Positions 1 through 64,000 of a DNA stretch of 64,000 nucleotides are shown piece after piece. Origin of the DNA: Collinsella tanakaei (GTDB lineage: Bacteria; Actinomycetota; Coriobacteriia; Coriobacteriales; Coriobacteriaceae); the NCBI RefSeq assembly GCF_030373545.1, contig NZ_JAUDCO010000004.1:124001-188000 (forward strand), given 5' to 3'. The notes under the pieces were generated by a model, which made no database searches, had not been told where the DNA came from, and saw only the letters and a list, made by a program, of their open reading frames with translations. Within the stretch, counting starts at the first letter, position 1. Each line of letters starts with the position of its first letter. A program made the translations under genes and the position numbers.

Positions 1-3000
1 CTCGCGATCTGCGCGAACTCGAGCCCCTCGGTGCGCGCAGCGATGAGCGCGCACGACAGGATCCGCGCGTGGTAGTTGTTGGCGATGTCCAGGCGGCTGC
101 GCGTGAGGTCGACCTCGCGCATGCCGGGGACGGCGTCGGCGGTGAGCACCGGGACGCCTTGCTCCACGAACATGCCGGGCAGGTTGTGGTTGACGAGCGG
201 GTCGGTCTGGTAGGGGCGCGCCGCGAGCACGACGGCCGTGCCGCCGCGCGCCTGGACCTGTTCGAGCACCTCGGCGCCGCGGCGCTCGAGCGCGTCGGTA
301 AAGGCCTGCTGCGCGCGGTCGGCTTCCGCGAGGGCGGCGCGGGTCGCGTCGGCGGGGATATCGAAGGTGGCGGCCAGGTACTGCGCGAGCTGGCGCTCAC
401 GATCCTCGGCGGTGTACCAGTGGAACAGCGGCGAGTCGAAGGGGATGCCGAAGCGCTGCGTCGGGTTGTCCGACGAGCGGATCACCATGGGGTAGCCCTT
501 CACCACCGCGCACATGGACTCGGCGGTCTCGGCCGTGCCTTCGGGCGCGACGGTGGTGATGATCGGCATGAAGATGCGGTCGACGTGCTTGCCGGCCAGA
601 TCGCGCAGGTGCCCGTGGACGAGCTTGGCCGGGAAGCAGATGGTATCGGAGCATACGGCCGACAGCCCCTGCTCGTACATGCGGTGCGAGCTCATGCCCG
701 ACAGCACGACGGTGAAGCCGAGCGACTCGAGCAGGGCCGTCCAAAACGGCGCGGAATCCCAGATGGCAAGCACGCGGGGAATGCCGATGCGGATGCCGCG
801 GTCGGGCAGGATCTGCGCGTGGTCGGGTTTGGCAAACAGCAGGCGGGTGCGCTCCTCGAACAGGTTGGGCACGCGCCTCGCTGCGTCTGCCGCCTGCTTT
901 GCGCGCCTGCGGACCTCGTCGTCGTGCGGGTCGCCGATGACCTCGCCGCGCGAGCAGCGGTTGCCGGTGACGAAGCGCTCGCCCGTGGAGAAGCTCACGA
1001 TCGTGCGCGCGCAGTGGTTGGCGCAAAACGGGCACGTCACGTTGCCTTCGCGGGAGAAGAACAGGCGTCGTACGGCATCGAAGCCAATAAAGAAGGAGCC
1101 GGGTGCCGTGGCCTCGGTGCCCGGTGCCGTCGGACCGTCATCAGCCGCCGGCGCGTCGGCTCCGCGTCGCTCAAGCTGCTCTTTGGCGAGCAGCGCCGCT
1201 CCGATGGCGCCCATGAGGCCGGGGTAGGGGCTGCGCGTCACGCTGCGGCCGACGTGTTGCTCGAAAGCGCGCAGCACGGCGTCGTTCGTGAACGTGCCGC
1301 CCTGCACCACGATGTGCTCGCCGAGCGCATCCATGTTGGGCACGCGCACGACCTTGGTGAAGACGTTCTCGATGATGGAACGGCAGAGTCCCGCCATGAT
1401 GTCGGCGGGCGTCTTGCCGTCGCGCTGCTCCGAGATCACGCTGCTCGTCATGAACACCGTGCAGCGGCTGCCGAGCACAGCGGGGCTTTTGGATGAGAAG
1501 GCGGTCGCGGCGATGTCGGCGACCTCGATGCCCAGCGAGCGCGCGAAGTTCTCCAAAAACGATCCGCAGCCCGACGAACAGGCCTCGTTGACGATAACGT
1601 CGGTGATGACGCCATCGTCGACCCACATGGCCTTCATGTCCTGGCCACCGATGTCCAGGATGAACGTGGCGTCGGGGCAAAAGGCGAGGGCGGCCCGGGC
1701 GTGGGCGACCGTCTCGACGGTGTGGTAGTCGGCGCCGAAGGCACGGGCGAACAGCTGCTCGCCGTAGCCGGTGGTGCCGAGGGCGCGCACCTGCAGGGTC
1801 ACGCCCTGTGCGGCGTAGCGGTCGCACAGCTCGACCAAAGCATCACGGGCGACGTCGATGGGTTCGCCCTGGTTGGACGAGTAGAACGAGTCGATAGGCG
1901 TGCCGTCCATATCGAGCAGCACGAGCTTGGTCGTGGTGCTGCCCGCATCGATGCCCAAGTATACCGGCAGCGTGTCGCCGCGGTGCAGCACGGGCGCCTC
2001 GATCGGCATCAGCGCATGGTCGCGCTCGAAGGTGAGGCGCTCCTCGTCGGAGGAGAAAAACGCCGGCGTGGCAGCATGCTGGCGTCGTGGTGCTGCGGCC
2101 AGGGCGTCGAGGGCGTCCGCGACGTTTTCGAGGTCGCGTACGGCCAAACCCGCCTCAGACGTGTCGCCGGCAAGCCACAGCGCCGCTCCGCGCGCGACGA
2201 TGGTCTCGGGATGCTCGGGGATGATGACCTGGTCGGGGTCGAGCCCCAGTCGCTCGGCGAACACGCGGATGAGCGTGCGGTTGAAGGTGAGCGGGCCGCC
2301 CTGGAAGACGACGGGCGCTTTGATGTCGAGGCCCTGCGCCAGACCGCCGATCGTCTGCTTGACCAGGGCATGGAACGTCGACAGGGCGATGTCCTCCTTG
2401 GAGGCTCCCTGGTTCAGCAGCGGCTGGATGTCCGTCTTGGCAAAGACGCCGCAGCGCCCGGATATCTCGTGGACCGTGGTTCCAGCTGCGGCGAGCGCAT
2501 CGAAGTCTTCGGTTGCAACGCCCAGCACCGAGGCGATCTCGTCGATAAACGCGCCCGTGCCGCCCGCGCACGTGCCGTTCATGCGCATGTCGTCGACGCG
2601 AGGCGCTCCGCCTTGGGGATTCTCAGCGAGAAAGATCATCTTGGCGTCCTGGCCGCCCAGCTCTATGACGGTTCGGGCCTGCGGGTACAGGGCGCAGACG
2701 GCCTTGGCGCCGGCGACGACCTCCTGGACGAAGGGGGCGCCGCATGCCTCAGCGACAGGCGCCGCGCCCGATCCGGTTACCGCGAGGCGAAACGGCGTGT
2801 CGGGAAACTTGTGCGCGACCGCGCGAAGGGCCGCTGCGGCGTAGGCTGCTTGATGGGCATGATGGCGCTCGTAGCTCGTGTGAATCACGGTGTTGCTCGT
2901 GGGGTCGACCGCGACCGTCTTGACCGTCGTCGACCCGATGTCGAGACCGATCAGCATCGGAGCGCTCGGTTCGGCGGGGGGCGGGCAGGCGGTGAGTAGG

Positions 3001-3011
3001 GTATCGGACAT
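1..3011 (-). CDS. 2-hydroxyacyl-CoA dehydratase activase-like protein, partial (C-terminus outside window)
   Basis: The reading frame is open from an ATG at 3009-3011 to the left edge without a stop, about 1,000 codons, so the C-terminus is missing. Residues 19-340 and roughly 350-620 are two ASKHA/BadF-type ATPase domains. Each has the phosphate-binding pattern (GLDIGSTTVK, then GIDAGSTTTK), and the first has GGTGAFIDE. From about residue 670 comes a DUF2229-like region with a cysteine cluster (CPFCANHC) and a large dehydratase-component-like domain. Known relatives are ATP-driven activators that pass an electron to 2-hydroxyacyl-CoA dehydratases. The giant fused form is common in anaerobes, but its own substrate is unknown. 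It stands alone on the reverse strand, diverging from the ribokinase. Confidence 0.85.
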   Translation of the reverse strand, partial: MSDTLLTACPPPAEPSAPMLIGLDIGSTTVKTVAVDPTSNTVIHTSYERHHAHQAAYAAAALRAVAHKFPDTPFRLAVTGSGAAPVAEACGAPFVQEVVAGAKAVCALYPQARTVIELGGQDAKMIFLAENPQGGAPRVDDMRMNGTCAGGTGAFIDEIASVLGVATEDFDALAAAGTTVHEISGRCGVFAKTDIQPLLNQGASKEDIALSTFHALVKQTIGGLAQGLDIKAPVVFQGGPLTFNRTLIRVFAERLGLDPDQVIIPEHPETIVARGAALWLAGDTSEAGLAVRDLENVADALDALAAAPRRQHAATPAFFSSDEERLTFERDHALMPIEAPVLHRGDTLPVYLGIDAGSTTTKLVLLDMDGTPIDSFYSSNQGEPIDVARDALVELCDRYAAQGVTLQVRALGTTGYGEQLFARAFGADYHTVETVAHARAALAFCPDATFILDIGGQDMKAMWVDDGVITDVIVNEACSSGCGSFLENFARSLGIEVADIAATAFSSKSPAVLGSRCTVFMTSSVISEQRDGKTPADIMAGLCRSIIENVFTKVVRVPNMDALGEHIVVQGGTFTNDAVLRAFEQHVGRSVTRSPYPGLMGAIGAALLAKEQLERRGADAPAADDGPTAPGTEATAPGSFFIGFDAVRRLFFSREGNVTCPFCANHCARTIVSFSTGERFVTGNRCSRGEVIGDPHDDEVRRRAKQAADAARRVPNLFEERTRLLFAKPDHAQILPDRGIRIGIPRVLAIWDSAPFWTALLESLGFTVVLSGMSSHRMYEQGLSAVCSDTICFPAKLVHGHLRDLAGKHVDRIFMPIITTVAPEGTAETAESMCAVVKGYPMVIRSSDNPTQRFGIPFDSPLFHWYTAEDRERQLAQYLAATFDIPADATRAALAEADRAQQAFTDALERRGAEVLEQVQARGGTAVVLAARPYQTDPLVNHNLPGMFVEQGVPVLTADAVPGMREVDLTRSRLDIANNYHARILSCALIAARTEGLEFAQIA

Positions 3012-3122
3012 GACGCGAGGACCTATTTTCCACGAACGGTTGAATGACCTGTAAACAATACCCAATCGCTTCCGAATTAGAAGTAGTTTTCAAAAACATT
3101 TAGGTACATTACAAATTTCTGA

Positions 3123-3155
3123 CCGACAAGATGGTGCCAGGTACAAACTTGTCGG
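3123..3155. repeat. Dispersed GACAAG...CTTGTC palindromic repeat, copy 1
   Basis: Eight-base arms CCGACAAG and CTTGTCGG flank a 17-base core reading ATGGTGCCAGGTACAAA. The same design recurs at 4148, 7030 (double), 7285, 23703 and 47556. It lies between the divergent activase and ribokinase genes. Confidence 0.8.
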
Positions 3156-3225
3156 CTGGAGGGTATGCTACCGATGACCCGGCACGGGGCGTGGCGGGCG
3201 CAGACGTCAAGGCAGGTGCGCGACG

Positions 3226-4146
3226 ATGGACAAGGTAATCGTTTTCGGCAGCCTCAATATGGACCTGACGATCGAGTGTCCGCGGCAGCCGCGCATGGGC
3301 GAGACCGTCACGGGAAGCGGCTTCCTGCTCAATCCCGGCGGCAAGGGCGCAAATCAGGCCGTCGCCGCATCGCGCCTCGGGGCAGACACGCTCATGATCG
3401 GCGCGGTGGGCGCCGATGTGTTCGGGGACGCCCTTGTGACATCGCTGGAGCGGGCGGGGGTCGCATGCGGGCGCATCCACCATATCGAGGGGATTTCGAC
3501 CGGTGTGGCCTCCATCACGCGGGTGGGCGGTGACAACTGCATCGTGCTCGATCCCGGTGCAAACCACGTGCTCACGGGGCATGATGTCGCGGTCGCGCTC
3601 GAGGAGGTCGCGACCGCCGGCGACGTGTTCGTGACGCAGCTCGAATGCGATCTGGAGGCCACCTGGGAGGCGCTCGCCTGCGCGCATGCCCGCGGGCTGT
3701 ACACCATCTTCAATCCGGCACCCGCCGTCGAGATCCCGCGCGAGGTCTGGCCGGTCATCGACGCGATCTGCCTGAACGAGACGGAGTGCGAGATCGTGAC
3801 GGGTGTGTTCCCCGGCGACGAGGTGACCACGAGGCGCGCGCTGGAACAGCTGGCCTCTTGGGGCGTCGAGGTGGCAGCCCTCACGCTCGGGGCACAGGGC
3901 TCGCGCGTGTTGAGCGAGGGCGGGATTATCGAGTCCAGGCCGCCTGCGGTGCGCGTCGTCGACACGACGGGCGCCGGCGATACCTACATCGGCGCGCTCG
4001 CCATGGGCAGCGCACGCGGGCTGCCCCTCGACGAGACCGTGGAGTGGGCGACTTGCGCCTCGGCGCTCGCCACTGCCCGCCTCGGCGCGCAGCAGGCCGT
4101 TCCCGCCGCCGATGAGGTTGCCGCGCTCATAGCCGCGCGCCGCTAG
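3226..4146 (+). CDS. rbsK: Ribokinase / PfkB-family carbohydrate kinase
   Basis: 306 residues, the usual ribokinase length. Seen: N-terminal GSLNMDLT, the PfkB signature 1 region with NPGGKGANQA near residues 38-47, and the C-terminal DTTGAGDTYIGALA (about 246-259), which carries the catalytic Asp and anion hole. The family phosphorylates ribose or related sugars at O5 with ATP in the cytosol. No ribose transporter or regulator sits beside it, so the exact sugar is inferred. The ATG at 3226 follows a weak Shine-Dalgarno (SD). The gene is bracketed by two copies of the GACAAG repeat. Confidence 0.85.
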   Translation: MDKVIVFGSLNMDLTIECPRQPRMGETVTGSGFLLNPGGKGANQAVAASRLGADTLMIGAVGADVFGDALVTSLERAGVACGRIHHIEGISTGVASITRVGGDNCIVLDPGANHVLTGHDVAVALEEVATAGDVFVTQLECDLEATWEALACAHARGLYTIFNPAPAVEIPREVWPVIDAICLNETECEIVTGVFPGDEVTTRRALEQLASWGVEVAALTLGAQGSRVLSEGGIIESRPPAVRVVDTTGAGDTYIGALAMGSARGLPLDETVEWATCASALATARLGAQQAVPAADEVAALIAARR

Positions 4147-4147
4147 G

Positions 4148-4180
4148 CGGACAAGTTTGCACCTGGCACCGACTTGTCGC
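4148..4180. repeat. Dispersed GACAAG...CTTGTC palindromic repeat, copy 2
   Basis: GGACAAG and CTTGTC arms around TTTGCACCTGGCACCGA, immediately after the ribokinase stop codon. Relative to copy 1 the core is in the reverse orientation. Confidence 0.75.
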
Positions 4181-4307
4181 CCACGATTGCGGCGATACGT
4201 GTGTTTCGTGCGTGAATGCTGCCGTTTCGGTTAAGATATTTCTTCTTTAGGGTACAGGTCGTTCGGTATACGACAACGACACCCATGAGCACATAAGAGG
4301 TAAGCGC

Positions 4308-6935
<2,628 letters not shown>

Positions 6936-6961
6936 GTTTCGGGTTTCAAGCGCAGTCTTTG

Positions 6962-7002
6962 AACGGGCCGAATGCAAGCACGCATCCGGCCCGTTGCTTT
7001 GC
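6962..7002 (+). terminator. Probable terminator of clpC
   Basis: Stem AACGGGCCGAATGC / GCATCCGGCCCGTT with a short AAGCA loop, followed by GCTTTGCT. The T tract is weak. It lies 26 bases after the clpC stop. Confidence 0.7.
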
Positions 7003-7029
7003 TGCAGGTTTGCACAATTTGATGCGTGC

Positions 7030-7090
7030 GACGAGTTTGTCCCCGGCGCCATCTTGTCGCGACAAAACGGTGCCGGGGACAAACTTATCG
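7030..7090. repeat. Double GACAAG-type palindrome, copy 3
   Basis: Arms AGTTTGTCCCCGGC and GCCGGGGACAAACT enclose a central TTGTCGCGACAA palindrome. It reads as two repeat units fused head to head. It lies in the 593-base gene-free gap between clpC and disA (6936-7528). That gap otherwise holds the clpC terminator, the 7115-7251 element, repeat copy 4 and the disA leader. Confidence 0.75.
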
Positions 7091-7114
7091 CGCGCGTTGC
7101 TCGCTGTGAGCAGA

Positions 7115-7251
7115 ACCCCCGTTTACGGTTCAGTTTTTGTGGGGCCAGTCGAGTAGGCGCGAAAGTCGCAACTTCGTCACCTGCTGTTTTGTCGAGACAT
7201 GAGGCTCGTCTATCCGACGCCCCTCCGTAAAACCGAACCGTAAACGGGGGT
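7115..7251. repeat. 137-bp element with 23-bp inverted termini
   Basis: The left terminus 7115-7137 (ACCCCCGTTTACGGTTCAGT...) pairs with the right terminus 7229-7251 with a single mismatch. The 91-base interior has no credible coding frame. It could be a MITE-like insertion or a long-stem RNA. Confidence 0.6.
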
Positions 7252-7284
7252 ATGGGGCTTCAAGCATCCTTGCCAGGCGCTTTT

Positions 7285-7318
7285 GCGACAAGTTTGCGCC
7301 CGGCACCATCTTGTCGCG
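7285..7318. repeat. Dispersed GACAAG...CTTGTC palindromic repeat, copy 4
   Basis: GCGACAAG and CTTGTCGC arms around TTTGCGCCCGGCACCAT, upstream of disA. Confidence 0.75.
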
Positions 7319-7528
7319 GTGGGTGTTTCGGATTCCGATGGGCGCCCGCGTGCGCCGGACGACGGTCACGGGGTCCTCAGGAGCCAAGTGCCGCTCGGCA
7401 GCCTTGTATCAATATGCTGTTAGCTCAACGTCAGTTTTTCTTTGAGTTTCAAATCGTCTGAATAGCGGCCAGTGGTCCATGAGACAATACAACCATGACT
7501 GGGACGACGAGGCAGATGGAGCAGCACG

Positions 7529-8593
7529 TTGGATAAGAACGAGATTCAAAAGCGCATGGACCAGGCGATCCGGCTGACCGCCCCGGGGCAGCCCATCCGA
7601 ACCGCCCTGGATATGATCATCGCCGGGCACCTCGGCGCGCTCATCTGCGTGGGCGACACCGAGAACGTGCTCGCCGCCGGCAACGACGGCTTCCCGCTCA
7701 ATATCTCGTTTACCTCCAACCGCCTCTTCGAGCTCTCCAAGATGGACGGCGCAGTGGTGATCGACGAGGACCTGTCGCACATCCTGCGCGCGAACTTCCA
7801 CCTCAACCCCGATTCGTCGCTCGCGACCAACGAGACCGGCATGCGCCACCGTACCGCTGCCCGCATGAGCGTGCTCACCGACGCCATCATGATCTCGGTC
7901 TCGTCGCGCCGCTCCGTGGTGAACGTGTACGTGAAGGGCAAGGCCTACGAGCTCCAGCCCGTCTCGATGATCATGGGCTCGGTCAACCAGCTCATCGCCA
8001 CGCTGCAGACCACGCGCAGCACCCTCGACCGCTCGCTTGTCCGCCTGACCGCCCTCGAGCTTGACGACTACGTCACCCTGGCGGACATCACCGACATCTT
8101 CTCGAGCTTCGAGATCATGCAGCAGGCGAAAACCGAGCTCAAGAGCTGCATCGTCAAGCTGGGCAACCAAGGCAAGCTCGTCCAGATGCAGATGGAGCAG
8201 CTCGCCGGTGCGAGCATGGACACCGAGTACGACCTGATGATCCGCGACTACGCCAGCGACTCCTCCGAGGAGAACGCGCGCAATATCCGCGCGCGCTTCA
8301 GCGAGATGACGCCCGAGGAGCTCTCGAGCCCCACGCGCGTCGCCCGCGTGCTTGGCTACGACGATCTGGACGAGGACTCCATCATGACGCCGCTCGGCCT
8401 GCGCACGCTGTCGCGCGTGTCGGTCGTGCGCGACGGTGTGGCCGAGAAGATCGTGGACGAATATGGCTCGCTGCAGGAGCTCATGGGCGACATCCAGAAG
8501 GATCCCGAGCGCCTGGGCGATTTCGGCGTCAACAACCCCGCCATCCTGGCCGACTCTCTCGCCCGCATGCAGGGCAAGCGCGAGGGCGCGTAA
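7529..8593 (+). CDS. disA: DNA integrity scanning diadenylate cyclase DisA
   Basis: 354 residues, the family length. The N-terminal DAC domain has the DGA motif at 73-75 and the RHRT motif at 106-109, which bind ATP and metal. A helical linker follows, then a C-terminal HhH DNA-binding region from about residue 290. The enzyme makes cyclic di-AMP from two ATP while scanning DNA. The start is TTG at 7529, preceded by GGAG eight bases upstream; the nearby ATGs at 7495 and 7516 are out of frame. ispD begins two bases after the stop, so the two are surely cotranscribed. Confidence 0.95.
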   Translation: MDKNEIQKRMDQAIRLTAPGQPIRTALDMIIAGHLGALICVGDTENVLAAGNDGFPLNISFTSNRLFELSKMDGAVVIDEDLSHILRANFHLNPDSSLATNETGMRHRTAARMSVLTDAIMISVSSRRSVVNVYVKGKAYELQPVSMIMGSVNQLIATLQTTRSTLDRSLVRLTALELDDYVTLADITDIFSSFEIMQQAKTELKSCIVKLGNQGKLVQMQMEQLAGASMDTEYDLMIRDYASDSSEENARNIRARFSEMTPEELSSPTRVARVLGYDDLDEDSIMTPLGLRTLSRVSVVRDGVAEKIVDEYGSLQELMGDIQKDPERLGDFGVNNPAILADSLARMQGKREGA

Positions 8594-8595
8594 TC

Positions 8596-9297
8596 ATGCC
8601 TGCCGACGTCAGCGCCGTCATCGTTGCCGGCGGCAGCGGAACGCGCTTCGGCAATCCGGACGGCAAGCAGCTCATGGAAGTGGCGGGCCGACCGCTCATG
8701 TCCTGGTGCCTCGAGGCGTTTGACCGCGCGCCGAGCGTGGGTGTCATCGTGGTGGTCTGCCCGGTTGAGCGCACCGAGCGCGTGCGGAGCCTTGCCGTCG
8801 AGCCGTTTGGGTTCACGACGCCCGTGGTGTTCGCACCGGCAGGCGAGACCAGACAGGATTCGACGCGCGCCGGGCTTCATGCCACGCCGGATTCGATGCG
8901 CTACGTCGCTGTGCACGACGGTGCCCGTCCGCTGATCTCCGCCGAGACCATCGAGTGCGCTGTAGCGGCGCTGCGCGACGACCCTGCGCTCGACGGCGCG
9001 GTGTGCGGCCAGCCCTCGGTCGATACGCTCAAGGTTGTCGAGGACGGCATGGTCGTGCAGACGCCCGATCGCGCGCGCTTCTGGACGGTCCAGACCCCGC
9101 AGGTGTTTACCGCGGACGCTCTGCGACGCGCCTACGAGGTTGCCGACGAACAGGGATTTGCCGGGACCGATGACTCTTCACTCGTGGAGCGAGCCGGCGG
9201 GCGCGTCCGTGTGGTGGAGGCCCCGCGCGACAACCTTAAGGTGACGCTGCCGGAGGATCTGGTCCCCATCGAGGCTATGCTGCGGGCGCGCGGATAG
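8596..9297 (+). CDS. ispD: 2-C-methyl-D-erythritol 4-phosphate cytidylyltransferase
   Basis: 233 residues. The N-terminal nucleotide-binding signature VIVAGGSGTRFG (about 8-19) with downstream Lys in the GKQLMEV context, and VHDGARPLIS in mid-protein, are diagnostic of IspD. It makes CDP-ME from MEP and CTP in non-mevalonate isoprenoid synthesis. It sits two bases after disA, a linkage also known in Firmicutes and Actinobacteria. ispF follows after a 346-base gap. Confidence 0.95.
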   Translation: MPADVSAVIVAGGSGTRFGNPDGKQLMEVAGRPLMSWCLEAFDRAPSVGVIVVVCPVERTERVRSLAVEPFGFTTPVVFAPAGETRQDSTRAGLHATPDSMRYVAVHDGARPLISAETIECAVAALRDDPALDGAVCGQPSVDTLKVVEDGMVVQTPDRARFWTVQTPQVFTADALRRAYEVADEQGFAGTDDSSLVERAGGRVRVVEAPRDNLKVTLPEDLVPIEAMLRARG

Positions 9298-9356
9298 GGT
9301 TTCGGCGCGTTTTCCGTCTGCGCACGCGTCTTGCTTGCTCGCTTGCTGGCGATGTG

Positions 9357-9484
9357 CGCGAAGTGAGTGTGTCGTTTGGGAAACCGTTTGTATACCGTGC
9401 CAGTAGCAATTCATGTACCTGCGAGTTTGACCAAACTGGTCCCCGGTATATCGGGCGTTTCTAAAATGAAGCACTCACTTCGCG
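9357..9484. repeat. 128-bp element with CGCGAAGTGAGTG inverted ends, between ispD and ispF
   Basis: CGCGAAGTGAGTG at about 9357-9369 is the exact reverse complement of CACTCACTTCGCG at 9472-9484. The right end, within an 18-base exact match (9467-9484), recurs at 62147-62164 beside CitMHS. The interior has no convincing ORF. It occupies most of the 346-base ispD-ispF gap (9298-9643). The rest of the gap holds a possible -10 (TATGAT, 9603) and the ispF SD. Confidence 0.55.
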
Positions 9485-9643
9485 AACAGTGGGCCTTCAG
9501 GGCGCTCGTAGAGAGCGCTTCGGTGTCCTCGCGTCGGTTTCTTCCGGGTGTTTCGCTGCCTTTTCGGGTCCGTGCCCGCCGGGTGCCGTGCGCGGTGCAT
9601 GCTATGATGCTGGTTTGAGATTCGCGAGTAAGAGAGGCTCCTC

Positions 9644-10135
9644 ATGCAGCTGCCCGCATTGCGTATAGGACATGGGTACGACGTGCACCGACTCGTCGAA
9701 GGACGACGCTGCATCATCGGTGGCGTTGACATCCCGTACGAGAAGGGCCTGCTTGGCCATTCGGATGCCGACGTGCTCGCGCACGCGCTTGCCGACGCCA
9801 TCCTCGGCGCTTGCCGTGGAGGCGACATCGGTAAGCTGTTCCCCGATACCGACCCTGCCTACGAGGGCGCGGACTCGCTCGTGCTGCTCGAGCGCACGAT
9901 GGCGTTCGCTCGTAAGCTGGGCTTTGAGCTCGTGGACGCCGACTGCACGATCGCTGCGCAGGCGCCCAAGATTACCCCGCATCGCGATGCCATGCGCGCC
10001 AACCTGGCCCGCGCACTCGGCGTGGACGTCGAGCAGATCGGCGTGAAGGCCACCACCACCGAGCAGCTCGGCTGGGAAGGCCAAGGCGAGGGCATCGGCG
10101 CCTGGGCCGTCTGCCTCCTCACACGATGTATCTAG
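9644..10135 (+). CDS. ispF: 2-C-methyl-D-erythritol 2,4-cyclodiphosphate synthase
   Basis: 163 residues, the family length. Seen: GHGYDVHRL (about 9-17) with metal-binding Asp and His, LLGHSDADVLAHALADAILGA (the first 20 residues, about 36-55, are the IspF signature), DIGKLFPD, and the C-terminal KATTTEQLGWEGQGEGI. It cyclises CDP-ME 2-phosphate to MEcPP. The ATG follows AGAGAGG. Confidence 0.95.
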   Translation: MQLPALRIGHGYDVHRLVEGRRCIIGGVDIPYEKGLLGHSDADVLAHALADAILGACRGGDIGKLFPDTDPAYEGADSLVLLERTMAFARKLGFELVDADCTIAAQAPKITPHRDAMRANLARALGVDVEQIGVKATTTEQLGWEGQGEGIGAWAVCLLTRCI

Positions 10136-10188
10136 TACTGGGAATTTAGCTCCGCTGAATTCCCCATCTTCCTCTCCGCCAAGGAGCT

Positions 10189-10226
10189 GCCCTCCTCGAT
10201 GGGCCGCAAGGTTCATCGAGGAGGGC
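10189..10226 (+). terminator. Hairpin after ispF, possible terminator
   Basis: GCCCTCCTCGATG pairs perfectly with CATCGAGGAGGGC around a 12-base loop. There is no U tract, only CGCCTTTATT downstream. A smaller GGGAATT...AATTCCC hairpin sits just before it at 10139-10164. Confidence 0.5.
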
Positions 10227-10260
10227 GGGGATTAGTCGCCTTTATTGATTCGACATGCAA

Positions 10261-10371
10261 GGAGGTCTGCTGGATTCGCCCGCCGCGAGTTCCGCACGAG
10301 CAGAAGGCGCCATCGGCGCCTTCGTCGCGAGTCAGGACTGCCCGAGCGCCGGGCGAATCCAGCAGACCTCC
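10261..10371 (+). promoter_or_regulatory. Long nested hairpin in the cysS leader
   Basis: A 22-base arm beginning GGAGGTCTGCTGG (10261-10282) pairs perfectly with 10350-10371. An inner stem AAGGCGCC/GGCGCCTT (10304-10322) sits inside. The structure ends 17 bases before the cysS ATG. The outer left arm begins with a strong SD-like AAGGAGG that would be base-paired. No T-box consensus is visible. It could be a regulatory RNA or one of the long palindromes typical of this genome. Confidence 0.5.
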
Positions 10372-10388
10372 CCAGAAGGGTTCCAGCC

Positions 10389-11858
10389 ATGAAGATCTAC
10401 AACAGCAGCACGCACAAGAAGGAAGACTTCCAGCCCATCAAGGAGGGCAAGGTCCGCATGTACGTGTGCGGCCCCACCGTCTACGACAACATCCACATTG
10501 GCAACGCGCGCACGTTCATCAGCTTCGACGTGATTCGCCGCTGGCTGATCGCCTCCGGCTACGAGGTCACGTTCGCGCAGAACCTCACCGACGTGGACGA
10601 CAAGATCATCAACCGCGCCAACGAGCAGGGCCGTACGGCCGAGGAAGTGGCGACCGAGTTCTCCGACAAGTTCATCGCCGTCATGCACAAGGCCAACGTC
10701 ATGGACCCCGATGTGCGTCCGCGCGCGACCAAGGAGATCGGCCCCATGATTGGCATGATCAAGACGCTCATCGAGCAGGGTCACGCCTATGCGGCCGACA
10801 ACGGCGACGTGTACTTCGCGGTGCGCAGTGACCCTGCCTACGGCGAGGTCTCCGGCCGCAAGATCGACGACCTCATGGTGGGCGCGCGCATCGAGGAGAA
10901 CGAGGACAAGAACGACCCGCTCGACTTCGCCCTGTGGAAGGCGGCCAAGCCCGGCGAGCCCATGTGGAACTCGCCGTGGGGCAAGGGCCGTCCCGGTTGG
11001 CACACCGAGTGCGCGGCGATGGTCCATCGCTATCTGGGCACGCCGATCGATATCCACGGCGGCGGCTCCGACCTGGCCTTCCCGCATCACGAGAACGAGT
11101 GCGCGCAGGCAACCTGCGCCTGGCACGAGGGCTTCGCCAACACCTGGATGCACACGGGCATGCTGCTCGTCGACGGCGAGAAAATGAGCAAGTCGCTCGG
11201 CAACTTCTTCACGCTGGAGGAGGTGCTCGAGAAGCATTCCGCGGCGGCACTTCGCCTGCTCATGCTGCAGACGCACTACCGCTCGCCGCTCGATTTCTCC
11301 TGGGAGCGCCTCGAGGGCGCCGAGAACTCGCTCGCCCGCATCGCCGGCACGGTGCAGAACCTGCGCTGGGCTGTCTCGCATGCCGAGGGCGAGCCGGATG
11401 CCGAGCTCGCGGCGAAGCTCGACGCTGCCGTCGATGCGGCGAAGGCCGAGTTCGAGGCGCAGATGAACGACGACTTCAACACGGCGGGCGCGGTGGCTGC
11501 GTACTTCCAGCTGGTGACCGAGGCGAACACGTATCTCGACCAGGCCGGTTCGGCGGTCGATACGGACGTTGTTGCCGGTGCCGCCGCGAGCATCGCCGGC
11601 GCGTTCGCGGTTCTGGGCATCGAGCTGCCGGAGCCCGAGGAGGAGCTGCCGGTCGGGCTGCTCGGCGTGGCCGCGGGCCTGTGCGCCTACACGGGCGACG
11701 ACGTGAACGAGGCCGCCGAGCGCATCCTCGCTGCTCGCGCCGAGGCACGTGCCGCCAAGAACTGGGACGTGGCCGACGCCATCCGCGATCAGCTGCGCGA
11801 CATGGGCCTCATGATCGAGGACACCGCCGCCGGCTCCCGCATCAAACACGTAAAATAA
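10389..11858 (+). CDS. cysS: Cysteinyl-tRNA synthetase
   Basis: 489 residues. Seen: MYVCGPTVYDNIHIGNAR with the zinc Cys and the HIGH-type motif HIGN at about 36-39, the WHTECAAM zinc site, the HHENECAQ site, and KMSKSLGN starting at residue 265. It charges tRNA-Cys in the cytosol. The frame is open upstream of 10389, but homology starts at MKIYNSST, so this ATG is preferred although its SD is weak. Confidence 0.95.
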   Translation: MKIYNSSTHKKEDFQPIKEGKVRMYVCGPTVYDNIHIGNARTFISFDVIRRWLIASGYEVTFAQNLTDVDDKIINRANEQGRTAEEVATEFSDKFIAVMHKANVMDPDVRPRATKEIGPMIGMIKTLIEQGHAYAADNGDVYFAVRSDPAYGEVSGRKIDDLMVGARIEENEDKNDPLDFALWKAAKPGEPMWNSPWGKGRPGWHTECAAMVHRYLGTPIDIHGGGSDLAFPHHENECAQATCAWHEGFANTWMHTGMLLVDGEKMSKSLGNFFTLEEVLEKHSAAALRLLMLQTHYRSPLDFSWERLEGAENSLARIAGTVQNLRWAVSHAEGEPDAELAAKLDAAVDAAKAEFEAQMNDDFNTAGAVAAYFQLVTEANTYLDQAGSAVDTDVVAGAAASIAGAFAVLGIELPEPEEELPVGLLGVAAGLCAYTGDDVNEAAERILAARAEARAAKNWDVADAIRDQLRDMGLMIEDTAAGSRIKHVK

Positions 11859-11900
11859 CCCTAGGGATTTTTTTACATTGCACAGGTAGAGCACGAGACG

Positions 11901-11932
11901 AGCCGCCGTTCCAGCAGGAAGGGCGGCTTTTT
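11901..11932 (+). terminator. Rho-independent terminator of cysS
   Basis: AGCCGCCGTTCC / GGAAGGGCGGCT stem followed by TTTTT. The sequence just before (11862-11880, CCCTAGGGATTTTTTTACAT) matches one arm of the long CCCTAGGG palindromes at 45508 and 50020. Confidence 0.85.
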
Positions 11933-12124
11933 GCATGCCGAGTATGCACATCTAGGTTTATGTGCGAAGTGAATGGGTAATTGTGCAACAGCTGTTGCAC
12001 AATTCAACGTAGGCATGTGGGAAAAACGTCTGATGTAACTTCACCTACCTCAACGTGTCTCCTCTCGCAGGCTCATCGAACCGCTCACGCTATACTGGGT
12101 GCGGCAACGAGAGAAAGAGACTCC

Positions 12125-13024
12125 ATGGCAGAGAGACGGAAGAACCAGGGCCACCCCACCGCAAGGTCGAGCCAGTCCCGCACCGGCAGGCCAAATCAGG
12201 CACGCGGACCCAAGGGCGACCAGAAGCGCCCTAGTCGCGACGCGCGCACTGTGCAGTCGCGCGCGCAGCAGGCGGCGCCCCGTCCCGCGGGCAACTTCAT
12301 CGAGGGACGTCGCGCGGCGGCCGAGGCCCTGCGCACGGGCTTTCCGATCAAGCGGGCGCTCGTGGGCGAGGGCGCGTCCAAGGACGTGACGCTCAACCAG
12401 CTGGTCGAGGCGCTCTACGCGGCGAACATCCCCGTGCAGTTCGTGGGGCGCGATCAGCTCGAGGCCATCTCGAGCCATGGTGCGCACCAGGGCATAGCGC
12501 TCGAGGTCGGTGCCTATCCGTATGCCGATCTCGCTGACATCATCGCCCGCGCTGGAGATGGCCCTGCCCTCGTGGTCGTGCTCGATCACGTGACCGACGC
12601 CGGCAACTTCGGTGCCATCGTGCGCTCGGCCGAGGTCGTGGGCGCGGCGGGCGTCGTCATCGCGTCCAAGCGCGCCGCCGAGGTGACCGTGGCCACCTTC
12701 AAGACGAGCGCCGGCGCGGTCATGCACCTGCCCATCGCGCAGGTTCCCAACATCGCGCGTGCCCTCGAGGATCTCAAAGAAGCCGGCTTCTGGGCCTGCG
12801 GCGCCTCGGAGCACGCCGAGCAGGTGTGCTGGGACGCCCCGATGCAGGGTCGCATCGCGCTCGTCATGGGTTCGGAGGGCGACGGCATCTCGCGCCTCGT
12901 GCTCGAGAAGTGCGACTTTTTGACCAAGCTGCCGCAGCGCGGCGAGATCGAGAGCCTGAATGTCGCCCAGGCGGCGACCGCCCTGTGCTTTGAGTGGATG
13001 CGCCGCAACTACGATGCGATTTAG
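12125..13024 (+). CDS. rlmB: 23S rRNA 2'-O-ribose methyltransferase (SpoU/TrmH family)
   Basis: 299 residues. A basic, disordered N-terminal stretch of about 55 residues precedes the substrate-binding domain (GNFIEGRRAAAEAL) and the SPOUT domain. The three SAM-knot motifs are visible: NFGAIVRSAEVVGA, LVMGSEGDGIS and IESLNVAQAATALC. The family methylates a ribose in 23S rRNA using SAM. ATG 12125 is chosen because the region upstream of it is non-conserved and lies in the leader. The order cysS-rlmB-NYN nuclease is conserved in many Gram-positives. Confidence 0.9.
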   Translation: MAERRKNQGHPTARSSQSRTGRPNQARGPKGDQKRPSRDARTVQSRAQQAAPRPAGNFIEGRRAAAEALRTGFPIKRALVGEGASKDVTLNQLVEALYAANIPVQFVGRDQLEAISSHGAHQGIALEVGAYPYADLADIIARAGDGPALVVVLDHVTDAGNFGAIVRSAEVVGAAGVVIASKRAAEVTVATFKTSAGAVMHLPIAQVPNIARALEDLKEAGFWACGASEHAEQVCWDAPMQGRIALVMGSEGDGISRLVLEKCDFLTKLPQRGEIESLNVAQAATALCFEWMRRNYDAI

Positions 13025-13067
13025 GACGTGAAGTGTCGTCGGACGCACTTTCACGCGAGAGGATGAG

Positions 13068-13751
13068 ATGACCAAGAAGAACCGGGCCAAGTCCAAAGCG
13101 AAGCGCTTTGGCGAGGGCTCCGCGCAGAAATTCGTCGACGCGAGCACCTACGGAGTGGGCAACGCGTTTTCCGCCGCGTTCTCCACGCCGGACGTCCCGC
13201 GCGGCTCCAACGTGAGCGGCCAGCGCGAGCTGCTGGTGGTCGACGGCTACAACGTGATCCATGCGACGCCGCGCTACGAGCGGCTCATCTTTGATCACTC
13301 GGATGATCCGTACTCCGGCGACGTGTACGATCGCGCCCGCACCTCGCTGATTGCCGACGTCGCGGCCTTCGCGCAGGGGCGTTACGAGCCCGTTATCGTG
13401 TTCGACGGGGCGGGCAACGTCTCTGCCGACCGCCCTAACCTGCCTCAGGCGGGCGTGCGCATCGAGTTCTCGCCGACGGGCGTATCGGCGGACACCGTCG
13501 TGCAGCGCCTATGCACTGAGGCGCGTGAGGCCGGGCGCGCCTGCACCGTGGTCACGAGCGACGGCACGATCCAGGCGACCGTGATGGGGAAGGGCGTGGC
13601 GCGCATCTCGGCGCGGATGTTCGTGGACGAGATTCGGCAGGTCGACGCCGATGTGGCGGAGGCGGAAGAGGCCCCGCAGGTCAAGATGACGCTCGGCAGC
13701 CGCCTGTCGCCCGAGAGCCTGGCCAAGCTCGAGTCACTTCGCAACGCATAG
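13068..13751 (+). CDS. NYN-domain RNase (YacP/Rae1-like)
   Basis: 227 residues. After a basic N-terminus of about 55 residues comes LLVVDGYNVIHA, the PIN-like NYN core with the first catalytic Asp. VFDGAGN and VVTSDGTIQ follow as further acidic-site motifs. B. subtilis Rae1/YacP is a ribosome-associated endoribonuclease and lies in the same neighbourhood behind rlmB, which supports the call. The extended N-terminus, rich in Lys and Arg, is unlike YacP and may bind RNA or ribosomes. Confidence 0.85.
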   Translation: MTKKNRAKSKAKRFGEGSAQKFVDASTYGVGNAFSAAFSTPDVPRGSNVSGQRELLVVDGYNVIHATPRYERLIFDHSDDPYSGDVYDRARTSLIADVAAFAQGRYEPVIVFDGAGNVSADRPNLPQAGVRIEFSPTGVSADTVVQRLCTEAREAGRACTVVTSDGTIQATVMGKGVARISARMFVDEIRQVDADVAEAEEAPQVKMTLGSRLSPESLAKLESLRNA

Positions 13752-13788
13752 CCCTACATATATAGAGAGGCGACGCGCGTGCGGCGTC

Positions 13789-13817
13789 TTGCAGACGCAT
13801 GCGCGTTTCAGTATCCT
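13789..13817 (+). promoter_or_regulatory. Sigma-70-type promoter of tRNA-Thr(TGT)
   Basis: TTGCAG at 13789-13794, 17-base spacer, TATCCT at 13812-13817; the tRNA begins 30 bases later. Confidence 0.65.
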
Positions 13818-13847
13818 GTAGAAGCTTCGCGCACAAGCGCCAAGCGT

Positions 13848-13922
13848 GCCAGCGTGGCTCAACGGTAGAGCAAGTGATTTGTAATCACTGGGTTGCGGGT
13901 TCGATTCCTGTCGCTGGCTCCA
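13848..13922 (+). tRNA. tRNA-Thr (anticodon TGT)
   Basis: Acceptor GCCAGCG pairs with CGCTGGC. The anticodon stem AGTGA/TCACT holds loop TTTGTAA (anticodon TGT). The T arm is GGGTTCGATTCC. CCA is encoded. Its 3' part is duplicated downstream. Confidence 0.95.
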
Positions 13923-14131
13923 TAGGAAGGCTTCGGGCCCGGTGCCGTCGCGGTATCGGGCCCGTTCCATGCGGATGCCGACAGGGATCGAACCCGGTTC
14001 CGGGTGCGCAGCGAAGCCAACGGCGCGAGCCGCCCGCAGCGAACGCGCGGCGCCGAGCCGCGCGGATTCCTGTCGCTGGCTCCATAGGAGGGCTTCGGGC
14101 CCGGTGCCGTCGCGGCGCCGGGCCCGCTTCG
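13903..14131 (+). repeat. Direct duplication of the tRNA-Thr 3' end plus downstream hairpin
   Basis: The segment 13903-13968 (from GATTCCTGTCGCTGGCTCCA through the GGGCCC hairpin) recurs at about 14066-14131 with few changes. The 97 bases between include, at about 13979-13996, the reverse complement of a tRNA T arm (GGGTTCGATCCCTGTCGG on the minus strand). This looks like the scar of an integration or recombination event at the tRNA. The gap from 13923 to 14384 holds no gene; past 14131 only the next promoter is evident. Confidence 0.7.
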
Positions 14132-14304
14132 TCAATAAGGGCCTACGCTGATCGGCAGACACCCCGCCTGAAATCTTGTCCACGGAGCAGGGGAGGGGCA
14201 TGCCACCCAGGAACCCCCTCCATAACCTCACCATGCTAAAGCCCGTTATTCGCGCAGGTCACAGCATAGAGATACGCCCGGCACCGTGTATTAGAGAAAT
14301 CTGG

Positions 14305-14334
14305 TTGACATCGGCCCCTCGCGCGTCGTAATAT
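14305..14334 (+). promoter_or_regulatory. Strong promoter for tRNA-Tyr/Thr/Met-tuf
   Basis: TTGACA at 14305-14310, 18-base spacer, TAATAT at 14329-14334, near-consensus. It precedes three closely packed tRNAs and tuf, which are probably one transcript. Confidence 0.85.
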
Positions 14335-14384
14335 GCCTTTGCTCGTGAGCGCGGCTGAGCCGCACAAGCGAGTGAGGACACAGT

Positions 14385-14469
14385 GGGAGTTTGCCCGAGT
14401 GGTTAATGGGGACGGGCTGTAAACCCGTTGGCTATGCCTACATAGGTTCGAATCCTATAGCTCCCACCA
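14385..14469 (+). tRNA. tRNA-Tyr (anticodon GTA)
   Basis: Class II tRNA with a long variable arm. Acceptor GGGAGTT pairs with AGCTCCC. The anticodon loop CTGTAAA reads GTA. The T arm is GGTTCGAATCC and CCA is encoded. Confidence 0.93.
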
Positions 14470-14475
14470 GTTCTT

Positions 14476-14551
14476 GCCTGTATAGCTCAGTCGGTAGAGC
14501 ACTTCGTTGGTAACGAAGAGGTCACCAGTTCAAGTCTGGTTGCAGGCTCCA
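14476..14551 (+). tRNA. tRNA-Thr (anticodon GGT)
   Basis: Acceptor GCCTGTA / TGCAGGC. Anticodon stem CTTCG/CGAAG holds loop TTGGTAA. CCA is encoded. Six bases separate it from tRNA-Tyr. Confidence 0.95.
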
Positions 14552-14555
14552 GTAC

Positions 14556-14632
14556 GGCGGTGTAGCTCAGCTGGTTAGAGCACACGGTTCATACCCGTGG
14601 CGTCACTGGTTCGAATCCAGTCACCGCTACCA
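14556..14632 (+). tRNA. tRNA-Met (anticodon CAT)
   Basis: Acceptor GGCGGTG / CACCGCT, anticodon loop TTCATAC, encoded CCA. The first acceptor pair is G-T. A CAT anticodon could also be elongator Met or an Ile tRNA modified by TilS; elongator Met is preferred from its position in the Tyr-Thr-Met-tuf order. Confidence 0.85.
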
Positions 14633-14720
14633 GGTAACACGGTGGCTTTCCTAGAATCTAGGGAGGCCACTTAGGTTTAAAGGCATGTCCCATCGGGGAC
14701 GACCTTAAGGAGGAGGCTTC

Positions 14721-15911
14721 ATGGCCAAGGAAAAGTTCGAGCGCACTAAGCCGCATGTCAACATCGGCACCATCGGTCACGTCGACCACGGCAAGACCAC
14801 GCTGACGGCTGCCATCACCAAGGTTCTCTCCGAGACCGAGGGTTGCAAGGCCGACTTCACCGCGTTCGAGAACATCGACAAGGCTCCCGAGGAGCGCGAG
14901 CGTGGTATTACCATCTCCGTCGCTCACGTCGAGTACGAGACCGCTTCGCGTCACTATGCTCACGTTGACTGCCCGGGCCACGCCGACTACATCAAGAACA
15001 TGATCTCCGGTGCTGCCCAGATGGACGGCGCTATCCTGGTCATCGCCGCCACCGACGGCCCCATGGCCCAGACCCGCGAGCACATCCTGCTCGCCCGTCA
15101 GGTCGGCGTTCCCTACATCGTTGTCTTCCTGAACAAGTGCGACATGGTTGACGACGAGGAGCTCATCGACCTCGTCGAGATGGAGACCCGTGAGCTCCTC
15201 TCCGAGTACGACTTCCCCGGTGACGACATCCCCGTCATCCGCGGCTCCGCCCTCGGCGCCCTCAACGGCGACGAGAAGTGGTACGCCTCCATCCGTGAGC
15301 TCATGGATGCTGTCGACTCCTACATCCCGACCCCCGAGCGTGATGACGCTAAGCCGTTCCTGATGGCTGTCGAGGACGTCATGACCATCTCCGGCCGCGG
15401 CACCGTTGCCACCGGTCGTGTCGAGCGCGGTCAGCTCAAGCTGAACGAGCCCGTCGAGATCGTCGGCATCAAGGAGACCCAGTCCACCGTCGCCACCGGC
15501 ATCGAGATGTTCCGCAAGACCATGGACTTCTGCGAGGCTGGCGACAACGTCGGCATCCTGCTCCGTGGTATCAAGCGCGAGCAGATCGAGCGCGGTCAGG
15601 TTCTGGCCAAGCCCGGTTCGGTTACCCCGCACACCAAGTTCACCGGTGAGGTCTACGTTCTGACCAAGGAGGAGGGCGGCCGCCACACGCCGTTCTTCGA
15701 CGGCTATCGTCCGCAGTTCTACTTCCGCACCACGGACGTGACCGGTTCCGTCAAGCTCCCCGAGGGCACCGAGATGGCTATGCCTGGTGACCACATCACC
15801 ATCGAGGGCGAGCTCATCCACCCGATCGCCATGGAGGAGGGCCTGCGCTTCGCTATCCGCGAGGGTGGCCACACCGTTGGCTCCGGCGTCGTCAGCACCA
15901 TCATCGAGTAA
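14721..15911 (+). CDS. tuf: Translation elongation factor Tu
   Basis: 396 residues. GTPase motifs GHVDHGKT (19-26), the DCPGHADY switch II and NKCD are intact, and domains 2 and 3 follow to the C-terminal GVVSTIIE. It delivers aminoacyl-tRNA to the ribosome. The SD AAGGAGGAGG is strong. The leader between tRNA-Met and tuf carries a GTGGCTTTCCTAG / CTAGGGAGGCCAC hairpin at about 14641-14670. Codon use is highly biased, as expected for an abundant protein. Confidence 0.98.
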
Positions 15912-15942
15912 CTTTAGCTGCTCGTAGCTGATCGCTAACCTG

Positions 15943-15976
15943 AACCCGGCTCCTCTTCGGGGGAGCCGGGTTTTTT
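15943..15976 (+). terminator. Rho-independent terminator of tuf
   Basis: AACCCGGCTCC / GGAGCCGGGTT stem with a TCTTCGGG loop and TTTTTT. Confidence 0.95.
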
Positions 15977-16042
15977 ATGCGCCGACCCATTTGTTGAGGT
16001 TGTGGAACGAATCTGCAGATGGGCGCTGATTGAGAGCGGGGA

Positions 16043-16072
16043 TTGACACGCCCCGCCACCAGATGATATTGT
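16043..16072 (+). promoter_or_regulatory. Promoter for rpmG-trnW-secE-nusG
   Basis: TTGACA at 16043-16048, followed by TATTGT at 16067-16072 with an 18-base spacer (or GATATT with 16). It lies 47 bases before the rpmG start. Confidence 0.75.
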
Positions 16073-16118
16073 GTTCCACCGTGCCCGCATGGGACGGTTA
16101 ATGGAGGTTATTAGACAC

Positions 16119-16268
16119 ATGCGTACTCTCGTTACACTTGCCTGCACCGAGTGCAAGCGTCGCAACTATACGACGACCAAGAACAAGGCGAACATGCCCG
16201 ACCGCATGGAGATCAAGAAGTATTGCCCCTGGTGCCGTCGTCACACCGTGCACAAGGAGACCCGCTAG
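16119..16268 (+). CDS. rpmG: 50S ribosomal protein L33
   Basis: 49 residues, [20 protein letters not shown]..., with the two CxxC pairs (CTEC and CPWC) of the zinc-binding form. ATG 16119 follows GGAGG at 16103-16107. In-frame upstream ATGs lack homology. The order rpmG, tRNA-Trp, secE, nusG is typical of Actinobacteria and Firmicutes. Confidence 0.95.
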
Positions 16269-16280
16269 TCTTCTTAACAT

Positions 16281-16356
16281 ACGCCAGTAGTTCAATTGGT
16301 AGAGCATCGGTCTCCAAAACCGAGTGTTGAGGGTTCGAGTCCTTCCTGGCGTGCCA
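16281..16356 (+). tRNA. tRNA-Trp (anticodon CCA)
   Basis: Acceptor ACGCCAG / CTGGCGT, discriminator G. Anticodon stem TCGGT/ACCGA with loop CTCCAAA. CCA is encoded. It lies 12 bases after rpmG. Confidence 0.95.
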
Positions 16357-16365
16357 GTCTCTAAT

Positions 16366-16396
16366 CCGTAAGCCTCCTCGCGAGGCTTACGGTTTC
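16366..16396 (+). terminator. Hairpin between tRNA-Trp and secE
   Basis: CCGTAAGCCTC / GAGGCTTACGG with a CTCGC loop, then TTT. It may be a weak terminator or a tRNA processing signal, since secE follows only 40 bases later. Confidence 0.55.
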
Positions 16397-16431
16397 TAAT
16401 GTATAGGTGGTTTAGGCCGGAGGTAAACATC

Positions 16432-16812
16432 ATGGCCAACAAGAAGTCCAAGAAGAGCACCCAGGCTTCTCCTGCTTCTGAGGCAGCTGAGGCCAGGAAG
16501 GTCGCTCCCAAGAAGGCTCAGGCCAAGAAGGCTGTTGCCGCTAAGAAGGACGCCAACGTTAAGAAGGCCACTTCGGCAAAGAAGACCACCAAGGACAAGA
16601 AGAACGCCAAGCCCGGCTTCCTTGCCCGCACCAAGAAGTATTTCGCCCAGGTCCGCTCTGAGATGAAGCGCGTCGTGTGGCCGTCCAAGAAGGAGCTTGT
16701 CAACTACTCCGTGGCGGTCGTCGTCTCGCTGATCGCGGTCGGCGTCGTCATCGCGGTGCTTGACTCCGTCATCAGCGGCGGCCTTGTCCTCTTCTCTGGT
16801 CTGAGGGGGTAA
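16432..16812 (+). CDS. secE: Preprotein translocase subunit SecE
   Basis: 126 residues. A Lys/Ala-rich cytosolic N-terminus of about 60 residues precedes the conserved amphipathic helix (YFAQVRSEMKRVVWPSKKEL) and one membrane segment (about 90-115). It clamps the SecY channel. ATG 16432 follows GGAGG. nusG starts two bases after the stop. Confidence 0.95.
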   Translation: MANKKSKKSTQASPASEAAEARKVAPKKAQAKKAVAAKKDANVKKATSAKKTTKDKKNAKPGFLARTKKYFAQVRSEMKRVVWPSKKELVNYSVAVVVSLIAVGVVIAVLDSVISGGLVLFSGLRG

Positions 16813-16814
16813 AG

Positions 16815-17351
16815 ATGTCCAAGCGCTGGTATGTCGTCCACACCTACTCCGGATACGAGAATCGCGTCAAGACCGATCTCGAGCATCGCATCGAGACCAT
16901 GGGCATGACCGATCGTATCTTTGATATCCAGATTCCGACCGAGCGTGTCACCGAGATCAAAGAGGGTGGCAAGCGCGAGGTCAAGGATTCCAAGATCTTC
17001 CCCGGCTATGTTCTCGTCCGCATGGAGATGGACGATGATGCCTGGACGTGCGTCCGCAACACGCCCGGCGTCACCGGCTTCCTCGGAGCCAACGGCAAGC
17101 CCGCTCCGCTCTCCCGCGACGAGTACAACAAGATGATGCGCAAGACGGACAAGGGCGGCACGCCCAAGCGCACGTCCGTCAGCATCGAGGTCGGGACGCC
17201 CGTCAAGGTCATCTCTGGCCCGCTGGCCGACTTCGACGGCAAGGTGTCCGAGGTCAACGCCGAGGCCGGCAAGGTCAAGGTCACCCTGCTCATCTTTGGT
17301 CGCGAGACTCCGGTCGAGCTCACGTTCGACCAGATCGCGGTCATCAGCTAG
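16815..17351 (+). CDS. nusG: Transcription termination/antitermination factor NusG
   Basis: 178 residues. The NGN domain begins KRWYVVHTYSGYENRVK, and IFPGYVLVRM is visible. The C-terminal KOW domain contains GTPVKVISGPLADFDGKV. It couples RNA polymerase to Rho or the ribosome. It follows secE by two bases and is itself followed by rplK after 121 bases. Confidence 0.97.
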   Translation: MSKRWYVVHTYSGYENRVKTDLEHRIETMGMTDRIFDIQIPTERVTEIKEGGKREVKDSKIFPGYVLVRMEMDDDAWTCVRNTPGVTGFLGANGKPAPLSRDEYNKMMRKTDKGGTPKRTSVSIEVGTPVKVISGPLADFDGKVSEVNAEAGKVKVTLLIFGRETPVELTFDQIAVIS

Positions 17352-17472
17352 GCTGTCGTATCTGCGCGTGCGCGCTTCGCCTCCCGGCTGCTCACCGGTC
17401 TGGCATGCTTCTAACGGGTTCGCGCTGACGATATGAATTGTTCGACACGTTCGTGTTTAGGAAGGAATGACA

Positions 17473-17901
17473 ATGGCTGAGAAGAAGGTTGCCACCGTCA
17501 TCAAGCTCCAGATTCCCGCTGGCGCAGCGAACCCCGCTCCTCCCGTCGGCCCCGCCCTGGGTGCCGCGCAGGTCAACATCATGCAGTTCTGCCAGGCGTT
17601 CAACGCCGCCACGCAGGACAAGTCCGGTGACATCATCCCCGTCGAGATCACCGTCTACGAGGATCGTTCGTTTGACTTCATCTGCAAGACCCCGCCTGCG
17701 GCTCACCTGATCAAGAAGGAGCTCAAGCTCAAGAGCGGCTCCGCCGTTCCGCAGCGCGACAAGGTCGGCCAGCTCACCGACGAGCAGCTCACAAAGATCG
17801 CCGAGATCAAGATGCCGGACCTCAATGCCAATGACATCGAGGCCGCCAAGAAGATCGTCGCCGGCACCGCCCGCTCCATGGGCGTCACCATCGCCGAGTA
17901 G
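17473..17901 (+). CDS. rplK: 50S ribosomal protein L11
   Basis: 142 residues starting [17 protein letters not shown]. The PPVGPALG motif binds the GTPase centre rRNA. An alternative ATG two codons upstream (17467) is in frame, but the AGGAAGGA SD fits 17473 better. Confidence 0.96.
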
Positions 17902-18012
17902 CGATTCCGTTGTTTTCTTCGGGCGCGTGGAGGTCACGCGCCCGTTCGTGTGCAATCCGGCACACATCGTTGTGGGAGGGCGCTGCCCGTTTGACCACAG
18001 GAGGTAAGTATC

Positions 18013-18720
18013 ATGGCTAAGCATGGTAAGCACTACATCGAGGCCGCCAAGAAGGTCGACCGCTCTAACCTCTACACGCCGCTTGAGGCCGTGAAGCTCG
18101 TCAAGGAGCTTGCTCCCGCCAAGTTCGACGAGACCGTCGAGGCCCACTTCCGTCTGGGCATCGATACCCGTAAGGCCGATCAGAACATCCGCGGCTCTAT
18201 CTCGCTGCCCCACGGCACCGGCAAGACCGTTCGCGTCGCCGTGTTCGCCGATGGCGCTAAGGCCGACGAGGCCCGCGACGCCGGTGCCGACGTCGTTGGT
18301 TCCGACGAGCTGATCGCCGACATCCAGAAGGGCGAGATCAACTTCGACGCCGCCATCGCCACCCCCAACATGATGGCCAAGGTCGGTCGCATCGGTAAGA
18401 TCCTCGGCCCCCGTGGCCTCATGCCGAACCCTAAGCTCGGCACCGTCACCATGGACGTCGCCAAGATGGTCGGCGAGCTCAAGGCCGGTCGTGTCGAGTA
18501 CCGCGCCGACCGCTACGGCATCTGCCACGTGCCCCTGGGCAAGTGCTCCTTCGACGATCAGAAGCTCGTCGAGAACTACGCCGCGCTCTACACCGAGATC
18601 CTGCGCGTCAAGCCTTCTTCCGCTAAGGGTCGCTACGTGAAGAGCATCACGCTGACCTCCACCATGGGCCCTGGCGTCAAGGTGGACTCCGCCATCCAGC
18701 GCAACTTCATGGAGGAGTAA
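18013..18720 (+). CDS. rplA: 50S ribosomal protein L1
   Basis: 235 residues. Seen: [13 protein letters not shown] at the start, the [16 protein letters not shown] signature in the middle, and [16 protein letters not shown] at the C-terminus. It binds 23S rRNA and, in other bacteria, its own operon leader. A GGGCGCGTGGAGGTCACGCGCCC hairpin lies between rplK and rplA at about 17919-17942. SD ACAGGAGG. Confidence 0.96.
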
Positions 18721-18749
18721 CAGATACCGCACATATGGTGTCGCTTTCG

Positions 18750-18785
18750 AACCCGGTTCCGCGTCTTGCGGGACCGGGTTTTCTT
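18750..18785 (+). terminator. Rho-independent terminator of rplKA
   Basis: AACCCGGTTCCGCG / GCGGGACCGGGTT stem with a TCTT loop, then TTCTT. Confidence 0.85.
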
Positions 18786-18953
18786 GTTTGCGGAGCAACG
18801 TCGGCGTCCTGGCCTCTTCTTTCTACAATTACCCACCGTTCGCCTTCCTTTTTCTGCCGTCTATCCTCGCGTATAAATGTACATCGCCACACATAGTAAT
18901 CTGTGTTACAGTGAAGCTGTCAGAAAGCAGGGAAGACCGCAGGAGGTGACGCA

Positions 18954-19304
18954 ATGTCCACGAGGGATGCAGTCAGCGATCTCATTCGGGGAAACATCGA
19001 TGCCATCATCTTGTGCACGCTTTCGAGCGGCGACAGCTATGGCTACGAGATTCTCAAGGAGATCGCGTCGACGAGCCGAGGCGAGTACGAGATGAAGGAG
19101 CCGTCGCTCTACACGAGTCTCAAGCGCCTTGAGAACCAGGGCTTTGTCAAGAGCTACTGGGGCAACGAGACGCAGGGCGCACGGCGCAAGTACTACCGGA
19201 TCACGGACGATGGCACCGAGGAGCTCGGTGAGGCCACCGAGCGCTGGGTGCGCGTCCGCAACATCATCGACCGTCTGCTGAAGCAGGAGGGGGGAGAACG
19301 GTGA
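18954..19304 (+). CDS. PadR-family transcriptional regulator
   Basis: 116 residues. The winged-helix domain contains SYGYEILKEI and YTSLKRLENQGFVKSYW, then GARRKYYRITDDG, all PadR hallmarks. Such repressors usually sense a small ligand or couple to a membrane partner. A dyad ACAC...GTGT at about 18891-18908 overlaps the probable promoter and could be its operator. SD GCAGGAGGTGACGC. The stop overlaps the next gene's GTG start (GTGA), so the two are translationally coupled. Confidence 0.9.
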   Translation: MSTRDAVSDLIRGNIDAIILCTLSSGDSYGYEILKEIASTSRGEYEMKEPSLYTSLKRLENQGFVKSYWGNETQGARRKYYRITDDGTEELGEATERWVRVRNIIDRLLKQEGGER

Positions 19305-20524
19305 ACGAACTCCGCATGTACGTCGAGCACCTCTTTGAAGGCAAGGTGCTGACCGCAGATAACATTGAGCTCAAGGAAGAGATCTACGGCAATCTGGTGG
19401 CCCGCTTCGAGGACTACGTGGCGCAGGGCCTTTCTGAGGAGGAGGCGCTCGCGCGCACCAAGGAGAGCATCACGAGCGTGGATGATGTCCTGAGCGGTAC
19501 GACCGACGCGTCCGATGAGGATGAGGCGCAGTCGCAGGCAGAGGAGCCGGCGGCGGATCTGACCGAGCAGCTGCCCGCAATGCCGTCCGCGCCCGCGACC
19601 GACGCGACGCAGGCGGTTCCCGCCGTGGCCGCTGTTGCCCCCGTGGCCGCTGCCGGTCCGGCAGAGCAGGCGCCCGTACAGGCGACGGCGCGCAAGAAGT
19701 GGCCGATCGTCGTCGGTGCAGCTGCCGCGGTGCTCGTGCTGTGCGGTGCAGTCGCCCTCGGCATGGGGCTTACCGGCGGCAATACCACGCAGCCCGAGCC
19801 CATCGACGTCACGGTGATCGAGGATACGCCGACTGCCGATAGGCCGCAGGCAGAATCCAAGGAGCCTGAGGCCCAGACGGACGGCTCCGCGCAGGCGAAC
19901 GACGGCGCAACCGCCGATAACCAGACGCCCAAGGGCAATCAGATCGGCGAGGCGGCTGAGCGCATCATGCCGCGGCTTGCCGATGCCGATGACCGCGATC
20001 CGGAGGATGTGCGCGAATACGAGGCCACGATGGCCTTCGCGAGCGAGATCGAGTCGAGCCCGGCCTCCATTCCGCAGGCCTATGCGGGAACGGATCCCGC
20101 GAGCGGGTCCGGTCTGAGCGAGTTCGTAGGCGCCCTGCCGATGGGCGCAAACGCCCAGGCGGCTTCTTACGCCAACGGTACCGTCAGCATCGAGTACGCC
20201 TCGATCAACCACGATGTCGAGGGCGATGCAATCGATTTGGCGCTGGCCTACAACGTCGTGGCTATCATGGCGGCCTATCCCGACACCGTGAGCACGATCG
20301 AGATCACGGTGCACGAGAGCGACGACCATCCCAAGGACGTCGACGCGTACCGTTTCGAGCGCACGATGGTGGAAGGCGCGCTGGCACGCGTGAGTGGCAA
20401 TACGATCGTGACGATCGACAACACGCTGCTCGCTTCCGAGGGCACGTGGAACGAGGTCTTCAAAAACCTCTCGGCCGAGCGCTTCTTCGACGACGTGACC
20501 GACTACGCGGAGCTGGGAGACTAG
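19301..20524 (+). CDS. Membrane-anchored protein with HAAS-like N-terminus, PadR partner
   Basis: 407 residues, GTG start overlapping the padR stop. Residues 1-65 resemble the HAAS/permease-prefix helical domain often placed next to PadR regulators. An Ala/Pro-rich linker leads to one membrane segment (about 130-155). The exported part starts with an acidic low-complexity stretch and ends in a folded domain of about 170 residues with repeated beta-like strands (VSIEYASI, VSTIEITVHE, TIVTIDNTLLA). A DUF4825-like fold is possible. Function unknown; by context it probably acts with the PadR regulator in envelope sensing. Confidence 0.6.
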   Translation: MNELRMYVEHLFEGKVLTADNIELKEEIYGNLVARFEDYVAQGLSEEEALARTKESITSVDDVLSGTTDASDEDEAQSQAEEPAADLTEQLPAMPSAPATDATQAVPAVAAVAPVAAAGPAEQAPVQATARKKWPIVVGAAAAVLVLCGAVALGMGLTGGNTTQPEPIDVTVIEDTPTADRPQAESKEPEAQTDGSAQANDGATADNQTPKGNQIGEAAERIMPRLADADDRDPEDVREYEATMAFASEIESSPASIPQAYAGTDPASGSGLSEFVGALPMGANAQAASYANGTVSIEYASINHDVEGDAIDLALAYNVVAIMAAYPDTVSTIEITVHESDDHPKDVDAYRFERTMVEGALARVSGNTIVTIDNTLLASEGTWNEVFKNLSAERFFDDVTDYAELGD

Positions 20525-20581
20525 CCAGCCGCGCGGGGCCCTAGGAGCTTTCAGGACACGTAGGGACAGCAGTGTATGCAA

Positions 20582-20614
20582 GCGGGCGGGCGCACCAGGG
20601 GCGCCCGCCCGCTT
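20582..20614 (+). terminator. Terminator between convergent PadR operon and threonine aldolase
   Basis: GCGGGCGGGCGC / GCGCCCGCCCGC stem with an ACCAGGG loop, then TTTCG. Confidence 0.7.
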
Positions 20615-20653
20615 TCGTAGGGGCTTCGGTTGGGTTCAGGGAGTCGACCGCAG

Positions 20654-21691
20654 TTAGAGTCCAGCATCGAGCTCACGCACAATCGCGGCCGCGTTAAGGG
20701 CATCCTCACGCGTGATGCCGCGGTAGAAGACGAAGCGGATGTAGCGCTTCATGACCGGGCGGATGATCAGGCCGCGCTCGGCGGCGCGCTCGCAGTAGGC
20801 GAGCGGATCGTCGGTGATGTCGCTGACATCGATGACCACGATGTTGGTGACCACATCGCCGACGATGTGCGTGCGCTCGAGGTCTGCAATCGCATCGGCG
20901 AAGGCGCGGGCGTTCGCATGGTCCTCGGCGAGGCGCTCGACGGTATGGCGCAGCGCGTAGATGCCGGGAGCAGCGATGACACCGGCCTGGCGCATGGCGC
21001 CGCCGAGCGCCTTGCGCATGCGCCGTACCTCGAGGATGGTGTCCTGGTCTCCGCAGACGATGGAACCGACGGGCGCCGACAGGCCCTTGGAGAGGCAGAA
21101 CATGAGGGTATCGACGTGCTGGCAGAGCTCGGATACGTCGACGCCCAGCGCAAGAGCGGCGTTGAACAGGCGCGCGCCGTCCATGTGGACCGGAACGCCG
21201 TGCGCCTGGGCAAGCTCGTGAATGGCGGCCAGGCGCTCGCATGTGATGGCCGCACCGCCGGCGTAGTTATGGGAGTTCTCGACGCAGATCAGGTCGATGC
21301 CGCCCGCGTCGAGCGCGGCGGCGATATCGCCCAGATTCGGCTGCCCGTGCTCGTCGTGGCGGTAGGTCTGAGGGCTCATGCGGCCGAGCACGGGATCGAA
21401 CAAGTACTTTTCGCTGATCATGAGGTGCTGCTGCTCGTCGACGAGCAGCGTAGAGCCAGGCTTGACCTGAGCGAGCACCGCTGCGGTATTGGCCATGCAG
21501 CCGGAGGGCACAAGCACGGCGGCCTGCTTGCCGGTGATGCGGGCGGCGTGGTCCTCGAGCTCGTTGACGGTCGGATCTTCACCGCGTCCGAGCTCGTGGG
21601 TGCGATCGTCGTCGCCGAGCGGGGCGGCAAGAATGGCTTCGAGCATCTCGGGCGTGGGCTTGGTGAGGGTGTCGCTTCTCAGGTCGATCAT
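20654..21691 (-). CDS. ltaE: Low-specificity threonine aldolase (beta-eliminating lyase family)
   Basis: 345 residues. IDLRSDTLTKPTPEM at the N-terminus, VPSGCMANTAAV, HMDGARLFNAA (PLP ring contact Asp) and SKGLSAPVG with the PLP-binding Lys define the family. It cleaves threonine or allo-threonine to glycine and acetaldehyde. The ATG at 21689-21691 follows AAGGAG on the minus strand. The open frame upstream reads through the adjacent REP palindrome and is not conserved. Confidence 0.9.
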   Translation of the reverse strand: MIDLRSDTLTKPTPEMLEAILAAPLGDDDRTHELGRGEDPTVNELEDHAARITGKQAAVLVPSGCMANTAAVLAQVKPGSTLLVDEQQHLMISEKYLFDPVLGRMSPQTYRHDEHGQPNLGDIAAALDAGGIDLICVENSHNYAGGAAITCERLAAIHELAQAHGVPVHMDGARLFNAALALGVDVSELCQHVDTLMFCLSKGLSAPVGSIVCGDQDTILEVRRMRKALGGAMRQAGVIAAPGIYALRHTVERLAEDHANARAFADAIADLERTHIVGDVVTNIVVIDVSDITDDPLAYCERAAERGLIIRPVMKRYIRFVFYRGITREDALNAAAIVRELDAGL

Positions 21692-21706
21692 GGCTCGCTC
21701 CTTCGC

Positions 21707-21767
21707 GGGAAAATGGTGCCTGTCCCCTTTTTCCCACGGGAAAAAGGGGACAGGCACCATTTTCCCA
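21707..21767. repeat. REP-like perfect palindrome (GTGCCTGTCCCC type)
   Basis: GGGAAAATGGTGCCTGTCCCC... (21707-21735) pairs perfectly with 21738-21767. The core GTGCCTGTCCCC resembles REP sequences associated with REP-associated (TnpA-REP) transposases in other bacteria; no such transposase is in this window. A fragment recurs at 25585-25613 between leuD and leuB. Confidence 0.75.
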
Positions 21768-21793
21768 CAGGGGACCGTTTGCGGGATTCTCGC

Positions 21794-21837
21794 TTGCATG
21801 GACGCTTTAGTTTGCTACACTGCATTACATTGCAGTG
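21794..21837 (+). promoter_or_regulatory. leu operon promoter with overlapping dyad
   Basis: TTGCAT (21794-21799), 16-base spacer, TACACT (21816-21821). A perfect dyad CACTGCATTACATTGCAGTG (21818-21837) overlaps the -10 and probable start site, a plausible repressor operator. Confidence 0.6.
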
Positions 21838-21877
21838 GCGGCCCGCATCGGGTCGCGTGCACGAAAGGACGGAACGC

Positions 21878-21979
21878 ATGGCGCGCAGGGCGTACAGCAC
21901 ATCCAAGCAGGCCGAGACGGCCGCTTTCGGCATGTCGCTGAACCTAACCCTAGCGCTACTAGCCGCCGATGCGCGCTAG
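21878..21979 (+). CDS. leuL: Leucine-rich leader peptide of the leu operon
   Basis: 33 codons plus TAG, starting at ATG 21878 behind AAAGGACGG. The C-terminal part reads SLNLTLALLAADAR. Five Leu codons occur within eight positions and four of them are CTA, which is rare in this GC-rich genome where CTG/CTC dominate. The Leu codons lie in the left arm of a hairpin that overlaps the stop codon. A second, terminator-like hairpin follows before leuA. This is the classic layout of transcription attenuation: stalling at CTA codons when Leu-tRNA is short would melt the first hairpin. Inferred from sequence only. Confidence 0.8.
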   Translation: MARRAYSTSKQAETAAFGMSLNLTLALLAADAR

Positions 21980-22081
21980 GGTTCTTCGTTCCACGTACGG
22001 CTCAAGCCAACTTTCCAGAAGCACCCCAACCGCGCATCTGACCGACGCCTTGCAGGGCGTGACGCGCGACGGGGTGCTTTA
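21946..22081 (+). promoter_or_regulatory. leu attenuator hairpins
   Basis: Hairpin A: AACCCTAGCGC (21946-21956, inside the Leu codons) pairs with GCGCTAGGGTT (21973-21983). Hairpin B: AAGCACCCC (22019-22027) pairs with GGGGTGCTT (22071-22079), with inner stems CGCGC/GCGCG and ACGCC/GGCGT and only a short T run. Which one terminates, and the alternative pairings, need folding. Confidence 0.65.
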
Positions 22082-22163
22082 ATCCGTAGATCTGCAAAAC
22101 GGCAACGCCACCTCCTGCAAGCCCGACACGCAACGACCACGTCACGAGCTACAGGAGGACCCC

Positions 22164-23699
22164 ATGACCAGGAAGATCGCCATCTTCGACACCACCCTGC
22201 GCGACGGCGAGCAGTCGCCCGGCGCAAGCATGAACACTGAGGAAAAGCTCATCATCGCCCGCCAGCTCATCCGCATGAACGTCGATGTCATCGAGGCGGG
22301 CTTTCCCATCTCGAGCCCGGGCGACTTCAAGAGCGTGGCCGAGATCGGCCGTATCGCGGGCGACAAGTGCACCGTCTGCGGCCTGACGCGCGCCGTCGAC
22401 AAGGATATCGAGGTCGCGGCCGAGGCGCTCAAGACCGCCAAGCGTCCGCGCATCCACACCGGCCTGGGCGTATCGCCTTCGCATCTGCGCGATAAGCTCC
22501 GCCTGACCGAAGACCAGACCATCGAGCGCGCCATCCATGCGGTCAAGCTCGCCCGCAACTTCGTGGACGACGTCGAGTTCTACGCCGAGGACGCGGGCCG
22601 CGCCGACCAGGATTTCCTCGTTCGCATCATCGAGGCCGCCGTCAAGGCGGGCGCCACAGTCGTCAACATCCCCGACACCACGGGTTACAACATGCCGTGG
22701 GAGTTCGGCGCGCGCATCCGCGACCTGCGCGAGCGCGTCGATGGCATCGAGGGCGTGACCATCTCGGTCCATACGCATAACGACCTGGGCATGGCAACCG
22801 CCCTTGCGCTCGAGAGCGTCCGCAACGGCGCCACGCAGATCGAGTGCACCATCAACGGCCTGGGCGAGCGCGCCGGCAACACCTCGCTCGAGGAAGTCGT
22901 CATGGCCATCCGCATGCACGAGGCCGAGCTCGATGCGCACACCGACATCGTCACCAAGGAACTGTGCCACGCCAGCAAGCTCGTGAGCTCCATCACCGGC
23001 ATCATGGTTCAGCCCAACAAGGCCATCGTGGGCGCCAACGCTTTCGCGCACTCCTCGGGCATCCACCAGGACGGCGTGCTCAAGGCCCGCGACACCTACG
23101 AGATCATCGATCCGGCCGACGTGGGCGCTGCCGGCTCCCAGATCATCCTGTCGGCCCGCTCCGGTCACGCCGCGCTGCGCCATCGCATGGCAGAGCTCGG
23201 CTACACCTTCAACGACGAGGAGTTCGAGAATATCTATCAGGCCTTCCTCGAGGTGGCCGACAAGAAGAAGGAAGTCTACGACGAGGACCTGGAGTCCATC
23301 GTGCACGAGCGCGAGCGCGTGAGCTCGGCCATCTGGACGCTCGGTGCGGTGCAGGTCTCCTGCGGCTTCCCGCTCACCCCGACCGCGACGCTCACGCTGG
23401 TGGACGAGGACGGCGAGGAACACACCGTCGCTGCGTACGGCACCGGTCCGGTGGACGCCGTCTACAAGGCGGTCGACCAGATCGTGGCGGTGGAGAACGA
23501 CCTGTCCGAGTTCTCGATCAAGTCCATCACGCGCGGCATCGACGCGCTGGGCGAGGTGACGGTGCGCGTGACGGCCGCCAGCGGCGAGGTCTACATCGGC
23601 CGTGGCAGCGATAACGACATCATCGTGTCCTCCACCAAGGCCTACATCAATGCGCTGAACCGTCTGATTTCCGATCAGCGCGAGGCGGCTTCCAAGTAA
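22164..23699 (+). CDS. leuA: 2-isopropylmalate synthase
   Basis: 511 residues. [16 protein letters not shown] near the start, [11 protein letters not shown] with the metal-binding His pair, and NGLGERAGN are diagnostic. The last about 120 residues form the LeuA allosteric (leucine-binding) domain. It condenses acetyl-CoA with 2-oxoisovalerate, the committed step to leucine. SD ACAGGAGG. First gene of leuA-C-D-B, downstream of the leader peptide. Feedback by leucine is expected from the intact regulatory domain. Confidence 0.96.
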
Positions 23700-23702
23700 C
23701 CC

Positions 23703-23731
23703 GACAAGTTTGTAGCTGACACCATCCTGTC
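23703..23731. repeat. Dispersed GACAAG-type repeat, degenerate copy 5
   Basis: GACAAG TTTGTAGCTGACACCAT CCTGTC between leuA and leuC; the right arm has diverged. Its presence inside the operon means it does not act as a full terminator. Confidence 0.65.
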
Positions 23732-23757
23732 ACTGAGCAATTGAAGGAGAACGACCC

Positions 23758-25023
23758 ATGCCAAGACCCATGACCGTCGCCGAGAAGATCCTGGCCGCCC
23801 ACGCGGGCCTCGACGAGGTGCGCCCCGGCCAGCTCGTCGAATGCGACCTCGACATCGTGCTCGCCAACGACATCACGGCGCCCATCGCCATCGATGTGTT
23901 CCATGAGCTCGGTGCGACCGAGGTGTTCGATCGCGACCGCATCTGCCTCGTGCCCGACCACTATGCGCCCAACAAGGACATCAAGAGCGCCGAGCAGACC
24001 AAGAAGATGCGCGAGTTTGCCCACGAGCAGAAGATCACCCATTACTGGGAGCAGGGCTGTGCCGGCATCGAGCACGCGCTGCTGCCCGAGACGGGCACCG
24101 TCGTGCCGGGCGACCTGATCATCGGTGCCGACTCGCACACCTGCACCTACGGTGCACTGGGCGCCTTCTCCACCGGCGTGGGCTCCACCGACGCGGGCGT
24201 GGGCCTGGCCATCGGCCGCTGCTGGTTCAAGGTTCCGCCGACCATCAAGTTCGTGATCGACGGCGAGCTGACCGACGGCGCGTCGGCCAAGGACGTCATC
24301 CTGCACATCATCGGTATGATCGGCGTGGACGGCGCGCTGTATCAGGCCATGGAGTTCACGGGCTCGGCCATTCACAGCATGTCGATGGAGGGTCGCATGA
24401 CCATCTCCAACATGGCGATCGAGGCGGGCGGCAAGGCCGGCATCATGGAGGTCGACGATGTGACCCGCGCGTGGCTCGAGGGCCGCAACCAGCGCGACTA
24501 CGTCGAGTACCACGCCGACCCGGACGCCGAGTACGCCCAGGTCATCCATATCGACGCCGCCGACATCAAGCCGTGCGTGGCCTGGCCGCATCTGCCGGGC
24601 AATACCCATCCGGTGAGCGAGAGCCGCGATATCACGATCGATCAGGCCGTCATCGGCAGCTGCACCAATGGCCGCATCGAGGATATGCGCGCCGCCGCCG
24701 AGGTGCTGCGCGGTCGCACGATCAACCCCAACGTGCGCTGCATCGTGATCCCCGCGACGCAGGCGGTCTTCAAGCAGTGCATGGCCGAGGGCCTGGCCGA
24801 CATCTTCATCGATGCCGGCTGCGTGTTCTCGACGCCGACGTGCGGCCCGTGCCTGGGCGGCTACATGGGCATCCTGGCCGCCGGCGAGCGCTGCGTGTCC
24901 ACCACGAACCGCAACTTCGTCGGCCGCATGGGCGATCCGACCTCCGAGGTCTACCTGGCGAGTCCGGCCGTCGCTGCGGCAAGTGCCGTGGCCGGCCACA
25001 TCGCCGCTCCGTCCGACCTGTAA
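23758..25023 (+). CDS. leuC: 3-isopropylmalate dehydratase large subunit
   Basis: 421 residues, the shorter archaeal/clostridial LeuC type. Seen: DSHTCTYGALGAF, IGSCTNGRIEDMRAA and CGPCLGG, giving the three Cys ligands of the 4Fe-4S cluster. With LeuD it isomerises 2- to 3-isopropylmalate. SD AAGGAG. The short two-subunit form could in principle take related substrates, but its place in the leu operon argues for LeuC. Confidence 0.95.
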   Translation: MPRPMTVAEKILAAHAGLDEVRPGQLVECDLDIVLANDITAPIAIDVFHELGATEVFDRDRICLVPDHYAPNKDIKSAEQTKKMREFAHEQKITHYWEQGCAGIEHALLPETGTVVPGDLIIGADSHTCTYGALGAFSTGVGSTDAGVGLAIGRCWFKVPPTIKFVIDGELTDGASAKDVILHIIGMIGVDGALYQAMEFTGSAIHSMSMEGRMTISNMAIEAGGKAGIMEVDDVTRAWLEGRNQRDYVEYHADPDAEYAQVIHIDAADIKPCVAWPHLPGNTHPVSESRDITIDQAVIGSCTNGRIEDMRAAAEVLRGRTINPNVRCIVIPATQAVFKQCMAEGLADIFIDAGCVFSTPTCGPCLGGYMGILAAGERCVSTTNRNFVGRMGDPTSEVYLASPAVAAASAVAGHIAAPSDL

Positions 25024-25098
25024 TCCACACCGTCTGACATGCGCCCTGACAATGCGGTACGTCCCTTGTCAGGATCGAACACCGAGAAAGGAAAGCCC

Positions 25099-25593
25099 AT
25101 GCATTTCGAAGGCACCGCGTTCCGTTACGGACGCGATATCGATACCGACGTCATCATCCCCGCGCGCTATCTCAACAGCTCCGATCCGGCCTACCTGGCA
25201 TCGCACTGCCTGGAGGATCTGGACGATACGTTTGTGGAGCGCATGAAGCCTGGTGACATCATCGTCGCCGAGGAGAACTTCGGCTGCGGCTCCAGCCGCG
25301 AGCACGCGCCGCTTGCCATCAAGTCGGCCGGCGTGTCCTGCGTGATCGCCAAGAGCTTCGCGCGCATCTTCTACCGCAACGCCATCGACATCGGCCTGCC
25401 GATCCTCGAGTGCTCCGAGGCGGTCGACGCCATCGCGGACGGCGCACAGGTTTCCGTGGATACCGATACCGGCACGATCACGAACGTCGACACGGGCGAG
25501 ACCTTCGCCTCCGAGCCGTTCCCGCCCTTCATCGCCGAGATCATCGAGGCGGGCGGTATCGTCAACCGCACCAAAAAGAACCTGGGAAAATAG
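25099..25593 (+). CDS. leuD: 3-isopropylmalate dehydratase small subunit
   Basis: 164 residues: [23 protein letters not shown] at the start (first 20 residues shown by the family pattern [14 protein letters not shown]) and the swivel-domain motif [12 protein letters not shown]. It is the small partner of LeuC. ATG 25099 follows GAAAGGAAAG. The upstream in-frame ATG at 25039 has no SD and no conserved residues. Confidence 0.94.
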
Positions 25594-25613
25594 GGACAGG
25601 CACTTTTTCCCAT
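25585..25613. repeat. Fragment of the REP-like GGGACAGGCAC palindrome
   Basis: GGGAAAATAGGGACAGGCAC TTTTTCCC straddles the leuD stop codon and resembles a shortened half of the 21707-21767 element. The arms GGGAAAA/TTTTTCCC can pair. Confidence 0.6.
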
Positions 25614-25688
25614 GGCGGAAGGAGGGTTGCTGTGCCCCTCGACAACCCGTTTGCATCTGGTCCGAGTTCGATGAGTTGGAGTTGCAAC

Positions 25689-26801
25689 GTGAAGAAGACC
25701 TATACCATCTGCTGCCTGCCGGGCGACTGCATCGGCCCCGAGATCATGGCGGAGGGCAAGAAGGTGCTCGCCGCCGTGGGCAAGCGCTTCGGATGCGCGT
25801 TTGAGTGCAACGACGCGTTGATCGGCGGCGCCGCCATCGATGCGACTGGCACCGCGCTGCCCGACGAGACGCTCGAGGCCGCGCGCGCCTCGGACGCCGT
25901 GCTGCTGGCGGCGGTGGGCGGCCCCAAGTGGGACACCACCGACCCCGCGGCGCCCCGCCCCGAGCAGGGCTTGCTCAAGATTCGCAAGGAGCTCGGTCTG
26001 TACACCAACCTGCGCCCCGTGCAGATCTTCTCCGCCCTGGCCGGCGCTTCGACGCTCAAGCCCGAGGTCATCGACGGCGTGGACATGATGATCGTGCGCG
26101 AGCTCACCGGCGGCCTGTACTTCGGCGTCCGCGAGCGCTTCTATGACGAGGAGGGCGCCGGCACCGATGGCAAGCCCGGCCAGCGCGCTTACGATACGCT
26201 CGAGTACCGCGAATACGAGATCGAGCGCATCGCCCGTCAGGCCTTCGAGGCGGCCCGCAAGCGCCGCGGCAAGGTGGCGAGCGTGGACAAGGCCAACGTG
26301 CTCGAGACGAGCCGTATGTGGCGCGAGATCGTCCATCGCGTGCACGATGCCGACTACGCCGACGTTGAGCTCGAGGACGTCCTCGTGGACAACGCCGCCA
26401 TGCAGCTCATCAACCGCCCGGCCGACTTCGATGTCGTGGTGACCGAGAACATGTTCGGCGACATCCTGTCCGACGAGGCGGCGCAGATCACCGGGTCGCT
26501 CGGCATGCTCGCGAGCGCGAGTTTGGGCGACGGCGTGGCGCTCTTCGAGCCGAGCCACGGCAGCGCACCGGATATCGCCGGCAAGGGCATCGCCAACCCG
26601 CTGGCGCAGATCCTGTCTGTCGAGATGATGCTGCGCTACAGCCTCGATATGGGCGATGCCGCCGACGCCATCCGCGCCGCGGTGACCGCCGTGCTCGACG
26701 ACGGGCTGCGCACGCGCGACATCGCCGATGCCTCGACGCCTGCCGACAAGATCCTCGGCACGGCCGCGATGGGCGATGCCGTGGTGGCGCGCCTGCAGTA
26801 G
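25689..26801 (+). CDS. leuB: 3-isopropylmalate dehydrogenase
   Basis: 370 residues from GTG 25689. Family motifs: [31 protein letters not shown] and the Asp-rich [19 protein letters not shown], then [14 protein letters not shown]. It oxidises and decarboxylates 3-isopropylmalate with NAD. The start is uncertain. GTG 25689 gives the family length with GGAG eight bases upstream. ATG 25671 lacks an SD. GTG 25632 has the best SD (GGAAGGAGGG) but would add 19 non-conserved residues. The usual Gly in LPGDGIGPE is Cys here. Confidence 0.93.
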
Positions 26802-26849
26802 GCGCAGCAAGGCGGCCGTACCCCGCGCGCGGCTCTGACGACCATACGG

Positions 26850-26889
26850 CGCGCCGGCGCATTTCCGCCCCGCGGGATGCGCCGGCGCG
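26850..26889 (+). terminator. Hairpin ending the leu operon
   Basis: CGCGCCGGCGCAT pairs with ATGCGCCGGCGCG, followed by TCTGCTTTG; strong stem, poor T tract. Confidence 0.6.
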
Positions 26890-26960
26890 TCTGCTTTGAT
26901 GGTATGGTGGTGCACGGTAATGCGGGGGGTGCGTTTGTGCGCGGAAGGAGGGCGCGAGCG

Positions 26961-27401
26961 ATGGCCGAGGAGCGCTTGACGGACGATCTGCTGAAGCAAT
27001 TGCTCGCCGCCGACCGCCCAGAGGACTATCTCGACCATGAGCGGCTGGTTTCTCAGGAGCTGACGGACTATCTGGAGCAGCTGCGCGCCGCGCAGGGCAT
27101 GTCGAAGGCCGATGTGATTCGCGAGTCCGAGCTCAACAGCACCTTCGTGTACGACATGTTTCAGGGCAAAAGCAAACCGGGTCGCGACAATGCCATCAAG
27201 CTCGCGTTTGGCCTGCGCTGCTCGCTGAAGCAGACCCAGCGGCTGCTGCGCCTGTCCGGCATGGCGGAGCTGTGGCCCAAGAAGCGCCGCGACGCCATCA
27301 TCATCTGGTGCATCGAGCAGGGAAAAGGTCTCGCCACCTGCGATGACGAGCTGTGGCGCCTGGGGGAGAAGACGCTTGTCGACGCCGAGCTCGCGCTTTG
27401 A
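26961..27401 (+). CDS. XRE-like helix-turn-helix protein paired with a kinase
   Basis: 146 residues. An N-terminal helical stretch (about 1-35) is followed by a Cro/CI-type HTH (LRAAQGMSKADVIRESELN, then DMFQGKSKPGRDNAIKLAFG) and a C-terminal helical tail of about 50 residues. ATG 26961 follows GGAAGGAGGG. It directly precedes an atypical Ser/Thr kinase, so it may be the kinase's substrate or effector; this is inferred only from context. No target site was recognised. Confidence 0.7.
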   Translation: MAEERLTDDLLKQLLAADRPEDYLDHERLVSQELTDYLEQLRAAQGMSKADVIRESELNSTFVYDMFQGKSKPGRDNAIKLAFGLRCSLKQTQRLLRLSGMAELWPKKRRDAIIIWCIEQGKGLATCDDELWRLGEKTLVDAELAL

Positions 27402-27404
27402 TCG

Positions 27405-27436
27405 GCAGCATTGCTCTCGATAAAGAGCAATGCTGC
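27405..27436. repeat. Perfect 13-bp-arm hairpin between XRE and kinase genes
   Basis: GCAGCATTGCTCT / AGAGCAATGCTGC with a CGATAA loop, no T tract. It starts four bases after the XRE stop. It may be a processing site, a weak terminator or an operator for the XRE protein. The related sequence ATGCTCTCTATAGAGAGCAT occurs at 32041. Confidence 0.6.
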
Positions 27437-27517
27437 CGCACGCACATGCGATGTTCCGTTACGATACCAATGACGGCGGGGTGCCCGTTCGTCATGTGAA
27501 AACTGGCTGAAAGGCTG

Positions 27518-29317
27518 ATGGAGATGGATGACGAACGGGTCATGCATGGGCTGGGGCTCGATGAGGCCTACCATGTGGAGCGCGTGCTTGCGAGCAGGCG
27601 CGACGGTGCTGTGACGGAGCGCGTGACGCTCGACGGTGCGGGCCCGTTTATCCGCAAGAAGATTCCGCTCGAACAGGCGAATCGCTCGGTGTGGGCGGAG
27701 CTCTCCTCCTGCACGTGCCTGCGCTTGCCGCAGATCTCGGCGACATATGAGCTGCCGGATACGTTCGTCGTCGTGTACGCCTACGTTCCCGGCGAGACGC
27801 TCGAGACGCGCATCGAGCAGCAGGGAGCCTTGGACGCGTCCGAGGCCGTCCGCATCGCACTCGATGTGTGCGAGGCCGCAGGAGAGCTGCATGCGCACGG
27901 AATCGTCCACTGCGATATCAAGCCGAAAAACATCGTGCTGGCGGCCGACGGCGCCCATCTGATCGACATGGACATCGCCTGCATGCTGACGGATGCGCGC
28001 AAGAAAAAAGATCGACCCAAAGGCACGGTCGGATTCGCCGCGCCCGAGCAGTTCTTCGGTCGCGCCGATGCGCGCAGCGACGTGCATGCGATCGGATGCG
28101 TTTTGGGATATATGCTGACGGGCGTTGATTCCGAGGACGAGGCGTACGAGGAGCGGCTTGCCGATGACGCGCGCGTCACGCCGACGTTGCGCGACGTTAT
28201 CGAGCAGGCATGTGACTTCGAGCCGAGCCGACGCTTTGCGAGCGCAGAGGCCCTGGCACACGCCTTGCGTCTCTGCGTGGGGGAAGCGCCGGGTGCCACG
28301 GAGCACGGGTCCTCTGGAACGGATGCCGGTGTCCCTGGCGATACGGCAGCCAGCGCGGGCGCTGGGGGCGATACGGCAGTCGGCGGGGAGCCGCCGCATC
28401 GCTGGCAGGTCAGACAGGATGACCGGCGCGCTTCCGCCGAGTCCGCATCCGTTGCCCGCGCCACGGCGAAAGACCGCCGGACCATCAAGTTCGTGCTGCT
28501 CGCACTTGCCGTCGTCTTGGCGCTGTGCGCGGCAGGTATCGCCGTGTTCGAGATCACGGCGCGGGCGCAGCGGCAAGACGACGCGAGCGCTGTTGCGCAC
28601 GGGGCAGATGGTGCCGACGACGCGGATGCCCAAGGGAACTCCGGTGTCGCAGGGGATGCCGAAGGGGAGGGGGAGCCCGTCGGTGGCGGGCAAGCGCTGT
28701 CCGACAGCGTCGAGCGCCCCGTGGACGTCGACCCGCTCGATTCGCTGGAGCTCGTCGAGACGTGGTGGGAGCGCGATACCGACGGGCTGTTCCACTTCGC
28801 CTACGGCATCAAAAACACGAGCGAGGACCTCAAGATTGACTTCACGGAGGTGACGCTGACCGGAAGGGACGCATCGGGTGACATCGTGTCGGTCGACAGG
28901 CAGGTCATGAGCGATATCTTCCCCGGCCAGGTGCAGTATTTCGGAGGCATCGCGGGCAACGATGTCGCACCCGATTCCGTTGAGTTCACCATCACGCGCC
29001 CCAGCTCGCAGGAAGTTGCGCGCACCGACGAGCGGCAAAGCTCGTTTACTATCGACAACGTGTCGGTTGTCCCCGACTCTACCGGGTACGACAGCGTGGT
29101 CGGCGAGGTGACGCTCGACGAGGCTGGTGGCGACATGTGGCTTGACCCTTCGACCGTGGCGCTATGCGTCGTGTTGCGTGATGCGCAAGGCGCCATGGTG
29201 TTCGGCGACACAGGCTACGCCACGCTGCCGGACGAGGGCGAGACAGCCACCTTCGAGGTGAGGCTCAGCCGTCCACCTGCCTACGAGACCGTCGAGGTGT
29301 ACGCCATGCCCTGGTAG
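27518..29317 (+). CDS. Atypical membrane Ser/Thr protein kinase with extracytoplasmic domain
   Basis: 599 residues. The kinase domain (about 18-265) lacks a recognisable Gly-rich loop. It has HCDIKPKN at 131-138 (canonical HRDxKPxN, so a non-RD kinase) and DMD at about 150-152 in place of DFG, but an intact GFAAPEQF. A disordered linker (265-315) leads to one membrane segment (about 322-345), an acidic linker and a C-terminal beta-rich, FxLYD-like domain of about 170 residues outside the cell. So an external domain may control an unusual internal kinase. Two starts are possible (27518 or 27524). The XRE gene upstream is the likely partner. Activity is uncertain given the altered motifs. Confidence 0.75.
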   Translation: MEMDDERVMHGLGLDEAYHVERVLASRRDGAVTERVTLDGAGPFIRKKIPLEQANRSVWAELSSCTCLRLPQISATYELPDTFVVVYAYVPGETLETRIEQQGALDASEAVRIALDVCEAAGELHAHGIVHCDIKPKNIVLAADGAHLIDMDIACMLTDARKKKDRPKGTVGFAAPEQFFGRADARSDVHAIGCVLGYMLTGVDSEDEAYEERLADDARVTPTLRDVIEQACDFEPSRRFASAEALAHALRLCVGEAPGATEHGSSGTDAGVPGDTAASAGAGGDTAVGGEPPHRWQVRQDDRRASAESASVARATAKDRRTIKFVLLALAVVLALCAAGIAVFEITARAQRQDDASAVAHGADGADDADAQGNSGVAGDAEGEGEPVGGGQALSDSVERPVDVDPLDSLELVETWWERDTDGLFHFAYGIKNTSEDLKIDFTEVTLTGRDASGDIVSVDRQVMSDIFPGQVQYFGGIAGNDVAPDSVEFTITRPSSQEVARTDERQSSFTIDNVSVVPDSTGYDSVVGEVTLDEAGGDMWLDPSTVALCVVLRDAQGAMVFGDTGYATLPDEGETATFEVRLSRPPAYETVEVYAMPW

Positions 29318-29410
29318 GGATGCGGTTCGCGGGATGATTTCCTGGCGCTGCCCCAGGTTGGGTACCGGTTCGTTCGTCACCATGTCATAAAACCGAATAT
29401 GGTCTGTTCT

Positions 29411-29440
29411 GCCCCGCGCGGATAAGCGACCGCGCGGGGC
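29411..29440 (+). terminator. Hairpin after the kinase gene
   Basis: GCCCCGCGCGG / CCGCGCGGGGC with an ATAAGCGA loop, then CATTATT. It lies in the 427-base gap 29318-29744. The gap also holds a perfect ATTCCTCAGTT/AACTGAGGAAT hairpin at 29487-29511 and the regulatory dyad at 29707; nothing else was recognised. Confidence 0.55.
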
Positions 29441-29486
29441 CATTATTGTGCGCCCGTCGGCCCTCCCATGCACAAATCCCCATCGG

Positions 29487-29511
29487 ATTCCTCAGTTGGG
29501 AACTGAGGAAT
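29487..29511. repeat. Perfect 11-bp-arm hairpin in the kinase-MerR gap
   Basis: ATTCCTCAGTT GGG AACTGAGGAAT. No T tract; role unknown. Confidence 0.5.
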
Positions 29512-29706
29512 GTCGCGCCGTCGTTCGCGAAAATCGCAAGCACCGTTCTGGAAGGGCCCGAGTGGATCTTGGGCCGAGATGATCCAGGAAGGGGCTGCGT
29601 ATGGGCAGGCTCGACAACCGAGGTGCGGCAGAACGGCCGCACCGCCACACGCATCGTCAGCCGACGGACGATGCGCGTCTTCGTCGCGGCATTCTTGCCG
29701 TCCTGT

Positions 29707-29718
29707 TACCGGACGGTA
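29707..29718. promoter_or_regulatory. Dyad TACCG-GA-CGGTA upstream of the MerR-like gene
   Basis: TACCGGACGGTA within CTGTTACCGGACGGTACAG, 27 bases before the start codon. The position suits an autoregulatory operator; speculative. Confidence 0.35.
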
Positions 29719-29744
29719 CAGCATGTGGTGGGAGGGAGGCGACG

Positions 29745-30623
29745 ATGTGGGAACGATCGCAGGTTGAAAAACTGACAGGGCTGAGTCGGCATATGATCCA
29801 GGACTTGTGCTACCACAACACCAAAAGTGGCGGCTTGGGCTTTTGGGAGCCGGCGGTATCGAAGCCCGGGTACTCGCGCTTTGACGAGGGCGACCTGTAT
29901 ATGTTCTATCTCGTCGGTCAACTCAAGCGGGCGGGGTTCACCCTGGCGGAGGTTGAGTCCTCGGTGTCGGACATCCTCGAGGACGGGGATGCGCTCGAGC
30001 AGACGGTGCGCGCGAAGGCGCGGATGCTACACGACCGTCGTGCGGAATACGACGGCAAGTTGGCGGCGCTCGAGTGCTTGGCCGACGCCGTGGCAGCACA
30101 GCCTACGGAGCGCCTGTTTGCGGTGATGGAGGCGGCACTGGTGCGCAGCGTGGAGCGTGCGATCGAGACGGCAGCTCACGTCCTGGACGTGGATGCCAAG
30201 GTCGCCGCGCGCGTGCGCATGGGTCTGGATAGGGCAGTCGCTTGGCTACTCGGTGTGCTGCGTGGAGACGAGGATGCGACGGGCTGCTGCTCGGAGTGTC
30301 CCGCACTCGTTGGGCGCATCGTCGAGCTCGTTGCCGACGGAGCTGCCCCGACGTGCACGGCAGCCAAGCAAGTCATATGGGACATCGCGCATAAGGTGGC
30401 GTGCGGCCAGGTGTCGGATGCCGACAGGGACGGGGCGGATGACGTGCGCGGTTCTGCGGATGTTGGCGACGCCGCCTCCCGGTTTGCCGTTTGTGCGCTC
30501 GCGACGTTTTTGTCTGAAGCGGAAAACGGCGTGCCGATCGAGCTCGTCTTTGGGAACGGATCGTTTGCGTTCTTCGCGCAGGCAGCACGCGCCTGCGTAG
30601 CGGATACGGATGGATGTCGATAG
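29745..30623 (+). CDS. MerR-like helix-turn-helix regulator
   Basis: 292 residues from ATG 29745 (GGGAGG eight bases upstream). The start MWERSQVEKLTGLSRHMIQDLCYH, then a short wing with the GYSRFDEGDLYMF pattern, matches a MerR-type HTH. A coiled-coil-like helix (about 65-110) follows, then an alpha-helical domain of about 170 residues with a CCSECP cysteine cluster that could bind metal or sense redox. An in-frame ATG at 29601 has a moderate SD but adds a non-conserved extension. It may control the surface-protein cluster that follows. Confidence 0.6.
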   Translation: MWERSQVEKLTGLSRHMIQDLCYHNTKSGGLGFWEPAVSKPGYSRFDEGDLYMFYLVGQLKRAGFTLAEVESSVSDILEDGDALEQTVRAKARMLHDRRAEYDGKLAALECLADAVAAQPTERLFAVMEAALVRSVERAIETAAHVLDVDAKVAARVRMGLDRAVAWLLGVLRGDEDATGCCSECPALVGRIVELVADGAAPTCTAAKQVIWDIAHKVACGQVSDADRDGADDVRGSADVGDAASRFAVCALATFLSEAENGVPIELVFGNGSFAFFAQAARACVADTDGCR

Positions 30624-30716
30624 GAAGGTTGAAAGATGTGCGGATGATACTCGCTGGAAGCATTAACACTCTCGGCGAATATGCAGTAAAAGACGAATGA
30701 AGAGACGGAGGTTCCA

Positions 30717-31793
30717 ATGAAGAAGAAGGAAGGATCGAGTGCTTTCAAGCTCTCAAAAATCCATATTGCTGGAATCGTTTTGCTGGCCATGATTGCGTTC
30801 TTTGCGTTGAGTAGCTGCATGGGTGAGAAAAAGGAGACTGCTGAGTGGCCGACTGATGGATTGGCGGCGAAATTGCCCTCGCCGGTTGGCGCTGTCGAGT
30901 CGGTCGACATGGATGATGAGTCGCTTCGCGCCACGTTCCGCGACTGTTCGGACGAACTTTTTAATGAGTATGTCGATGCCTGCAAGGAGATGGGGTATAC
31001 CGTCGACGCTGATGGAACTGCATCTCTTTCGTATGATGCGTACTCGGATGAGGGATACAGTCTGCGCCTCTCCCATTATGGATCTGATGATGGTGATATC
31101 CAGGTCTATCTCGATGCTCCCATGGAAATGTCGGCAATTACTTGGCCGACAGGTGGTGCCGGTTCTCTCGCTCCGGTGCCGAGTTCTACAACAGGTTCGA
31201 TCAGCTCTGATAGTTCAACATTCTTCTATGCGTATGTCGGAGACACTTCGATAGATGAATACAACGCGTATGTCGACACGTGCGCAGACGCTGGCTTTAC
31301 AGTTGATTACGATCGAAATGAAACATCTTATTTTGCCGATGACGCTCACGGCAACCGTATCAGCTTGGGATACGAAGGATTTAACATCATGACCGTTAAG
31401 GTCGAGACACCTGATCCCGAGGAAGCGGATGACGTAGCACAGGAAGCGGAGGAGACTCCGGAACCCGAGCCTGCTGAGGAGCCTGAACCCCAGGAGTTCG
31501 AGGAGCCTGCGTCTAGTGAAGCGACGGCTTCAGGGGTCTCAAACGATTTCAAGGCAAGCATGGATGAGTATGAGGCTTACTTTGACGAGTACGTTGAGTT
31601 CATGAAAGCCTATAACGAGGACCCGACATCTTTGGAGTTGATAGCGAAGTACGGTGACATGATGAAGCAGTACTCCGAAACGATGGAGGCGATGGATGCG
31701 ATCGATGAGGATAGCCTTTCACCCGAAGACCAGGCGTATTTCATCGAAGTTCAGACTCGTATTAATCAAAAGCTTCTGGAAGTCGCCCAGTAA
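30717..31793 (+). CDS. DUF6591-like lipoprotein with duplicated domain
   Basis: 358 residues. The N-terminal membrane segment IHIAGIVLLAMIAFFALSSC ends in a lipobox-like LSSC (Cys about 34). Two homologous units follow: WPTDGLAAKLPSP...FNEYVDACKEMGYTVD and WPTGGAGSLAPVP...YNAYVDTCADAGFTVD. An acidic Pro/Glu linker leads to a helical C-terminal domain (FKASMDEYEAYFDEYVEFMK) like DUF6591 proteins. It is probably exported and membrane-anchored. Function unknown. The base composition is AT-richer than neighbouring housekeeping genes. SD ACGGAGG. Confidence 0.65.
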   Translation: MKKKEGSSAFKLSKIHIAGIVLLAMIAFFALSSCMGEKKETAEWPTDGLAAKLPSPVGAVESVDMDDESLRATFRDCSDELFNEYVDACKEMGYTVDADGTASLSYDAYSDEGYSLRLSHYGSDDGDIQVYLDAPMEMSAITWPTGGAGSLAPVPSSTTGSISSDSSTFFYAYVGDTSIDEYNAYVDTCADAGFTVDYDRNETSYFADDAHGNRISLGYEGFNIMTVKVETPDPEEADDVAQEAEETPEPEPAEEPEPQEFEEPASSEATASGVSNDFKASMDEYEAYFDEYVEFMKAYNEDPTSLELIAKYGDMMKQYSETMEAMDAIDEDSLSPEDQAYFIEVQTRINQKLLEVAQ

Positions 31794-32009
31794 TTAAAAG
31801 TCGATGAGTTCGTGCAGAGGTACATCGAGAGCCTGTGCAATACGGATGAGAACGTCAATACCGACATCGGCCGCTCCTATCTCGATCCTCCAAAGGTAGG
31901 AGCGGCTTGTCCCTGTCATAAGGGCGAGTTGCCGCTGTGAGATGCCGCGTTCGGCGCGCGCGGCCTGGATGTTGGAGCCGAGGGCTCGCTTTTCGCGCAC
32001 GTTGTCCAT
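31794..32009 (-). CDS. Small XRE-family transcriptional regulator
   Basis: 71 residues, almost entirely one Cro/CI HTH: LGSNIQAARAERGISQRQLA, then GTSRSYLWRIE and a LIRIAQALDVPLHELI C-terminal helix. It diverges from the DUF4230-like gene. The 20-bp palindrome at 32041-32060 lies between them and is the probable operator. The start at 32007-32009 is chosen for HTH length; its SD is weak. Its stop abuts the end of the DUF6591-like gene. Confidence 0.75.
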   Translation of the reverse strand: MDNVREKRALGSNIQAARAERGISQRQLALMTGTSRSYLWRIEIGAADVGIDVLIRIAQALDVPLHELIDF

Positions 32010-32040
32010 GTTGCAAGCATACGTGCGGTAAGATTGGAGA

Positions 32041-32060
32041 ATGCTCTCTATAGAGAGCAT
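32041..32060. promoter_or_regulatory. 20-bp perfect palindrome, probable operator
   Basis: ATGCTCTCTATAGAGAGCAT, centred in the divergent region between the small XRE gene and the DUF4230-like gene. The arm GCTCT/AGAGC is shared with the hairpin at 27405 beside the other XRE gene. Confidence 0.6.
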
Positions 32061-32091
32061 ATCTAGATATGATGAGCGAAGGAGTGGCGCC

Positions 32092-32745
32092 ATGGTGTTC
32101 AAGCTTCCGAAAAGCAAGATAAGGACAATCAAAGTGGGGGCGATTGCAGCCTCCGTAGGGCTTGTCTTTGGCATCGTCGGAACGCTGTTCGTGGCGAACT
32201 ATAATCCACCCGACGAAGAGAAAACATTTGCGGATGCGTCGATTGTTTTCGATCGGATCGTTTCGCGAAGCGAACTTGTATCGGTATCTCAGGACTACAA
32301 CATCGTCGATAAAGTTCGGGATGCGAATACATTTTTCGATTGGTTCGATATTCCCTTTACTGAAAACAGCTTTTGGTATCGCTATACCGGGACTATTAAA
32401 GCTGGAGTGAATTTGGAGACTGCGGGCATTGAGCAACAAGGGGCAAAAATCATTATTGAGCTCGATCCTGCATACATCATCTCGAATGATCCCGATATGG
32501 ATGAGTCGGGTGCGCTTGAAGAAAACAACAACATCTTGAACCCCATCCATGTTGAGGATGTTGACGAATTCCAAAGACTGTGCGAGGAGGAAAGCGAGAG
32601 CGAGGCTATAGAAAACGGCTTGCTGGAGGAAGCTCATCTTGAGGCGGAGAGTCGTCTGACGAACCTTTTTTATGCCGCACTGGGCGATGAATACGACGTT
32701 GAATTCGTTTGGCGTGAAGAACCAACTGAAAATGAAGCCAGATAG
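32092..32745 (+). CDS. DUF4230-like membrane-anchored protein
   Basis: 217 residues. One N-terminal membrane segment (about 14-36), then an outward domain with SELVSVSQDYNIVDK, FWYRYTGTIKAGVNLE and KIIIELDPAYIIS, which match the DUF4230 pattern; a Glu-rich helical C-terminus follows. ATG 32092 follows AAGGAGTGG. DUF4230 proteins have no established biochemical role. It opens the plus-strand membrane cluster that runs to the PH-SHOCT gene. Confidence 0.65.
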   Translation: MVFKLPKSKIRTIKVGAIAASVGLVFGIVGTLFVANYNPPDEEKTFADASIVFDRIVSRSELVSVSQDYNIVDKVRDANTFFDWFDIPFTENSFWYRYTGTIKAGVNLETAGIEQQGAKIIIELDPAYIISNDPDMDESGALEENNNILNPIHVEDVDEFQRLCEEESESEAIENGLLEEAHLEAESRLTNLFYAALGDEYDVEFVWREEPTENEAR

Positions 32746-32784
32746 CTTTGTCGTAATTGCCGTGCACGGTTGGAGGGGTATTTC

Positions 32785-32877
32785 ATGAATGCCAAGATGC
32801 TCGCTGCGATAGTCGTCGTGGTTTTAGCAATTATCGCTTTCGTCTATATCAACAATGCTGTCTTGTCGTGGAGCTGA
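32785..32877 (+). CDS. 30-residue single-span membrane peptide
   Basis: ATG 32785 behind a clear GGAGG (TGGAGGGGTATTTC), 30 codons then TGA. The sequence MNAKMLAAIVVVVLAIIAFV... is one hydrophobic helix with a short polar tail. It lies in the 147-base gap between the DUF4230-like and zinc-ribbon genes on the same strand, so it is probably a cotranscribed small membrane subunit. Not recognised as any known family. Confidence 0.6.
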   Translation: MNAKMLAAIVVVVLAIIAFVYINNAVLSWS

Positions 32878-32892
32878 TAGGAGATTGACAAT

Positions 32893-33756
32893 ATGCAGTG
32901 CTCGAAATGCGGCATGCAGCTGAAGGATGGTGCGCAGTTTTGCGTGAAATGCGGTGAGCCCGCGCCGTCATCCCATGCGGAATCGGCAGGCAGACGTACT
33001 GAAACTTGGGCAGGAGGTATAAAGAAATGCCCTTCATGCGGAGAAGCCCTTCCTTCGTTTTCGGCGTTTTGCCCTGCTTGCGGTTATGAACTCAGAGACG
33101 TTGAGGTTGCCGGTGCTGTACGTAGGTTCGGCGATGCGCTCATGGGCTGTTCGGATGCAACTGAACGCGCTCGAGTCGTTGCGGCGTTTCCTGTTCCTAA
33201 CACCAAAGAGGACATTATCGAGTTTCTTATTCTCGTTTCTACAAACGTCGCCCATTGCGGAGATGAAAATGAATTCGATGCGTGGTGTGCGAAGTTTGAT
33301 CAGTGCATCCAGAAAGCCGAGCTTGCGTTGGATAAGGGTGGGAGCGATCGGATAGGGCAGCTCGTCTCATCCATTCAAAGCGAAATCGACTCTCAAAAGA
33401 AGCGCGCACGGCTTGTCCGGGTGGGTCAATTTGTTACTAAAACCGCAGGCATATATGTCGGTATGGCAATCATGGCCGGCGGCGCACTTCAGGAGCTGGG
33501 AGGAGAGAATGGTTCGTTATTCGAGCTCGTCGGTATGCTCGTATTGCTCGTTTCGACGGGCATTGCCGTGTTCGGGAAGCTCGGAGCAACTGGGTGCATC
33601 CTTGGTTTTGCCGGAGGCTTCTTCTCGTTCGGATTGGGCAACGTGCTTGAATCGCAGGGTGCCAATGGCTCCCTATACCAATTGGGCGGCGGTTTGATCA
33701 TGATTCTCTCTGTAATCGGCTCCATCAAATTGATGGCACTTCAATCAAAGAAGTAG
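32893..33756 (+). CDS. Double zinc-ribbon membrane protein
   Basis: 287 residues. Two zinc ribbons: CSKCGMQLKDGAQFCVKCGE (residues 3-22) and CPSCGEALPSFSAFCPACGY (about 43-62). A soluble helical region (70-165) and a basic stretch QKKRAR precede two or three membrane segments (about 185-285) rich in Gly. Zinc ribbons of this kind usually act as cytosolic adaptor modules on membrane proteins. It immediately precedes an SPFH protein, an arrangement like B. subtilis ydjG/ydjI. Confidence 0.7.
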   Translation: MQCSKCGMQLKDGAQFCVKCGEPAPSSHAESAGRRTETWAGGIKKCPSCGEALPSFSAFCPACGYELRDVEVAGAVRRFGDALMGCSDATERARVVAAFPVPNTKEDIIEFLILVSTNVAHCGDENEFDAWCAKFDQCIQKAELALDKGGSDRIGQLVSSIQSEIDSQKKRARLVRVGQFVTKTAGIYVGMAIMAGGALQELGGENGSLFELVGMLVLLVSTGIAVFGKLGATGCILGFAGGFFSFGLGNVLESQGANGSLYQLGGGLIMILSVIGSIKLMALQSKK

Positions 33757-33774
33757 CGCGCGATAGGAGCTGCT

Positions 33775-35160
33775 ATGTTTGGCAAGAATGTTTCTACCGG
33801 CGGATTTATGGACCAGATCCGCTGCGATGAACCGGATTATCTAATCTGGAAATGGCGTCCTGCGGGCTCGCAGGCCAATGCTCTGGGGCGCGAGAATGCG
33901 ATCCGTTGGGGCTCTTCCCTGCGCGTGCGCGATGGGTCGGTTGCGGTGTTCGTCTACCACCAAAAGGACGGTACGTGCGAAGACTTCATCGAGGGGCCGT
34001 ACGACGAGATTCTGAAGACTGCAAATCTGCCTGTGCTTGCCAGCGTTGTTGGGCTTGCGTACGAGGGCGGCACGCCGTTCCAGGCAGAGGTCTACTTCAT
34101 CAATCTCGCTCATATCATCCAAGTGCGGTTCGGGGTGCCGTTCTTCGATGTTTACGACCCACGCTTCCTCGATTTTGGGGTGCCGGTGGCGGCCCGTGGA
34201 ACGCTCACGTTCCGTATCAAGGATTACCGGCAGTTCATCAAGCTGCATCGTCTGGATGAATTCGATCTCAATCAGTTTAAGCTTCAGGTTCGCGATGCGA
34301 TATGCCGCTACATTAAGGCAACGGTCGCGAACGCTCCCTCTGACCTTGGTATTCCTGTCGTGCAAATTGAGCGCGGCATCTCGCAGATCCATGACGCGGT
34401 GGCGCCGCAAATCGTTGAGCGCATGAGTGAGAATTTCGGTATCGAGGTATCTGGCATCGATATCTCGGCGCTCGAAATCGATAAGACGAGCGAAGGATAC
34501 CGTCAGCTCATGTCGGTCACGCGTGATGTCGAGCAGCGGACCGTCCAGGCGCAAACCGATGTGAACATAAAGAACCTGCATGATCAGCAGCGCATCAACG
34601 CCGAGAATCTCGAGGAAACCCTGCGCATCCAGCGTGAGGAGGCGCAGCGCATGCAGCGCTTGGCCACGGAGAGCGCGAACTTCTCCGCGTTCCAGGTGGA
34701 GAAACAGGCCGAGGTTGGCATTGCGGGCGCTCAAGCGCTCGGCCAGATGGGCGCAAACGGCGCGACCGAGATGGGCGGTGCCGGTGGTGCTGGTGGATTC
34801 GATCCAGCCGCGATGATGGCCGGCATGGCCGTTGGAGGTGCCGTTGGTCAAAACGTTGCAGGCATGATGAACGGCATGATGGGAGGGCTTGGGCAGGCTG
34901 GTGCTACATCTGCACCGGGTGCCGTGCCTCCTCCGGTTCCGCAGGTTGGCTATCACGTTGCGGTGAACGGTGCCGCTACCGGTCCGTTTGCCATTCCGAT
35001 GCTGTCTCAGATGCTGTCGGCGGGTACGTTTAGCGCCGATAGCCTCGTATGGAAACCCGGAATGGTCGAATGGCGCTGCGCGGGGGATGTGGATGAGCTC
35101 GCTTCCGTTTTCGATGGCAGCACGTCCGCCAGCATGCCGCCTATCCCGCCGACTGCGTAA
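33775..35160 (+). CDS. SPFH-domain protein with C-terminal GYF_2 domain (YdjI-like)
   Basis: 461 residues. Residues 15-250 are an SPFH/virion-core-like domain (MDQIRCDEPDYLIWKW, then FLDFGVPVAARGTLTFRIKD). A long coiled coil (about 250-310) and a Gly/Ala/Met-rich hydrophobic stretch (310-380) follow. The GYF_2 domain near 390-445 has YHVAVNGAATGPF and SLVWKPGMVEW. SPFH proteins form membrane-bound scaffolds; GYF_2 domains bind proline-rich or partner proteins. It lies 18 bases after the zinc-ribbon gene and 10 before a second GYF protein, so these are one operon. Confidence 0.82.
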   Translation: MFGKNVSTGGFMDQIRCDEPDYLIWKWRPAGSQANALGRENAIRWGSSLRVRDGSVAVFVYHQKDGTCEDFIEGPYDEILKTANLPVLASVVGLAYEGGTPFQAEVYFINLAHIIQVRFGVPFFDVYDPRFLDFGVPVAARGTLTFRIKDYRQFIKLHRLDEFDLNQFKLQVRDAICRYIKATVANAPSDLGIPVVQIERGISQIHDAVAPQIVERMSENFGIEVSGIDISALEIDKTSEGYRQLMSVTRDVEQRTVQAQTDVNIKNLHDQQRINAENLEETLRIQREEAQRMQRLATESANFSAFQVEKQAEVGIAGAQALGQMGANGATEMGGAGGAGGFDPAAMMAGMAVGGAVGQNVAGMMNGMMGGLGQAGATSAPGAVPPPVPQVGYHVAVNGAATGPFAIPMLSQMLSAGTFSADSLVWKPGMVEWRCAGDVDELASVFDGSTSASMPPIPPTA

Positions 35161-35170
35161 GGAGAGAAGT

Positions 35171-35521
35171 ATGGACGAGGGCAGCTTCTACTCCATCGAT
35201 CGCTTGGTGGAGTTCGGTTTGAGCATGGCCGTGGCAACCCAGATGGCGAACTCGATGAATATCGGGCTCCAGAGTATGGTGACGCCGGGCGCCGATAATG
35301 CCATGCTGCCCGGCGAGCAGCCGGTCTGGTATGCGGTGCTTGACGGTTCGGCGACAGGGCCGCTTTCCCTCGCCGAGCTCTCGCGCCTGATTGCCGAGAA
35401 GCGCGTGACCAAGGAGACCTACGTTTGGAAACCTGGCATGCCTAATTGGAGACTCGCCGAGGATCTGCCGGAAGTGCTGCGGCTTGTGGCGCTTGCTCCA
35501 CCGCCTGTGCCGGAAGGGTAA
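35171..35521 (+). CDS. Small GYF_2-domain protein
   Basis: 116 residues. The N-terminal helical half starts MDEGSFYSIDRLVEFGLSMA, and a C-terminal GYF_2 domain (VWYAVLDGSATGPLS, then TYVWKPGMPNWRLAED) is homologous to the one ending the SPFH protein. SD AGGAGAG. The helical half may dock to the SPFH coiled coil; inferred. Confidence 0.75.
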   Translation: MDEGSFYSIDRLVEFGLSMAVATQMANSMNIGLQSMVTPGADNAMLPGEQPVWYAVLDGSATGPLSLAELSRLIAEKRVTKETYVWKPGMPNWRLAEDLPEVLRLVALAPPPVPEG

Positions 35522-35660
35522 GAGTGCTCGGAAGGGGTGTATTAAAATGTAACGAAGCAAGCTCCCTTTACAGTCTGAATGAGACGAACTCTCAATTTGC
35601 TGAAGGGCGGGGCGTTCGCTAAATCAATAAACCGCTGTGGACTATAGGACGTGAAGAGCT

Positions 35661-36458
35661 ATGGCAATGGATTACGACTTTAATCTGACAAAAGATGAGG
35701 CCGTGCTGCGCACCGTTGACGGCATTACATTTCACGTTTCTCAAGAAGGGTTAGCAAAGTGGATCGATTCTCCAAACAGAATCGGTTTGCTCGCGCTGAC
35801 CAATCAGCGGCTCTTATTCTGCTGGGAGGAGGGTACGTTCAAGAAGCATCAGGAGTCAGTTTCAATAGCTTTGTCGCAGATTCGTTCACGCGATAACAAA
35901 TTGCAAATCATCATCAGTATGCCGAAATCGTTCGGCGGGCCGTTTTCCATGACTGTTTACGCCCTTGACCAGCAATATACATTTGAAATTCCACTGTTGA
36001 AGAGAGTGGCGATTGATGATTTGGTCAATGCCGCCAATGAGATTGCGTTCGGGGCTTCATCGAAGAAGTCGGCAGTTTCTCCGATGAAAGGGCGCGAGGG
36101 CGTCAAAGTTGGAAAAGTGCTATCTGGCGCGCTCAATTCGGCCAAGCCTGTTATCAAAGATGCTGCCGATGCGGCGAAGCCGTTCGTCCCTCTTGCCGCA
36201 GAAGTCGTGTCCGCTGCCTTCCCTGGCGTGCGGGCAGTTTCCGATGTGTTGTCAGAAGCGGCCTCCAAATCCGGCAAGGATGCAGGTCAATCGAGTTCGA
36301 CGAATGACGCCGAATCGGCGAGTGATGCTAAAACGGAGACTGTCACCAAATCAGAAGATCCCCTAGACACTCTGATTAAATTGAAAGAGCTGCTTGATGG
36401 TGGAATACTTACACAGGAAGAATTCGACGCAAAAAAGAGGCAGCTTCTCGGTTTGTAG
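35661..36458 (+). CDS. Bacterial PH-domain protein with C-terminal SHOCT motif
   Basis: 265 residues. Residues 5-130 form a PH-like beta domain (NRIGLLALTNQRLLFCW is the typical bPH strand pair). A helical linker (about 150-205) and a disordered Ser/Asp/Thr stretch follow. The end is a SHOCT motif (DPLDTLIKLKELLDGGILTQEEFDAKKRQLL). SHOCT motifs are common at the ends of membrane-associated stress proteins. It sits 139 bases after the GYF gene; the gap shows no terminator, so it may belong to the same unit. Confidence 0.78.
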   Translation: MAMDYDFNLTKDEAVLRTVDGITFHVSQEGLAKWIDSPNRIGLLALTNQRLLFCWEEGTFKKHQESVSIALSQIRSRDNKLQIIISMPKSFGGPFSMTVYALDQQYTFEIPLLKRVAIDDLVNAANEIAFGASSKKSAVSPMKGREGVKVGKVLSGALNSAKPVIKDAADAAKPFVPLAAEVVSAAFPGVRAVSDVLSEAASKSGKDAGQSSSTNDAESASDAKTETVTKSEDPLDTLIKLKELLDGGILTQEEFDAKKRQLLGL

Positions 36459-36580
36459 CGTTTATCCGTAATATATGACTTCGGCGTCTGCATAGTTCGG
36501 GTTCAGCAGATATCTAAACATGATGCTGACGGATATCAGGCCTATCGTTTGAATAGATGGGGCGGGTTGGGCTAAGTCCC

Positions 36581-36874
36581 CTAAAAACGTCCTCTCGGAT
36601 TGCCTGCAGAGAAGTTGACGTATAACACATCGATTTCCTGCACAGCGTCATCGACGGAATAGAACAACGTGAAGGGTGTGTCGGGGATGTTGATGTACCT
36701 GCAGGGAAGGGGAAGCTTTGCTGCAGGATAGCTTGGTTCGTAGACTGTGCCAATACGAGGATAGTCGGCAAGAAGCTCGGCATATGTTTCGATACGTTCG
36801 AGAATACGCTCGGAATACACATGTTCCTCGATAAAATCGAGAGCGCTGTTTGCAAACGTCACCCGGTACGTCAT
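36581..36874 (-). CDS. RelE/ParE-family toxin
   Basis: 97 residues. The ParE-like fold pattern is FANSALDFIEEHVYSERILERIETYAELLADYP, with 20-residue core LDFIEEHVYSERILERIETY, ending in strands INIPDTPFTLFYSVDD and IDVLYVNFS. The start overlaps the antitoxin stop by one base (ATGA), typical of toxin-antitoxin operons. It may be an mRNA endonuclease or a gyrase inhibitor; the subfamily cannot be decided here. Confidence 0.82.
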   Translation of the reverse strand: MTYRVTFANSALDFIEEHVYSERILERIETYAELLADYPRIGTVYEPSYPAAKLPLPCRYINIPDTPFTLFYSVDDAVQEIDVLYVNFSAGNPRGRF

Positions 36875-37164
36875 CAGTGCCAGCCCTTGCGCTCGCGTAT
36901 GGCGGCAAAGCCGTCCTTTGCGGGCGTCGTATCGCCACTATGAAACTCTTCGATACCTTGAAGAATTCCGCGGTAAACGCGCTCTTCGCGGGAGCGGAGT
37001 TCGTCTTGCTCGGCCAGCATACGATTGAACGCCTCGGCGCTCATGACGACCATGTCAGGGCGACCGTTTTTGGTAAAGATGACCGGTTCATCGCTTGCGT
37101 GCACTTCGCGCGAGACGTCGGCGAATTTGTTTCTCAGGTCCGATATGGGGCGGATGCTCTGCAT
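36874..37164 (-). CDS. Phd/YefM-family antitoxin
   Basis: 96 residues. The N-terminal SIRPISDLRNKFADVSREVH and EPVIFTKNGRPDMVVMSAEAFNRM define the Phd/YefM DNA-binding domain; the C-terminal acidic/helical part binds toxin. ATG 37162-37164 follows GGGAGAAG. A 38-bp perfect palindrome just upstream is the likely autoregulatory operator. Confidence 0.85.
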   Translation of the reverse strand: MQSIRPISDLRNKFADVSREVHASDEPVIFTKNGRPDMVVMSAEAFNRMLAEQDELRSREERVYRGILQGIEEFHSGDTTPAKDGFAAIRERKGWH

Positions 37165-37179
37165 GATCTTCTCCCTACG

Positions 37180-37217
37180 CCCGCATGTCTTATCATAATT
37201 ATGATAAGACATGCGGG
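37180..37217. promoter_or_regulatory. 38-bp perfect palindrome, toxin-antitoxin operator
   Basis: Each 19-base arm reads CCCGCATGTCTTATCATAA; the palindrome centre contains ATAATTAT. It lies 16 bases upstream of the antitoxin start, covering the probable -10, as expected for a Phd-type operator. Confidence 0.75.
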
Positions 37218-37368
37218 TTGGGACGCCGTCCTATATCCTGGAAATTGGTTGCAAAGCTCCGGTCGCCTGAAGCCCCGGAACTGTTTCCAGCTCTTTAGCT
37301 CAACGGGCCGCCATTGCGCTCGCGCTATACTGCGACTCGTACGTCACATTGCTCAGCGGGAGGTCGCC

Positions 37369-37938
37369 ATGCACACCCTGATCGTCTATTGCCATCCGTA
37401 CGAGCAGAGTTTCTGCCATGCCATGCTTGAGGCGCTCACCGGTCGCTACGAGCGCGAGGGCGTGCCGTACGAGGTCATCGACCTGCACGCCGACGGCTTC
37501 GACCCGGTGCTTACGCGCGACGAGCTCGCGGTCTACAACGCCGGTACCGCGCTCGATCCGCTCGTGGCGCGCTATCAGCAGCTCGTTGCCGGCGCGAACC
37601 GCCTGGTGTTCATCTTCCCGATCTGGTGGAACGACATGCCCGCCATGCTCAAGGGCTGGCTCGACAAGGTCATGCTTGCCGGCTTCTCATGGGAGGCTAC
37701 GGGCGCAGGCCTCAAGGGCACGCTCACCTACATCGAATCCGCCGAGGTCTACACGGCGTCCTCGAACCCCACCGCGTTCATCCGCGAGCAGACCGGCGAC
37801 GCCATCCAGCGCATGTTCATCGACGGCACGCTGTGGCAGCTCGGCATCGGCCATGGCACGTGGGAGAACTTCGGCGGCATGGACCTGTCCACACCTGAGG
37901 AGCGCGCGACGTTTCTGGATAAGCTCGCCGGAAAGTAG
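37369..37938 (+). CDS. Flavodoxin-like NAD(P)H-quinone oxidoreductase
   Basis: 189 residues. TLIVYCHPYEQSFCHAML at the start and FIFPIWWNDMPAMLKGWLDKV in the middle are hallmarks of the NQO1/MdaB/KefF flavoprotein family (FMN or FAD). It probably reduces quinones or nitro compounds in the cytosol. ATG 37369 follows CGGGAGG. Standing alone, its natural substrate is unknown. Confidence 0.87.
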   Translation: MHTLIVYCHPYEQSFCHAMLEALTGRYEREGVPYEVIDLHADGFDPVLTRDELAVYNAGTALDPLVARYQQLVAGANRLVFIFPIWWNDMPAMLKGWLDKVMLAGFSWEATGAGLKGTLTYIESAEVYTASSNPTAFIREQTGDAIQRMFIDGTLWQLGIGHGTWENFGGMDLSTPEERATFLDKLAGK

Positions 37939-38003
37939 CGCGTGGTGCGCGTCGAGCGGCACCGCTTGCGTCGGGTGCGCTGCATGACGCGTCCATTCGC
38001 CTT

Positions 38004-38657
38004 TCACAGCAGCTCAAAGTGGTTCTTGTGAAACGCGATGAGGCCGTCGCGCCGCATGCGCGAGAGCTCTGCCGACAGGGCGCTGCGGTCAACACCCAGG
38101 TAGTTGGCGAGCTCTTGGCGCGAAAAGGGAATCGCAAAGCTGTTTGATCGGTGCTCGATCGCTTGCTCGGACAGGTAGGACATGACGCGTCCGCGGATCG
38201 TCTTTGCGGCCGTGTGCATGATACGGCGCGATAGGGCGAGATTCTTGAGCGCCGAGATGCGCACAAGGTTCTGGATGAGGCGATGGTGCTGCGCGCACGA
38301 GCGCCCGCAGACGGTAAGGAGCTTCTCCGCGTTGAGGAACAGCACGGTTGTGGGCTGCGCCGCCACGGCGTCGACCAGCATCTTCTGCTGCGGACTGACG
38401 GCGTAAGCCTCGCCGAAGATCTGTCCCGGAGCCACATGGACGAAGATGTCGCTGGCTCCCCAATAGTACGTGGCGACGATATTGACGCTTCCCGCAAGGA
38501 CAAGCCCCAGATAGCGCACTTCGTCTCCGGCGCGCAGGATGGCCTCTCCCTTGTCGTACGTTCGCGTGTGCGCCTCAAGGCAGGGGAGCATCGCCTCGAT
38601 TTCGTCGGCGGTAATGCCGTCGAAGATTGCATGATGTGTAAGGGATGCGCAATTCAT
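38004..38657 (-). CDS. Crp/Fnr-family transcriptional regulator
   Basis: 217 residues. The cyclic-nucleotide-like sensor domain (about 1-125) contains GEAILRAGDEVRYLGLVLAG and PGQIFGEAYAV. The C-terminal HTH has IPFSRQELANYLGVDRSALS. No N-terminal Fe-S cysteine set is present. It is divergent from hcp, the usual place of nitrosative-stress regulators of the HcpR type, so it likely controls hcp. ATG 38655-38657 follows GGAG. Confidence 0.85.
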   Translation of the reverse strand: MNCASLTHHAIFDGITADEIEAMLPCLEAHTRTYDKGEAILRAGDEVRYLGLVLAGSVNIVATYYWGASDIFVHVAPGQIFGEAYAVSPQQKMLVDAVAAQPTTVLFLNAEKLLTVCGRSCAQHHRLIQNLVRISALKNLALSRRIMHTAAKTIRGRVMSYLSEQAIEHRSNSFAIPFSRQELANYLGVDRSALSAELSRMRRDGLIAFHKNHFELL

Positions 38658-38672
38658 CGGTTTCTCCAATCC

Positions 38673-38686
38673 GTTGTCACAACAAC
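38673..38686. promoter_or_regulatory. Crp/Fnr-like dyad between the regulator and hcp
   Basis: GTTGTCACAACAAC, with TTGT...ACAA arms, in the divergent intergenic region. Weak evidence from sequence and position only. Confidence 0.4.
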
Positions 38687-38772
38687 ATACCCATGGGTCC
38701 CTCGGCGATATACCTAGGCGACGCGCGGTCGCAAAAGCTACGCGACCGCCTGCCAAGAGCAAGGAGGGCTCA

Positions 38773-40350
38773 ATGAAGACAATGGAAACCCCGATGTTCT
38801 GCTTTCAGTGCGAGCAGACCGCCGGTTGTAGCGCCTGTGTCGGTCGCGCGGGCGTGTGCGGTAAGACGGCGGACGTCGCCCGCCTGCAAGACGAGCTGAC
38901 CGGCGCGCTTATCGGCTTGGCGCGCGCTGCGGACGGTGCGCGGGAGCGTCCGGGCAGGGCTCGGCTCGTGCTGGAGAGCCTGTTCGCGACGGTGACGAAC
39001 GTCAACTTTGACGCGGAGGTGCTGCGCGAGCTGATCGACTGCGTCCACGCCGAGCGCGACGCGGCGGCTGCGGGCGACGTAGGCGCTGCGGGCGCCGACT
39101 ACGACATGGTCGGAATCTGGATGGCCGACGAGGATATCCGATCGCTGAAGTCACTTATCCTGTTCGGCATCCGCGGCATGGCAGCCTATGCCTATCATGC
39201 CTGGGTGCTCGGCTACGAGAAGGACGAGCTTGACCGTTTCTTTCTGCGTGCCCTTCGCGCGCTTGGCGAGGATCTGAACGCCGACGAGCTGCTGTCGCTC
39301 GCACTCGAGGTGGGCGAGAAGAACCTCGTGTGCATGGAGATGCTCGACCTTGCCAATACGGGCGCCTATGGCACGCCGGTGCCCACCACGGTGCCGCTGC
39401 TGGTGGAGAAGGGTCCGTTCATCGTCGTGTCGGGACACGACCTGTTCGTCCTCCACGAACTGCTCGAGCAGACGGCGGGTACGGGTGTGAACGTGTACAC
39501 GCACGGCGAGATGCTGCCGGCGCACGGGTATCCCGAGCTCAAGAAGTACCCGCATCTCAAGGGCAACTTTGGCACCGCTTGGCAAAACCAGCAGAAGGAG
39601 TTCGCCGATATCCCGGCGCCCGTGCTCTTCACCACCAACTGCCTGATGCCGCCGCGCGCGAGCTATGCCGACCGCGTGTTCACCACCGAGGTCGTTGCCT
39701 ATCCAGGCTTGGTGCATATCGGCGAGGAGCGCGACTATGCCCCCGTCATTCGCCGCGCGCTTGAGCTGGGAGGATATGCAGAAGATCGACAGTTCACCGG
39801 TATCAACGGCGGAGCCACGGTGACGACCGGCTTTGCCCACGGTACCGTGCTGGCGGTGGCCGACCACGTGGTGGATGCCGTCAAATCGGGCGAGATTGGG
39901 CATTTCTATCTGATCGGCGGGTGCGACGGCGCGCGCCCGGGGCGTAACTATTACACGGAGCTGGTGGAGCGGACGCCGGCAGACAGCGTGGTGCTCACGC
40001 TGGCGTGCGGAAAGTACCGCTTCAACGATCTGGACCTGGGGACCGTTGCCGGCTTGCCCCGCCTGATGGACATGGGGCAGTGCAACGATGCGTACAGCGC
40101 GATCCGCGTCGCCATGGCGCTTTCGGAGGCGTTTGGATGCGAAGTGAACGAGCTCCCGCTTTCCATCATCCTGTCCTGGTATGAGCAGAAGGCCGTCTGT
40201 ATTCTGTTGACGCTGCTGTACCTGGGGATCCGCGACATCAAGCTCGGTCCCACGCTGCCCGCGTTCGTGTCGCCCGGCGTTCTTGACTACCTGGTCAAGC
40301 AATTCGGCATTGCGCCGATCTCCACGCCTGAAGAAGATTTGCGGCGGTAG
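38773..40350 (+). CDS. hcp: Hydroxylamine reductase (hybrid cluster protein)
   Basis: 525 residues. The N-terminal cysteines CFQCEQTAGCSACVGRAGVC bind the cubane cluster. Downstream ligands include GINGGATVTTGFAHG, GGCDGA and ACGKYRFNDL, with a C-terminal Cys and Glu set for the hybrid Fe-S-O cluster. Hcp reduces NO or hydroxylamine in anaerobes. ATG 38773 follows AAGGAGGGC. A GCGGTCGC...GCGACCGC hairpin at about 38721-38746 precedes the SD. Divergent Crp/Fnr gene upstream. Confidence 0.95.
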   Translation: MKTMETPMFCFQCEQTAGCSACVGRAGVCGKTADVARLQDELTGALIGLARAADGARERPGRARLVLESLFATVTNVNFDAEVLRELIDCVHAERDAAAAGDVGAAGADYDMVGIWMADEDIRSLKSLILFGIRGMAAYAYHAWVLGYEKDELDRFFLRALRALGEDLNADELLSLALEVGEKNLVCMEMLDLANTGAYGTPVPTTVPLLVEKGPFIVVSGHDLFVLHELLEQTAGTGVNVYTHGEMLPAHGYPELKKYPHLKGNFGTAWQNQQKEFADIPAPVLFTTNCLMPPRASYADRVFTTEVVAYPGLVHIGEERDYAPVIRRALELGGYAEDRQFTGINGGATVTTGFAHGTVLAVADHVVDAVKSGEIGHFYLIGGCDGARPGRNYYTELVERTPADSVVLTLACGKYRFNDLDLGTVAGLPRLMDMGQCNDAYSAIRVAMALSEAFGCEVNELPLSIILSWYEQKAVCILLTLLYLGIRDIKLGPTLPAFVSPGVLDYLVKQFGIAPISTPEEDLRR

Positions 40351-40518
40351 CGGCGCGTCTCGGCTGCGCGCCGTGCGTTTTCATGCTGTGGGGCGAAGCG
40401 AATGGACCACCTCGCCCCGCGGCATGAAGACGCGGGCGGCCTGAGGCCCGTACCCATTTCGTGCCATGGTTCGCTCTTGGCATAAGATATACAGGGCAGC
40501 CTATGAGAGGGGACGCGT

Positions 40519-41484
40519 ATGCAGTGCAAGGAGATCCAGACCGCCGAAGTGCCCAGAGAGGCGCAGGTGATATACGAAGTCGACGACACCCCCGGTCCGA
40601 TGGACACGATCATGCGTTTCCGCTTCTTTATCATCGGCCTGCTGGTCGTGCTCGGCCTTGTGTCGGCGTTTCCCCTGCGCGCGGTGTTCTCCTCTCCGGA
40701 TACCTACGCCACATCCATCGCAACGCTTGATGACAAGAAGAACAACGTGCTCGGCATGGTCGCTGCGTCGACCGGCGCCTCGGCAGCCATCACCGCTATC
40801 CCTGACGATGTCGGAACGCCTATCGCCGACAAGCTCATGGACCTGAGCACGAACCTCATGCTCGTCCTCGCCGTCATCTATCTCGAGAAATACTTGCTGA
40901 CCGTCTTCGGCTTCGCAGCCTTTGGCATTTTGATCCCCGCTGCTCTGGCGTGCTTCGTCATCTCGCTCGTGCTGTATTGCCGCTCGACCTTGAGCGGGTC
41001 ATTTGCCCTGGTGGCGCGCAAGCTTCTGGTGTTGGCGCTCGTGCTGTGGGTGACGGTTCCGGCGGGCGTCGCGGTGACCAACATGATCGATCAGACCTAC
41101 GAGATCTCCTATGCGACGGAGAGCGTGGAGGGAGTCGAGGCCGAGGCGGAAGCTGAGGAAGACACCGAGGAGGGCGGCAGCCCGATCGACTTCATCATCA
41201 GCATCCCCGAGAAAATCGCCGACGCCGCGACGGGTGTCGCCGATGAGATGCTCTCGCAGGTGAACCGCCTGATCGAAGGCGTTGCCGTGATGATCGTCAC
41301 GTCGTGCATCATCCCGATACTGGTGCTTCTGTTCTTCCTCTGGATGGCGAACCTGCTGCTGGGCATCAACGTCGATGCGCCGCGTCGCATGATCTCGTCG
41401 CGTGCCCAGCGTCTGAAGGTGAGCCGCGCCGATATGCAGGCGATGCGCCAGAGTTTGCCCAAGCGTGCGCCGCGCGACGAATAA
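40519..41484 (+). CDS. Conserved integral membrane protein of unknown function
   Basis: 321 residues. Predicted membrane segments are near 34-54, 112-130, 133-155, 168-188 and 258-285. An acidic Glu/Ala loop (about 200-220) and an amphipathic region lie between the last two. The C-terminus is basic. No catalytic motif or known family was recognised. It is monocistronic as far as can be seen, between hcp and the HerA-like gene. It might be an envelope or transport accessory protein. Confidence 0.65.
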   Translation: MQCKEIQTAEVPREAQVIYEVDDTPGPMDTIMRFRFFIIGLLVVLGLVSAFPLRAVFSSPDTYATSIATLDDKKNNVLGMVAASTGASAAITAIPDDVGTPIADKLMDLSTNLMLVLAVIYLEKYLLTVFGFAAFGILIPAALACFVISLVLYCRSTLSGSFALVARKLLVLALVLWVTVPAGVAVTNMIDQTYEISYATESVEGVEAEAEAEEDTEEGGSPIDFIISIPEKIADAATGVADEMLSQVNRLIEGVAVMIVTSCIIPILVLLFFLWMANLLLGINVDAPRRMISSRAQRLKVSRADMQAMRQSLPKRAPRDE

Positions 41485-41516
41485 CCGGGGTGTTTAACCC
41501 CGGCAAGGAGCGATCG

Positions 41517-41553
41517 CGCCGCCATGTGCCTTCCGTCGGGCGCATGGCGGCGA
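41517..41553. repeat. Hairpin in the gap before the HerA-like gene
   Basis: CGCCGCCATG / CATGGCGGCG arms. Together with CCGGGGT...ACCCCGG just after the preceding stop (about 41486-41502) it probably ends the upstream transcript. Confidence 0.5.
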
Positions 41554-41695
41554 ATCCCCGCTGGCATGGCATGAGCTATCCGTTGAGACATGCGGTGCGC
41601 ATGGCGCCCTAAGCACTCCTATTGTTATCGTTATCAGCGGTTATGTTTCGGGTCGGCGGCTTTGCCCGCAGGACCCCATGCGATAAGGAGCAACC

Positions 41696-43252
41696 ATGCT
41701 GCAAGATAACGCCATCTGGATGGGTGTGGGCGCCGAGCCCGATTGCAACCACGTGAACCTGCTGCTCAACCAGGCCAACCGCCACGGCCTCATCGCCGGC
41801 GCCTCGGGCACGGGCAAGACGGTCACGCTCAAGGTCATGGCCGAGGGCTTTTCCAAGGCCGGTGTCCCGGTCTTCATGGCTGACGTCAAGGGCGATATCA
41901 CCGGCATGTGCGCGCCGGGCGAGGACACCGAGGACATGCAGAAGCGCATCAAGAAGTTCGGCCTCGAGGGCTTCACCTATGAGGGCTGCCCCACGCGCGT
42001 GTGGGACATGACGGGCGGCCAGGGCATTCCGGTGCGCATCACCATCTCCGACATGGGCCCCACGATGCTCGCGCGCCTGCTGGAACTCACCGAGGTGCAG
42101 GAGGGCGTGCTCGACATCGTCTTCCGCATCGCCGATGACAAGCAGCTTCTGCTCATCGACCTCAAGGATCTCCGCTCGATGCTCGCCTACGTGTCCGAGC
42201 ATGCGAAGGAGCACGAGACCACCTACGGTAAGGTCTCGAGCCAGTCGATCGGCGCGATCCTGCGCCAGCTCATCTCCATCGAGGATCAGGGCGGCGAGAT
42301 CTTCTTCGGCGAGCCCGACATCGACCTTGCCGACTGGTTTGCGTGCGCGCCGAACGGCCAGGGCTACGTGAACATCCTGAACGCCGCCAAGCTCATCCAG
42401 AGCCCGCAGATCTACGCCATGTTCCTGCTGTGGATGCTCTCCGAGCTGTTCGACACCCTGCCCGAGGAGGGTGACCTCGACAAGCCCAAGTTCGTGTTCT
42501 TCTTCGACGAGGCGCACCTGCTGTTCAACGATATGCCGAGCGAGCTGCTCAACAAGATCGTGCAGGTGGTCAAGCTCATCCGCTCCAAGGGCGTGGGCGT
42601 GTACTTCATCACCCAGAGCCCTTCCGACATTCCCGACGAGGTGCTGGCGCAGCTTTCCAACCGCATCCAGCACGGCCTGCGCGCCTACACGCCGGCCGAG
42701 CAGAAGGCCGTGCGCGCCGCTGCCGAGTCCTTCCGTGATAACCCTGCGTTCAAGAGCGAAGATGTGATCTTGGAGCTCGGTACCGGCGAGGCGCTCGTCT
42801 CGTTCTTGAACGAGGACGGCCAGCCCGAGATCGTCGAGCGCGCCAAGATCCTTCCGCCGCAGTGCCTGATGGCCGCAGCTCCCGAAGCCGACCTCAAGGC
42901 TGCGCTCGATGGCCAAGCCGACCTGATGAAGAAGTACGGCGACGCTGTCGACCGCGAGAGCGCCTTCGAGCAGATCGATGATCTGAAGGAAGAGGCCGAG
43001 AAGGAAGCCAAGGAAGAGGAAGAGCGCAAGAAGCGCGAGGAGGAGAAGGCGATCAGGGAAAGGGCCAAGGCAAAGGCCGCCGAGAAAGCCGCCATCCGCG
43101 CCGAGGTGCGCAAGCAGCGCGCCCGCGAGAAGCAGCAGGAGCAGGTCATGAAGGGCATCAGCAAGGTTGCCACCACCCTGTTCAGCACGTTTGGCCGCGA
43201 GGCGACCAAACAGATCACGCGCAACCTGTTCGGCGGTCGCCGCCGCGGATAG
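41696..43252 (+). CDS. HerA-like ATPase, DUF853 family (YjgR-like)
   Basis: 518 residues. Walker A GASGTGKT at 35-42, Walker B FFFDEAHLLF near 265, and a QSPSDIPDEVLAQL sensor region define the DUF853/HerA-FtsK clade. A Lys/Glu-rich coiled coil (about 425-490) and a short basic tail end the protein. YjgR-type proteins are hexameric ATPases whose role is unknown. ATG 41696 follows AAGGAG. No NurA partner is adjacent. Confidence 0.88.
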   Translation: MLQDNAIWMGVGAEPDCNHVNLLLNQANRHGLIAGASGTGKTVTLKVMAEGFSKAGVPVFMADVKGDITGMCAPGEDTEDMQKRIKKFGLEGFTYEGCPTRVWDMTGGQGIPVRITISDMGPTMLARLLELTEVQEGVLDIVFRIADDKQLLLIDLKDLRSMLAYVSEHAKEHETTYGKVSSQSIGAILRQLISIEDQGGEIFFGEPDIDLADWFACAPNGQGYVNILNAAKLIQSPQIYAMFLLWMLSELFDTLPEEGDLDKPKFVFFFDEAHLLFNDMPSELLNKIVQVVKLIRSKGVGVYFITQSPSDIPDEVLAQLSNRIQHGLRAYTPAEQKAVRAAAESFRDNPAFKSEDVILELGTGEALVSFLNEDGQPEIVERAKILPPQCLMAAAPEADLKAALDGQADLMKKYGDAVDRESAFEQIDDLKEEAEKEAKEEEERKKREEEKAIRERAKAKAAEKAAIRAEVRKQRAREKQQEQVMKGISKVATTLFSTFGREATKQITRNLFGGRRRG

Positions 43253-43291
43253 TCGCCCACGATAAAGGGGCGCGAAACCCCGCCACATGCG

Positions 43292-43328
43292 AGCGGGCGG
43301 AATCGGGAGAGCCGGTACCGCCCGCTTT
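43292..43328 (+). terminator. Terminator between HerA-like and MscS genes
   Basis: AGCGGGCGG / CCGCCCGCT arms with a 17-base loop, then TTCG. The genes are convergent. Confidence 0.6.
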
Positions 43329-43380
43329 CGTATGCGCCTGCGCGATGTCGGACGCCTGCCGTCGTCTCCGTCAGATGATC

Positions 43381-44166
43381 TCAGTCAAGCAGCTGGGCAA
43401 TGGCGCGCACGACGGCGTCGGCGGCTTTCGAGACCTGCGCGGGATCCTCGATCTGCAGGATGACCTTGCCCTTGATGCCGAGCTCGGTGATCTCGGAGAA
43501 AAAGACGCTCGGGCCGTCGACCACCGGTGACACGCCCTGCGCGGCGTCGCGCGCGAGTGCGATCAGCGCATCGGAGAGGGCATCGATCGACGTGCTCGTC
43601 TCGGTGCCATCGCTGCGGTAGCGCGGGATGGCAAACGGCACGGAGACGCGGCTGGCGGGCAGCAGGTGCACGAGCGCCGTCTTGGAGATCACCGAGTTGG
43701 GGATGACGACGGTTTGCCCGAGCGGGTCTTTAATCGTGGTGTGGCGCCACGAGATGTCCTGTACCACGCCGATCTCGGCGTCGACCTGGATGTTGTCGCC
43801 GGGTTTGATGATGCCCATGAACGCCATCTGCAGGCCGCCGATGAGGTTTGACAGCGTGTCCTGGAAGCCGAGCGAGACGGCGATACCGCCGACGCCAAGG
43901 GCAGTGATGATGGCGTTTGAGTTCTGGCCGTAGACGCTGTCGAGGATGATGCTCGCGCCGACCGCCCAGATGACCGCACGCACGATGTTGACGATGATGC
44001 TCGATGAGGGCAGGGGATTGCTGTCCTTGTTGAGCAGGTGACGCAGGGCGCGCGCCGCCGCGCGCGACACCGCGATGGTCGCGGCGCCGAGCACGATGGT
44101 CCAGAAGATCTGCTGGACGATCTGCATGTTGATTATGCTGAGCACCGTGTTGGCAAGGTCAGGCAT
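43381..44166 (-). CDS. Small-conductance mechanosensitive channel (MscS family)
   Basis: 261 residues, the short core form. Membrane helices lie near 15-38 and 58-80, with the pore helix near 85-115 (ALGVGGIAVSLGFQDTLSNL). Then come the beta domain (FMGIIKPGDNIQVD, VIPNSVISKT) and a C-terminal alpha/beta domain. It opens under membrane tension to release solutes. ATG 44164-44166. No partner gene. Confidence 0.92.
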   Translation of the reverse strand: MPDLANTVLSIINMQIVQQIFWTIVLGAATIAVSRAAARALRHLLNKDSNPLPSSSIIVNIVRAVIWAVGASIILDSVYGQNSNAIITALGVGGIAVSLGFQDTLSNLIGGLQMAFMGIIKPGDNIQVDAEIGVVQDISWRHTTIKDPLGQTVVIPNSVISKTALVHLLPASRVSVPFAIPRYRSDGTETSTSIDALSDALIALARDAAQGVSPVVDGPSVFFSEITELGIKGKVILQIEDPAQVSKAADAVVRAIAQLLD

Positions 44167-44346
44167 GGGGTCTCCCTGGTCGGTTCGTTGCTTTTATGAT
44201 ACCTGCCGCAAGAAAAACGTGCTCGCCGTGTCCGCTTTGTGCCGGCTGCGTGCGGATGTGCTGCGCGAACGGACGCGAACGGGGAATATACTTGGTCGTA
44301 TGTCGTGCGCGCTGCCGTGTGGTCGGTGCGCGAGGAGGGGAGCGAT

Positions 44347-45483
44347 ATGGATCAGGAACGGTATCTGGGAGAGACGACGCCCAAGCTCGGCTTCGGCTTC
44401 ATGCGCCTGCCGAAGCTCGAGGGCGGCTCGTTTGACATCGAGCAAATCAAAGCCATGGTCGACCGCTTCATGGATGCGGGACTGACGTATTTCGATACCG
44501 CGTACGTGTATGACAAGGGCGGCTCTGAACGCGCACTTAAAGAGGCGCTCGTCGATCGCTACCCGCGCGAGCGCTTCACCGTCGCCACGAAAGTGAATGC
44601 ACGGGTCGCGACCTCGGCCGAAGACGCCCGCCAGCAGCTCGCTACGAGCCTGGAGCGCACGGGCGCCGGGTATTTTGACTACTACCTGCTCCATGCGGTG
44701 CAGGAGAGCAACATCGGCGCATACGACGAGTACGGCCTATGGGATTTCGTGCGTGAGCAGAAGGAGGCCGGCACGATCCGCCACTGGGGCTTCTCGTTCC
44801 ACGGTACCCCGGCGCTGCTGGAGGAGCTGCTGACCAAGCACCCGGACGCCGAGTTCGTGCAGCTGCAGATCAACTATGCCGACTGGGAGCACCCCGAGGT
44901 CGCGTCGCGCACCGTCTACGAGATCGCCCGTAAGCACGGCAAGCCCGTGGTGATCATGGAGCCGGTCAAGGGCGGCATGCTCGCCAACCCGATTCCGCAG
45001 GTGCAGGAGCTGCTGCGCGCGGCGAACCCCGACGCGTCCTTCGCCTCGTGGGCGATCCGCTACGCTGCCTCGCTCGAGGGCGTCATCACGGTGCTTTCCG
45101 GCATGTCCAACCTCGAGCAGGTCGATGACAACATCTCGTACATGCGCGATTTCCAGCCTCTGAGCGCCGAGGAGCAGCGCGTGATCGGTGCGGCCCAGGA
45201 AGTCTTCGCAAGCATGGACTCCATCCCCTGCACGGCGTGCCGGTACTGCACGGACGGCTGCCCGATGCACATCCCCATCCCGAGCATCTTCGCCGCACGG
45301 AACAAGCAGACCGTATGGGGCCTTAACGAGCAGGCGAAAAAGGACTACGAGGAGGCTGCCGGCGTCGAGGGCGCGGGCAGGGCGGACGCGTGCATCGCGT
45401 GCGGTCAGTGCGAAGCGGCATGCCCACAGCACATCCACATCATCGATGCGCTGCGCGACTGCGCGGAGGCCTTCGAAGGGTAG
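44347..45483 (+). CDS. Aldo/keto reductase with C-terminal 4Fe-4S domain
   Basis: 378 residues. The TIM-barrel aldo/keto reductase part (about 1-275) has LGFGFMRLP, FDTAYVY and the usual catalytic Asp/Tyr pair. The C-terminus carries two ferredoxin-type CxxCxxCxxxCP motifs (CTACRYCTDGCP and CIACGQCEAACP). This fused form is widespread in anaerobes and is thought to move electrons from ferredoxin or NADPH to an unknown carbonyl. ATG 44347 follows AGGAGGGG. Confidence 0.9.
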   Translation: MDQERYLGETTPKLGFGFMRLPKLEGGSFDIEQIKAMVDRFMDAGLTYFDTAYVYDKGGSERALKEALVDRYPRERFTVATKVNARVATSAEDARQQLATSLERTGAGYFDYYLLHAVQESNIGAYDEYGLWDFVREQKEAGTIRHWGFSFHGTPALLEELLTKHPDAEFVQLQINYADWEHPEVASRTVYEIARKHGKPVVIMEPVKGGMLANPIPQVQELLRAANPDASFASWAIRYAASLEGVITVLSGMSNLEQVDDNISYMRDFQPLSAEEQRVIGAAQEVFASMDSIPCTACRYCTDGCPMHIPIPSIFAARNKQTVWGLNEQAKKDYEEAAGVEGAGRADACIACGQCEAACPQHIHIIDALRDCAEAFEG

Positions 45484-45507
45484 ATGGTACTAAGACGCCT
45501 GGGGCAT

Positions 45508-45608
45508 GCCAGCCGGGGATGAAAACACCCTAGGGATTATTTTACATGGCGTATTTTTAAAATACGCCATGTAAAATAATCCCTAGGGTGTTTTCATCCC
45601 CGGCTGGC
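45508..45608. repeat. 101-bp perfect palindrome (CCCTAGGG type), bidirectional gene end
   Basis: Left arm 45508-45557 and right arm 45559-45608 are exact reverse complements, 50 bases each, with one unpaired T at the centre. The arm contains ATGAAAACACCCTAGGGATT and ATTTTACATGGCGTATTTT. It lies between the convergent aldo/keto reductase and ABC ATPase genes and probably terminates both. It shares CCCTAGGGATT...TTACAT with 50020-50105 and 11862. Confidence 0.9.
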
Positions 45609-45643
45609 CGGAGGGCAGTGCTTTGATGTCCGAGACCGGAGCT

Positions 45644-46438
45644 CTAGCTGAGCAGCATGCGGTCGTTGGCGAGCTCGCCGCCCGAGACCTCCTCGAACTT
45701 CTGGAGCAGGTCGGCCACGGTGAGCGCGCGCTTCTCCTCGCCGGCCACGTCGTAGATGATGCGGCCCTCGTGCATCATGATCAGACGGTTGCCCAGACGG
45801 ATGGCGTCGTTCATGTTGTGGGTGACCATGAGGGTGGTCAGATGGTGCTCGCCGACGATCTTCTCGGTGAGCTCGAGCACCTTGGCGGCCGTCTTGGGGT
45901 CAAGAGCGGCGGTGTGCTCGTCGAGCAGCAGCAGCTTGGGCTCGGTGAGGGTCGCCATGAGCAGCGTCAGTGCCTGACGCTGGCCGCCGGACAGCAGGCC
46001 GACCTTGCTGGTCAGGCGCTTCTCGAGCCCCAGTCCCAGCTCGCGCAGGCGCTCGGCGTACTCGTCCTTCTCGGCCTTCGTGACGCCCCAGGCAAGGGTG
46101 CGCGTCTTGCCGCGGCGCTTTGCCATGGCGAGGTTCTCGACGATCTGCATGTCAGCAGCGGTACCCATCATGGGGTCCTGGAACACGCGGCCCAGGTACT
46201 TGGCGCGCGCGGGCTCGGACAAAAGCGAGATGTTCTTGCCGTCGAGCTCGATCACGCCCGAATCGATGGGGTACACGCCGGCCACCATGTTCATGAGGGT
46301 GGACTTGCCGGCGCCGTTGCCGCCGATGACGGTCACGAAGTCGCCGGGGGCCAGGTGCAGGTTCACGTTGACGAGCGCACGCTTCTCGTTGATGGTGCCA
46401 GCGTTAAAGGTCTTGCAGACATCCTTGACGTTCAGCAT
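45644..46438 (-). CDS. ABC transporter ATP-binding protein
   Basis: 264 residues. Walker A GGNGAGKST (about 39-47), LSGGQRQAL signature, Walker B LLLLDEHTA and switch His in VTHN. Together with the permease and the two lipoproteins upstream it forms a COG1101/COG4120/COG2984-type importer. Members of that class carry amino acids such as tryptophan, or unknown substrates. It starts 3 bases after the permease stop. It is the last gene of the reverse-strand unit. Confidence 0.92.
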   Translation of the reverse strand: MLNVKDVCKTFNAGTINEKRALVNVNLHLAPGDFVTVIGGNGAGKSTLMNMVAGVYPIDSGVIELDGKNISLLSEPARAKYLGRVFQDPMMGTAADMQIVENLAMAKRRGKTRTLAWGVTKAEKDEYAERLRELGLGLEKRLTSKVGLLSGGQRQALTLLMATLTEPKLLLLDEHTAALDPKTAAKVLELTEKIVGEHHLTTLMVTHNMNDAIRLGNRLIMMHEGRIIYDVAGEEKRALTVADLLQKFEEVSGGELANDRMLLS

Positions 46439-46441
46439 GGC

Positions 46442-47371
46442 CTATCGACCTCCTTCCGGGCGCGAGGCGCGGGTGTAGGAGCGCTTCAGCTGGTACTTCT
46501 CCCACACGACCGGGATGCACAGGGCGAGCGCAACGATGATGGCGGACAGCAGCTTCATGTCGTTGGCGTCCATGCCCATCTGGAGCACGATGGCGCGGAT
46601 GAGGAAGTAGACCACGGAGCCCACGACGGCGGACGCCAGGCGACCGCCGAATGCATGCAGCTTGGCGCCGGGCAGAACGCGCCACAGCACCTCGCCGATG
46701 ACGATGGCGGCAAGGCCGATGACGATGGCGCCCGTACCCATGCCGATGTCGGCGTACTTCTGGCTCTCGCAGATCAGGCCGCCGGAGAGACCCACGAGGC
46801 CGTTCGACAGGATGAGGGCGATCATCTTGGTGACCTTGGTGTTGACGCCGAGCGCACGCACCATGGCCTCGTTGTTGCCGGTGGCGCGGCAGGCCGATCC
46901 GATCTCGGTGCCAAAGAACCAGTACAGCGCGACGATGATCACGACGGCCACGATCAGGCCGACGATGATGGCACCGGCGTTGGTGGACAGGCCGGTCACG
47001 TCGGTGACGCGCGAGAAGATGGTGTCGTTTTTGAGCAAGGGCGTGTTGGACTTGCCCATGATGCGCAGGTTGATGGACCACAGGCCGATCTGGGTGAGGA
47101 TTCCGGCGAGAATCGCGGGGATCTCGAACACGGTGTGCAAAAAGCCCGTGACCGCACCGGCGACCATGCCGGCGAGCATGGCGATAAGAATCGCCAACAA
47201 GGGGTCCATGCCAGCGACCACGAGCACGGCGCACACGCTGCCGCCGAGCGCGAAGCTGCCGTCGACGGTCAGGTCGGCGATGTCAAGCAGCTTGTACGTG
47301 ATGAACACGCCCAGGACCATGATGCCCCAGAGGATACCCTGAGATACGGCGCCTAGCAGAGCAAGCCCCAT
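46442..47371 (-). CDS. ABC transporter permease
   Basis: 309 residues with about nine membrane segments. LLDIADLTVDGSFALGGSVC near the N-terminus, HTVFEIPAILAGILTQIGLW and GVNTKVTKMIALILSNGLVGLSGGL are typical of the branched-chain/TrpY-like permease class. ATG 47369-47371 follows GAAGGAGGG. A GAACCCCG...CGGGGTTC hairpin at about 47397-47431 and a terminator at 47592 separate it from the binding-protein genes. Confidence 0.9.
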   Translation of the reverse strand: MGLALLGAVSQGILWGIMVLGVFITYKLLDIADLTVDGSFALGGSVCAVLVVAGMDPLLAILIAMLAGMVAGAVTGFLHTVFEIPAILAGILTQIGLWSINLRIMGKSNTPLLKNDTIFSRVTDVTGLSTNAGAIIVGLIVAVVIIVALYWFFGTEIGSACRATGNNEAMVRALGVNTKVTKMIALILSNGLVGLSGGLICESQKYADIGMGTGAIVIGLAAIVIGEVLWRVLPGAKLHAFGGRLASAVVGSVVYFLIRAIVLQMGMDANDMKLLSAIIVALALCIPVVWEKYQLKRSYTRASRPEGGR

Positions 47372-47555
47372 ATCGTTCCCTCCTTCAGGTGAGCCAAATG
47401 AACCCCGGCGAGCACGCCCGTCGGGGTTCATCGCATAAACGATGCAGATACACCGCGCAAGTGTATCACTTTATGCAGGGACGGTCAGGGGACGCGGTCC
47501 GTGTAACCCTTCTGAAACGACGGGGCCAAACGTCAGGTTGCGGCCGGCCGCAAGA

Positions 47556-47588
47556 GCGACAAGTCTGTACCTGGCACCATCTTGTCGC
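47556..47588. repeat. Dispersed GACAAG...CTTGTC repeat, copy 6
   Basis: GCGACAAG TCTGTACCTGGCACCAT CTTGTCGC, between the first binding-protein gene and the permease gene. Confidence 0.8.
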
Positions 47589-47591
47589 TTT

Positions 47592-47624
47592 GAAAAAACG
47601 GCCGGGACGCGTTTGTCCCGGCCG
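47592..47624 (-). terminator. Rho-independent terminator after the first binding-protein gene
   Basis: On the minus strand CGGCCGGGAC / GTCCCGGCCG with a 6-base loop is followed by TTTTTT. It lies between the binding protein and the permease, so it may lower permease expression relative to the binding proteins. Confidence 0.85.
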
Positions 47625-47654
47625 CCTAATCGGTTGCGTGTGCTGGTGTGCGCC

Positions 47655-48689
47655 TTACGCGCTCACGTCGGTGCCGCCCTCCTCGGCGAGCATCGAGACA
47701 TCCACGCCGACCTCGTCGGCGGTCGCCTGGTTGTAGACGAGGTCGCACTCGTCGGCGGTCATCGTGCCGATGGCCATCTCGGCCGGGTCGGCGTCCTCGG
47801 TCAGAATCTCGACGGCCATCTCTCCTGCGCGGTAGCCGAGTTCCTCGTAGTTGATGGAGACGCTCGCCAGGCCGCCGTTCTCAACCATGCCGACCTCGCC
47901 GCAGATGGTGGGCACGCCCGCCTCGTTGGCCACCATGGCGACCGTGGTCATGCCGGCGGCGATGGTGTTGTCGGTCGGGGTGTAGATCGCATCGACGGAG
48001 CCGACCATGGACTCGACGACCTGCTGGATCTCGTTGGAGGAGGACACGGTGTAGCGCTCATGCGCGATGCCCAGTGCGTCGAGCTCCTCTTCGGCCATGG
48101 CAATCTGGATGTCGGAGTTGGACTCGGCGGTGCAGTAGAGCAGGCCCACGGTCTTGGCGTCGGGGAGCAGCTGCTGCAGCAGGTCCATCTGGTCGGCCAC
48201 GGGGTTCATGTCCGAGGTGCCGGTGAGGTTGCCGCCGGGCGCGTCGTTGTCCTCGACAAGGCCGGAGGCAGCGAAGTCGGTGATGGCGGTGCCCACGATG
48301 GGGATGTCGCTCGTGGCTCCCGCGACGGCCTGGGCCGCCGGGGTCGCGATGGCCAAGATCAGGTCGCAGCCGTCGTTGACCAGGGTCTGCGCGATGGTCT
48401 GGCAGGCGGACTGATCGTTCTGGGCGTTCTGCTGCTCGATGGTGTAGGAGATGCCGGAATCGTCGAGCGCCTTGACGAAGCCGGCGTTGGCGGCATCGAG
48501 CGCGGTGTGCTCGGTCAGCTGCAAAACGCCGATCTTGTAGGTGGTGCCATCGCCGGAAGGCGCGGCCGATCCGTTGCCCGTGGATTCACCGCCGCAGCCG
48601 GCAAGGCCGAGCGCACCGGTGAGGGCGACGGCGCCCATGCCGGCGAAGCCCTTGGCAAACGTGCGACGGGAAATCGTGTTGCGGTTCAT
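47655..48689 (-). CDS. ABC transporter substrate-binding lipoprotein 1 (Tat-type signal)
   Basis: 344 residues. The signal peptide carries a twin-arginine stretch (SRRTFAKGFAGM) and a lipobox LAGC. The mature COG2984-type domain starts YKIGVLQLTEHTALDAANAG and contains AIATPAAQAVAG and IYTPTDNTIAAGM. It should capture the solute outside the membrane. It is a close paralogue of the next gene; long stretches are identical. ATG 48687-48689 follows AAGGAGGAACG. Confidence 0.92.
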   Translation of the reverse strand: MNRNTISRRTFAKGFAGMGAVALTGALGLAGCGGESTGNGSAAPSGDGTTYKIGVLQLTEHTALDAANAGFVKALDDSGISYTIEQQNAQNDQSACQTIAQTLVNDGCDLILAIATPAAQAVAGATSDIPIVGTAITDFAASGLVEDNDAPGGNLTGTSDMNPVADQMDLLQQLLPDAKTVGLLYCTAESNSDIQIAMAEEELDALGIAHERYTVSSSNEIQQVVESMVGSVDAIYTPTDNTIAAGMTTVAMVANEAGVPTICGEVGMVENGGLASVSINYEELGYRAGEMAVEILTEDADPAEMAIGTMTADECDLVYNQATADEVGVDVSMLAEEGGTDVSA

Positions 48690-48761
48690 GACGTTCCTCC
48701 TTGGTCCCTGCGGATGCTGTAGGGTGTGATGCGCCGGGCGTGCGCCCCTGCGCATGGCGTG

Positions 48762-49760
48762 CTAGACGATCTCGGCGTCCTCGAGGCCGGAGATATCGAT
48801 GCCGACCTCGTCGGCGGTCGCCTGGTTGGCGATGAGCTGGCAGTCCTCAGCCTCAAGATAGGCGATGGGCATCTCGGCGGGATCGGCGCCCTCGGTCAGG
48901 ATCTCGACGGCCATCTCGCCGGCCTTGTAGCCCAGGTCGTAGTAGTTGATGGAATAGGAGGCTAGGCCGCCGTCCTCGACCATGGTGTCGCAGCCCACGA
49001 TGACGGGCAGGTCGTTCTCGTTGGCAACCATGGACACGGTCGCCATGCCGGCGGCGATGGTGTTGTCGGTCGGGGTGTAGATCGCGTCGACCTTGCCGAC
49101 CATGGACTCGATCACCTGCTGGATCTCGTTGGAGGAGGACACGGTGTAGCGCTCGTGGGCGATGCCTGCGGCGTCGAGCGCCTCCTCGGCCATGGAGATC
49201 TGGACCTCGGAGTTGGACTCGGCGGTGCAGTAGAGCAGGCCCACGGTCTTGGCGTCGGGCACGAGCTGCTCGAGCAGCTCGATCTGGTCGGTGACGGGCG
49301 TGAGGTCGGAGCTGCCGGTCACGTTGCCGCCGGGCTCCTCATTGGAGGCGACGAGGCCGGACTCGGCGAAGTCGGTGATGGCGGTGCCGATGATGGGGAT
49401 GTCGCTCGTGGCGCTCGAGACGGCCTGTGCCGCCGGGGTGCCGATGGCGAGGATGAGGTCGTCGCCATCGTTTACAAGCTTGCTCGCGATGGTCTGGCAG
49501 GCGGACTGGTCGTTCTGCGCGTTCTGCTGGTCGATCTCGTAGGAGATGCCGGCGTCGTCGAGCGCTGCCACGAAGCCCTCGTTGGAGGCGTCGAGCGCGG
49601 CGTGCTCGGTCAGCTGCAGGACGCCGATCTTGTACGTGGTGCCGCTCGCGGCGGCAGAAGAGCTACCTTCGGAGGTCTCGCCGCCACCACCGCACGCGGC
49701 GAGCGCCAAGGCGAGCGTTCCCGCAACGACGGCGGAGGCGATGGTCTTAAGCCGGTTCAT
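48762..49760 (-). CDS. ABC transporter substrate-binding lipoprotein 2 (Sec-type signal)
   Basis: 332 residues. The signal peptide ends with lipobox LAAC and lacks a twin arginine, unlike its paralogue. The domain begins YKIGVLQLTEHAALDASNEG and matches the neighbour along its length, with differences in the ligand-facing loops near VVESMVG / VIESMVG and the C-terminus. It is the first gene of the unit. The two copies probably arose by tandem duplication and may bind different ligands. Confidence 0.92.
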   Translation of the reverse strand: MNRLKTIASAVVAGTLALALAACGGGGETSEGSSSAAASGTTYKIGVLQLTEHAALDASNEGFVAALDDAGISYEIDQQNAQNDQSACQTIASKLVNDGDDLILAIGTPAAQAVSSATSDIPIIGTAITDFAESGLVASNEEPGGNVTGSSDLTPVTDQIELLEQLVPDAKTVGLLYCTAESNSEVQISMAEEALDAAGIAHERYTVSSSNEIQQVIESMVGKVDAIYTPTDNTIAAGMATVSMVANENDLPVIVGCDTMVEDGGLASYSINYYDLGYKAGEMAVEILTEGADPAEMPIAYLEAEDCQLIANQATADEVGIDISGLEDAEIV

Positions 49761-50019
49761 GGGCGCAACCTTCCTTCCTCGGGATATCCCGAACAATCTG
49801 TCTCGTGGGCGCCAGGCGGCGCTCCGGTCCAATAGTGCGAAGTAAGCCAACATGATAGGGGTGGGCTCCGCGCGCCCGGTACGCTCGAGCTGGGTGACAC
49901 CAATTGTTAATCTTCGCGCCGGTGGGCGAGAGAAACACCGCGCTTGCCGATGCTCGGATGCGATTTCTTTCCGGGTCCTTGTGACATTGGGCGGAGCTTG
50001 CCCCGCCACGCTCCCCGGG

Positions 50020-50105
50020 ATGTGATTTCACCCTAGGGATTTTCTTACATTGGGCAGGGTTTGCCCTGCCCAATGTAAGAAAATCCCTAGGGTGAAATCA
50101 CATCG
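50020..50105. repeat. 86-bp perfect palindrome (CCCTAGGG type)
   Basis: Arms 50020-50060 and 50065-50105, 41 bases each, perfect, with a TTTG loop. Arm sequence includes GATGTGATTTCACCCTAGGG and TTTTCTTACATTGGGCAGGG. It lies in the 475-base gap 49761-50235. The gap also contains a degenerate echo (ACATTGGGCGG...CCCCGCC at 49985), the asnS end hairpin and the start region of binding protein 2. Confidence 0.9.
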
Positions 50106-50116
50106 ACAAAGGAAAC

Positions 50117-50219
50117 GGCCCGCTGCAGCACGCCGGATTGTCTCGAAGCGAGGCGGCATAGGCCTTATGGGCCATGCCGCTGAAGCTGAGGGGCAAGGCG
50201 GCGTGCTGCAGCGGGCCGA
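50117..50219. repeat. Nested hairpin downstream of asnS
   Basis: CGGCCCGCTGCAGCACGCCG (50117-50136) pairs perfectly with 50200-50219. An inner GCGGCAT...ATGCCGC stem (about 50154-50181) is present. It ends 16 bases before the asnS stop on the reverse strand, so it is the 3' end of that transcript. Same architecture as the cysS leader hairpin. Confidence 0.7.
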
Positions 50220-50235
50220 TCAGGTTGAGCGGACT

Positions 50236-51639
<1,404 letters not shown>

Positions 51640-51714
51640 AAAGACCTCTGTTCTTAGATATGAGCGGATAGACTGGCCGCCCACCATCATACCAGCCAGC
51701 GATGTTTCGGGCTT

Positions 51715-51761
51715 GTGGGTCTGGGTTGGAAGGAACACGTCCCCAACCAACCCAGACCCAC
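51715..51761. repeat. Inverted repeat ending the PNPOx-family gene
   Basis: GTGGGTCTGGGTTGG (51715-51729) pairs with CCAACCCAGACCCAC (51747-51761). It contains AACACGTCCCC, like the 54965-55051 palindrome. It lies between two reverse-strand genes. Confidence 0.65.
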
Positions 51762-51785
51762 CCAGCCCCATGTTACGGCGTGAAG

Positions 51786-52184
51786 TTAGAACGTGACGGT
51801 CTTGGGCTCGGCGGTAAACGAGCAGAACGTTGCGGTGGCGTTTTCGAGGGCGAAGACCTCGCAGTTGCCGTCATCGGCGGCGTACATGCTTTGAAGCTCA
51901 GGGTATTCACCCAAAACCGCCTGACGCGCCTCGAGGCGGTCGTCGGGCACGGCGTCGGCGGTGAGGCGCAGCCAGCCGCCCTCGGCGTCAACCGCGCTGA
52001 TCGCGATGCGCGGATGCGCGAGCATCTGGTCGGACACCGGTTTGATCTTGCCGGTCTGGATGTACAGCTTGTCCTCGAACTTCGCGATCGTGCCGAAAGG
52101 CCGCACCTGCGGGTTGCCCTCGGCGTCGACGGTTGCCAGGAAATACGTCGGGTTCTTCTTCAGATACGCCAGGACCTCATCCAT
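51786..52184 (-). CDS. Pyridoxamine 5'-phosphate oxidase-like flavoprotein
   Basis: 132 residues, starting [20 protein letters not shown]. The small split-barrel (FMN-binding) fold is suggested by [19 protein letters not shown] and [20 protein letters not shown]. Such short stand-alone proteins usually bind FMN or F420 and reduce unknown substrates; true PdxH activity is unlikely because of the small size. SD GAAAGGAAG on the minus strand. Confidence 0.85.
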
Positions 52185-52364
52185 CGCTCTTCCTTTCTCG
52201 CGTTGGCCGGACGTTGGCCGGATATCGTCTATGTACCCATCAGGGGACACGGCAGCCCGCTCGCCTTGCTCCACATCGTGCATAGCGGACGGGTCGCTGT
52301 GTCCCGCTGGGCCCGAATTGGTATACCCTAGACGGACGACACAACCGACGAACGCGAGGAATCG

Positions 52365-53270
52365 ATGATCGTAGAACAGCACGCCCTGTGGGGCGATGAA
52401 CCGACCGCGGAGCATCCGGCGACCTATACGGCGTATCTGGCCGAGCCTGTGCCCGCCCGCGCCGACGAGCCGCGCCCTGCCGTCGTCATATGCGGTGGCG
52501 GAAGCTTTACCGCCATCAGCGCGCATGAGCAGGAACCCGTTGCTTTCGAGTTTCTCAATCGCGGCTTCCAGGCGTTCGTGCTCGACTACGTGACGAGTTC
52601 CACCGGCAACGTATCCTTTCCGAATCCGGAGGCCGACCTCGCCAAGATGGTCGCGACCGTGCGCGCGAACGCCAAGGCATGGCATGTCGACCCCGACAAG
52701 GTGACGGTTGTCGGCTTCTCCGCCGGCGGTTTCATCTGCGCCTCACTGGCGGCGCAGTGGAAGGCCGGTCCGTTTGCCGCGCTTACGGGCGAGCGCCCCG
52801 AGCGCCTTCGTCCCGACGCCGCGGTGCTTGCCTACCCGCTGCTCGACATGCGCGTCATCCGCGACGAACAGACGCGCGACCCGCGCATCGACCTGCGCGT
52901 TCCCAAGACCGGTGGCAAGACCGGGCGCGATCTGCTCAACGACTACATCGCCATGGTCATCGGCCGCGAGGCGACCGACGAGCGCATGGCCGAGGTCTGC
53001 CCGACCTCGCACGTCACGCGCGACATGCCTCCGACGTTCGTATGGGGTGCCGCCGACGACAGGACCTGCCCTATCTGCCAGGTGTACGACCTGGCGCAGG
53101 CGATGGCGCGCGAGGGTGTCGTCCACGAGCTCCACGTGTTTGACCAAGGAGGACATGGGCTGTCCGTGGCGAACGTCAACACGCGCTGCGATAATGAGGA
53201 CCGCGCTCAGGCCGTTCGCGCTTGGGTCGACTTGGCCTTTGATTTCTTGGACCGCAGGGGGCTCGTGTAG
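52365..53270 (+). CDS. Alpha/beta hydrolase (BD-FAE/acetyl-esterase-like)
   Basis: 301 residues. PAVVICGGGSFTAISAHE is the oxyanion loop, GFSAGGF near residues 125-131 carries the nucleophile Ser, and the catalytic Asp and His appear in WGAADDRTC and GGHGLSV. It is probably a cytosolic esterase on acylated sugars or similar small esters. ATG 52365. No operon partner, though a second hydrolase of the same class lies at 62497-63399. Confidence 0.87.
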   Translation: MIVEQHALWGDEPTAEHPATYTAYLAEPVPARADEPRPAVVICGGGSFTAISAHEQEPVAFEFLNRGFQAFVLDYVTSSTGNVSFPNPEADLAKMVATVRANAKAWHVDPDKVTVVGFSAGGFICASLAAQWKAGPFAALTGERPERLRPDAAVLAYPLLDMRVIRDEQTRDPRIDLRVPKTGGKTGRDLLNDYIAMVIGREATDERMAEVCPTSHVTRDMPPTFVWGAADDRTCPICQVYDLAQAMAREGVVHELHVFDQGGHGLSVANVNTRCDNEDRAQAVRAWVDLAFDFLDRRGLV

Positions 53271-53300
53271 GGGCGCGCGGACACGAAGGAGACGGACGCG

Positions 53301-54308
53301 ATGATCGACATCACGAAGGAAATGATCTTGGGGCCCGTGGCGCTCATCTGCCTGGTGGGGCTCATCGTGGCGTTTCGCATGGGTGCGCGCGTGTTCCATC
53401 GGGCGGCGGTGCCCTTTGCCCTTGCGCTGTTCCTGTCCCTTGTGGGGCTGACGTGCTGGGGCGAGAACGGTTTTGCGATTCCTGCCTACTCACTCATGCT
53501 CGTGTTCCCCCTGATCGCCGTCGAGCTGCTCGCGCTCAACGGCGTCATGCTGCTCATCCGCGACGGACACGTGACGGCTCTGTCCGGCGCGCCGATTGCG
53601 GGTGCGTTTGCGATCGCGATTCTGTACACGCTGGTCCCGCAGGCAGTTGATGCTGCGAACAGCGCGGTTATCGACGCGGTGGTGAACCTGTTCGCCCTCG
53701 AAGGGCTGTGGGTTTCGTTTGCCCTGACGGCGCTTTGTCTGTGCTCGCTGGCCTATCGGGTCGCCGGGCGCGAGATGGTTCCCGACCGCGCGCATCCCTT
53801 CGATTTCATCCTCGTGCACGGCGCCGCCCTCGCGGGCGCGCGACCCTCGCCGCTGCTCATGGACCGCCTCGACAGCGCCTACACGCTGTGGGAGCGTCAG
53901 GATAGGCAGGGCGTGATCGTCGTGTCGGGAGGGCAGGGCTCCGACGAGGTCGCCTCGGAGGCGAGCGTCATGCATTCCTACCTGCGCGACCGCGGCGTTC
54001 CCGAGGAGCAGCTCGCCGATGAGGACCGTTCCACCACGACGCGCGAGAACCTCGAGCTCTCGCGTACGATCATGGATGGCCTGGCGACCGGCTCGCCGTA
54101 CCGCGTGGCGCTGGTGTCGAGCGACTTCCATGTGTTTCGCTGCCTGTACCTTGCGCGCCGGATGGGCCTTGATGCCGAGGTCATGGGTTCTGCGACACGG
54201 CGCGATACCTGGCTGCGGTCCATCGTTCGCGAGTTCGGAGCGGTGCTCGCGGACAACCTCTGGACCTTTGTGCCCGTGGCTGCCATGTGGGTGGTTTTCG
54301 TGCCATAG
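53301..54308 (+). CDS. YdcF/ElyC-family membrane protein (DUF218)
   Basis: 335 residues. An N-terminal membrane region with about five helices (10-155) precedes the DUF218 domain (about 170-305), with ILVHGAALAGARPSP, VVSGGQGSDE, TTRENLELS and VSSDFHVFR. SanA/ElyC-type relatives affect envelope or peptidoglycan integrity. It starts 30 bases after the hydrolase stop, so the two may be cotranscribed. A last hydrophobic helix ends the protein. Confidence 0.87.
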   Translation: MIDITKEMILGPVALICLVGLIVAFRMGARVFHRAAVPFALALFLSLVGLTCWGENGFAIPAYSLMLVFPLIAVELLALNGVMLLIRDGHVTALSGAPIAGAFAIAILYTLVPQAVDAANSAVIDAVVNLFALEGLWVSFALTALCLCSLAYRVAGREMVPDRAHPFDFILVHGAALAGARPSPLLMDRLDSAYTLWERQDRQGVIVVSGGQGSDEVASEASVMHSYLRDRGVPEEQLADEDRSTTTRENLELSRTIMDGLATGSPYRVALVSSDFHVFRCLYLARRMGLDAEVMGSATRRDTWLRSIVREFGAVLADNLWTFVPVAAMWVVFVP

Positions 54309-54310
54309 AC

Positions 54311-54341
54311 GGGTTGGATGGGGACGTGTTCGTTTCAACCC
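54311..54341. repeat. Short degenerate member of the GGGTTGG...CCAACCC repeat family
   Basis: GGGTTG and CAACCC arms around GATGGGGACGTGTTCGTTT, just after the YdcF stop codon. It shares GGGTTGGATGG and GGGGACGTG with the large palindrome at 54965. Confidence 0.5.
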
Positions 54342-54430
54342 ATGCCGCAGGTGCGGGCGCACGGCTCTGGGTCCGTGCGCCGCGATTTTAGGGTATTGGA
54401 AGGTTTGCCGAACGAGAGGATGGACAAGGC

Positions 54431-54910
54431 ATGTCGTTTGATGTCGCAAAGGCATATCTGGATAGCATCGGTTTGAGCGATCGCGTGATCGCGACCGAGG
54501 CGCCGAGCTCGACGGTCGAGGAGGCAGCGGAGGCGCTCGGGTGCAAGCCGGAGCACATCGCCAAGACGATGGCGTTCCTGGTGGACGAGGCGCCAGTGCT
54601 CGTGCTGTGCGCCGGCGATGCGCGCGTGAACAACAGCATGTTCAAGCAGGTCTTTCACACCAAGGCCAAGATGATCCCCGGCGACGTGGTCGAGGGGCTC
54701 GTGGGCCATGCGCCGGGCGGCGTGTGCCCCTTCGGCGCCAAGCCGGCTGCCCGCGTGTTTCTGGACGAGTCGCTGCGCCGTTTCGAGGTGGTGTATCCCG
54801 CCTGCGGCAACGACCACAGCGGCGTGCGCCTGACGATTCCCGAGCTCGAGCTGGCGACGCGTGCCGAGGGCTGGGTCGACGTCTGTCGCGGCTGGCGCGA
54901 GGACGTGTAA
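54431..54910 (+). CDS. YbaK/ProXp-type aminoacyl-tRNA deacylase
   Basis: 159 residues. Seen: STVEEAAEALGC, AKTMAFLVDEAPVLVLCAGD with the conserved catalytic Lys, and PGGVCPFGAKP (GXXP loop). YbaK/EbsC proteins hydrolyse mischarged Cys-tRNA-Pro or similar. ATG 54431 follows GAGAGG. A perfect palindrome lies just past its stop. Confidence 0.9.
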   Translation: MSFDVAKAYLDSIGLSDRVIATEAPSSTVEEAAEALGCKPEHIAKTMAFLVDEAPVLVLCAGDARVNNSMFKQVFHTKAKMIPGDVVEGLVGHAPGGVCPFGAKPAARVFLDESLRRFEVVYPACGNDHSGVRLTIPELELATRAEGWVDVCRGWREDV

Positions 54911-54918
54911 GCTCAGGC

Positions 54919-54961
54919 GCGCGGATGTGATTTCACCCCTGGGGTGAAATCACATCCGCGC
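54919..54961. repeat. 43-bp perfect palindrome after the YbaK gene
   Basis: 21-base arms GCGCGGATGTGATTTCACCCC with a single central T. It shares GATGTGATTTCACCC with the 50020 element. It lies 9 bases after the stop and may act as terminator. Confidence 0.8.
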
Positions 54962-54964
54962 CCG

Positions 54965-55051
54965 CGGGTCATTTGGGGACGTGCTCCATCCAACCCATTC
55001 GGCACCCTTGGTGCCGAATGGGTTGGATGGAGCACGTCCCCAAATGACCCG
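54965..55051. repeat. 87-bp near-perfect palindrome
   Basis: 42-base perfect arms 54965-55006 and 55010-55051 around CTT; the arm reads GGTCATTTGGGGACGTGCTC then CATCCAACCCATTCGGCACC. It directly follows the 43-bp palindrome, giving two stacked hairpins between ybaK and the dehydrogenase promoter. Confidence 0.9.
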
Positions 55052-55081
55052 TCATGCCGCGGTGGCATAGGTGCATGCATG

Positions 55082-55145
55082 CTTTCAATTGGATTGGCTG
55101 TCCTGGCCGTAGCACCATATACTCAGGGCCGGATTCGGCCCTGAG
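55082..55145 (+). promoter_or_regulatory. Promoter and 5' hairpin of the isocitrate-type dehydrogenase
   Basis: TTGGCT (55094-55099), 18-base spacer, TATACT (55118-55123). A hairpin CTCAGGGCCG/CGGCCCTGAG (55122-55145) lies at the likely mRNA 5' end. The 15-base CTTTCAATTGGATTG at 55082-55096 is repeated exactly at 63502-63516 before the second hydratase. Confidence 0.6.
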
Positions 55146-55173
55146 TGAACAAGCGAACGGCAGGGAGGACACC

Positions 55174-56349
55174 ATGAACGCAGCCGATCAGGAAGCCATC
55201 GAGCGTGCGACCAAGCGGTTCGGCGAGCTGATCGCCGGTGAGCTCGAGCGCATCGAGCGCGTGCGCCAGGACGGCACGCCCAAGGATTACACGAAACTCG
55301 ACCACATCACCATCGGCATCCTGCCCGGCGACGGCATCGGCCCCACCATCGTGGGCCAGGCGGTCCGCGTGCTCGAGTGCCTGCTTGCCGACCAGATCGA
55401 GTCCGGTCGCGTCGAGCTCCGCCACATCGAGGGCCTGACCATCGAGCGCCGCGCCGCGCTCGGCGAGTCGCTGCCGCAGGATGTCCTGGACGCCGCCCTC
55501 GAGTGCGACGTGCTGCTCAAGGGCCCGCTCACCACGCCGCGCCCCGGCGACCCGTATCCCAACCTCGTGAGCGCCAACAGCCTGCTGCGTCGCGGTCTGG
55601 ACCTGTTCGTGGGCATGCGCCCCATTCGCATGGCCGACAAGGGCATCGACTGGACCTTCTTCCGCGAGAACCTCGAGGGCGAGTACATCTGGGGCGACAA
55701 GGGCATCCAGGTCAACGACGACCTCGCCGTCGACTTCAAGGTCTGCACGCTGCCGGGCACCGAGCGCCTCGCCCGCATGGCGCTCAACTACGCGCGTGCC
55801 AACGGCAAGACGACTGTTACCGTCATCACCAAGGCCAACATCGTCAAGCATGCCGACGGCAACTTCCAGCAGATTATCTGCGATGTCGCGGAGCGCGAAT
55901 ATCCCGACATCACCGTCCAGACCCGTCTGGTCGACGCGACGGCCGCCAAGCTCATGGATCCCGATTTCAACAAGGACTTCCAGGTCATCGTGCTGCCCAA
56001 CCTCTACGGCGACATCGTGACCGACATCGCCGCTGAGCACCAGGGCGGCCTGGGCTCCGCCGCGTCGGCCAACCTCGGCAGCCAGCACGCGCTGTTCGAG
56101 GCCATCCACGGCACGGCCCCCACGCTGGCCGAGCAGGGTCTGTCGCCGTGGGCGAACCCCTGCAGCGTCATCCGTGCCGCCGGCCTGCTCGTGGGCCACA
56201 TCGGCTTCCCCGAGCGTCGCGCAAAGCTCGAGCAGGCGCTCGACATCTGCTGCGACACCGAGCGGCGTGTCGTCATGGGCTTCGGCGACGGCCCGACCTC
56301 GACTGACTTTACCGATTACCTGATCGAGACCATCCAGAAGCTCGGGTAA
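55174..56349 (+). CDS. Isocitrate/isopropylmalate-family dehydrogenase
   Basis: 391 residues. HITIGILPGDGIGPTIVGQA, PLTTPRPGDPYPNLVSANS, FRENLEGEYIWG and LPNLYGDIVTDIAAEHQGGLG show an intact decarboxylating-dehydrogenase fold. NAD-type isocitrate dehydrogenase of anaerobes is the most likely identity. A dedicated LeuB is already present in the leu operon, and the hydratase and citrate transporter lie downstream. The N-terminal extension of about 35 residues is helical. ATG 55174 follows CAGGGAGG. Cofactor choice cannot be read from the sequence. Confidence 0.82.
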   Translation: MNAADQEAIERATKRFGELIAGELERIERVRQDGTPKDYTKLDHITIGILPGDGIGPTIVGQAVRVLECLLADQIESGRVELRHIEGLTIERRAALGESLPQDVLDAALECDVLLKGPLTTPRPGDPYPNLVSANSLLRRGLDLFVGMRPIRMADKGIDWTFFRENLEGEYIWGDKGIQVNDDLAVDFKVCTLPGTERLARMALNYARANGKTTVTVITKANIVKHADGNFQQIICDVAEREYPDITVQTRLVDATAAKLMDPDFNKDFQVIVLPNLYGDIVTDIAAEHQGGLGSAASANLGSQHALFEAIHGTAPTLAEQGLSPWANPCSVIRAAGLLVGHIGFPERRAKLEQALDICCDTERRVVMGFGDGPTSTDFTDYLIETIQKLG

Positions 56350-56426
56350 AAAAAGACGATCTTTCGGGTGTGCCCTCGCGCGAGTGAGGGCACACCCCGT
56401 TTGCGAGCATGTATAAGGAGTGCGCC

Positions 56427-56540
56427 ATGAGGCAATTCAAGACCGTCGAGGGTGCCGACGGGTCGTATGAGCTGCCCAGCGTCGCGGTTCAGCGCACCGC
56501 CTGTCGTATCATGGACGGCACGGTCTACGTGCGCAAATAA
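56427..56540 (+). CDS. 37-residue small protein of unknown function
   Basis: ATG 56427 lies six bases after AAGGAG; 37 codons then TAA. The sequence MRQFKTVEGADGSYELPSVA... is polar and slightly basic, ending VYVRK, with no membrane segment. The SD and position downstream of the dehydrogenase suggest real translation, but no family was recognised. Confidence 0.5.
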   Translation: MRQFKTVEGADGSYELPSVAVQRTACRIMDGTVYVRK

Positions 56541-57003
56541 CAGCGATTCTGGATATAACCATCGCTTTCGCGGGCGCGTCGAGGACAGGGAATTCTCAGT
56601 GCGCCCGCGCCTGTCACGAATCCGGAGCGGCCCTCCCGTCGCTCGTTGGTGCGGTTGTGGCACAGAACTGACGTTTACTGTCAGGCGAATCAGGGCTAGG
56701 CGGCAATATACAAATTCAAAGCTAAAATATACAGACATTCCGTCCGAAATCAGATGAAATACGGCGCCGTGTTGCGCAGTCCTTTCGCTTGCACGAACGA
56801 AAAGAGCATCCGAGCATCCATACAGGCCCCTTCCGGGGTCCAAGAGCCGCCTTCGCGACCAGCAACCGTCCGTTTCCGGCGCTCAAGAGCTACCTTCGCG
56901 ATCAGTAATCGTTCATTTGTGACCACAAATGAGAAAACGAGCGTCCCTCGTCCCGCAAATTCGACGCGAAGGCGTGCATAAACCCTGCCGAGGCCGGAAC
57001 ACC
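56541..57003. other. 463-base gap between the 37-residue gene and LysR
   Basis: No convincing coding frame. It contains two imperfect tandem copies of about 33 bases, AGAGCCGCCTTCGCGACCAG (56839) and AGAGCTACCTTCGCGATCAG (56886), and a small GGCCCC...GGGGTCC hairpin near 56827. It also has an AT-rich patch (about 56700-56760). Either an untranslated RNA or degraded DNA is possible. Confidence 0.4.
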
Positions 57004-57939
57004 CTATTCCATCGTGCTTGCGATGACATCCTCAAAGTAGCGGATGAGCTCGGAGTCGGCGCGCGAGAGTGACCCGTTGCCAAAGGTGGCGATGCATAGC
57101 GCCCATGCGGCGTTGCGCTTCTCGTCGAGCGACAGGAACTTCACGTCCGCGTCCTCGAGGTTTGCGAGCTTCGTGTAGCTCTGCGGCCCGACAGTGTAGC
57201 CCATGCCGCGCGCCGCGAGGCTCTGCGCGGTCGTGTAGTCGCGCACCTCCAAGATGATATTGGGGCGCACACCCGCCTGCATGAACGACGTGTCGCATAC
57301 CTGACGGATGCGCTGACCATAGGGAACGGCTATGAGGGGTTCATCGTTCAGCTCGCGGATGTCGATCACGGGGTAAGGATAGCCTTCGCGCTCGACGCCT
57401 TTTGCGGCCAGCGGGCTATCGGCCGCGGCGGTCACGATGAACGGGTCTTTCCAGAACACGTCGTATTCGATGTGGCGGCTGCCCTCTCCGGTAAGGCGGT
57501 GCATCACGGCGAAGTTGATCTCGCAGGCCATGAGGGCGCGGTCGAGCTGTTTGGAGTTTCCCTCGACGATCTCGAGCTTGATGTTGGGATAGCGCTTGTG
57601 GAACGCCGGGAGCACCTCGGGCAGCAGCATCTTGCCGAGCAGGCGCGTGGTGCCGAACCTGACGCTGCCCGACGCGAGCGCCTCCATGTCGGAGAGCTCC
57701 GTCTGCAGGTCCTCGTACAGCTTGAGCACACGGTTGGCCATCGCGAGGTACATCTTGCCGGCCTGCGTGAGACGAAGGCCCGACGAGGTTCGATCGAACA
57801 GCTTGGCGCCGAGCGATTCCTCGATGCGCTGGAGCGATTGCGAGAGCGAGGGCTGGGCGATATAGAGTTTGCGTGCCGCTGCCGACACGCTGCCCTCCTC
57901 TGCAATGGTCTTCACGTAGGTGAGTTCCCGATCGTTCAC
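57004..57939 (-). CDS. LysR-family transcriptional regulator of tricarboxylate genes
   Basis: 311 residues from GTG 57937-57939, chosen for its GGGAGG SD; an ATG further upstream at 57969-57971 lacks one. The HTH is TYVKTIAEEGSVSAAARKLY with AQPSLSQSLQRIEESLG, and the effector domain begins SGSVRFGTTRLLGKMLLPEV. LysR proteins sense a small acid, here perhaps citrate or isocitrate. It diverges from the hydratase gene, and the LysR-type box at 58060-58099 lies between them. Confidence 0.88.
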   Translation of the reverse strand: MNDRELTYVKTIAEEGSVSAAARKLYIAQPSLSQSLQRIEESLGAKLFDRTSSGLRLTQAGKMYLAMANRVLKLYEDLQTELSDMEALASGSVRFGTTRLLGKMLLPEVLPAFHKRYPNIKLEIVEGNSKQLDRALMACEINFAVMHRLTGEGSRHIEYDVFWKDPFIVTAAADSPLAAKGVEREGYPYPVIDIRELNDEPLIAVPYGQRIRQVCDTSFMQAGVRPNIILEVRDYTTAQSLAARGMGYTVGPQSYTKLANLEDADVKFLSLDEKRNAAWALCIATFGNGSLSRADSELIRYFEDVIASTME

Positions 57940-58059
57940 GTGACCTCCCTCGTCCGGCGCTTGCTGCCACATCGGTTTCCTGACTGAAACAGTAGCCGAC
58001 AAATTGCCGCTCAGCGGGAGAATTTCGCCAACGTCAATAAGTAGTAAAGGACTAACACA

Positions 58060-58099
58060 CCTATCTACCTGCGCGTATAGGTTGGGCATTATGAAGCCC
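58060..58099. promoter_or_regulatory. LysR-type dyads upstream of the hydratase
   Basis: CCTAT-N12-ATAGG (58060-58081) and GGGCATTATGAAGCCC (58084-58099) lie in the divergent region. The second has the T-N11-A form. Its reverse complement TTCATAATG is close to TTCCATAATGAGGG at 63530 before the second hydratase. A promoter candidate TTGTGG-N16-TACTTA follows at 58118-58145. Confidence 0.5.
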
Positions 58100-58183
58100 A
58101 TCCAAACATCGTATTTGTTGTGGACACTCTGTGAACTGATACTTAACCCATCGAACGTCCACATTCGACGTAGGGGAGTGCAC

Positions 58184-60463
58184 ATGGATGCAGTAAAGCT
58201 GTACGAAGGAGGCATCTACCTCGTTGACGGCGAAACCGTCGTTCCCGCAAGCGAGGTCGATGCCATCAAGGGTATGACCGGCGAGGAGGTGAACGCCGAG
58301 TCCGCGCGCAAGGGCACGATCGCCTATCGCATCATGCAGGACCACAACACGTCCGGTGACGCCGCGAACCTCAAGATCAAGTTCGACGCGCTGACGAGCC
58401 ACGACATCACGTATGTCGGCATCGTCCAGACCGCCAAGGCCTCCGGCCTGACCAAGTTCCCGATCCCGTACGTGCTCACCTGCTGCCACAACTCGCTGTG
58501 CGCGGTGGGCGGCACCATCAACGAGGACGACCACCTCTTCGGCCTGTCCGCGGCCAAGCATTACGGCGGCATCTACGTTCCGCCCCACATCGCCGTCATC
58601 CACCAGTACATGCGCGAGATGATGGCCGGCGGCGGCAAGATGATCCTCGGTTCCGACTCCCACACCCGCTACGGCGCCCTGGGCACCATGGCCATCGGCG
58701 AGGGCGGCGGCGAGCTCGTCAAGCAGCTCCTCGGCCAAACCTACGATGTCGCCACGCCCGAGGTCATCGCCGTCTACCTCGAGGGCGCGCCCGCTCCCTA
58801 CGTCGGCCCGCAGGACATCGCGCTCGCGATCATCGGTGCCGTCTACGAGTGCGGCTACGTCAAGAACAAAGTCATGGAGTTCGTCGGCCCCGGCGTCGCG
58901 AGCATGACCACCGACTACCGCAACGGCGTCGACGTCATGACCACCGAGACCACCTGCCTGTCCTCCATCTGGCGCACCGATGCCGACACGCAGAAGTACC
59001 TCGCCGACCACGGCCGCGCCGACGACTTCCGTCAGCTCGATCCCGAGAAGGTCGCCTACTACGACGGCTGCGTGCGCGTCGACCTCTCCAAGATCCGCCC
59101 GATGATCGCCCTGCCGTTCCACCCGAGCAACGTCTTCACCATCGACGAGCTCAACGGCAACCTGGACGAGATCCTGGCATCCGTCGAGGCCCACGCCGAC
59201 GAGATCGCCGGTCGCGCCGGTTCGCTCGACCTGCGCGGCAAGGTGGACGCCGCCGGCCTGCACGTGCAACAGGGCACCATCGCCGGCTGCGCGGGCGGTA
59301 ACTACACCAACGTCATCGAGGCTGCCCACGCCCTGCGCGGCAAGAGCTGCGGCGACGGCGCCTTCAACCTCTCCGTGTACCCCTCCTCCCAGCCGGTCTT
59401 CGCCGACCTGGTCAAGAAGGGCGCGATCTTCGACCTCATGCAGGCCGGTGCCATCATTCGCACGGCGTTCTGCGGCCCCTGCTTCGGCGCGGGCGACACG
59501 CCGGCCAACAACACGCTGTCCATCCGTCACACCACCCGCAACTTCCCCAACCGCGAGGGCTCCAAGCCCGGTCAGGGGCAGATGGCTGCCGTGGCGCTCA
59601 TGGACGCCCGCTCCATCGCTGCGACCGCGGCCAACGGCGGCGTGCTGACCTCCGCCGAGACGCTCGACTGCTGGGGCGACGTGCCCGAGCACGAGTTTGA
59701 CGCCTCGTCCTACGATCACCGCGTGTTCAACGGTTTCTCCGCGGCAAAGGAAGAGGAGCCGCTGTGCTACGGCCCCAACATCAAGGACTGGCCCGAGATG
59801 GAGGCGCTCGGTGAGAACGCCCTGCTCCAGGTCTGCTCCAAGATCCTCGACCCGGTGACCACCACCGACGAGCTCATCCCGTCCGGCGAGACCTCGTCCT
59901 ATCGCTCCAACCCGCTGGGCCTGGCCGAGTTCGCCCTGTCCCGTCGCGACCCGGCATACGTCGGCCGCGCCAAGGACACCGCCGCGCTCGAGGCCGAGCG
60001 CAAGGAGGGCGCCGTACCCGCCGCCATCGCCGACGTCTACGAGGCCGCCCGCACCGTGGTGCCCGAGGCCGATGCCTCCAACACCGAGATCGGCTCCATG
60101 GTCTACGCCATCAAGCCCGGCGACGGCTCTGCCCGCGAGCAGGCGGCGAGCTGCCAGCGCGTGCTTGGCGGTCTTGCCAACATCTGCGAGCAGTACGCCA
60201 CCAAGCGCTATCGCTCCAACGTCATCAACTGGGGCATGCTGCCCTTCCAGTCCGATGATGAGCCCGCCTTCGAGCCGGGCGACTGGATCTTCGTGCCCGG
60301 CGTGCGCGAGGCCATCGCCAACGGCAAGAGCGAGTTTGTCGGACACATCATCCGCGACGGCAAGGTGTGCGGCACCATGGCCCTCTACACCGCCCCGCTC
60401 ACGGATGACGAGCGCCAGATCATTCTCGACGGTTGCCTGATCAACTACAACCGTCGCAACTAG
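58184..60463 (+). CDS. Aconitase-family hydratase (fused large and swivel domains)
   Basis: 759 residues. The N-terminal part is a separate about 90-residue segment starting [20 protein letters not shown]. The 4Fe-4S aconitase core follows, with [28 protein letters not shown] and [12 protein letters not shown] (cluster Cys ligands). A C-terminal swivel-like domain follows from about 600. It likely isomerises a tricarboxylate, probably citrate to isocitrate. The neighbours (LysR, CitMHS, dehydrogenase) support this. It differs from classical AcnA/AcnB, so the substrate is inferred. ATG 58184 follows TAGGGGAG. Confidence 0.85.
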
Positions 60464-60474
60464 GTGACGCGCGA

Positions 60475-60516
60475 GCGCGCGGGTCAGCTTTATAGCTGCC
60501 AGGCTGGCCCGCGCGC
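60475..60516 (+). terminator. Hairpin between hydratase and CitMHS
   Basis: GCGCGCGGGTCAGC / GCTGGCCCGCGCGC, 14 pairs with one G-T; no T tract. It may attenuate rather than stop transcription into the transporter gene. Confidence 0.5.
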
Positions 60517-60591
60517 TTGGCTTCATATACGCAATGGAACTGTGTTCGATTCCCGCATGGGAATCACCCGCTACTTTGAAGGAGGGAATCC

Positions 60592-61962
60592 ATGACTCTT
60601 GCTGCAGCTGTCGGCCTCATCATGATTCTGATCTTCATTATCGGCGTCATGAAGCGCTGGCTCAGCCCGTACGTCGGCCTCGCCGTCGTGCCTTTGGCTG
60701 CCGGTATCATCTTCTGCCTCATCACCGGCCAGAACGTGCTCGATGTGTTCGAGTGGGTGTACAGCGGCGTGTTCTACGCCGTTGAGGACGGCGAGGTCTC
60801 CGCAGGTACCGTTCGCTCCGCGATGATGGTCCTGTTCGCCTGTACCTACTTCACCCTTATGATGCAGGTCGGTCTGTTCGATCCCTTGGTCATCGCCATG
60901 ATCAAGCTGGTCAAGGGCGACCCCATGAAGATCATGATCGCCTCTACGCTGGTCGCTGCCGGCGTCTCCCTTGACGGCGACGGTACCTCCACGGTCCTGA
61001 TTACCACGGCCGCTTTCGTGCCGCTGTACAAGCAGTTCGGCATCAAGACGCCCTACCTGGCGATCCTCATCTGCCTGCCCACGTCGGTCTTCAACATGTC
61101 CCCGTGGGGCGGCCCGCTTGCCCGCGTGCTTTCCGCGCTGAACCTCGACGTGACCGAGCTCTTCCCGCTGCTGCTTCCGGGTATGGGCGTCGCGCTTATC
61201 TACTGCGTCTTCGTCGCGTGGTTCCTCGGTAAGAAGGAGCGCGCTCGTCTTGGGTACACCCATGACAAGGCCGCTTCGATTACCGCTGAGGAACTCGAGA
61301 AGATGTGCGACATCGTCCGTAACAACGAGCCCGAGTACAAGCGCCCCAAGCTCGTGTGGTTCAACCTGATCCTCTCCGTGGTCATCATGGTCCTGCTCAT
61401 CGGTGGCTATGCCAACTCCGCGGTGCTGTTCGGCGGCGGCCTCGCCCTCGCCCTGCTCGTGAACTTCGGCATTGACTTCCACCTGCAGAAGGATCGTCTG
61501 GCTGCCGCCCTCGAGGACGGCATGCCCGCCGCTGCCATGATCGTTGCCTCCGGCTTCCTCATGGGTATCCTTACCAACTCCGGCATGGGTGACGACATCG
61601 CCATCTTCCTGGCGAGTCTCGTTCCCTCCGGCATGGAGAACCTGCTGCCTCTGTTCGTGGCCATCCTCGGTATTCCGGGTCTCATCTTCCTGTCCTCCGA
61701 CGGCTACTACTTCGGCATCCTGCCGGTTCTCGCCGGCCTTGCCACCCAGTACGGCATCTCCGCCACCGCCATGGGCGTCGGCGCCATGATCCCGCTGGCC
61801 ACCTACTACGCGACCCCGCTCATCGCTTGGATCTGGATCCTGATCGAGCGCTGCGAGGTCGACTTCGGCGAGCACCAGAAGGGTATCCTCAAGTGGGGTC
61901 TCCCGATGTTTGTCATCTACTGCGTCGTCGCAGTGCTCACCGGCGCCATCCCGCTGATCTAA
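60592..61962 (+). CDS. CitMHS-family citrate/proton symporter
   Basis: 456 residues, about 12 membrane segments. The hydrophobic N-terminus MTLAAAVGLIMILIFIIGVM, SLDGDGTSTVLITTAAFVPL with the conserved DGDG, MSPWGGPLARVL and the C-terminal FLSSDGYYFGILPVL are CitMHS hallmarks. CitMHS carriers import citrate as a metal complex with protons. The ATG follows AAGGAGGG. The hydratase lies immediately upstream, so imported citrate would be isomerised at once. Confidence 0.92.
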   Translation: MTLAAAVGLIMILIFIIGVMKRWLSPYVGLAVVPLAAGIIFCLITGQNVLDVFEWVYSGVFYAVEDGEVSAGTVRSAMMVLFACTYFTLMMQVGLFDPLVIAMIKLVKGDPMKIMIASTLVAAGVSLDGDGTSTVLITTAAFVPLYKQFGIKTPYLAILICLPTSVFNMSPWGGPLARVLSALNLDVTELFPLLLPGMGVALIYCVFVAWFLGKKERARLGYTHDKAASITAEELEKMCDIVRNNEPEYKRPKLVWFNLILSVVIMVLLIGGYANSAVLFGGGLALALLVNFGIDFHLQKDRLAAALEDGMPAAAMIVASGFLMGILTNSGMGDDIAIFLASLVPSGMENLLPLFVAILGIPGLIFLSSDGYYFGILPVLAGLATQYGISATAMGVGAMIPLATYYATPLIAWIWILIERCEVDFGEHQKGILKWGLPMFVIYCVVAVLTGAIPLI

Positions 61963-61981
61963 GCTACGCGCCTCTCCATCA

Positions 61982-62108
61982 GGCCCGGACGCCCGTAGGG
62001 CAGCGACGGGGTCCGGGCCCCTGCACACCTCGTGTGCTCAGTAATCTGCCTTTTCCCTTTTCCCTTTTCCAACCCGGTGCGCCCCGCTCAAGCGCACCGG
62101 GCCTTTTT
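61982..62108 (+). terminator. Terminator region of the hydratase-CitMHS unit
   Basis: First hairpin GGCCCGGAC / GTCCGGGCC (61982-62019), then a stronger one CCCGGTGCGC / GCGCACCGGG followed by CCTTTTT (62073-62108). The gap 61963-62496 holds, besides these, the repeat end at 62147 and the inverted repeat at 62378. Confidence 0.85.
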
Positions 62109-62146
62109 GTGTGTACAGACACCTTGCATACTCACCGATTCCAATT

Positions 62147-62164
62147 TGAAGCACTCACTTCGCG
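62147..62164. repeat. 18-base exact repeat TGAAGCACTCACTTCGCG
   Basis: Identical to 9467-9484, the right end of the ispD-ispF element. No matching left end is visible here. A weak AAGCAC...GTGCTT hairpin follows. Confidence 0.6.
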
Positions 62165-62377
62165 CGCCGAGGGGGTGCTTTATACGCAAATCGCTTCTTC
62201 GGGGAACACGTACCCGCTTTATATATTGGCTGTTCCTATGGATTAGATTGCAAACAAGTATTTGAGCTATGGAGTGCGGCGTAGAACAATCTAAAGTGTC
62301 AGGTTGCTGGGCGGTGATGTCGGGTGGATGGCGGCAGCTCCATCTGCTCGTCTCGCCGCTCGGCGCCCACACAGGGA

Positions 62378-62440
62378 ATTGACCCCGGGGGTCCTGCTAT
62401 CGGCATACATGGTGCGGATGGCAGGACCCCCGGGGTCAAT
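62378..62440. repeat. Inverted repeat with 20-base perfect arms
   Basis: ATTGACCCCGGGGGTCCTGC (62378-62397) and its reverse complement (62421-62440), 23-base spacer. It lies downstream of the reverse-strand hydrolase and may be its terminator. Confidence 0.75.
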
Positions 62441-62496
62441 CTGGTTGCTGCTTGGATGTATGCGAAATGACGCCGGGGCTCTTTCGCGGGTGGCTC

Positions 62497-63399
62497 CTAT
62501 GCTAGGCAGCGGCGGATGAAGCGCTCGTAGATATCGATCATCCGGTCGGTGTAGAACTCGGCGATGCCGTGGTCGGCGCCCTGCACCAGGTAGAGCTCGG
62601 CGTCCTTGCCGCACGCGCGGAGCTTTTCGAACAGCTCGACGGACATCCGCGTGTTGACCTTGCGGTCCTTGGTGCCGTGGGCGATGAGCACGGGCGGAAT
62701 GGCGAGCTCGGGCGTGATGTAGGTCACAACGGAGCCCTTCTCGCGCAGCTCGGGGTGCTCGAACATGTCGATGTTGCCCATGAGCAGGCACTCGGGGCTT
62801 CCCGGCGTGTGGTGTTCCGGCGTGATGGGGAAGGCGTCGTCGGCGATCAGGCTCACGGCGCCGTACAGGTCGATGACACCGCAAACGGTGGCCGAAATGC
62901 CGGGATAGGCGCTGCCGCCCGCGTCTAAAAACGAGGCGAACACCGCGGTGTGGCCGCCGGAGGAGTTGCCTGCGACGATCATCTTGTCGGGGTCGATGCC
63001 GAACTGCTCGGCGTTGGCGCGCAGGAACCGGATGGCGTTTTGTGCATCGATGATTTGCGCGGGAAAGGCCGCGTCGGCGGCGGGGCGGTATTCGACCTCC
63101 GCGACAACGTAGCCGCGTGCGGCGATGCGCGCGAGCTGGGGAATCAGGGCGTACAGCTTCTGCGGGCGCCATGCGGACCCCTTGACGAAGGCGATGCAGG
63201 GCAAAGGTTCGTCTATACCGTTGCGCGTGCGGGGTTTGAGCACCTGCAGGCGCAGCTCCACGCCATCGGCGGTGGCATATGGAACGTCGTGCAGGTATTG
63301 GACCTCGACCTCGTCGCCGGTCGTCTCGATGAGCGTCGCGCCGTCGACCTCATCGCAAAACTCGGGAAACTCCTCGTAGCTCCATGCTTTGACTTCCAT
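62497..63399 (-). CDS. Alpha/beta hydrolase (BD-FAE/esterase-like) 2
   Basis: 300 residues. GNSSGGHTAVF around residue 160 carries the nucleophile Ser, with IDLYGAVSL, VLIAHGTKDRKVN and QGADHGIAEFY giving the Asp and His. The N-terminus is acidic and AWSYEEFPEFCDE is typical of carboxylesterase-like proteins. ATG 63397-63399 follows CAGGAGG. Similar in class to the gene at 52365; divergent from the second hydratase. Confidence 0.88.
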   Translation of the reverse strand: MEVKAWSYEEFPEFCDEVDGATLIETTGDEVEVQYLHDVPYATADGVELRLQVLKPRTRNGIDEPLPCIAFVKGSAWRPQKLYALIPQLARIAARGYVVAEVEYRPAADAAFPAQIIDAQNAIRFLRANAEQFGIDPDKMIVAGNSSGGHTAVFASFLDAGGSAYPGISATVCGVIDLYGAVSLIADDAFPITPEHHTPGSPECLLMGNIDMFEHPELREKGSVVTYITPELAIPPVLIAHGTKDRKVNTRMSVELFEKLRACGKDAELYLVQGADHGIAEFYTDRMIDIYERFIRRCLA

Positions 63400-63501
63400 A
63401 GCTACCTCCTGCAACAGCGCTAATGAACGCCTGCATTATAGGGCGGCGGCAGTATGCCGGCTCGCATATCGCCATACGAGTTCGGCATAAAGGTATAGCG
63501 C

Positions 63502-63543
63502 CTTTCAATTGGATTGCGGCGTGCCGCCCTTCCATAATGAGGG
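63502..63543 (+). promoter_or_regulatory. Regulatory region of the second hydratase
   Basis: CTTTCAATTGGATTG (63502-63516) is identical to the dehydrogenase promoter. CCCTTCCATAATGAGGG (63527-63543) resembles the LysR-type dyad of the first hydratase. A promoter TTGGAT-N18-CATAAT is possible. Confidence 0.5.
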
Positions 63544-63584
63544 AAAGATTGCGACTTCTATCTTATGATAAAGGGGTCTTGACG

Positions 63585-64000
63585 ATGGATGCGGTGAAGC
63601 TCTACGACGGCGGCGTGTACCTGGTCGACGGCGCTCTGATCGTGCCCGAGGCGGAAGGGGACGCCGTCGAGCGCATGACGGGCAGCAAGGCAGATCCTGT
63701 CGCCGCGCGTATGGGCACCATGGCCGCCCACATCCTGTGTGCACATGATACGTCGCAAGACGACGGCTCCCTGCGTCTGCGGTTCGACGCGCTGACCTCG
63801 CCCGACAACGCGTTTGTGAACATCATCCAGACCGCCCGCGCCTCAGGGCTCACGGAGTTCCCCGTGCCCTATACGCTCACCTGCTGCCACAACACGCTGT
63901 GCGCCGTGGGCGGCACCATCAACGAGGACGACCACCGCTTCGGCCTGTCCGCCGCCAAGCGCTATGGCGGCATCTTCGTACCGCCGCACCTGGGCGTCCT
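63585..64000 (+). CDS. Aconitase-family hydratase, second copy, partial
   Basis: Open from ATG 63585 to the right edge, 138 codons seen, so the C-terminus is missing. It starts MDAVKLYDGGVYLVDGALIV, closely like the complete hydratase at 58184 (shared [10 protein letters not shown]-type segment, GGTINEDD and FGLSAAK), with more differences in the first 60 residues. A weak SD (AAAGGGG) precedes it. It is probably a diverged paralogue of the same enzyme, perhaps with another tricarboxylate as substrate. Confidence 0.8.
   Translation, partial: MDAVKLYDGGVYLVDGALIVPEAEGDAVERMTGSKADPVAARMGTMAAHILCAHDTSQDDGSLRLRFDALTSPDNAFVNIIQTARASGLTEFPVPYTLTCCHNTLCAVGGTINEDDHRFGLSAAKRYGGIFVPPHLGV

Follow-up and report, generated by a model that had tools for sequence, protein, structure and literature searches.

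The leu locus and its leader

The stretch of DNA analysed here, hereafter the window, spans 64,000 nucleotides and carries leuA, leuC, leuD and leuB in this order 3' of a short leader ORF, with an opposite-strand gene for a PLP-dependent aldolase upstream of the leader (Table 1). The closest named protein to the encoded LeuA is that of Collinsella tanakaei ET10 (99%); by this match the genome, called Coriobacteriia-like in a preceding sequence-only reading, does belong to the Coriobacteriia and is of Collinsella type. A strict sigma-70 scan gave no match for a leuA promoter. Of 27 relatives examined, most carry TGCTACACT, the extended -10 element of the likely promoter, or a close variant of it in the corresponding position.

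Two inverted repeats lie close by. A 26-bp repeat read by eye at 21710-21763 (AAAATGGTGCCTGTCCCCTTTTTCCC / GGGAAAAAGGGGACAGGCACCATTTT, 2-nt loop) lies between the aldolase gene and the leuA promoter, and a similar word, GGGGACAGGCACC, upstream of leuA in the relative L015 suggests that it belongs to a dispersed repeat. The other, CACTGCA-N6-TGCAGTG at 21818-21837, overlaps the -10 box, and many relatives share its right half (ATGCAGTG). It is a possible operator; as the operator of a regulon it was rejected, the genome holding a single perfect copy and near matches that do not outnumber those of a reversed control.

Table 1. Positions of the leader elements and leu genes in the window
Feature	Position	Strand	Remarks
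Likely promoter	21794-21821	+	weak -35 (CTTGCA/TTGCAT); extended -10 TGCTACACT at 21813-21821
Shine-Dalgarno (SD) of leader ORF	21864-21869	+	AAAGGA; purine-rich SD before the ATG in most relatives
Leader peptide ORF	21878-21979	+	ATG to TAG (21977-21979), 33 codons, peptide MARRAYSTSKQAETAAFGMSLNLTLALLAADAR; present in 26/26 distinct relatives
Hairpin 1:2, putative protector of region 2	21946-21983	+	arms 21946-21956 AACCCUAGCGC and 21973-21983 GCGCUAGGGUU
Region 2, antiterminator 5' half	21968-21987	+	includes last three leader codons and stop; GAUGCGCG..GGGU.CUUC
Region 3	22018-22038	+	alternative partners: region 2 (antiterminator), region 4 (terminator); GAAG.ACCC..CGCGCAUC
Predicted terminator hairpin 3:4	22018-22080	+	GAAGCACCCC..GGGGUGCUUU; short U-rich tail CUUUAAUCC
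Apical hairpin of terminator	22045-22060	+	ACGCC-UUGCAG-GGCGU
Apical 5' arm and loop	22049-22056		CUUGCAGG; alternative pairing with anti-SD segment (helix X)
Anti-SD segment	22109-22122	+	CACCUCCUGCAAGC; conserved island in a variable stretch
SD of leuA	22152-22158	+	CAGGAGG
leuA, 2-isopropylmalate synthase	22164-23699	+	NCBIfam TIGR00973/NF002086
leuC	23758-25023		3' of leuA; NCBIfam TIGR02083
leuD	25096-25593		longest ORF from 25039; NCBIfam TIGR02084 just below cut-off, TIGR02087 above
leuB	within 25566-26801		NCBIfam TIGR00169

Leader ORF and leucine codons

The sequence-only reading had pointed to a 33-codon ORF with an SD and five Leu codons, four of them the rare CTA. Its coordinates and codons are confirmed (CTG at 21938; CTA at 21944, 21950, 21956 and 21959), and CTA is indeed rare, accounting for 13 of 1201 Leu codons (1.1%) in the 33 long ORFs of the window; given this usage, at least four CTA among five Leu codons would arise by chance with p of about 7e-8. 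The bias extends to relatives, where CTA makes up 102 of the 136 Leu codons (75%) within the last 18 codons of 26 distinct leaders. The peptides range from 17 to 39 residues, with one longer depending on the chosen start. The expectation that the CTA-rich peptide would be conserved thus held for the Leu codons, found in all 26 distinct leaders together with the RNA, and failed for the N-terminus, which diverges. On this reading the C-terminal residues are kept because their codons build region 2 of the RNA. The placement of the CTA codons inside the left arm of the first hairpin needs correction: CTA 21950-21952 lies wholly within the arm, and the others straddle it or fall in the loop.

Competing helices in the leader RNA

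The 336-nt leader (21828-22163) folds better than 100 of 100 shuffles (z -3.7), with z -3.8 for the subregion 21935-22085. Of the two hairpins seen in the initial reading, the second, ahead of leuA, is predicted at 22018-22080. Hairpin 1:2 is the least conserved helix (74.6% of cells paired), retained by most Collinsella and by genus g3 and largely lost in several other lineages. What the initial reading lacked is an antiterminator helix, 21968-21987 with 22018-22038, which competes with both hairpins and makes the element an attenuator rather than two hairpins.

Comparative evidence supports both alternatives; as the compared leaders are related, its shuffle counts are not to be read as probabilities. 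In the antiterminator 89.5% of cells are paired, and covariation reaches 0.181 compared with 0.115 after shuffling (0/500) and at most 0.090 in slid controls. Compensatory changes are exemplified by GATACGCG/CGCGTATC in L035, GATAGCGC/GCGCTATC-type pairs in L011 and L015, and GGTACGTG/CGCGTACC in L049. When region 3 is taken from other species, the duplex weakens from -25.5 (own partner) to -22.2 kcal/mol, and 0 of 5000 permutations reach the observed value. For the terminator 91.7% of cells are paired, eight pairs show double changes, and the covariation of 0.208 against 0.130 is a score that none of 500 shuffles attains. The tail CUUUAAUCC is weak in the window, where a strict terminator scan gave no report; in relatives the tails hold 4-7 T in 10, a count that includes two to four stem bases, over a background of 15%.

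Folding with competing structures, the check proposed at the outset, gave the outcome expected of an attenuator: the antiterminator with a ribosome stalled at CTA, the terminator without a ribosome or with one at the stop. In growing transcripts starting at 21966, which mimic a ribosome stalled at the first CTAs, the antiterminator is predicted at every tested length from 22035 to 22078, and the terminator is preferred solely at full length to 22085. Transcripts starting at 21993 (ribosome at the stop codon), or free of a ribosome, are predicted to form the terminator. Usual ribosome footprints leave region 2 open with the A site at 21944 or 21950 and cover it with the A site at the stop.

An anti-SD segment near leuA

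The functional region does not end at 22081, where the sequence-only reading had closed it, and continues to the leuA SD at 22158. Within the anti-SD segment, CCUCCUG (22111-22117) is complementary to the leuA SD and CCUGCAAG (22114-22121) to 22049-22056 in the apical hairpin of the terminator; the two pairings are mutually exclusive. The pairing between loop and anti-SD segment is found in 93.6% of cells, with covariation of 0.209 compared with 0.143 after shuffling. Compensatory changes turn U-A into A-U in L009 and L035 and into G-C in L010, and L015 carries a rebuilt helix. Own partners score -15.6 kcal/mol and exchanged ones -13.1 (0/5000 permutations). The pairing of the segment with the SD itself is out of reach of covariation, as the leuA SD hardly varies. 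A pseudoknot reading of the loop pairing was replaced by helix X because the pairing reaches into the 5' arm of the apical hairpin, with up to 11 bp (L010, L114).

As long as the SD has yet to be transcribed, co-transcriptional folding is predicted to favour helix X in the antiterminated RNA of all 26 species (mean 0.82); as a nested helix it is excluded by the terminator fold. At equilibrium with the SD present, the antiterminated state is predicted to expose the SD more in 11 species and less in three (Wilcoxon p 0.006, the species not being independent). In the window's own RNA the leuA SD is predicted to be hidden in both states at equilibrium, and a translational tier would therefore depend here on the order of folding. 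Conservation, covariation and predicted folding support such a second tier as a proposal, whose chances we put at about even.

Distribution among relatives

Within the family leuA is present in 31 of 67 genomes, within the order in 272 of 399. Searched with a covariance model built on 25 leaders, each of the 31 family genomes with leuA yields one copy of the element, always at leuA, along with weak opposite-strand matches that overlap the same hairpin. In the 36 family genomes without leuA the model finds none beyond one 24-bit match (G058). Across the order it also matches the leuA leaders of two genomes of another family, G125 (E 1e-10) and G126 (E 9e-9). By inspection, more genomes of that family have Leu-rich leaders upstream of leuA, many ending in GCGCGC-TAG and some with strong U-tails. 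Atopobiaceae-type versions include clear tails such as CGCGCGCUUUUUU (L124, L125). Among leaders of this type, about nine of 20 show a stop-codon region whose downstream pairing exceeds that of shuffles (Stouffer z -5.4, the sequences not being independent), and the claim of an attenuator is therefore weaker there. No such leader was seen in the Eggerthellaceae-type (f4) genomes examined.

In G003:C11 and G037:C4 (leaders L015 and L016) leuA is a broken remnant, with a match to residues 2-192 only and an in-frame TGA, and leader and RNA helices are intact; there the attenuator outlives its gene. The leader L028 (CASELS010000016.1) lacks both the anti-SD segment and the distal arm of the terminator, reflecting an internal deletion or an assembly gap, and its close relative L029 differs from it.

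Proposed mechanism and alternative explanations

Considering sequence comparison and folding models together, we infer with high confidence a leucine-responsive, ribosome-mediated transcription attenuator of leuACDB, in which the ORF would be translated, transcription would terminate ahead of leuA, and the system would respond to leucine. The Leu codons in 26 distinct leaders and the covarying RNA switch support the leucine attenuator of the sequence-only reading. With ample charged Leu-tRNA for CUA, the leader ribosome would reach the UAG stop and cover region 2 (21968-21987); region 3 would then pair with region 4, and RNA polymerase would stop close to 22080, at the U-rich tail. Under a shortage of charged Leu-tRNA, the ribosome would stall on the CTA codons at 21944-21961 and leave region 2 free to pair with region 3, and transcription would continue into leuA. 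If the leader is untranslated, hairpin 1:2 would protect the terminator. As a second tier, the apical arm and loop (22046-22056) of antiterminated RNA may bind the anti-SD segment at 22114-22121, so that the leuA SD stays open, and in terminator-folded readthrough RNA the segment may pair with the SD and silence leuA.

Several other explanations deserve weighing. GC-rich sequence folds readily and short ORFs are many, but a chance ORF beside chance hairpins is contradicted by conservation and covariation and is hardly credible. It is also very improbable that the ORF is untranslated and the structures form a riboswitch, a T-box or a protein-bound RNA. For the LEU element of other Actinobacteria, a protein ligand has been put forward (PMC1262725). 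However, the 75% CTA bias and the retention of SD and start codon are hard to account for if the ORF is untranslated, and Rfam, its T-box and enterobacterial leu leader families included, gave no covariance-model match at the gathering score or up to E 5, on which a T-box, riboswitch or known Rfam leader was rejected. Control of translation initiation alone is more plausible than these and still unlikely: here the 3:4 hairpin would not terminate, and translation of the leader would decide whether the leuA SD is hidden, as proposed for the LEU element. The weak U-tail of the window and the conservation of the anti-SD segment and helix X speak for such control, as do other actinobacterial leuA leaders without a typical terminator (PMC8079986, PMC1262725). 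Against it stand the strong covariation of the 3:4 hairpin and the U-rich tails behind it in relatives, with clear examples in some Atopobiaceae-type versions.

The more evenly balanced question concerns what accompanies the same attenuator. It could act without a second tier, the anti-SD segment and helix X having no switching role and leuA translation being unregulated, a serious contender to which we give slightly less than an even chance. This would agree with the SD predicted to be hidden in both states in the window. It accounts less well for the anti-SD segment as a conserved island that covaries with the terminator loop, and for the CCU ahead of its loop-pairing part, which is mostly kept though needed for SD pairing only. 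A two-tier attenuator, in which one leader ribosome would set both transcription and translation and leaked transcripts would stay silent, stands at even odds in our estimate.

Leucine synthesis is patchy in this group, as the occurrence of leuA shows, and its control is therefore relevant to how far these bacteria depend on nutrients in the gut. The switch should also be easily transplanted into reporters.

Comparison with known leader systems

A search for literature on leader peptides or leuA attenuators of Collinsella, Coriobacteriia or Coriobacteriaceae, with most subscription journals outside its reach, found nothing relevant. For the related ilv genes, no second leader peptide upstream of ilvB was found by eye, the ORF before ilvB resembling ilvD. 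In the same genome (G000), a T-box match below threshold (24.3 bits, E 0.002, against a gathering score of 93) lies at 1391-1491 of L160 (G000:C19, about 184390-184490), upstream of an ilvD-like ORF, and the ilv and leu branches may use different tRNA-sensing RNAs.

The attenuator of the enterobacterial leu operon, which serves the same pathway as leuACDB, likewise alternates between antiterminator and terminator. It also shares a leader peptide with rare CUA control codons (leuL; Carter et al., cited in PMC1183508), and in Salmonella, according to the same text, CUA is the control codon and its replacement lowered sensitivity. In contrast to leuL, the present leader encodes a different peptide, its last codons and stop form region 2, and an extra anti-SD segment lies near leuA.

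Another known system is the actinobacterial LEU element of Seliverstov et al. (2005), for which pairing of the Leu codon run with the leuA SD is described, and no obvious terminator (PMC1262725). Both systems place a leader ORF with a Leu codon run directly upstream of leuA and involve the leuA SD in a structure; the present leader differs in its separate SD-pairing segment, its CTA codons and its predicted terminator/antiterminator pair. Here the leuA SD is predicted to pair with the anti-SD segment at a dG of -15.6 and with the Leu codon run at -7.9 in a broken helix, so the pairing of Leu run and SD that is central to the LEU element is not found, and membership was rejected. Leu-rich leader peptides also precede leuA in Corynebacterium glutamicum (PMC4046766) and in Streptomyces lividans, where LeuL1 is leaderless and has no typical terminator (PMC8079986). 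Unlike LeuL1, the ORF described here has an SD and is followed by a conserved predicted terminator.

An analogy for two-tier control is the trp leader of Bacillus subtilis, in which transcription attenuation by TRAP is backed by hiding of an SD in readthrough RNA. Its sensor is a protein, a role that would fall to the leader ribosome in the present case. Should the second tier be real, a single stalled ribosome would govern both termination and initiation.

Follow-up and report, generated by a model that had tools for sequence, protein, structure and literature searches.

How a bacterial chromosome comes to carry, and to keep, two long DNA arms without a single mismatch is the question raised by a palindrome at positions 45508-45608 of the 64,000-nt stretch of Collinsella tanakaei DNA analysed here (the window). 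A repeat scan of the window places its arms, to which no strand is assigned, at 45508-45557 and 45559-45608, that is, 50 nt each and 100% complementary around a 1-nt centre, exactly as the initial annotation had described them; at the base composition of the window, a perfect palindrome of 50 pairs would be expected by chance about 10^-23.6 times per 64 kb. Folded as single-stranded DNA, the 160-nt junction reaches -67.5 kcal/mol (z = -15.1), and none of 200 shuffled sequences was as good. The junction is also convergent, as had been noted: a plus-strand ORF (44239..45483, +), which we take to encode an aldo/keto reductase with ferredoxin-type cysteines, ends at 45483, 25 nt ahead of the palindrome, and a minus-strand ORF (45644..46438, -), presumably for an ABC transporter ATPase, has its stop at 45644, 36 nt past it. 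The initial annotation had further taken the perfect arms to argue for recent spread or active maintenance rather than for simple termination. The explanation that we consider probable, with some room for doubt, is that the palindrome belongs to a TIRYT/RAYT-type system as one of its paired, REPIN-like elements, with a core cognate to a Y1/HUH transposase encoded elsewhere in the genome (C12:94108) and with arms that are kept identical by templated DNA copying. Any role of the palindrome at this particular junction is one that we infer.

A dispersed family of inverted repeats

A search for related palindromes in this genome and its relatives had been proposed, with an isolated single copy named as the outcome that would speak against the proposal. 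Relatives proved plentiful: in the window's own genome (a Collinsella, 2,196,718 bases) the pattern ACCCTAGGGATT marks 61 half-sites (29+32, with 0+0 for a reversed-pattern control), and the family amounts to 25 inverted pairs and 11 solo or truncated units, i.e. about 36 elements. The spacing between paired motifs is mostly 52, and the pairs share a common layout, in which a locus-specific outer arm is followed by the unit RTKAAAACACCCTAGGGATTATTTTACAT or variants of it, a locus-specific inner stem, a short centre and then the mirror image of the whole; the outer arms vary from locus to locus, yet complement the opposite side of their own element. At 45508-45608 motif search and layout resolve the left outer arm GCCAGCCGGGG (45508..45518, locus-specific, with its mirror at 45598-45608), the left repeat unit ATGAAAACACCCTAGGGATTATTTTACAT with the cognate core CCCTAGGG (45519..45547), the locus-specific inner stem GGCGTATTTT / T / AAAATACGCC (45548..45568), the right repeat unit as an inverted copy of the left one (45569..45597) and the right outer arm CCCCGGCTGGC (45598..45608).

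All 25 pairs lie between predicted genes, and the family is one of hairpin-forming inverted units dispersed outside genes. According to a home-made codon-usage gene call, 5 pairs are in convergent, 13 in tandem and 2 in divergent intervals and 5 are at contig edges, so that the convergent site of the palindrome is just one context among several. The solo units are near-palindromic, and several are found upstream of genes or in divergent intervals. Contigs C5, C8, C9, C10, C11 and C15 of this genome, and many of an uncultured Collinsella MAG (G022), end within or near family palindromes; the assemblies therefore probably undercount the elements.

The window itself holds a second paired element at 50019..50104, whose 41-nt arms were found in the repeat scan to contain the same inner words as the palindrome, and a solo unit at 11850..11878 (+, motif at 11858), in the syntenic place of which C. 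tanakaei ET10 (G016) has CCCCAGGGG. The repeat scan also returned a short palindrome, GATGTGATTTCACCCC T GGGGTGAAATCACATC, at 54919..54961, which looks like the two outer halves of a pair with the ancestral motif, joined through loss of the middle. In the MAG, solo units that are single in the window's genome are tandemly duplicated with a spacing of about 24 bases (L135, L134), and at the site of element E3 insertion-sequence-like inverted ends (TATAGGACAAAAAGTGTGCTAT) break the palindrome centre (L151 and L143). No description of a palindrome family with the CCCTAGGG core was found in the open-licence literature searched, where absence is no proof.

The associated transposase and its presumed target

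A profile search with PF01797 (Y1/IS200-like) finds three genes in the window's genome, and the one at C12:94108 fits the suggestion, also made in the initial annotation, that a RAYT-like transposase be looked for: a solo unit of the family, ATGTAAAATAACCCTAGGGATTTTTTTACAT, stands directly before its ribosome-binding site. In this genome only the upstream unit was found at the gene, and the orthologues in ET10, L184 and L185 have units on both sides. The protein scores 48.5 bits against PF01797 (cut-off 23) and 68.8 bits against NCBIfam NF047646 (REP_Tyr_transpos), under that model's cut-off of 80. Residues H60, H62 and Y119 are invariant in 10 aligned enzymes and correspond to the HUH pair and the tyrosine of Y1/HUH transposases, Y119 being presumably the catalytic residue in view of its RYxHxNP context. 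A structural model of the MAG orthologue (90% identical; mean pLDDT 85.9) has as its first PDB match the RAYT-REP complex 4er8 (E 1.6e-7), which we take to be an E. coli protein, and shows five helices at 189-248, in the C-terminal region. Pfam HTH matches are weak: three of 10 members match HTH_3, with a best E of 0.045. The third Y1 gene (L050 1343-1699) encodes a short, apparently 5'-truncated transposase of the IS200/IS605 type, above the cut-off of NF033573, and no family motif was seen beside it.

Across genomes, the motif follows the enzyme. Among 58 genomes, 34 of them congeners, ACCCTAGGGATT was found only in the window's genome, in the MAG (14+22) and as one match in G056, from the same order, while AACCCCWGGGGTT has 44 sites in ET10, 2 in the MAG, 1 in the window's genome and none in the other 40 of 43 genomes of the genus. 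A looser pattern that covers both states returns 30+34 matches in the window's genome, 14+15 in the MAG, 47+53 in ET10, single matches in G034 and G008, and none in the other 38 of the 43. Identity to the C12 transposase is 90% for the orthologue in the MAG, 74% in ET10 and 54% in G034, with two further relatives (L184 and L185) at 68% and 66%. The core CCCTAGGG thus occurs in the window's genome and in the MAG with its 90% orthologue, and CCCCWGGGG occurs in ET10 with its 74% orthologue. Since the transposase genes of ET10, L184 and L185 are all flanked by CCCCWGGGG units, and that of G034 (L187) by CCTCTAGSG-like ones, CCCCWGGGG is likely to be the older state, with CCCTAGGG derived in the window's genome and the MAG. 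Intermediate cores exist as well (AACCCCTAGGGTT and CCCCTGGGA in the window's genome, CCCCAGGGA in ET10). Judged from these comparisons, the repeat motif co-varies with the transposase sequence across species, with few species and some two to three independent states behind the link, and both the family and its transposase are, by sequence, real. The three sister species offer a natural experiment in specificity, in which the enzymes are 74-90% identical and the presumed target differs by two bases between orthologous sites.

Age of the elements and identity of their arms

Flank comparison identifies 16 sites of the window's genome at which ET10 has a motif-bearing element in the syntenic place, namely E0, E1, E2, E5, E7, E8, E14, E15, E18, E20, E21, E26 and E29, the elements at 45508 and 50019, and the solo at 11858. 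These were found from the motif places of ET10 and from four DNA query regions, and 16 of 36 is accordingly a lower bound. At all 16 the core is CCCTAGGG in the window's genome and CCCCWGGGG in ET10, except at E26 (CCCCAGGGA in ET10); E1, E2, E14, E15 and E21 are solos or irregular pairs in ET10. The genes that flank the shared junctions differ by about 7-13% between the two genomes; with counterparts at syntenic places, the elements are old and not merely the product of a recent burst. At the junction of the palindrome itself, ET10 has GGCGCCCCCCGACGTCAAATAACCCCAGGGGTTTTTCTACATAGAGGAGCC and its mirror, an equally perfect palindrome that is different nearly throughout, and the MAG has an element of the type seen in the window's genome, split across two contig ends and with a C-to-T change on both arms. 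Perfect arms at the same junctions with different sequences reflect continuing correction of the arms more than youth. Of the two causes put forward in the initial annotation, active maintenance is thus upheld and recent spread is not, given that elements including this one occupy the same junctions in ET10. The genome comparisons yielded no clean-ended pair of empty and filled sites. At the place syntenic to E0, another species (G017, L279) has a perfect but unrelated palindrome that contains GGGGACAGTCCC, as though different systems had made repeated use of one intergenic site.

How the arms are kept is indicated by the kind of pairs that they form. In the fixed core of 50 paired elements, 1908 pairs comprise 1899 Watson-Crick, 2 G.U and 7 other pairs (these counts omit L001, L273 and L311, which the pairing step passed over because the motif expression also matches at their centres; L001, examined separately, is perfect), whereas in the 10 bases beyond each end pairing falls to 129 of 480 (27%), the chance level. 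As a control, 41 terminator-like hairpins at the same loci of the window's genome have 55 G.U pairs among 479, although RNA folding, in which G.U is allowed, was used to find them, so that their selection was not matched to that of the elements. Within the 28-nt unit, the two arms of one element differ at 0.08 positions in the window's genome (25 elements), 0 in the MAG (6) and 0.22 in ET10 (18), compared with 3.75, 3.4 and 5.42 between elements.

When orthologous elements are compared, their differences are mirrored on the two arms. Each arm has about 6 of them at E0, 9 at E18, 1 at E26 and 7 at the element at 50019, those between this last element and its ET10 orthologue lying near the centre. 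At E7, where the copy in the window's genome is at a contig end and can be seen on one arm only, there are 4 differences. The direction of change can be read at E0 (C1:168425), where the window's genome alone has C>T, G>A and A>G on both arms and the MAG and ET10 keep the older state. The 2-nt centre of E0 is TT in place of AA, as expected from inversion of the spacer, which taken alone would be a weak hint, two substitutions being an alternative. Some elements show one-sided decay, as in the outer arm of E26 in the window's genome and in the 7 core mismatches other than G.U.

Because G.U pairs are nearly absent and arm changes are mirrored, and RNA selection would tolerate G.U, the complementary changes favour templated DNA copying, such as template switching during replication, over selection on RNA. 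Parts of PMC8604942 and PMC8794818 describe template switching in DNA as a source of mirrored changes that can also invert the centre. The perfection of the arms is therefore best read as the putative outcome of continuing templated DNA correction, and is no sign of youth. A search for the nuclease subunit SbcD (TIGR00619) gave no match in the window's genome, whereas 13 of 14 control genomes match; SbcCD cleaves long palindromes in E. coli, according to a reference title in PMC7999016, and the missing recognisable SbcD may let long perfect palindromes survive.

Mechanism, alternatives and known systems

On the favoured explanation, an element would consist of two inverted copies of a unit of about 29 nt, with CCCTAGGG as the signal to which a single-strand transposase of the Y1/HUH type is matched. 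Acting on single-stranded DNA, this enzyme would recognise the hairpin formed by a unit and cut it, and would formerly have spread the units; later, one arm would template the synthesis of the other when the replication fork switches templates, a step that hairpins would make easier. The core would drift with the specificity of the enzyme, either with unrecognised units being replaced or lost, or with recognition itself under selection. A bolder version, which seems to us rather unlikely but worth stating, is that the transposase nicks one unit, whereupon the 3' end folds back and copies the other arm, so that the arms regain their perfect match and, as the specificity of the enzyme changes, the core of every dispersed member is overwritten where it stands (CCCCAGGGG to CCCCAGGGA to CCCTAGGGA); the family would evolve in concert, driven by its transposase and needing no fresh insertions. 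If so, the transposase would maintain the elements, beyond merely spreading them.

The leading alternative is that the elements act as RNA hairpins at the ends of transcripts, as terminators or as 3' stabilisers, and that their arms stay complementary through selection on the RNA stem. The intergenic position predicted for all 25 pairs, 18 of them convergent or tandem, would suit such a role, as would the lack of any other hairpin terminator at the window junction; the scarcity of G.U pairs (2 of 1908, against 55 of 479 in the terminator-like hairpins of the same loci), the two pairs in divergent context and a motif that tracks a transposase, which no RNA function would predict, make it unlikely. 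A simple terminator in particular was rejected, since G.U pairs are lacking and a terminator search at 45300-45800 found no T-tract; on this point the initial annotation was right, the arms apparently being actively kept identical. The near absence of G.U also makes the choice between RNA-hairpin selection and DNA template copying directly testable. Regulator binding sites in double-stranded DNA, possibly for the C-terminal helical domain of the transposase and with the solo units as operators, would account for the near-palindromic solos upstream of genes or in divergent intervals, and a C-terminal helical region is predicted in the enzyme; they would leave perfect locus-specific arms 10-30 nt from the motif unexplained, the HTH matches are weak, and we give this little credence.

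It is just as improbable that the palindromes spread recently and ready-made, in the manner of MITEs, and are perfect through youth. Some 36 elements in one genome and near absence from most congeners would be expected of such spread, but the outer and inner arms are locus-specific and unshared between copies, and the elements at the 16 syntenic sites in ET10 led to its rejection as sole cause. Insertion into the loops of pre-existing hairpins may account for the oldest events and is unlikely as a general cause, because L003 has a very long extra perfect arm (half-length 73). That the palindromes are assembly artefacts of contig ends is hardly credible: contigs of the window's genome and of the MAG often end inside them, and one contig end of the MAG (L133), which mirrors its whole flank, looks artefactual, but most elements of the window's genome and of ET10 are contig-internal, with unlike flanks on each side and in independent assemblies. 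Growth of palindromes by the copying of one flank was likewise set aside, its sole case being L133, where the flank is mirrored to the contig end and which is treated as an assembly artefact.

Three kinds of known system come closest. Passages of PMC3733652 describe TIRYTs as RAYT-like genes that have inverted repeats of a non-GTAG kind on their flanks, with some dispersed, partly self-complementary families, and most TIRYTs fall in TnpAY1 subclass 2.1 according to PMC6006769, sections of which report no REP-like sequences near those genes. As far as these accounts go, the Collinsella system resembles the TIRYT/TIR systems ('TIRtrons', PMC3733652; TnpAY1 subclass 2.1, PMC6006769) in its Y1/HUH enzyme, which is about 250 aa long and has a predicted helical extension at the C-terminus, in non-GTAG inverted repeats that adjoin the gene (on both sides in ET10, L184 and L185) and also form a moderately abundant dispersed family, and in repeats that are partly self-complementary and come in single and dimer forms. 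It differs in its core (CCCTAGGG or CCCCWGGGG, against GGGGWSAS in many, though not all, described TIRs), in its long perfect locus-specific arms, in a motif that, at orthologous places, changes along with the enzyme and, relative to subclass 2.1, in having a gene that adjoins a unit. With REPINs and RAYTs, as presented in parts of PMC3116915, it shares extragenic inverted units separated by a spacer that form a hairpin, a cognate Y1 transposase and compensatory changes, which that paper reports for the hairpins of REPINs without using the word 'template' in its main text; passages of PMC8266576 show RAYTs at work on REP hairpins in single-stranded form, some of which contain perfect palindromes. 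Unlike REPINs so described, the Collinsella family has tens rather than hundreds of copies, arms that are nearly fully complementary into locus-specific sequence with almost no G.U, and no general GTAG/GTGG foot: its unit feet are mostly TGTAA or TGCAA rather than GT[AG]G, with TGTAG in a minority only. With inverted repeats homogenised by template switching (quasipalindrome correction; portions of PMC8604942 and PMC8794818) it has in common perfect arms, a possible spacer inversion and the mirrored substitutions between orthologues seen at E0, E18, E26 and the element at 50019, whereas here a whole transposase-linked family is concerned and not isolated inverted repeats. Since both the GTAG foot and the GGGGWSAS motif are lacking, the family, to go by its sequences, works like a REPIN and stands nearest to TIR repeats without being a plain member of either. 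TIRYT-type enzymes are common, yet the literature searched, as far as its text was available, says little about their repeats and contains no test of a substrate.

Units with GGGGACGTGYTCC flank the second Y1 gene of the genome (contig C3; L051 1156-2277), four of them on its upstream side and three on its downstream side, and a palindrome with the GGGGACGTGYTCC motif lies at 54965-55051 of the window; the C3 transposase and these units appear to form a second system of the same sort as that of C12. Other Coriobacteriia also have palindromes beside Y1 transposases, perfect or nearly so and about 130, 84 and 74 nt long (in L190, where it precedes the gene, L202 and L209), and long perfect arms may be general for this class of enzyme. 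An inverted repeat at 9353-9488 of the window, AAGTGAGTG...CACTCACTTCG, recurs in the MAG beside E14 (L146 near 880-1100), a place where the window's genome lacks it, and is perhaps another dispersed element. Imperfect inverted repeats at 7024-7318 and 21696-21777 of the window contain GGGGACA words like the GGGGWSAS motif of described TIRs.
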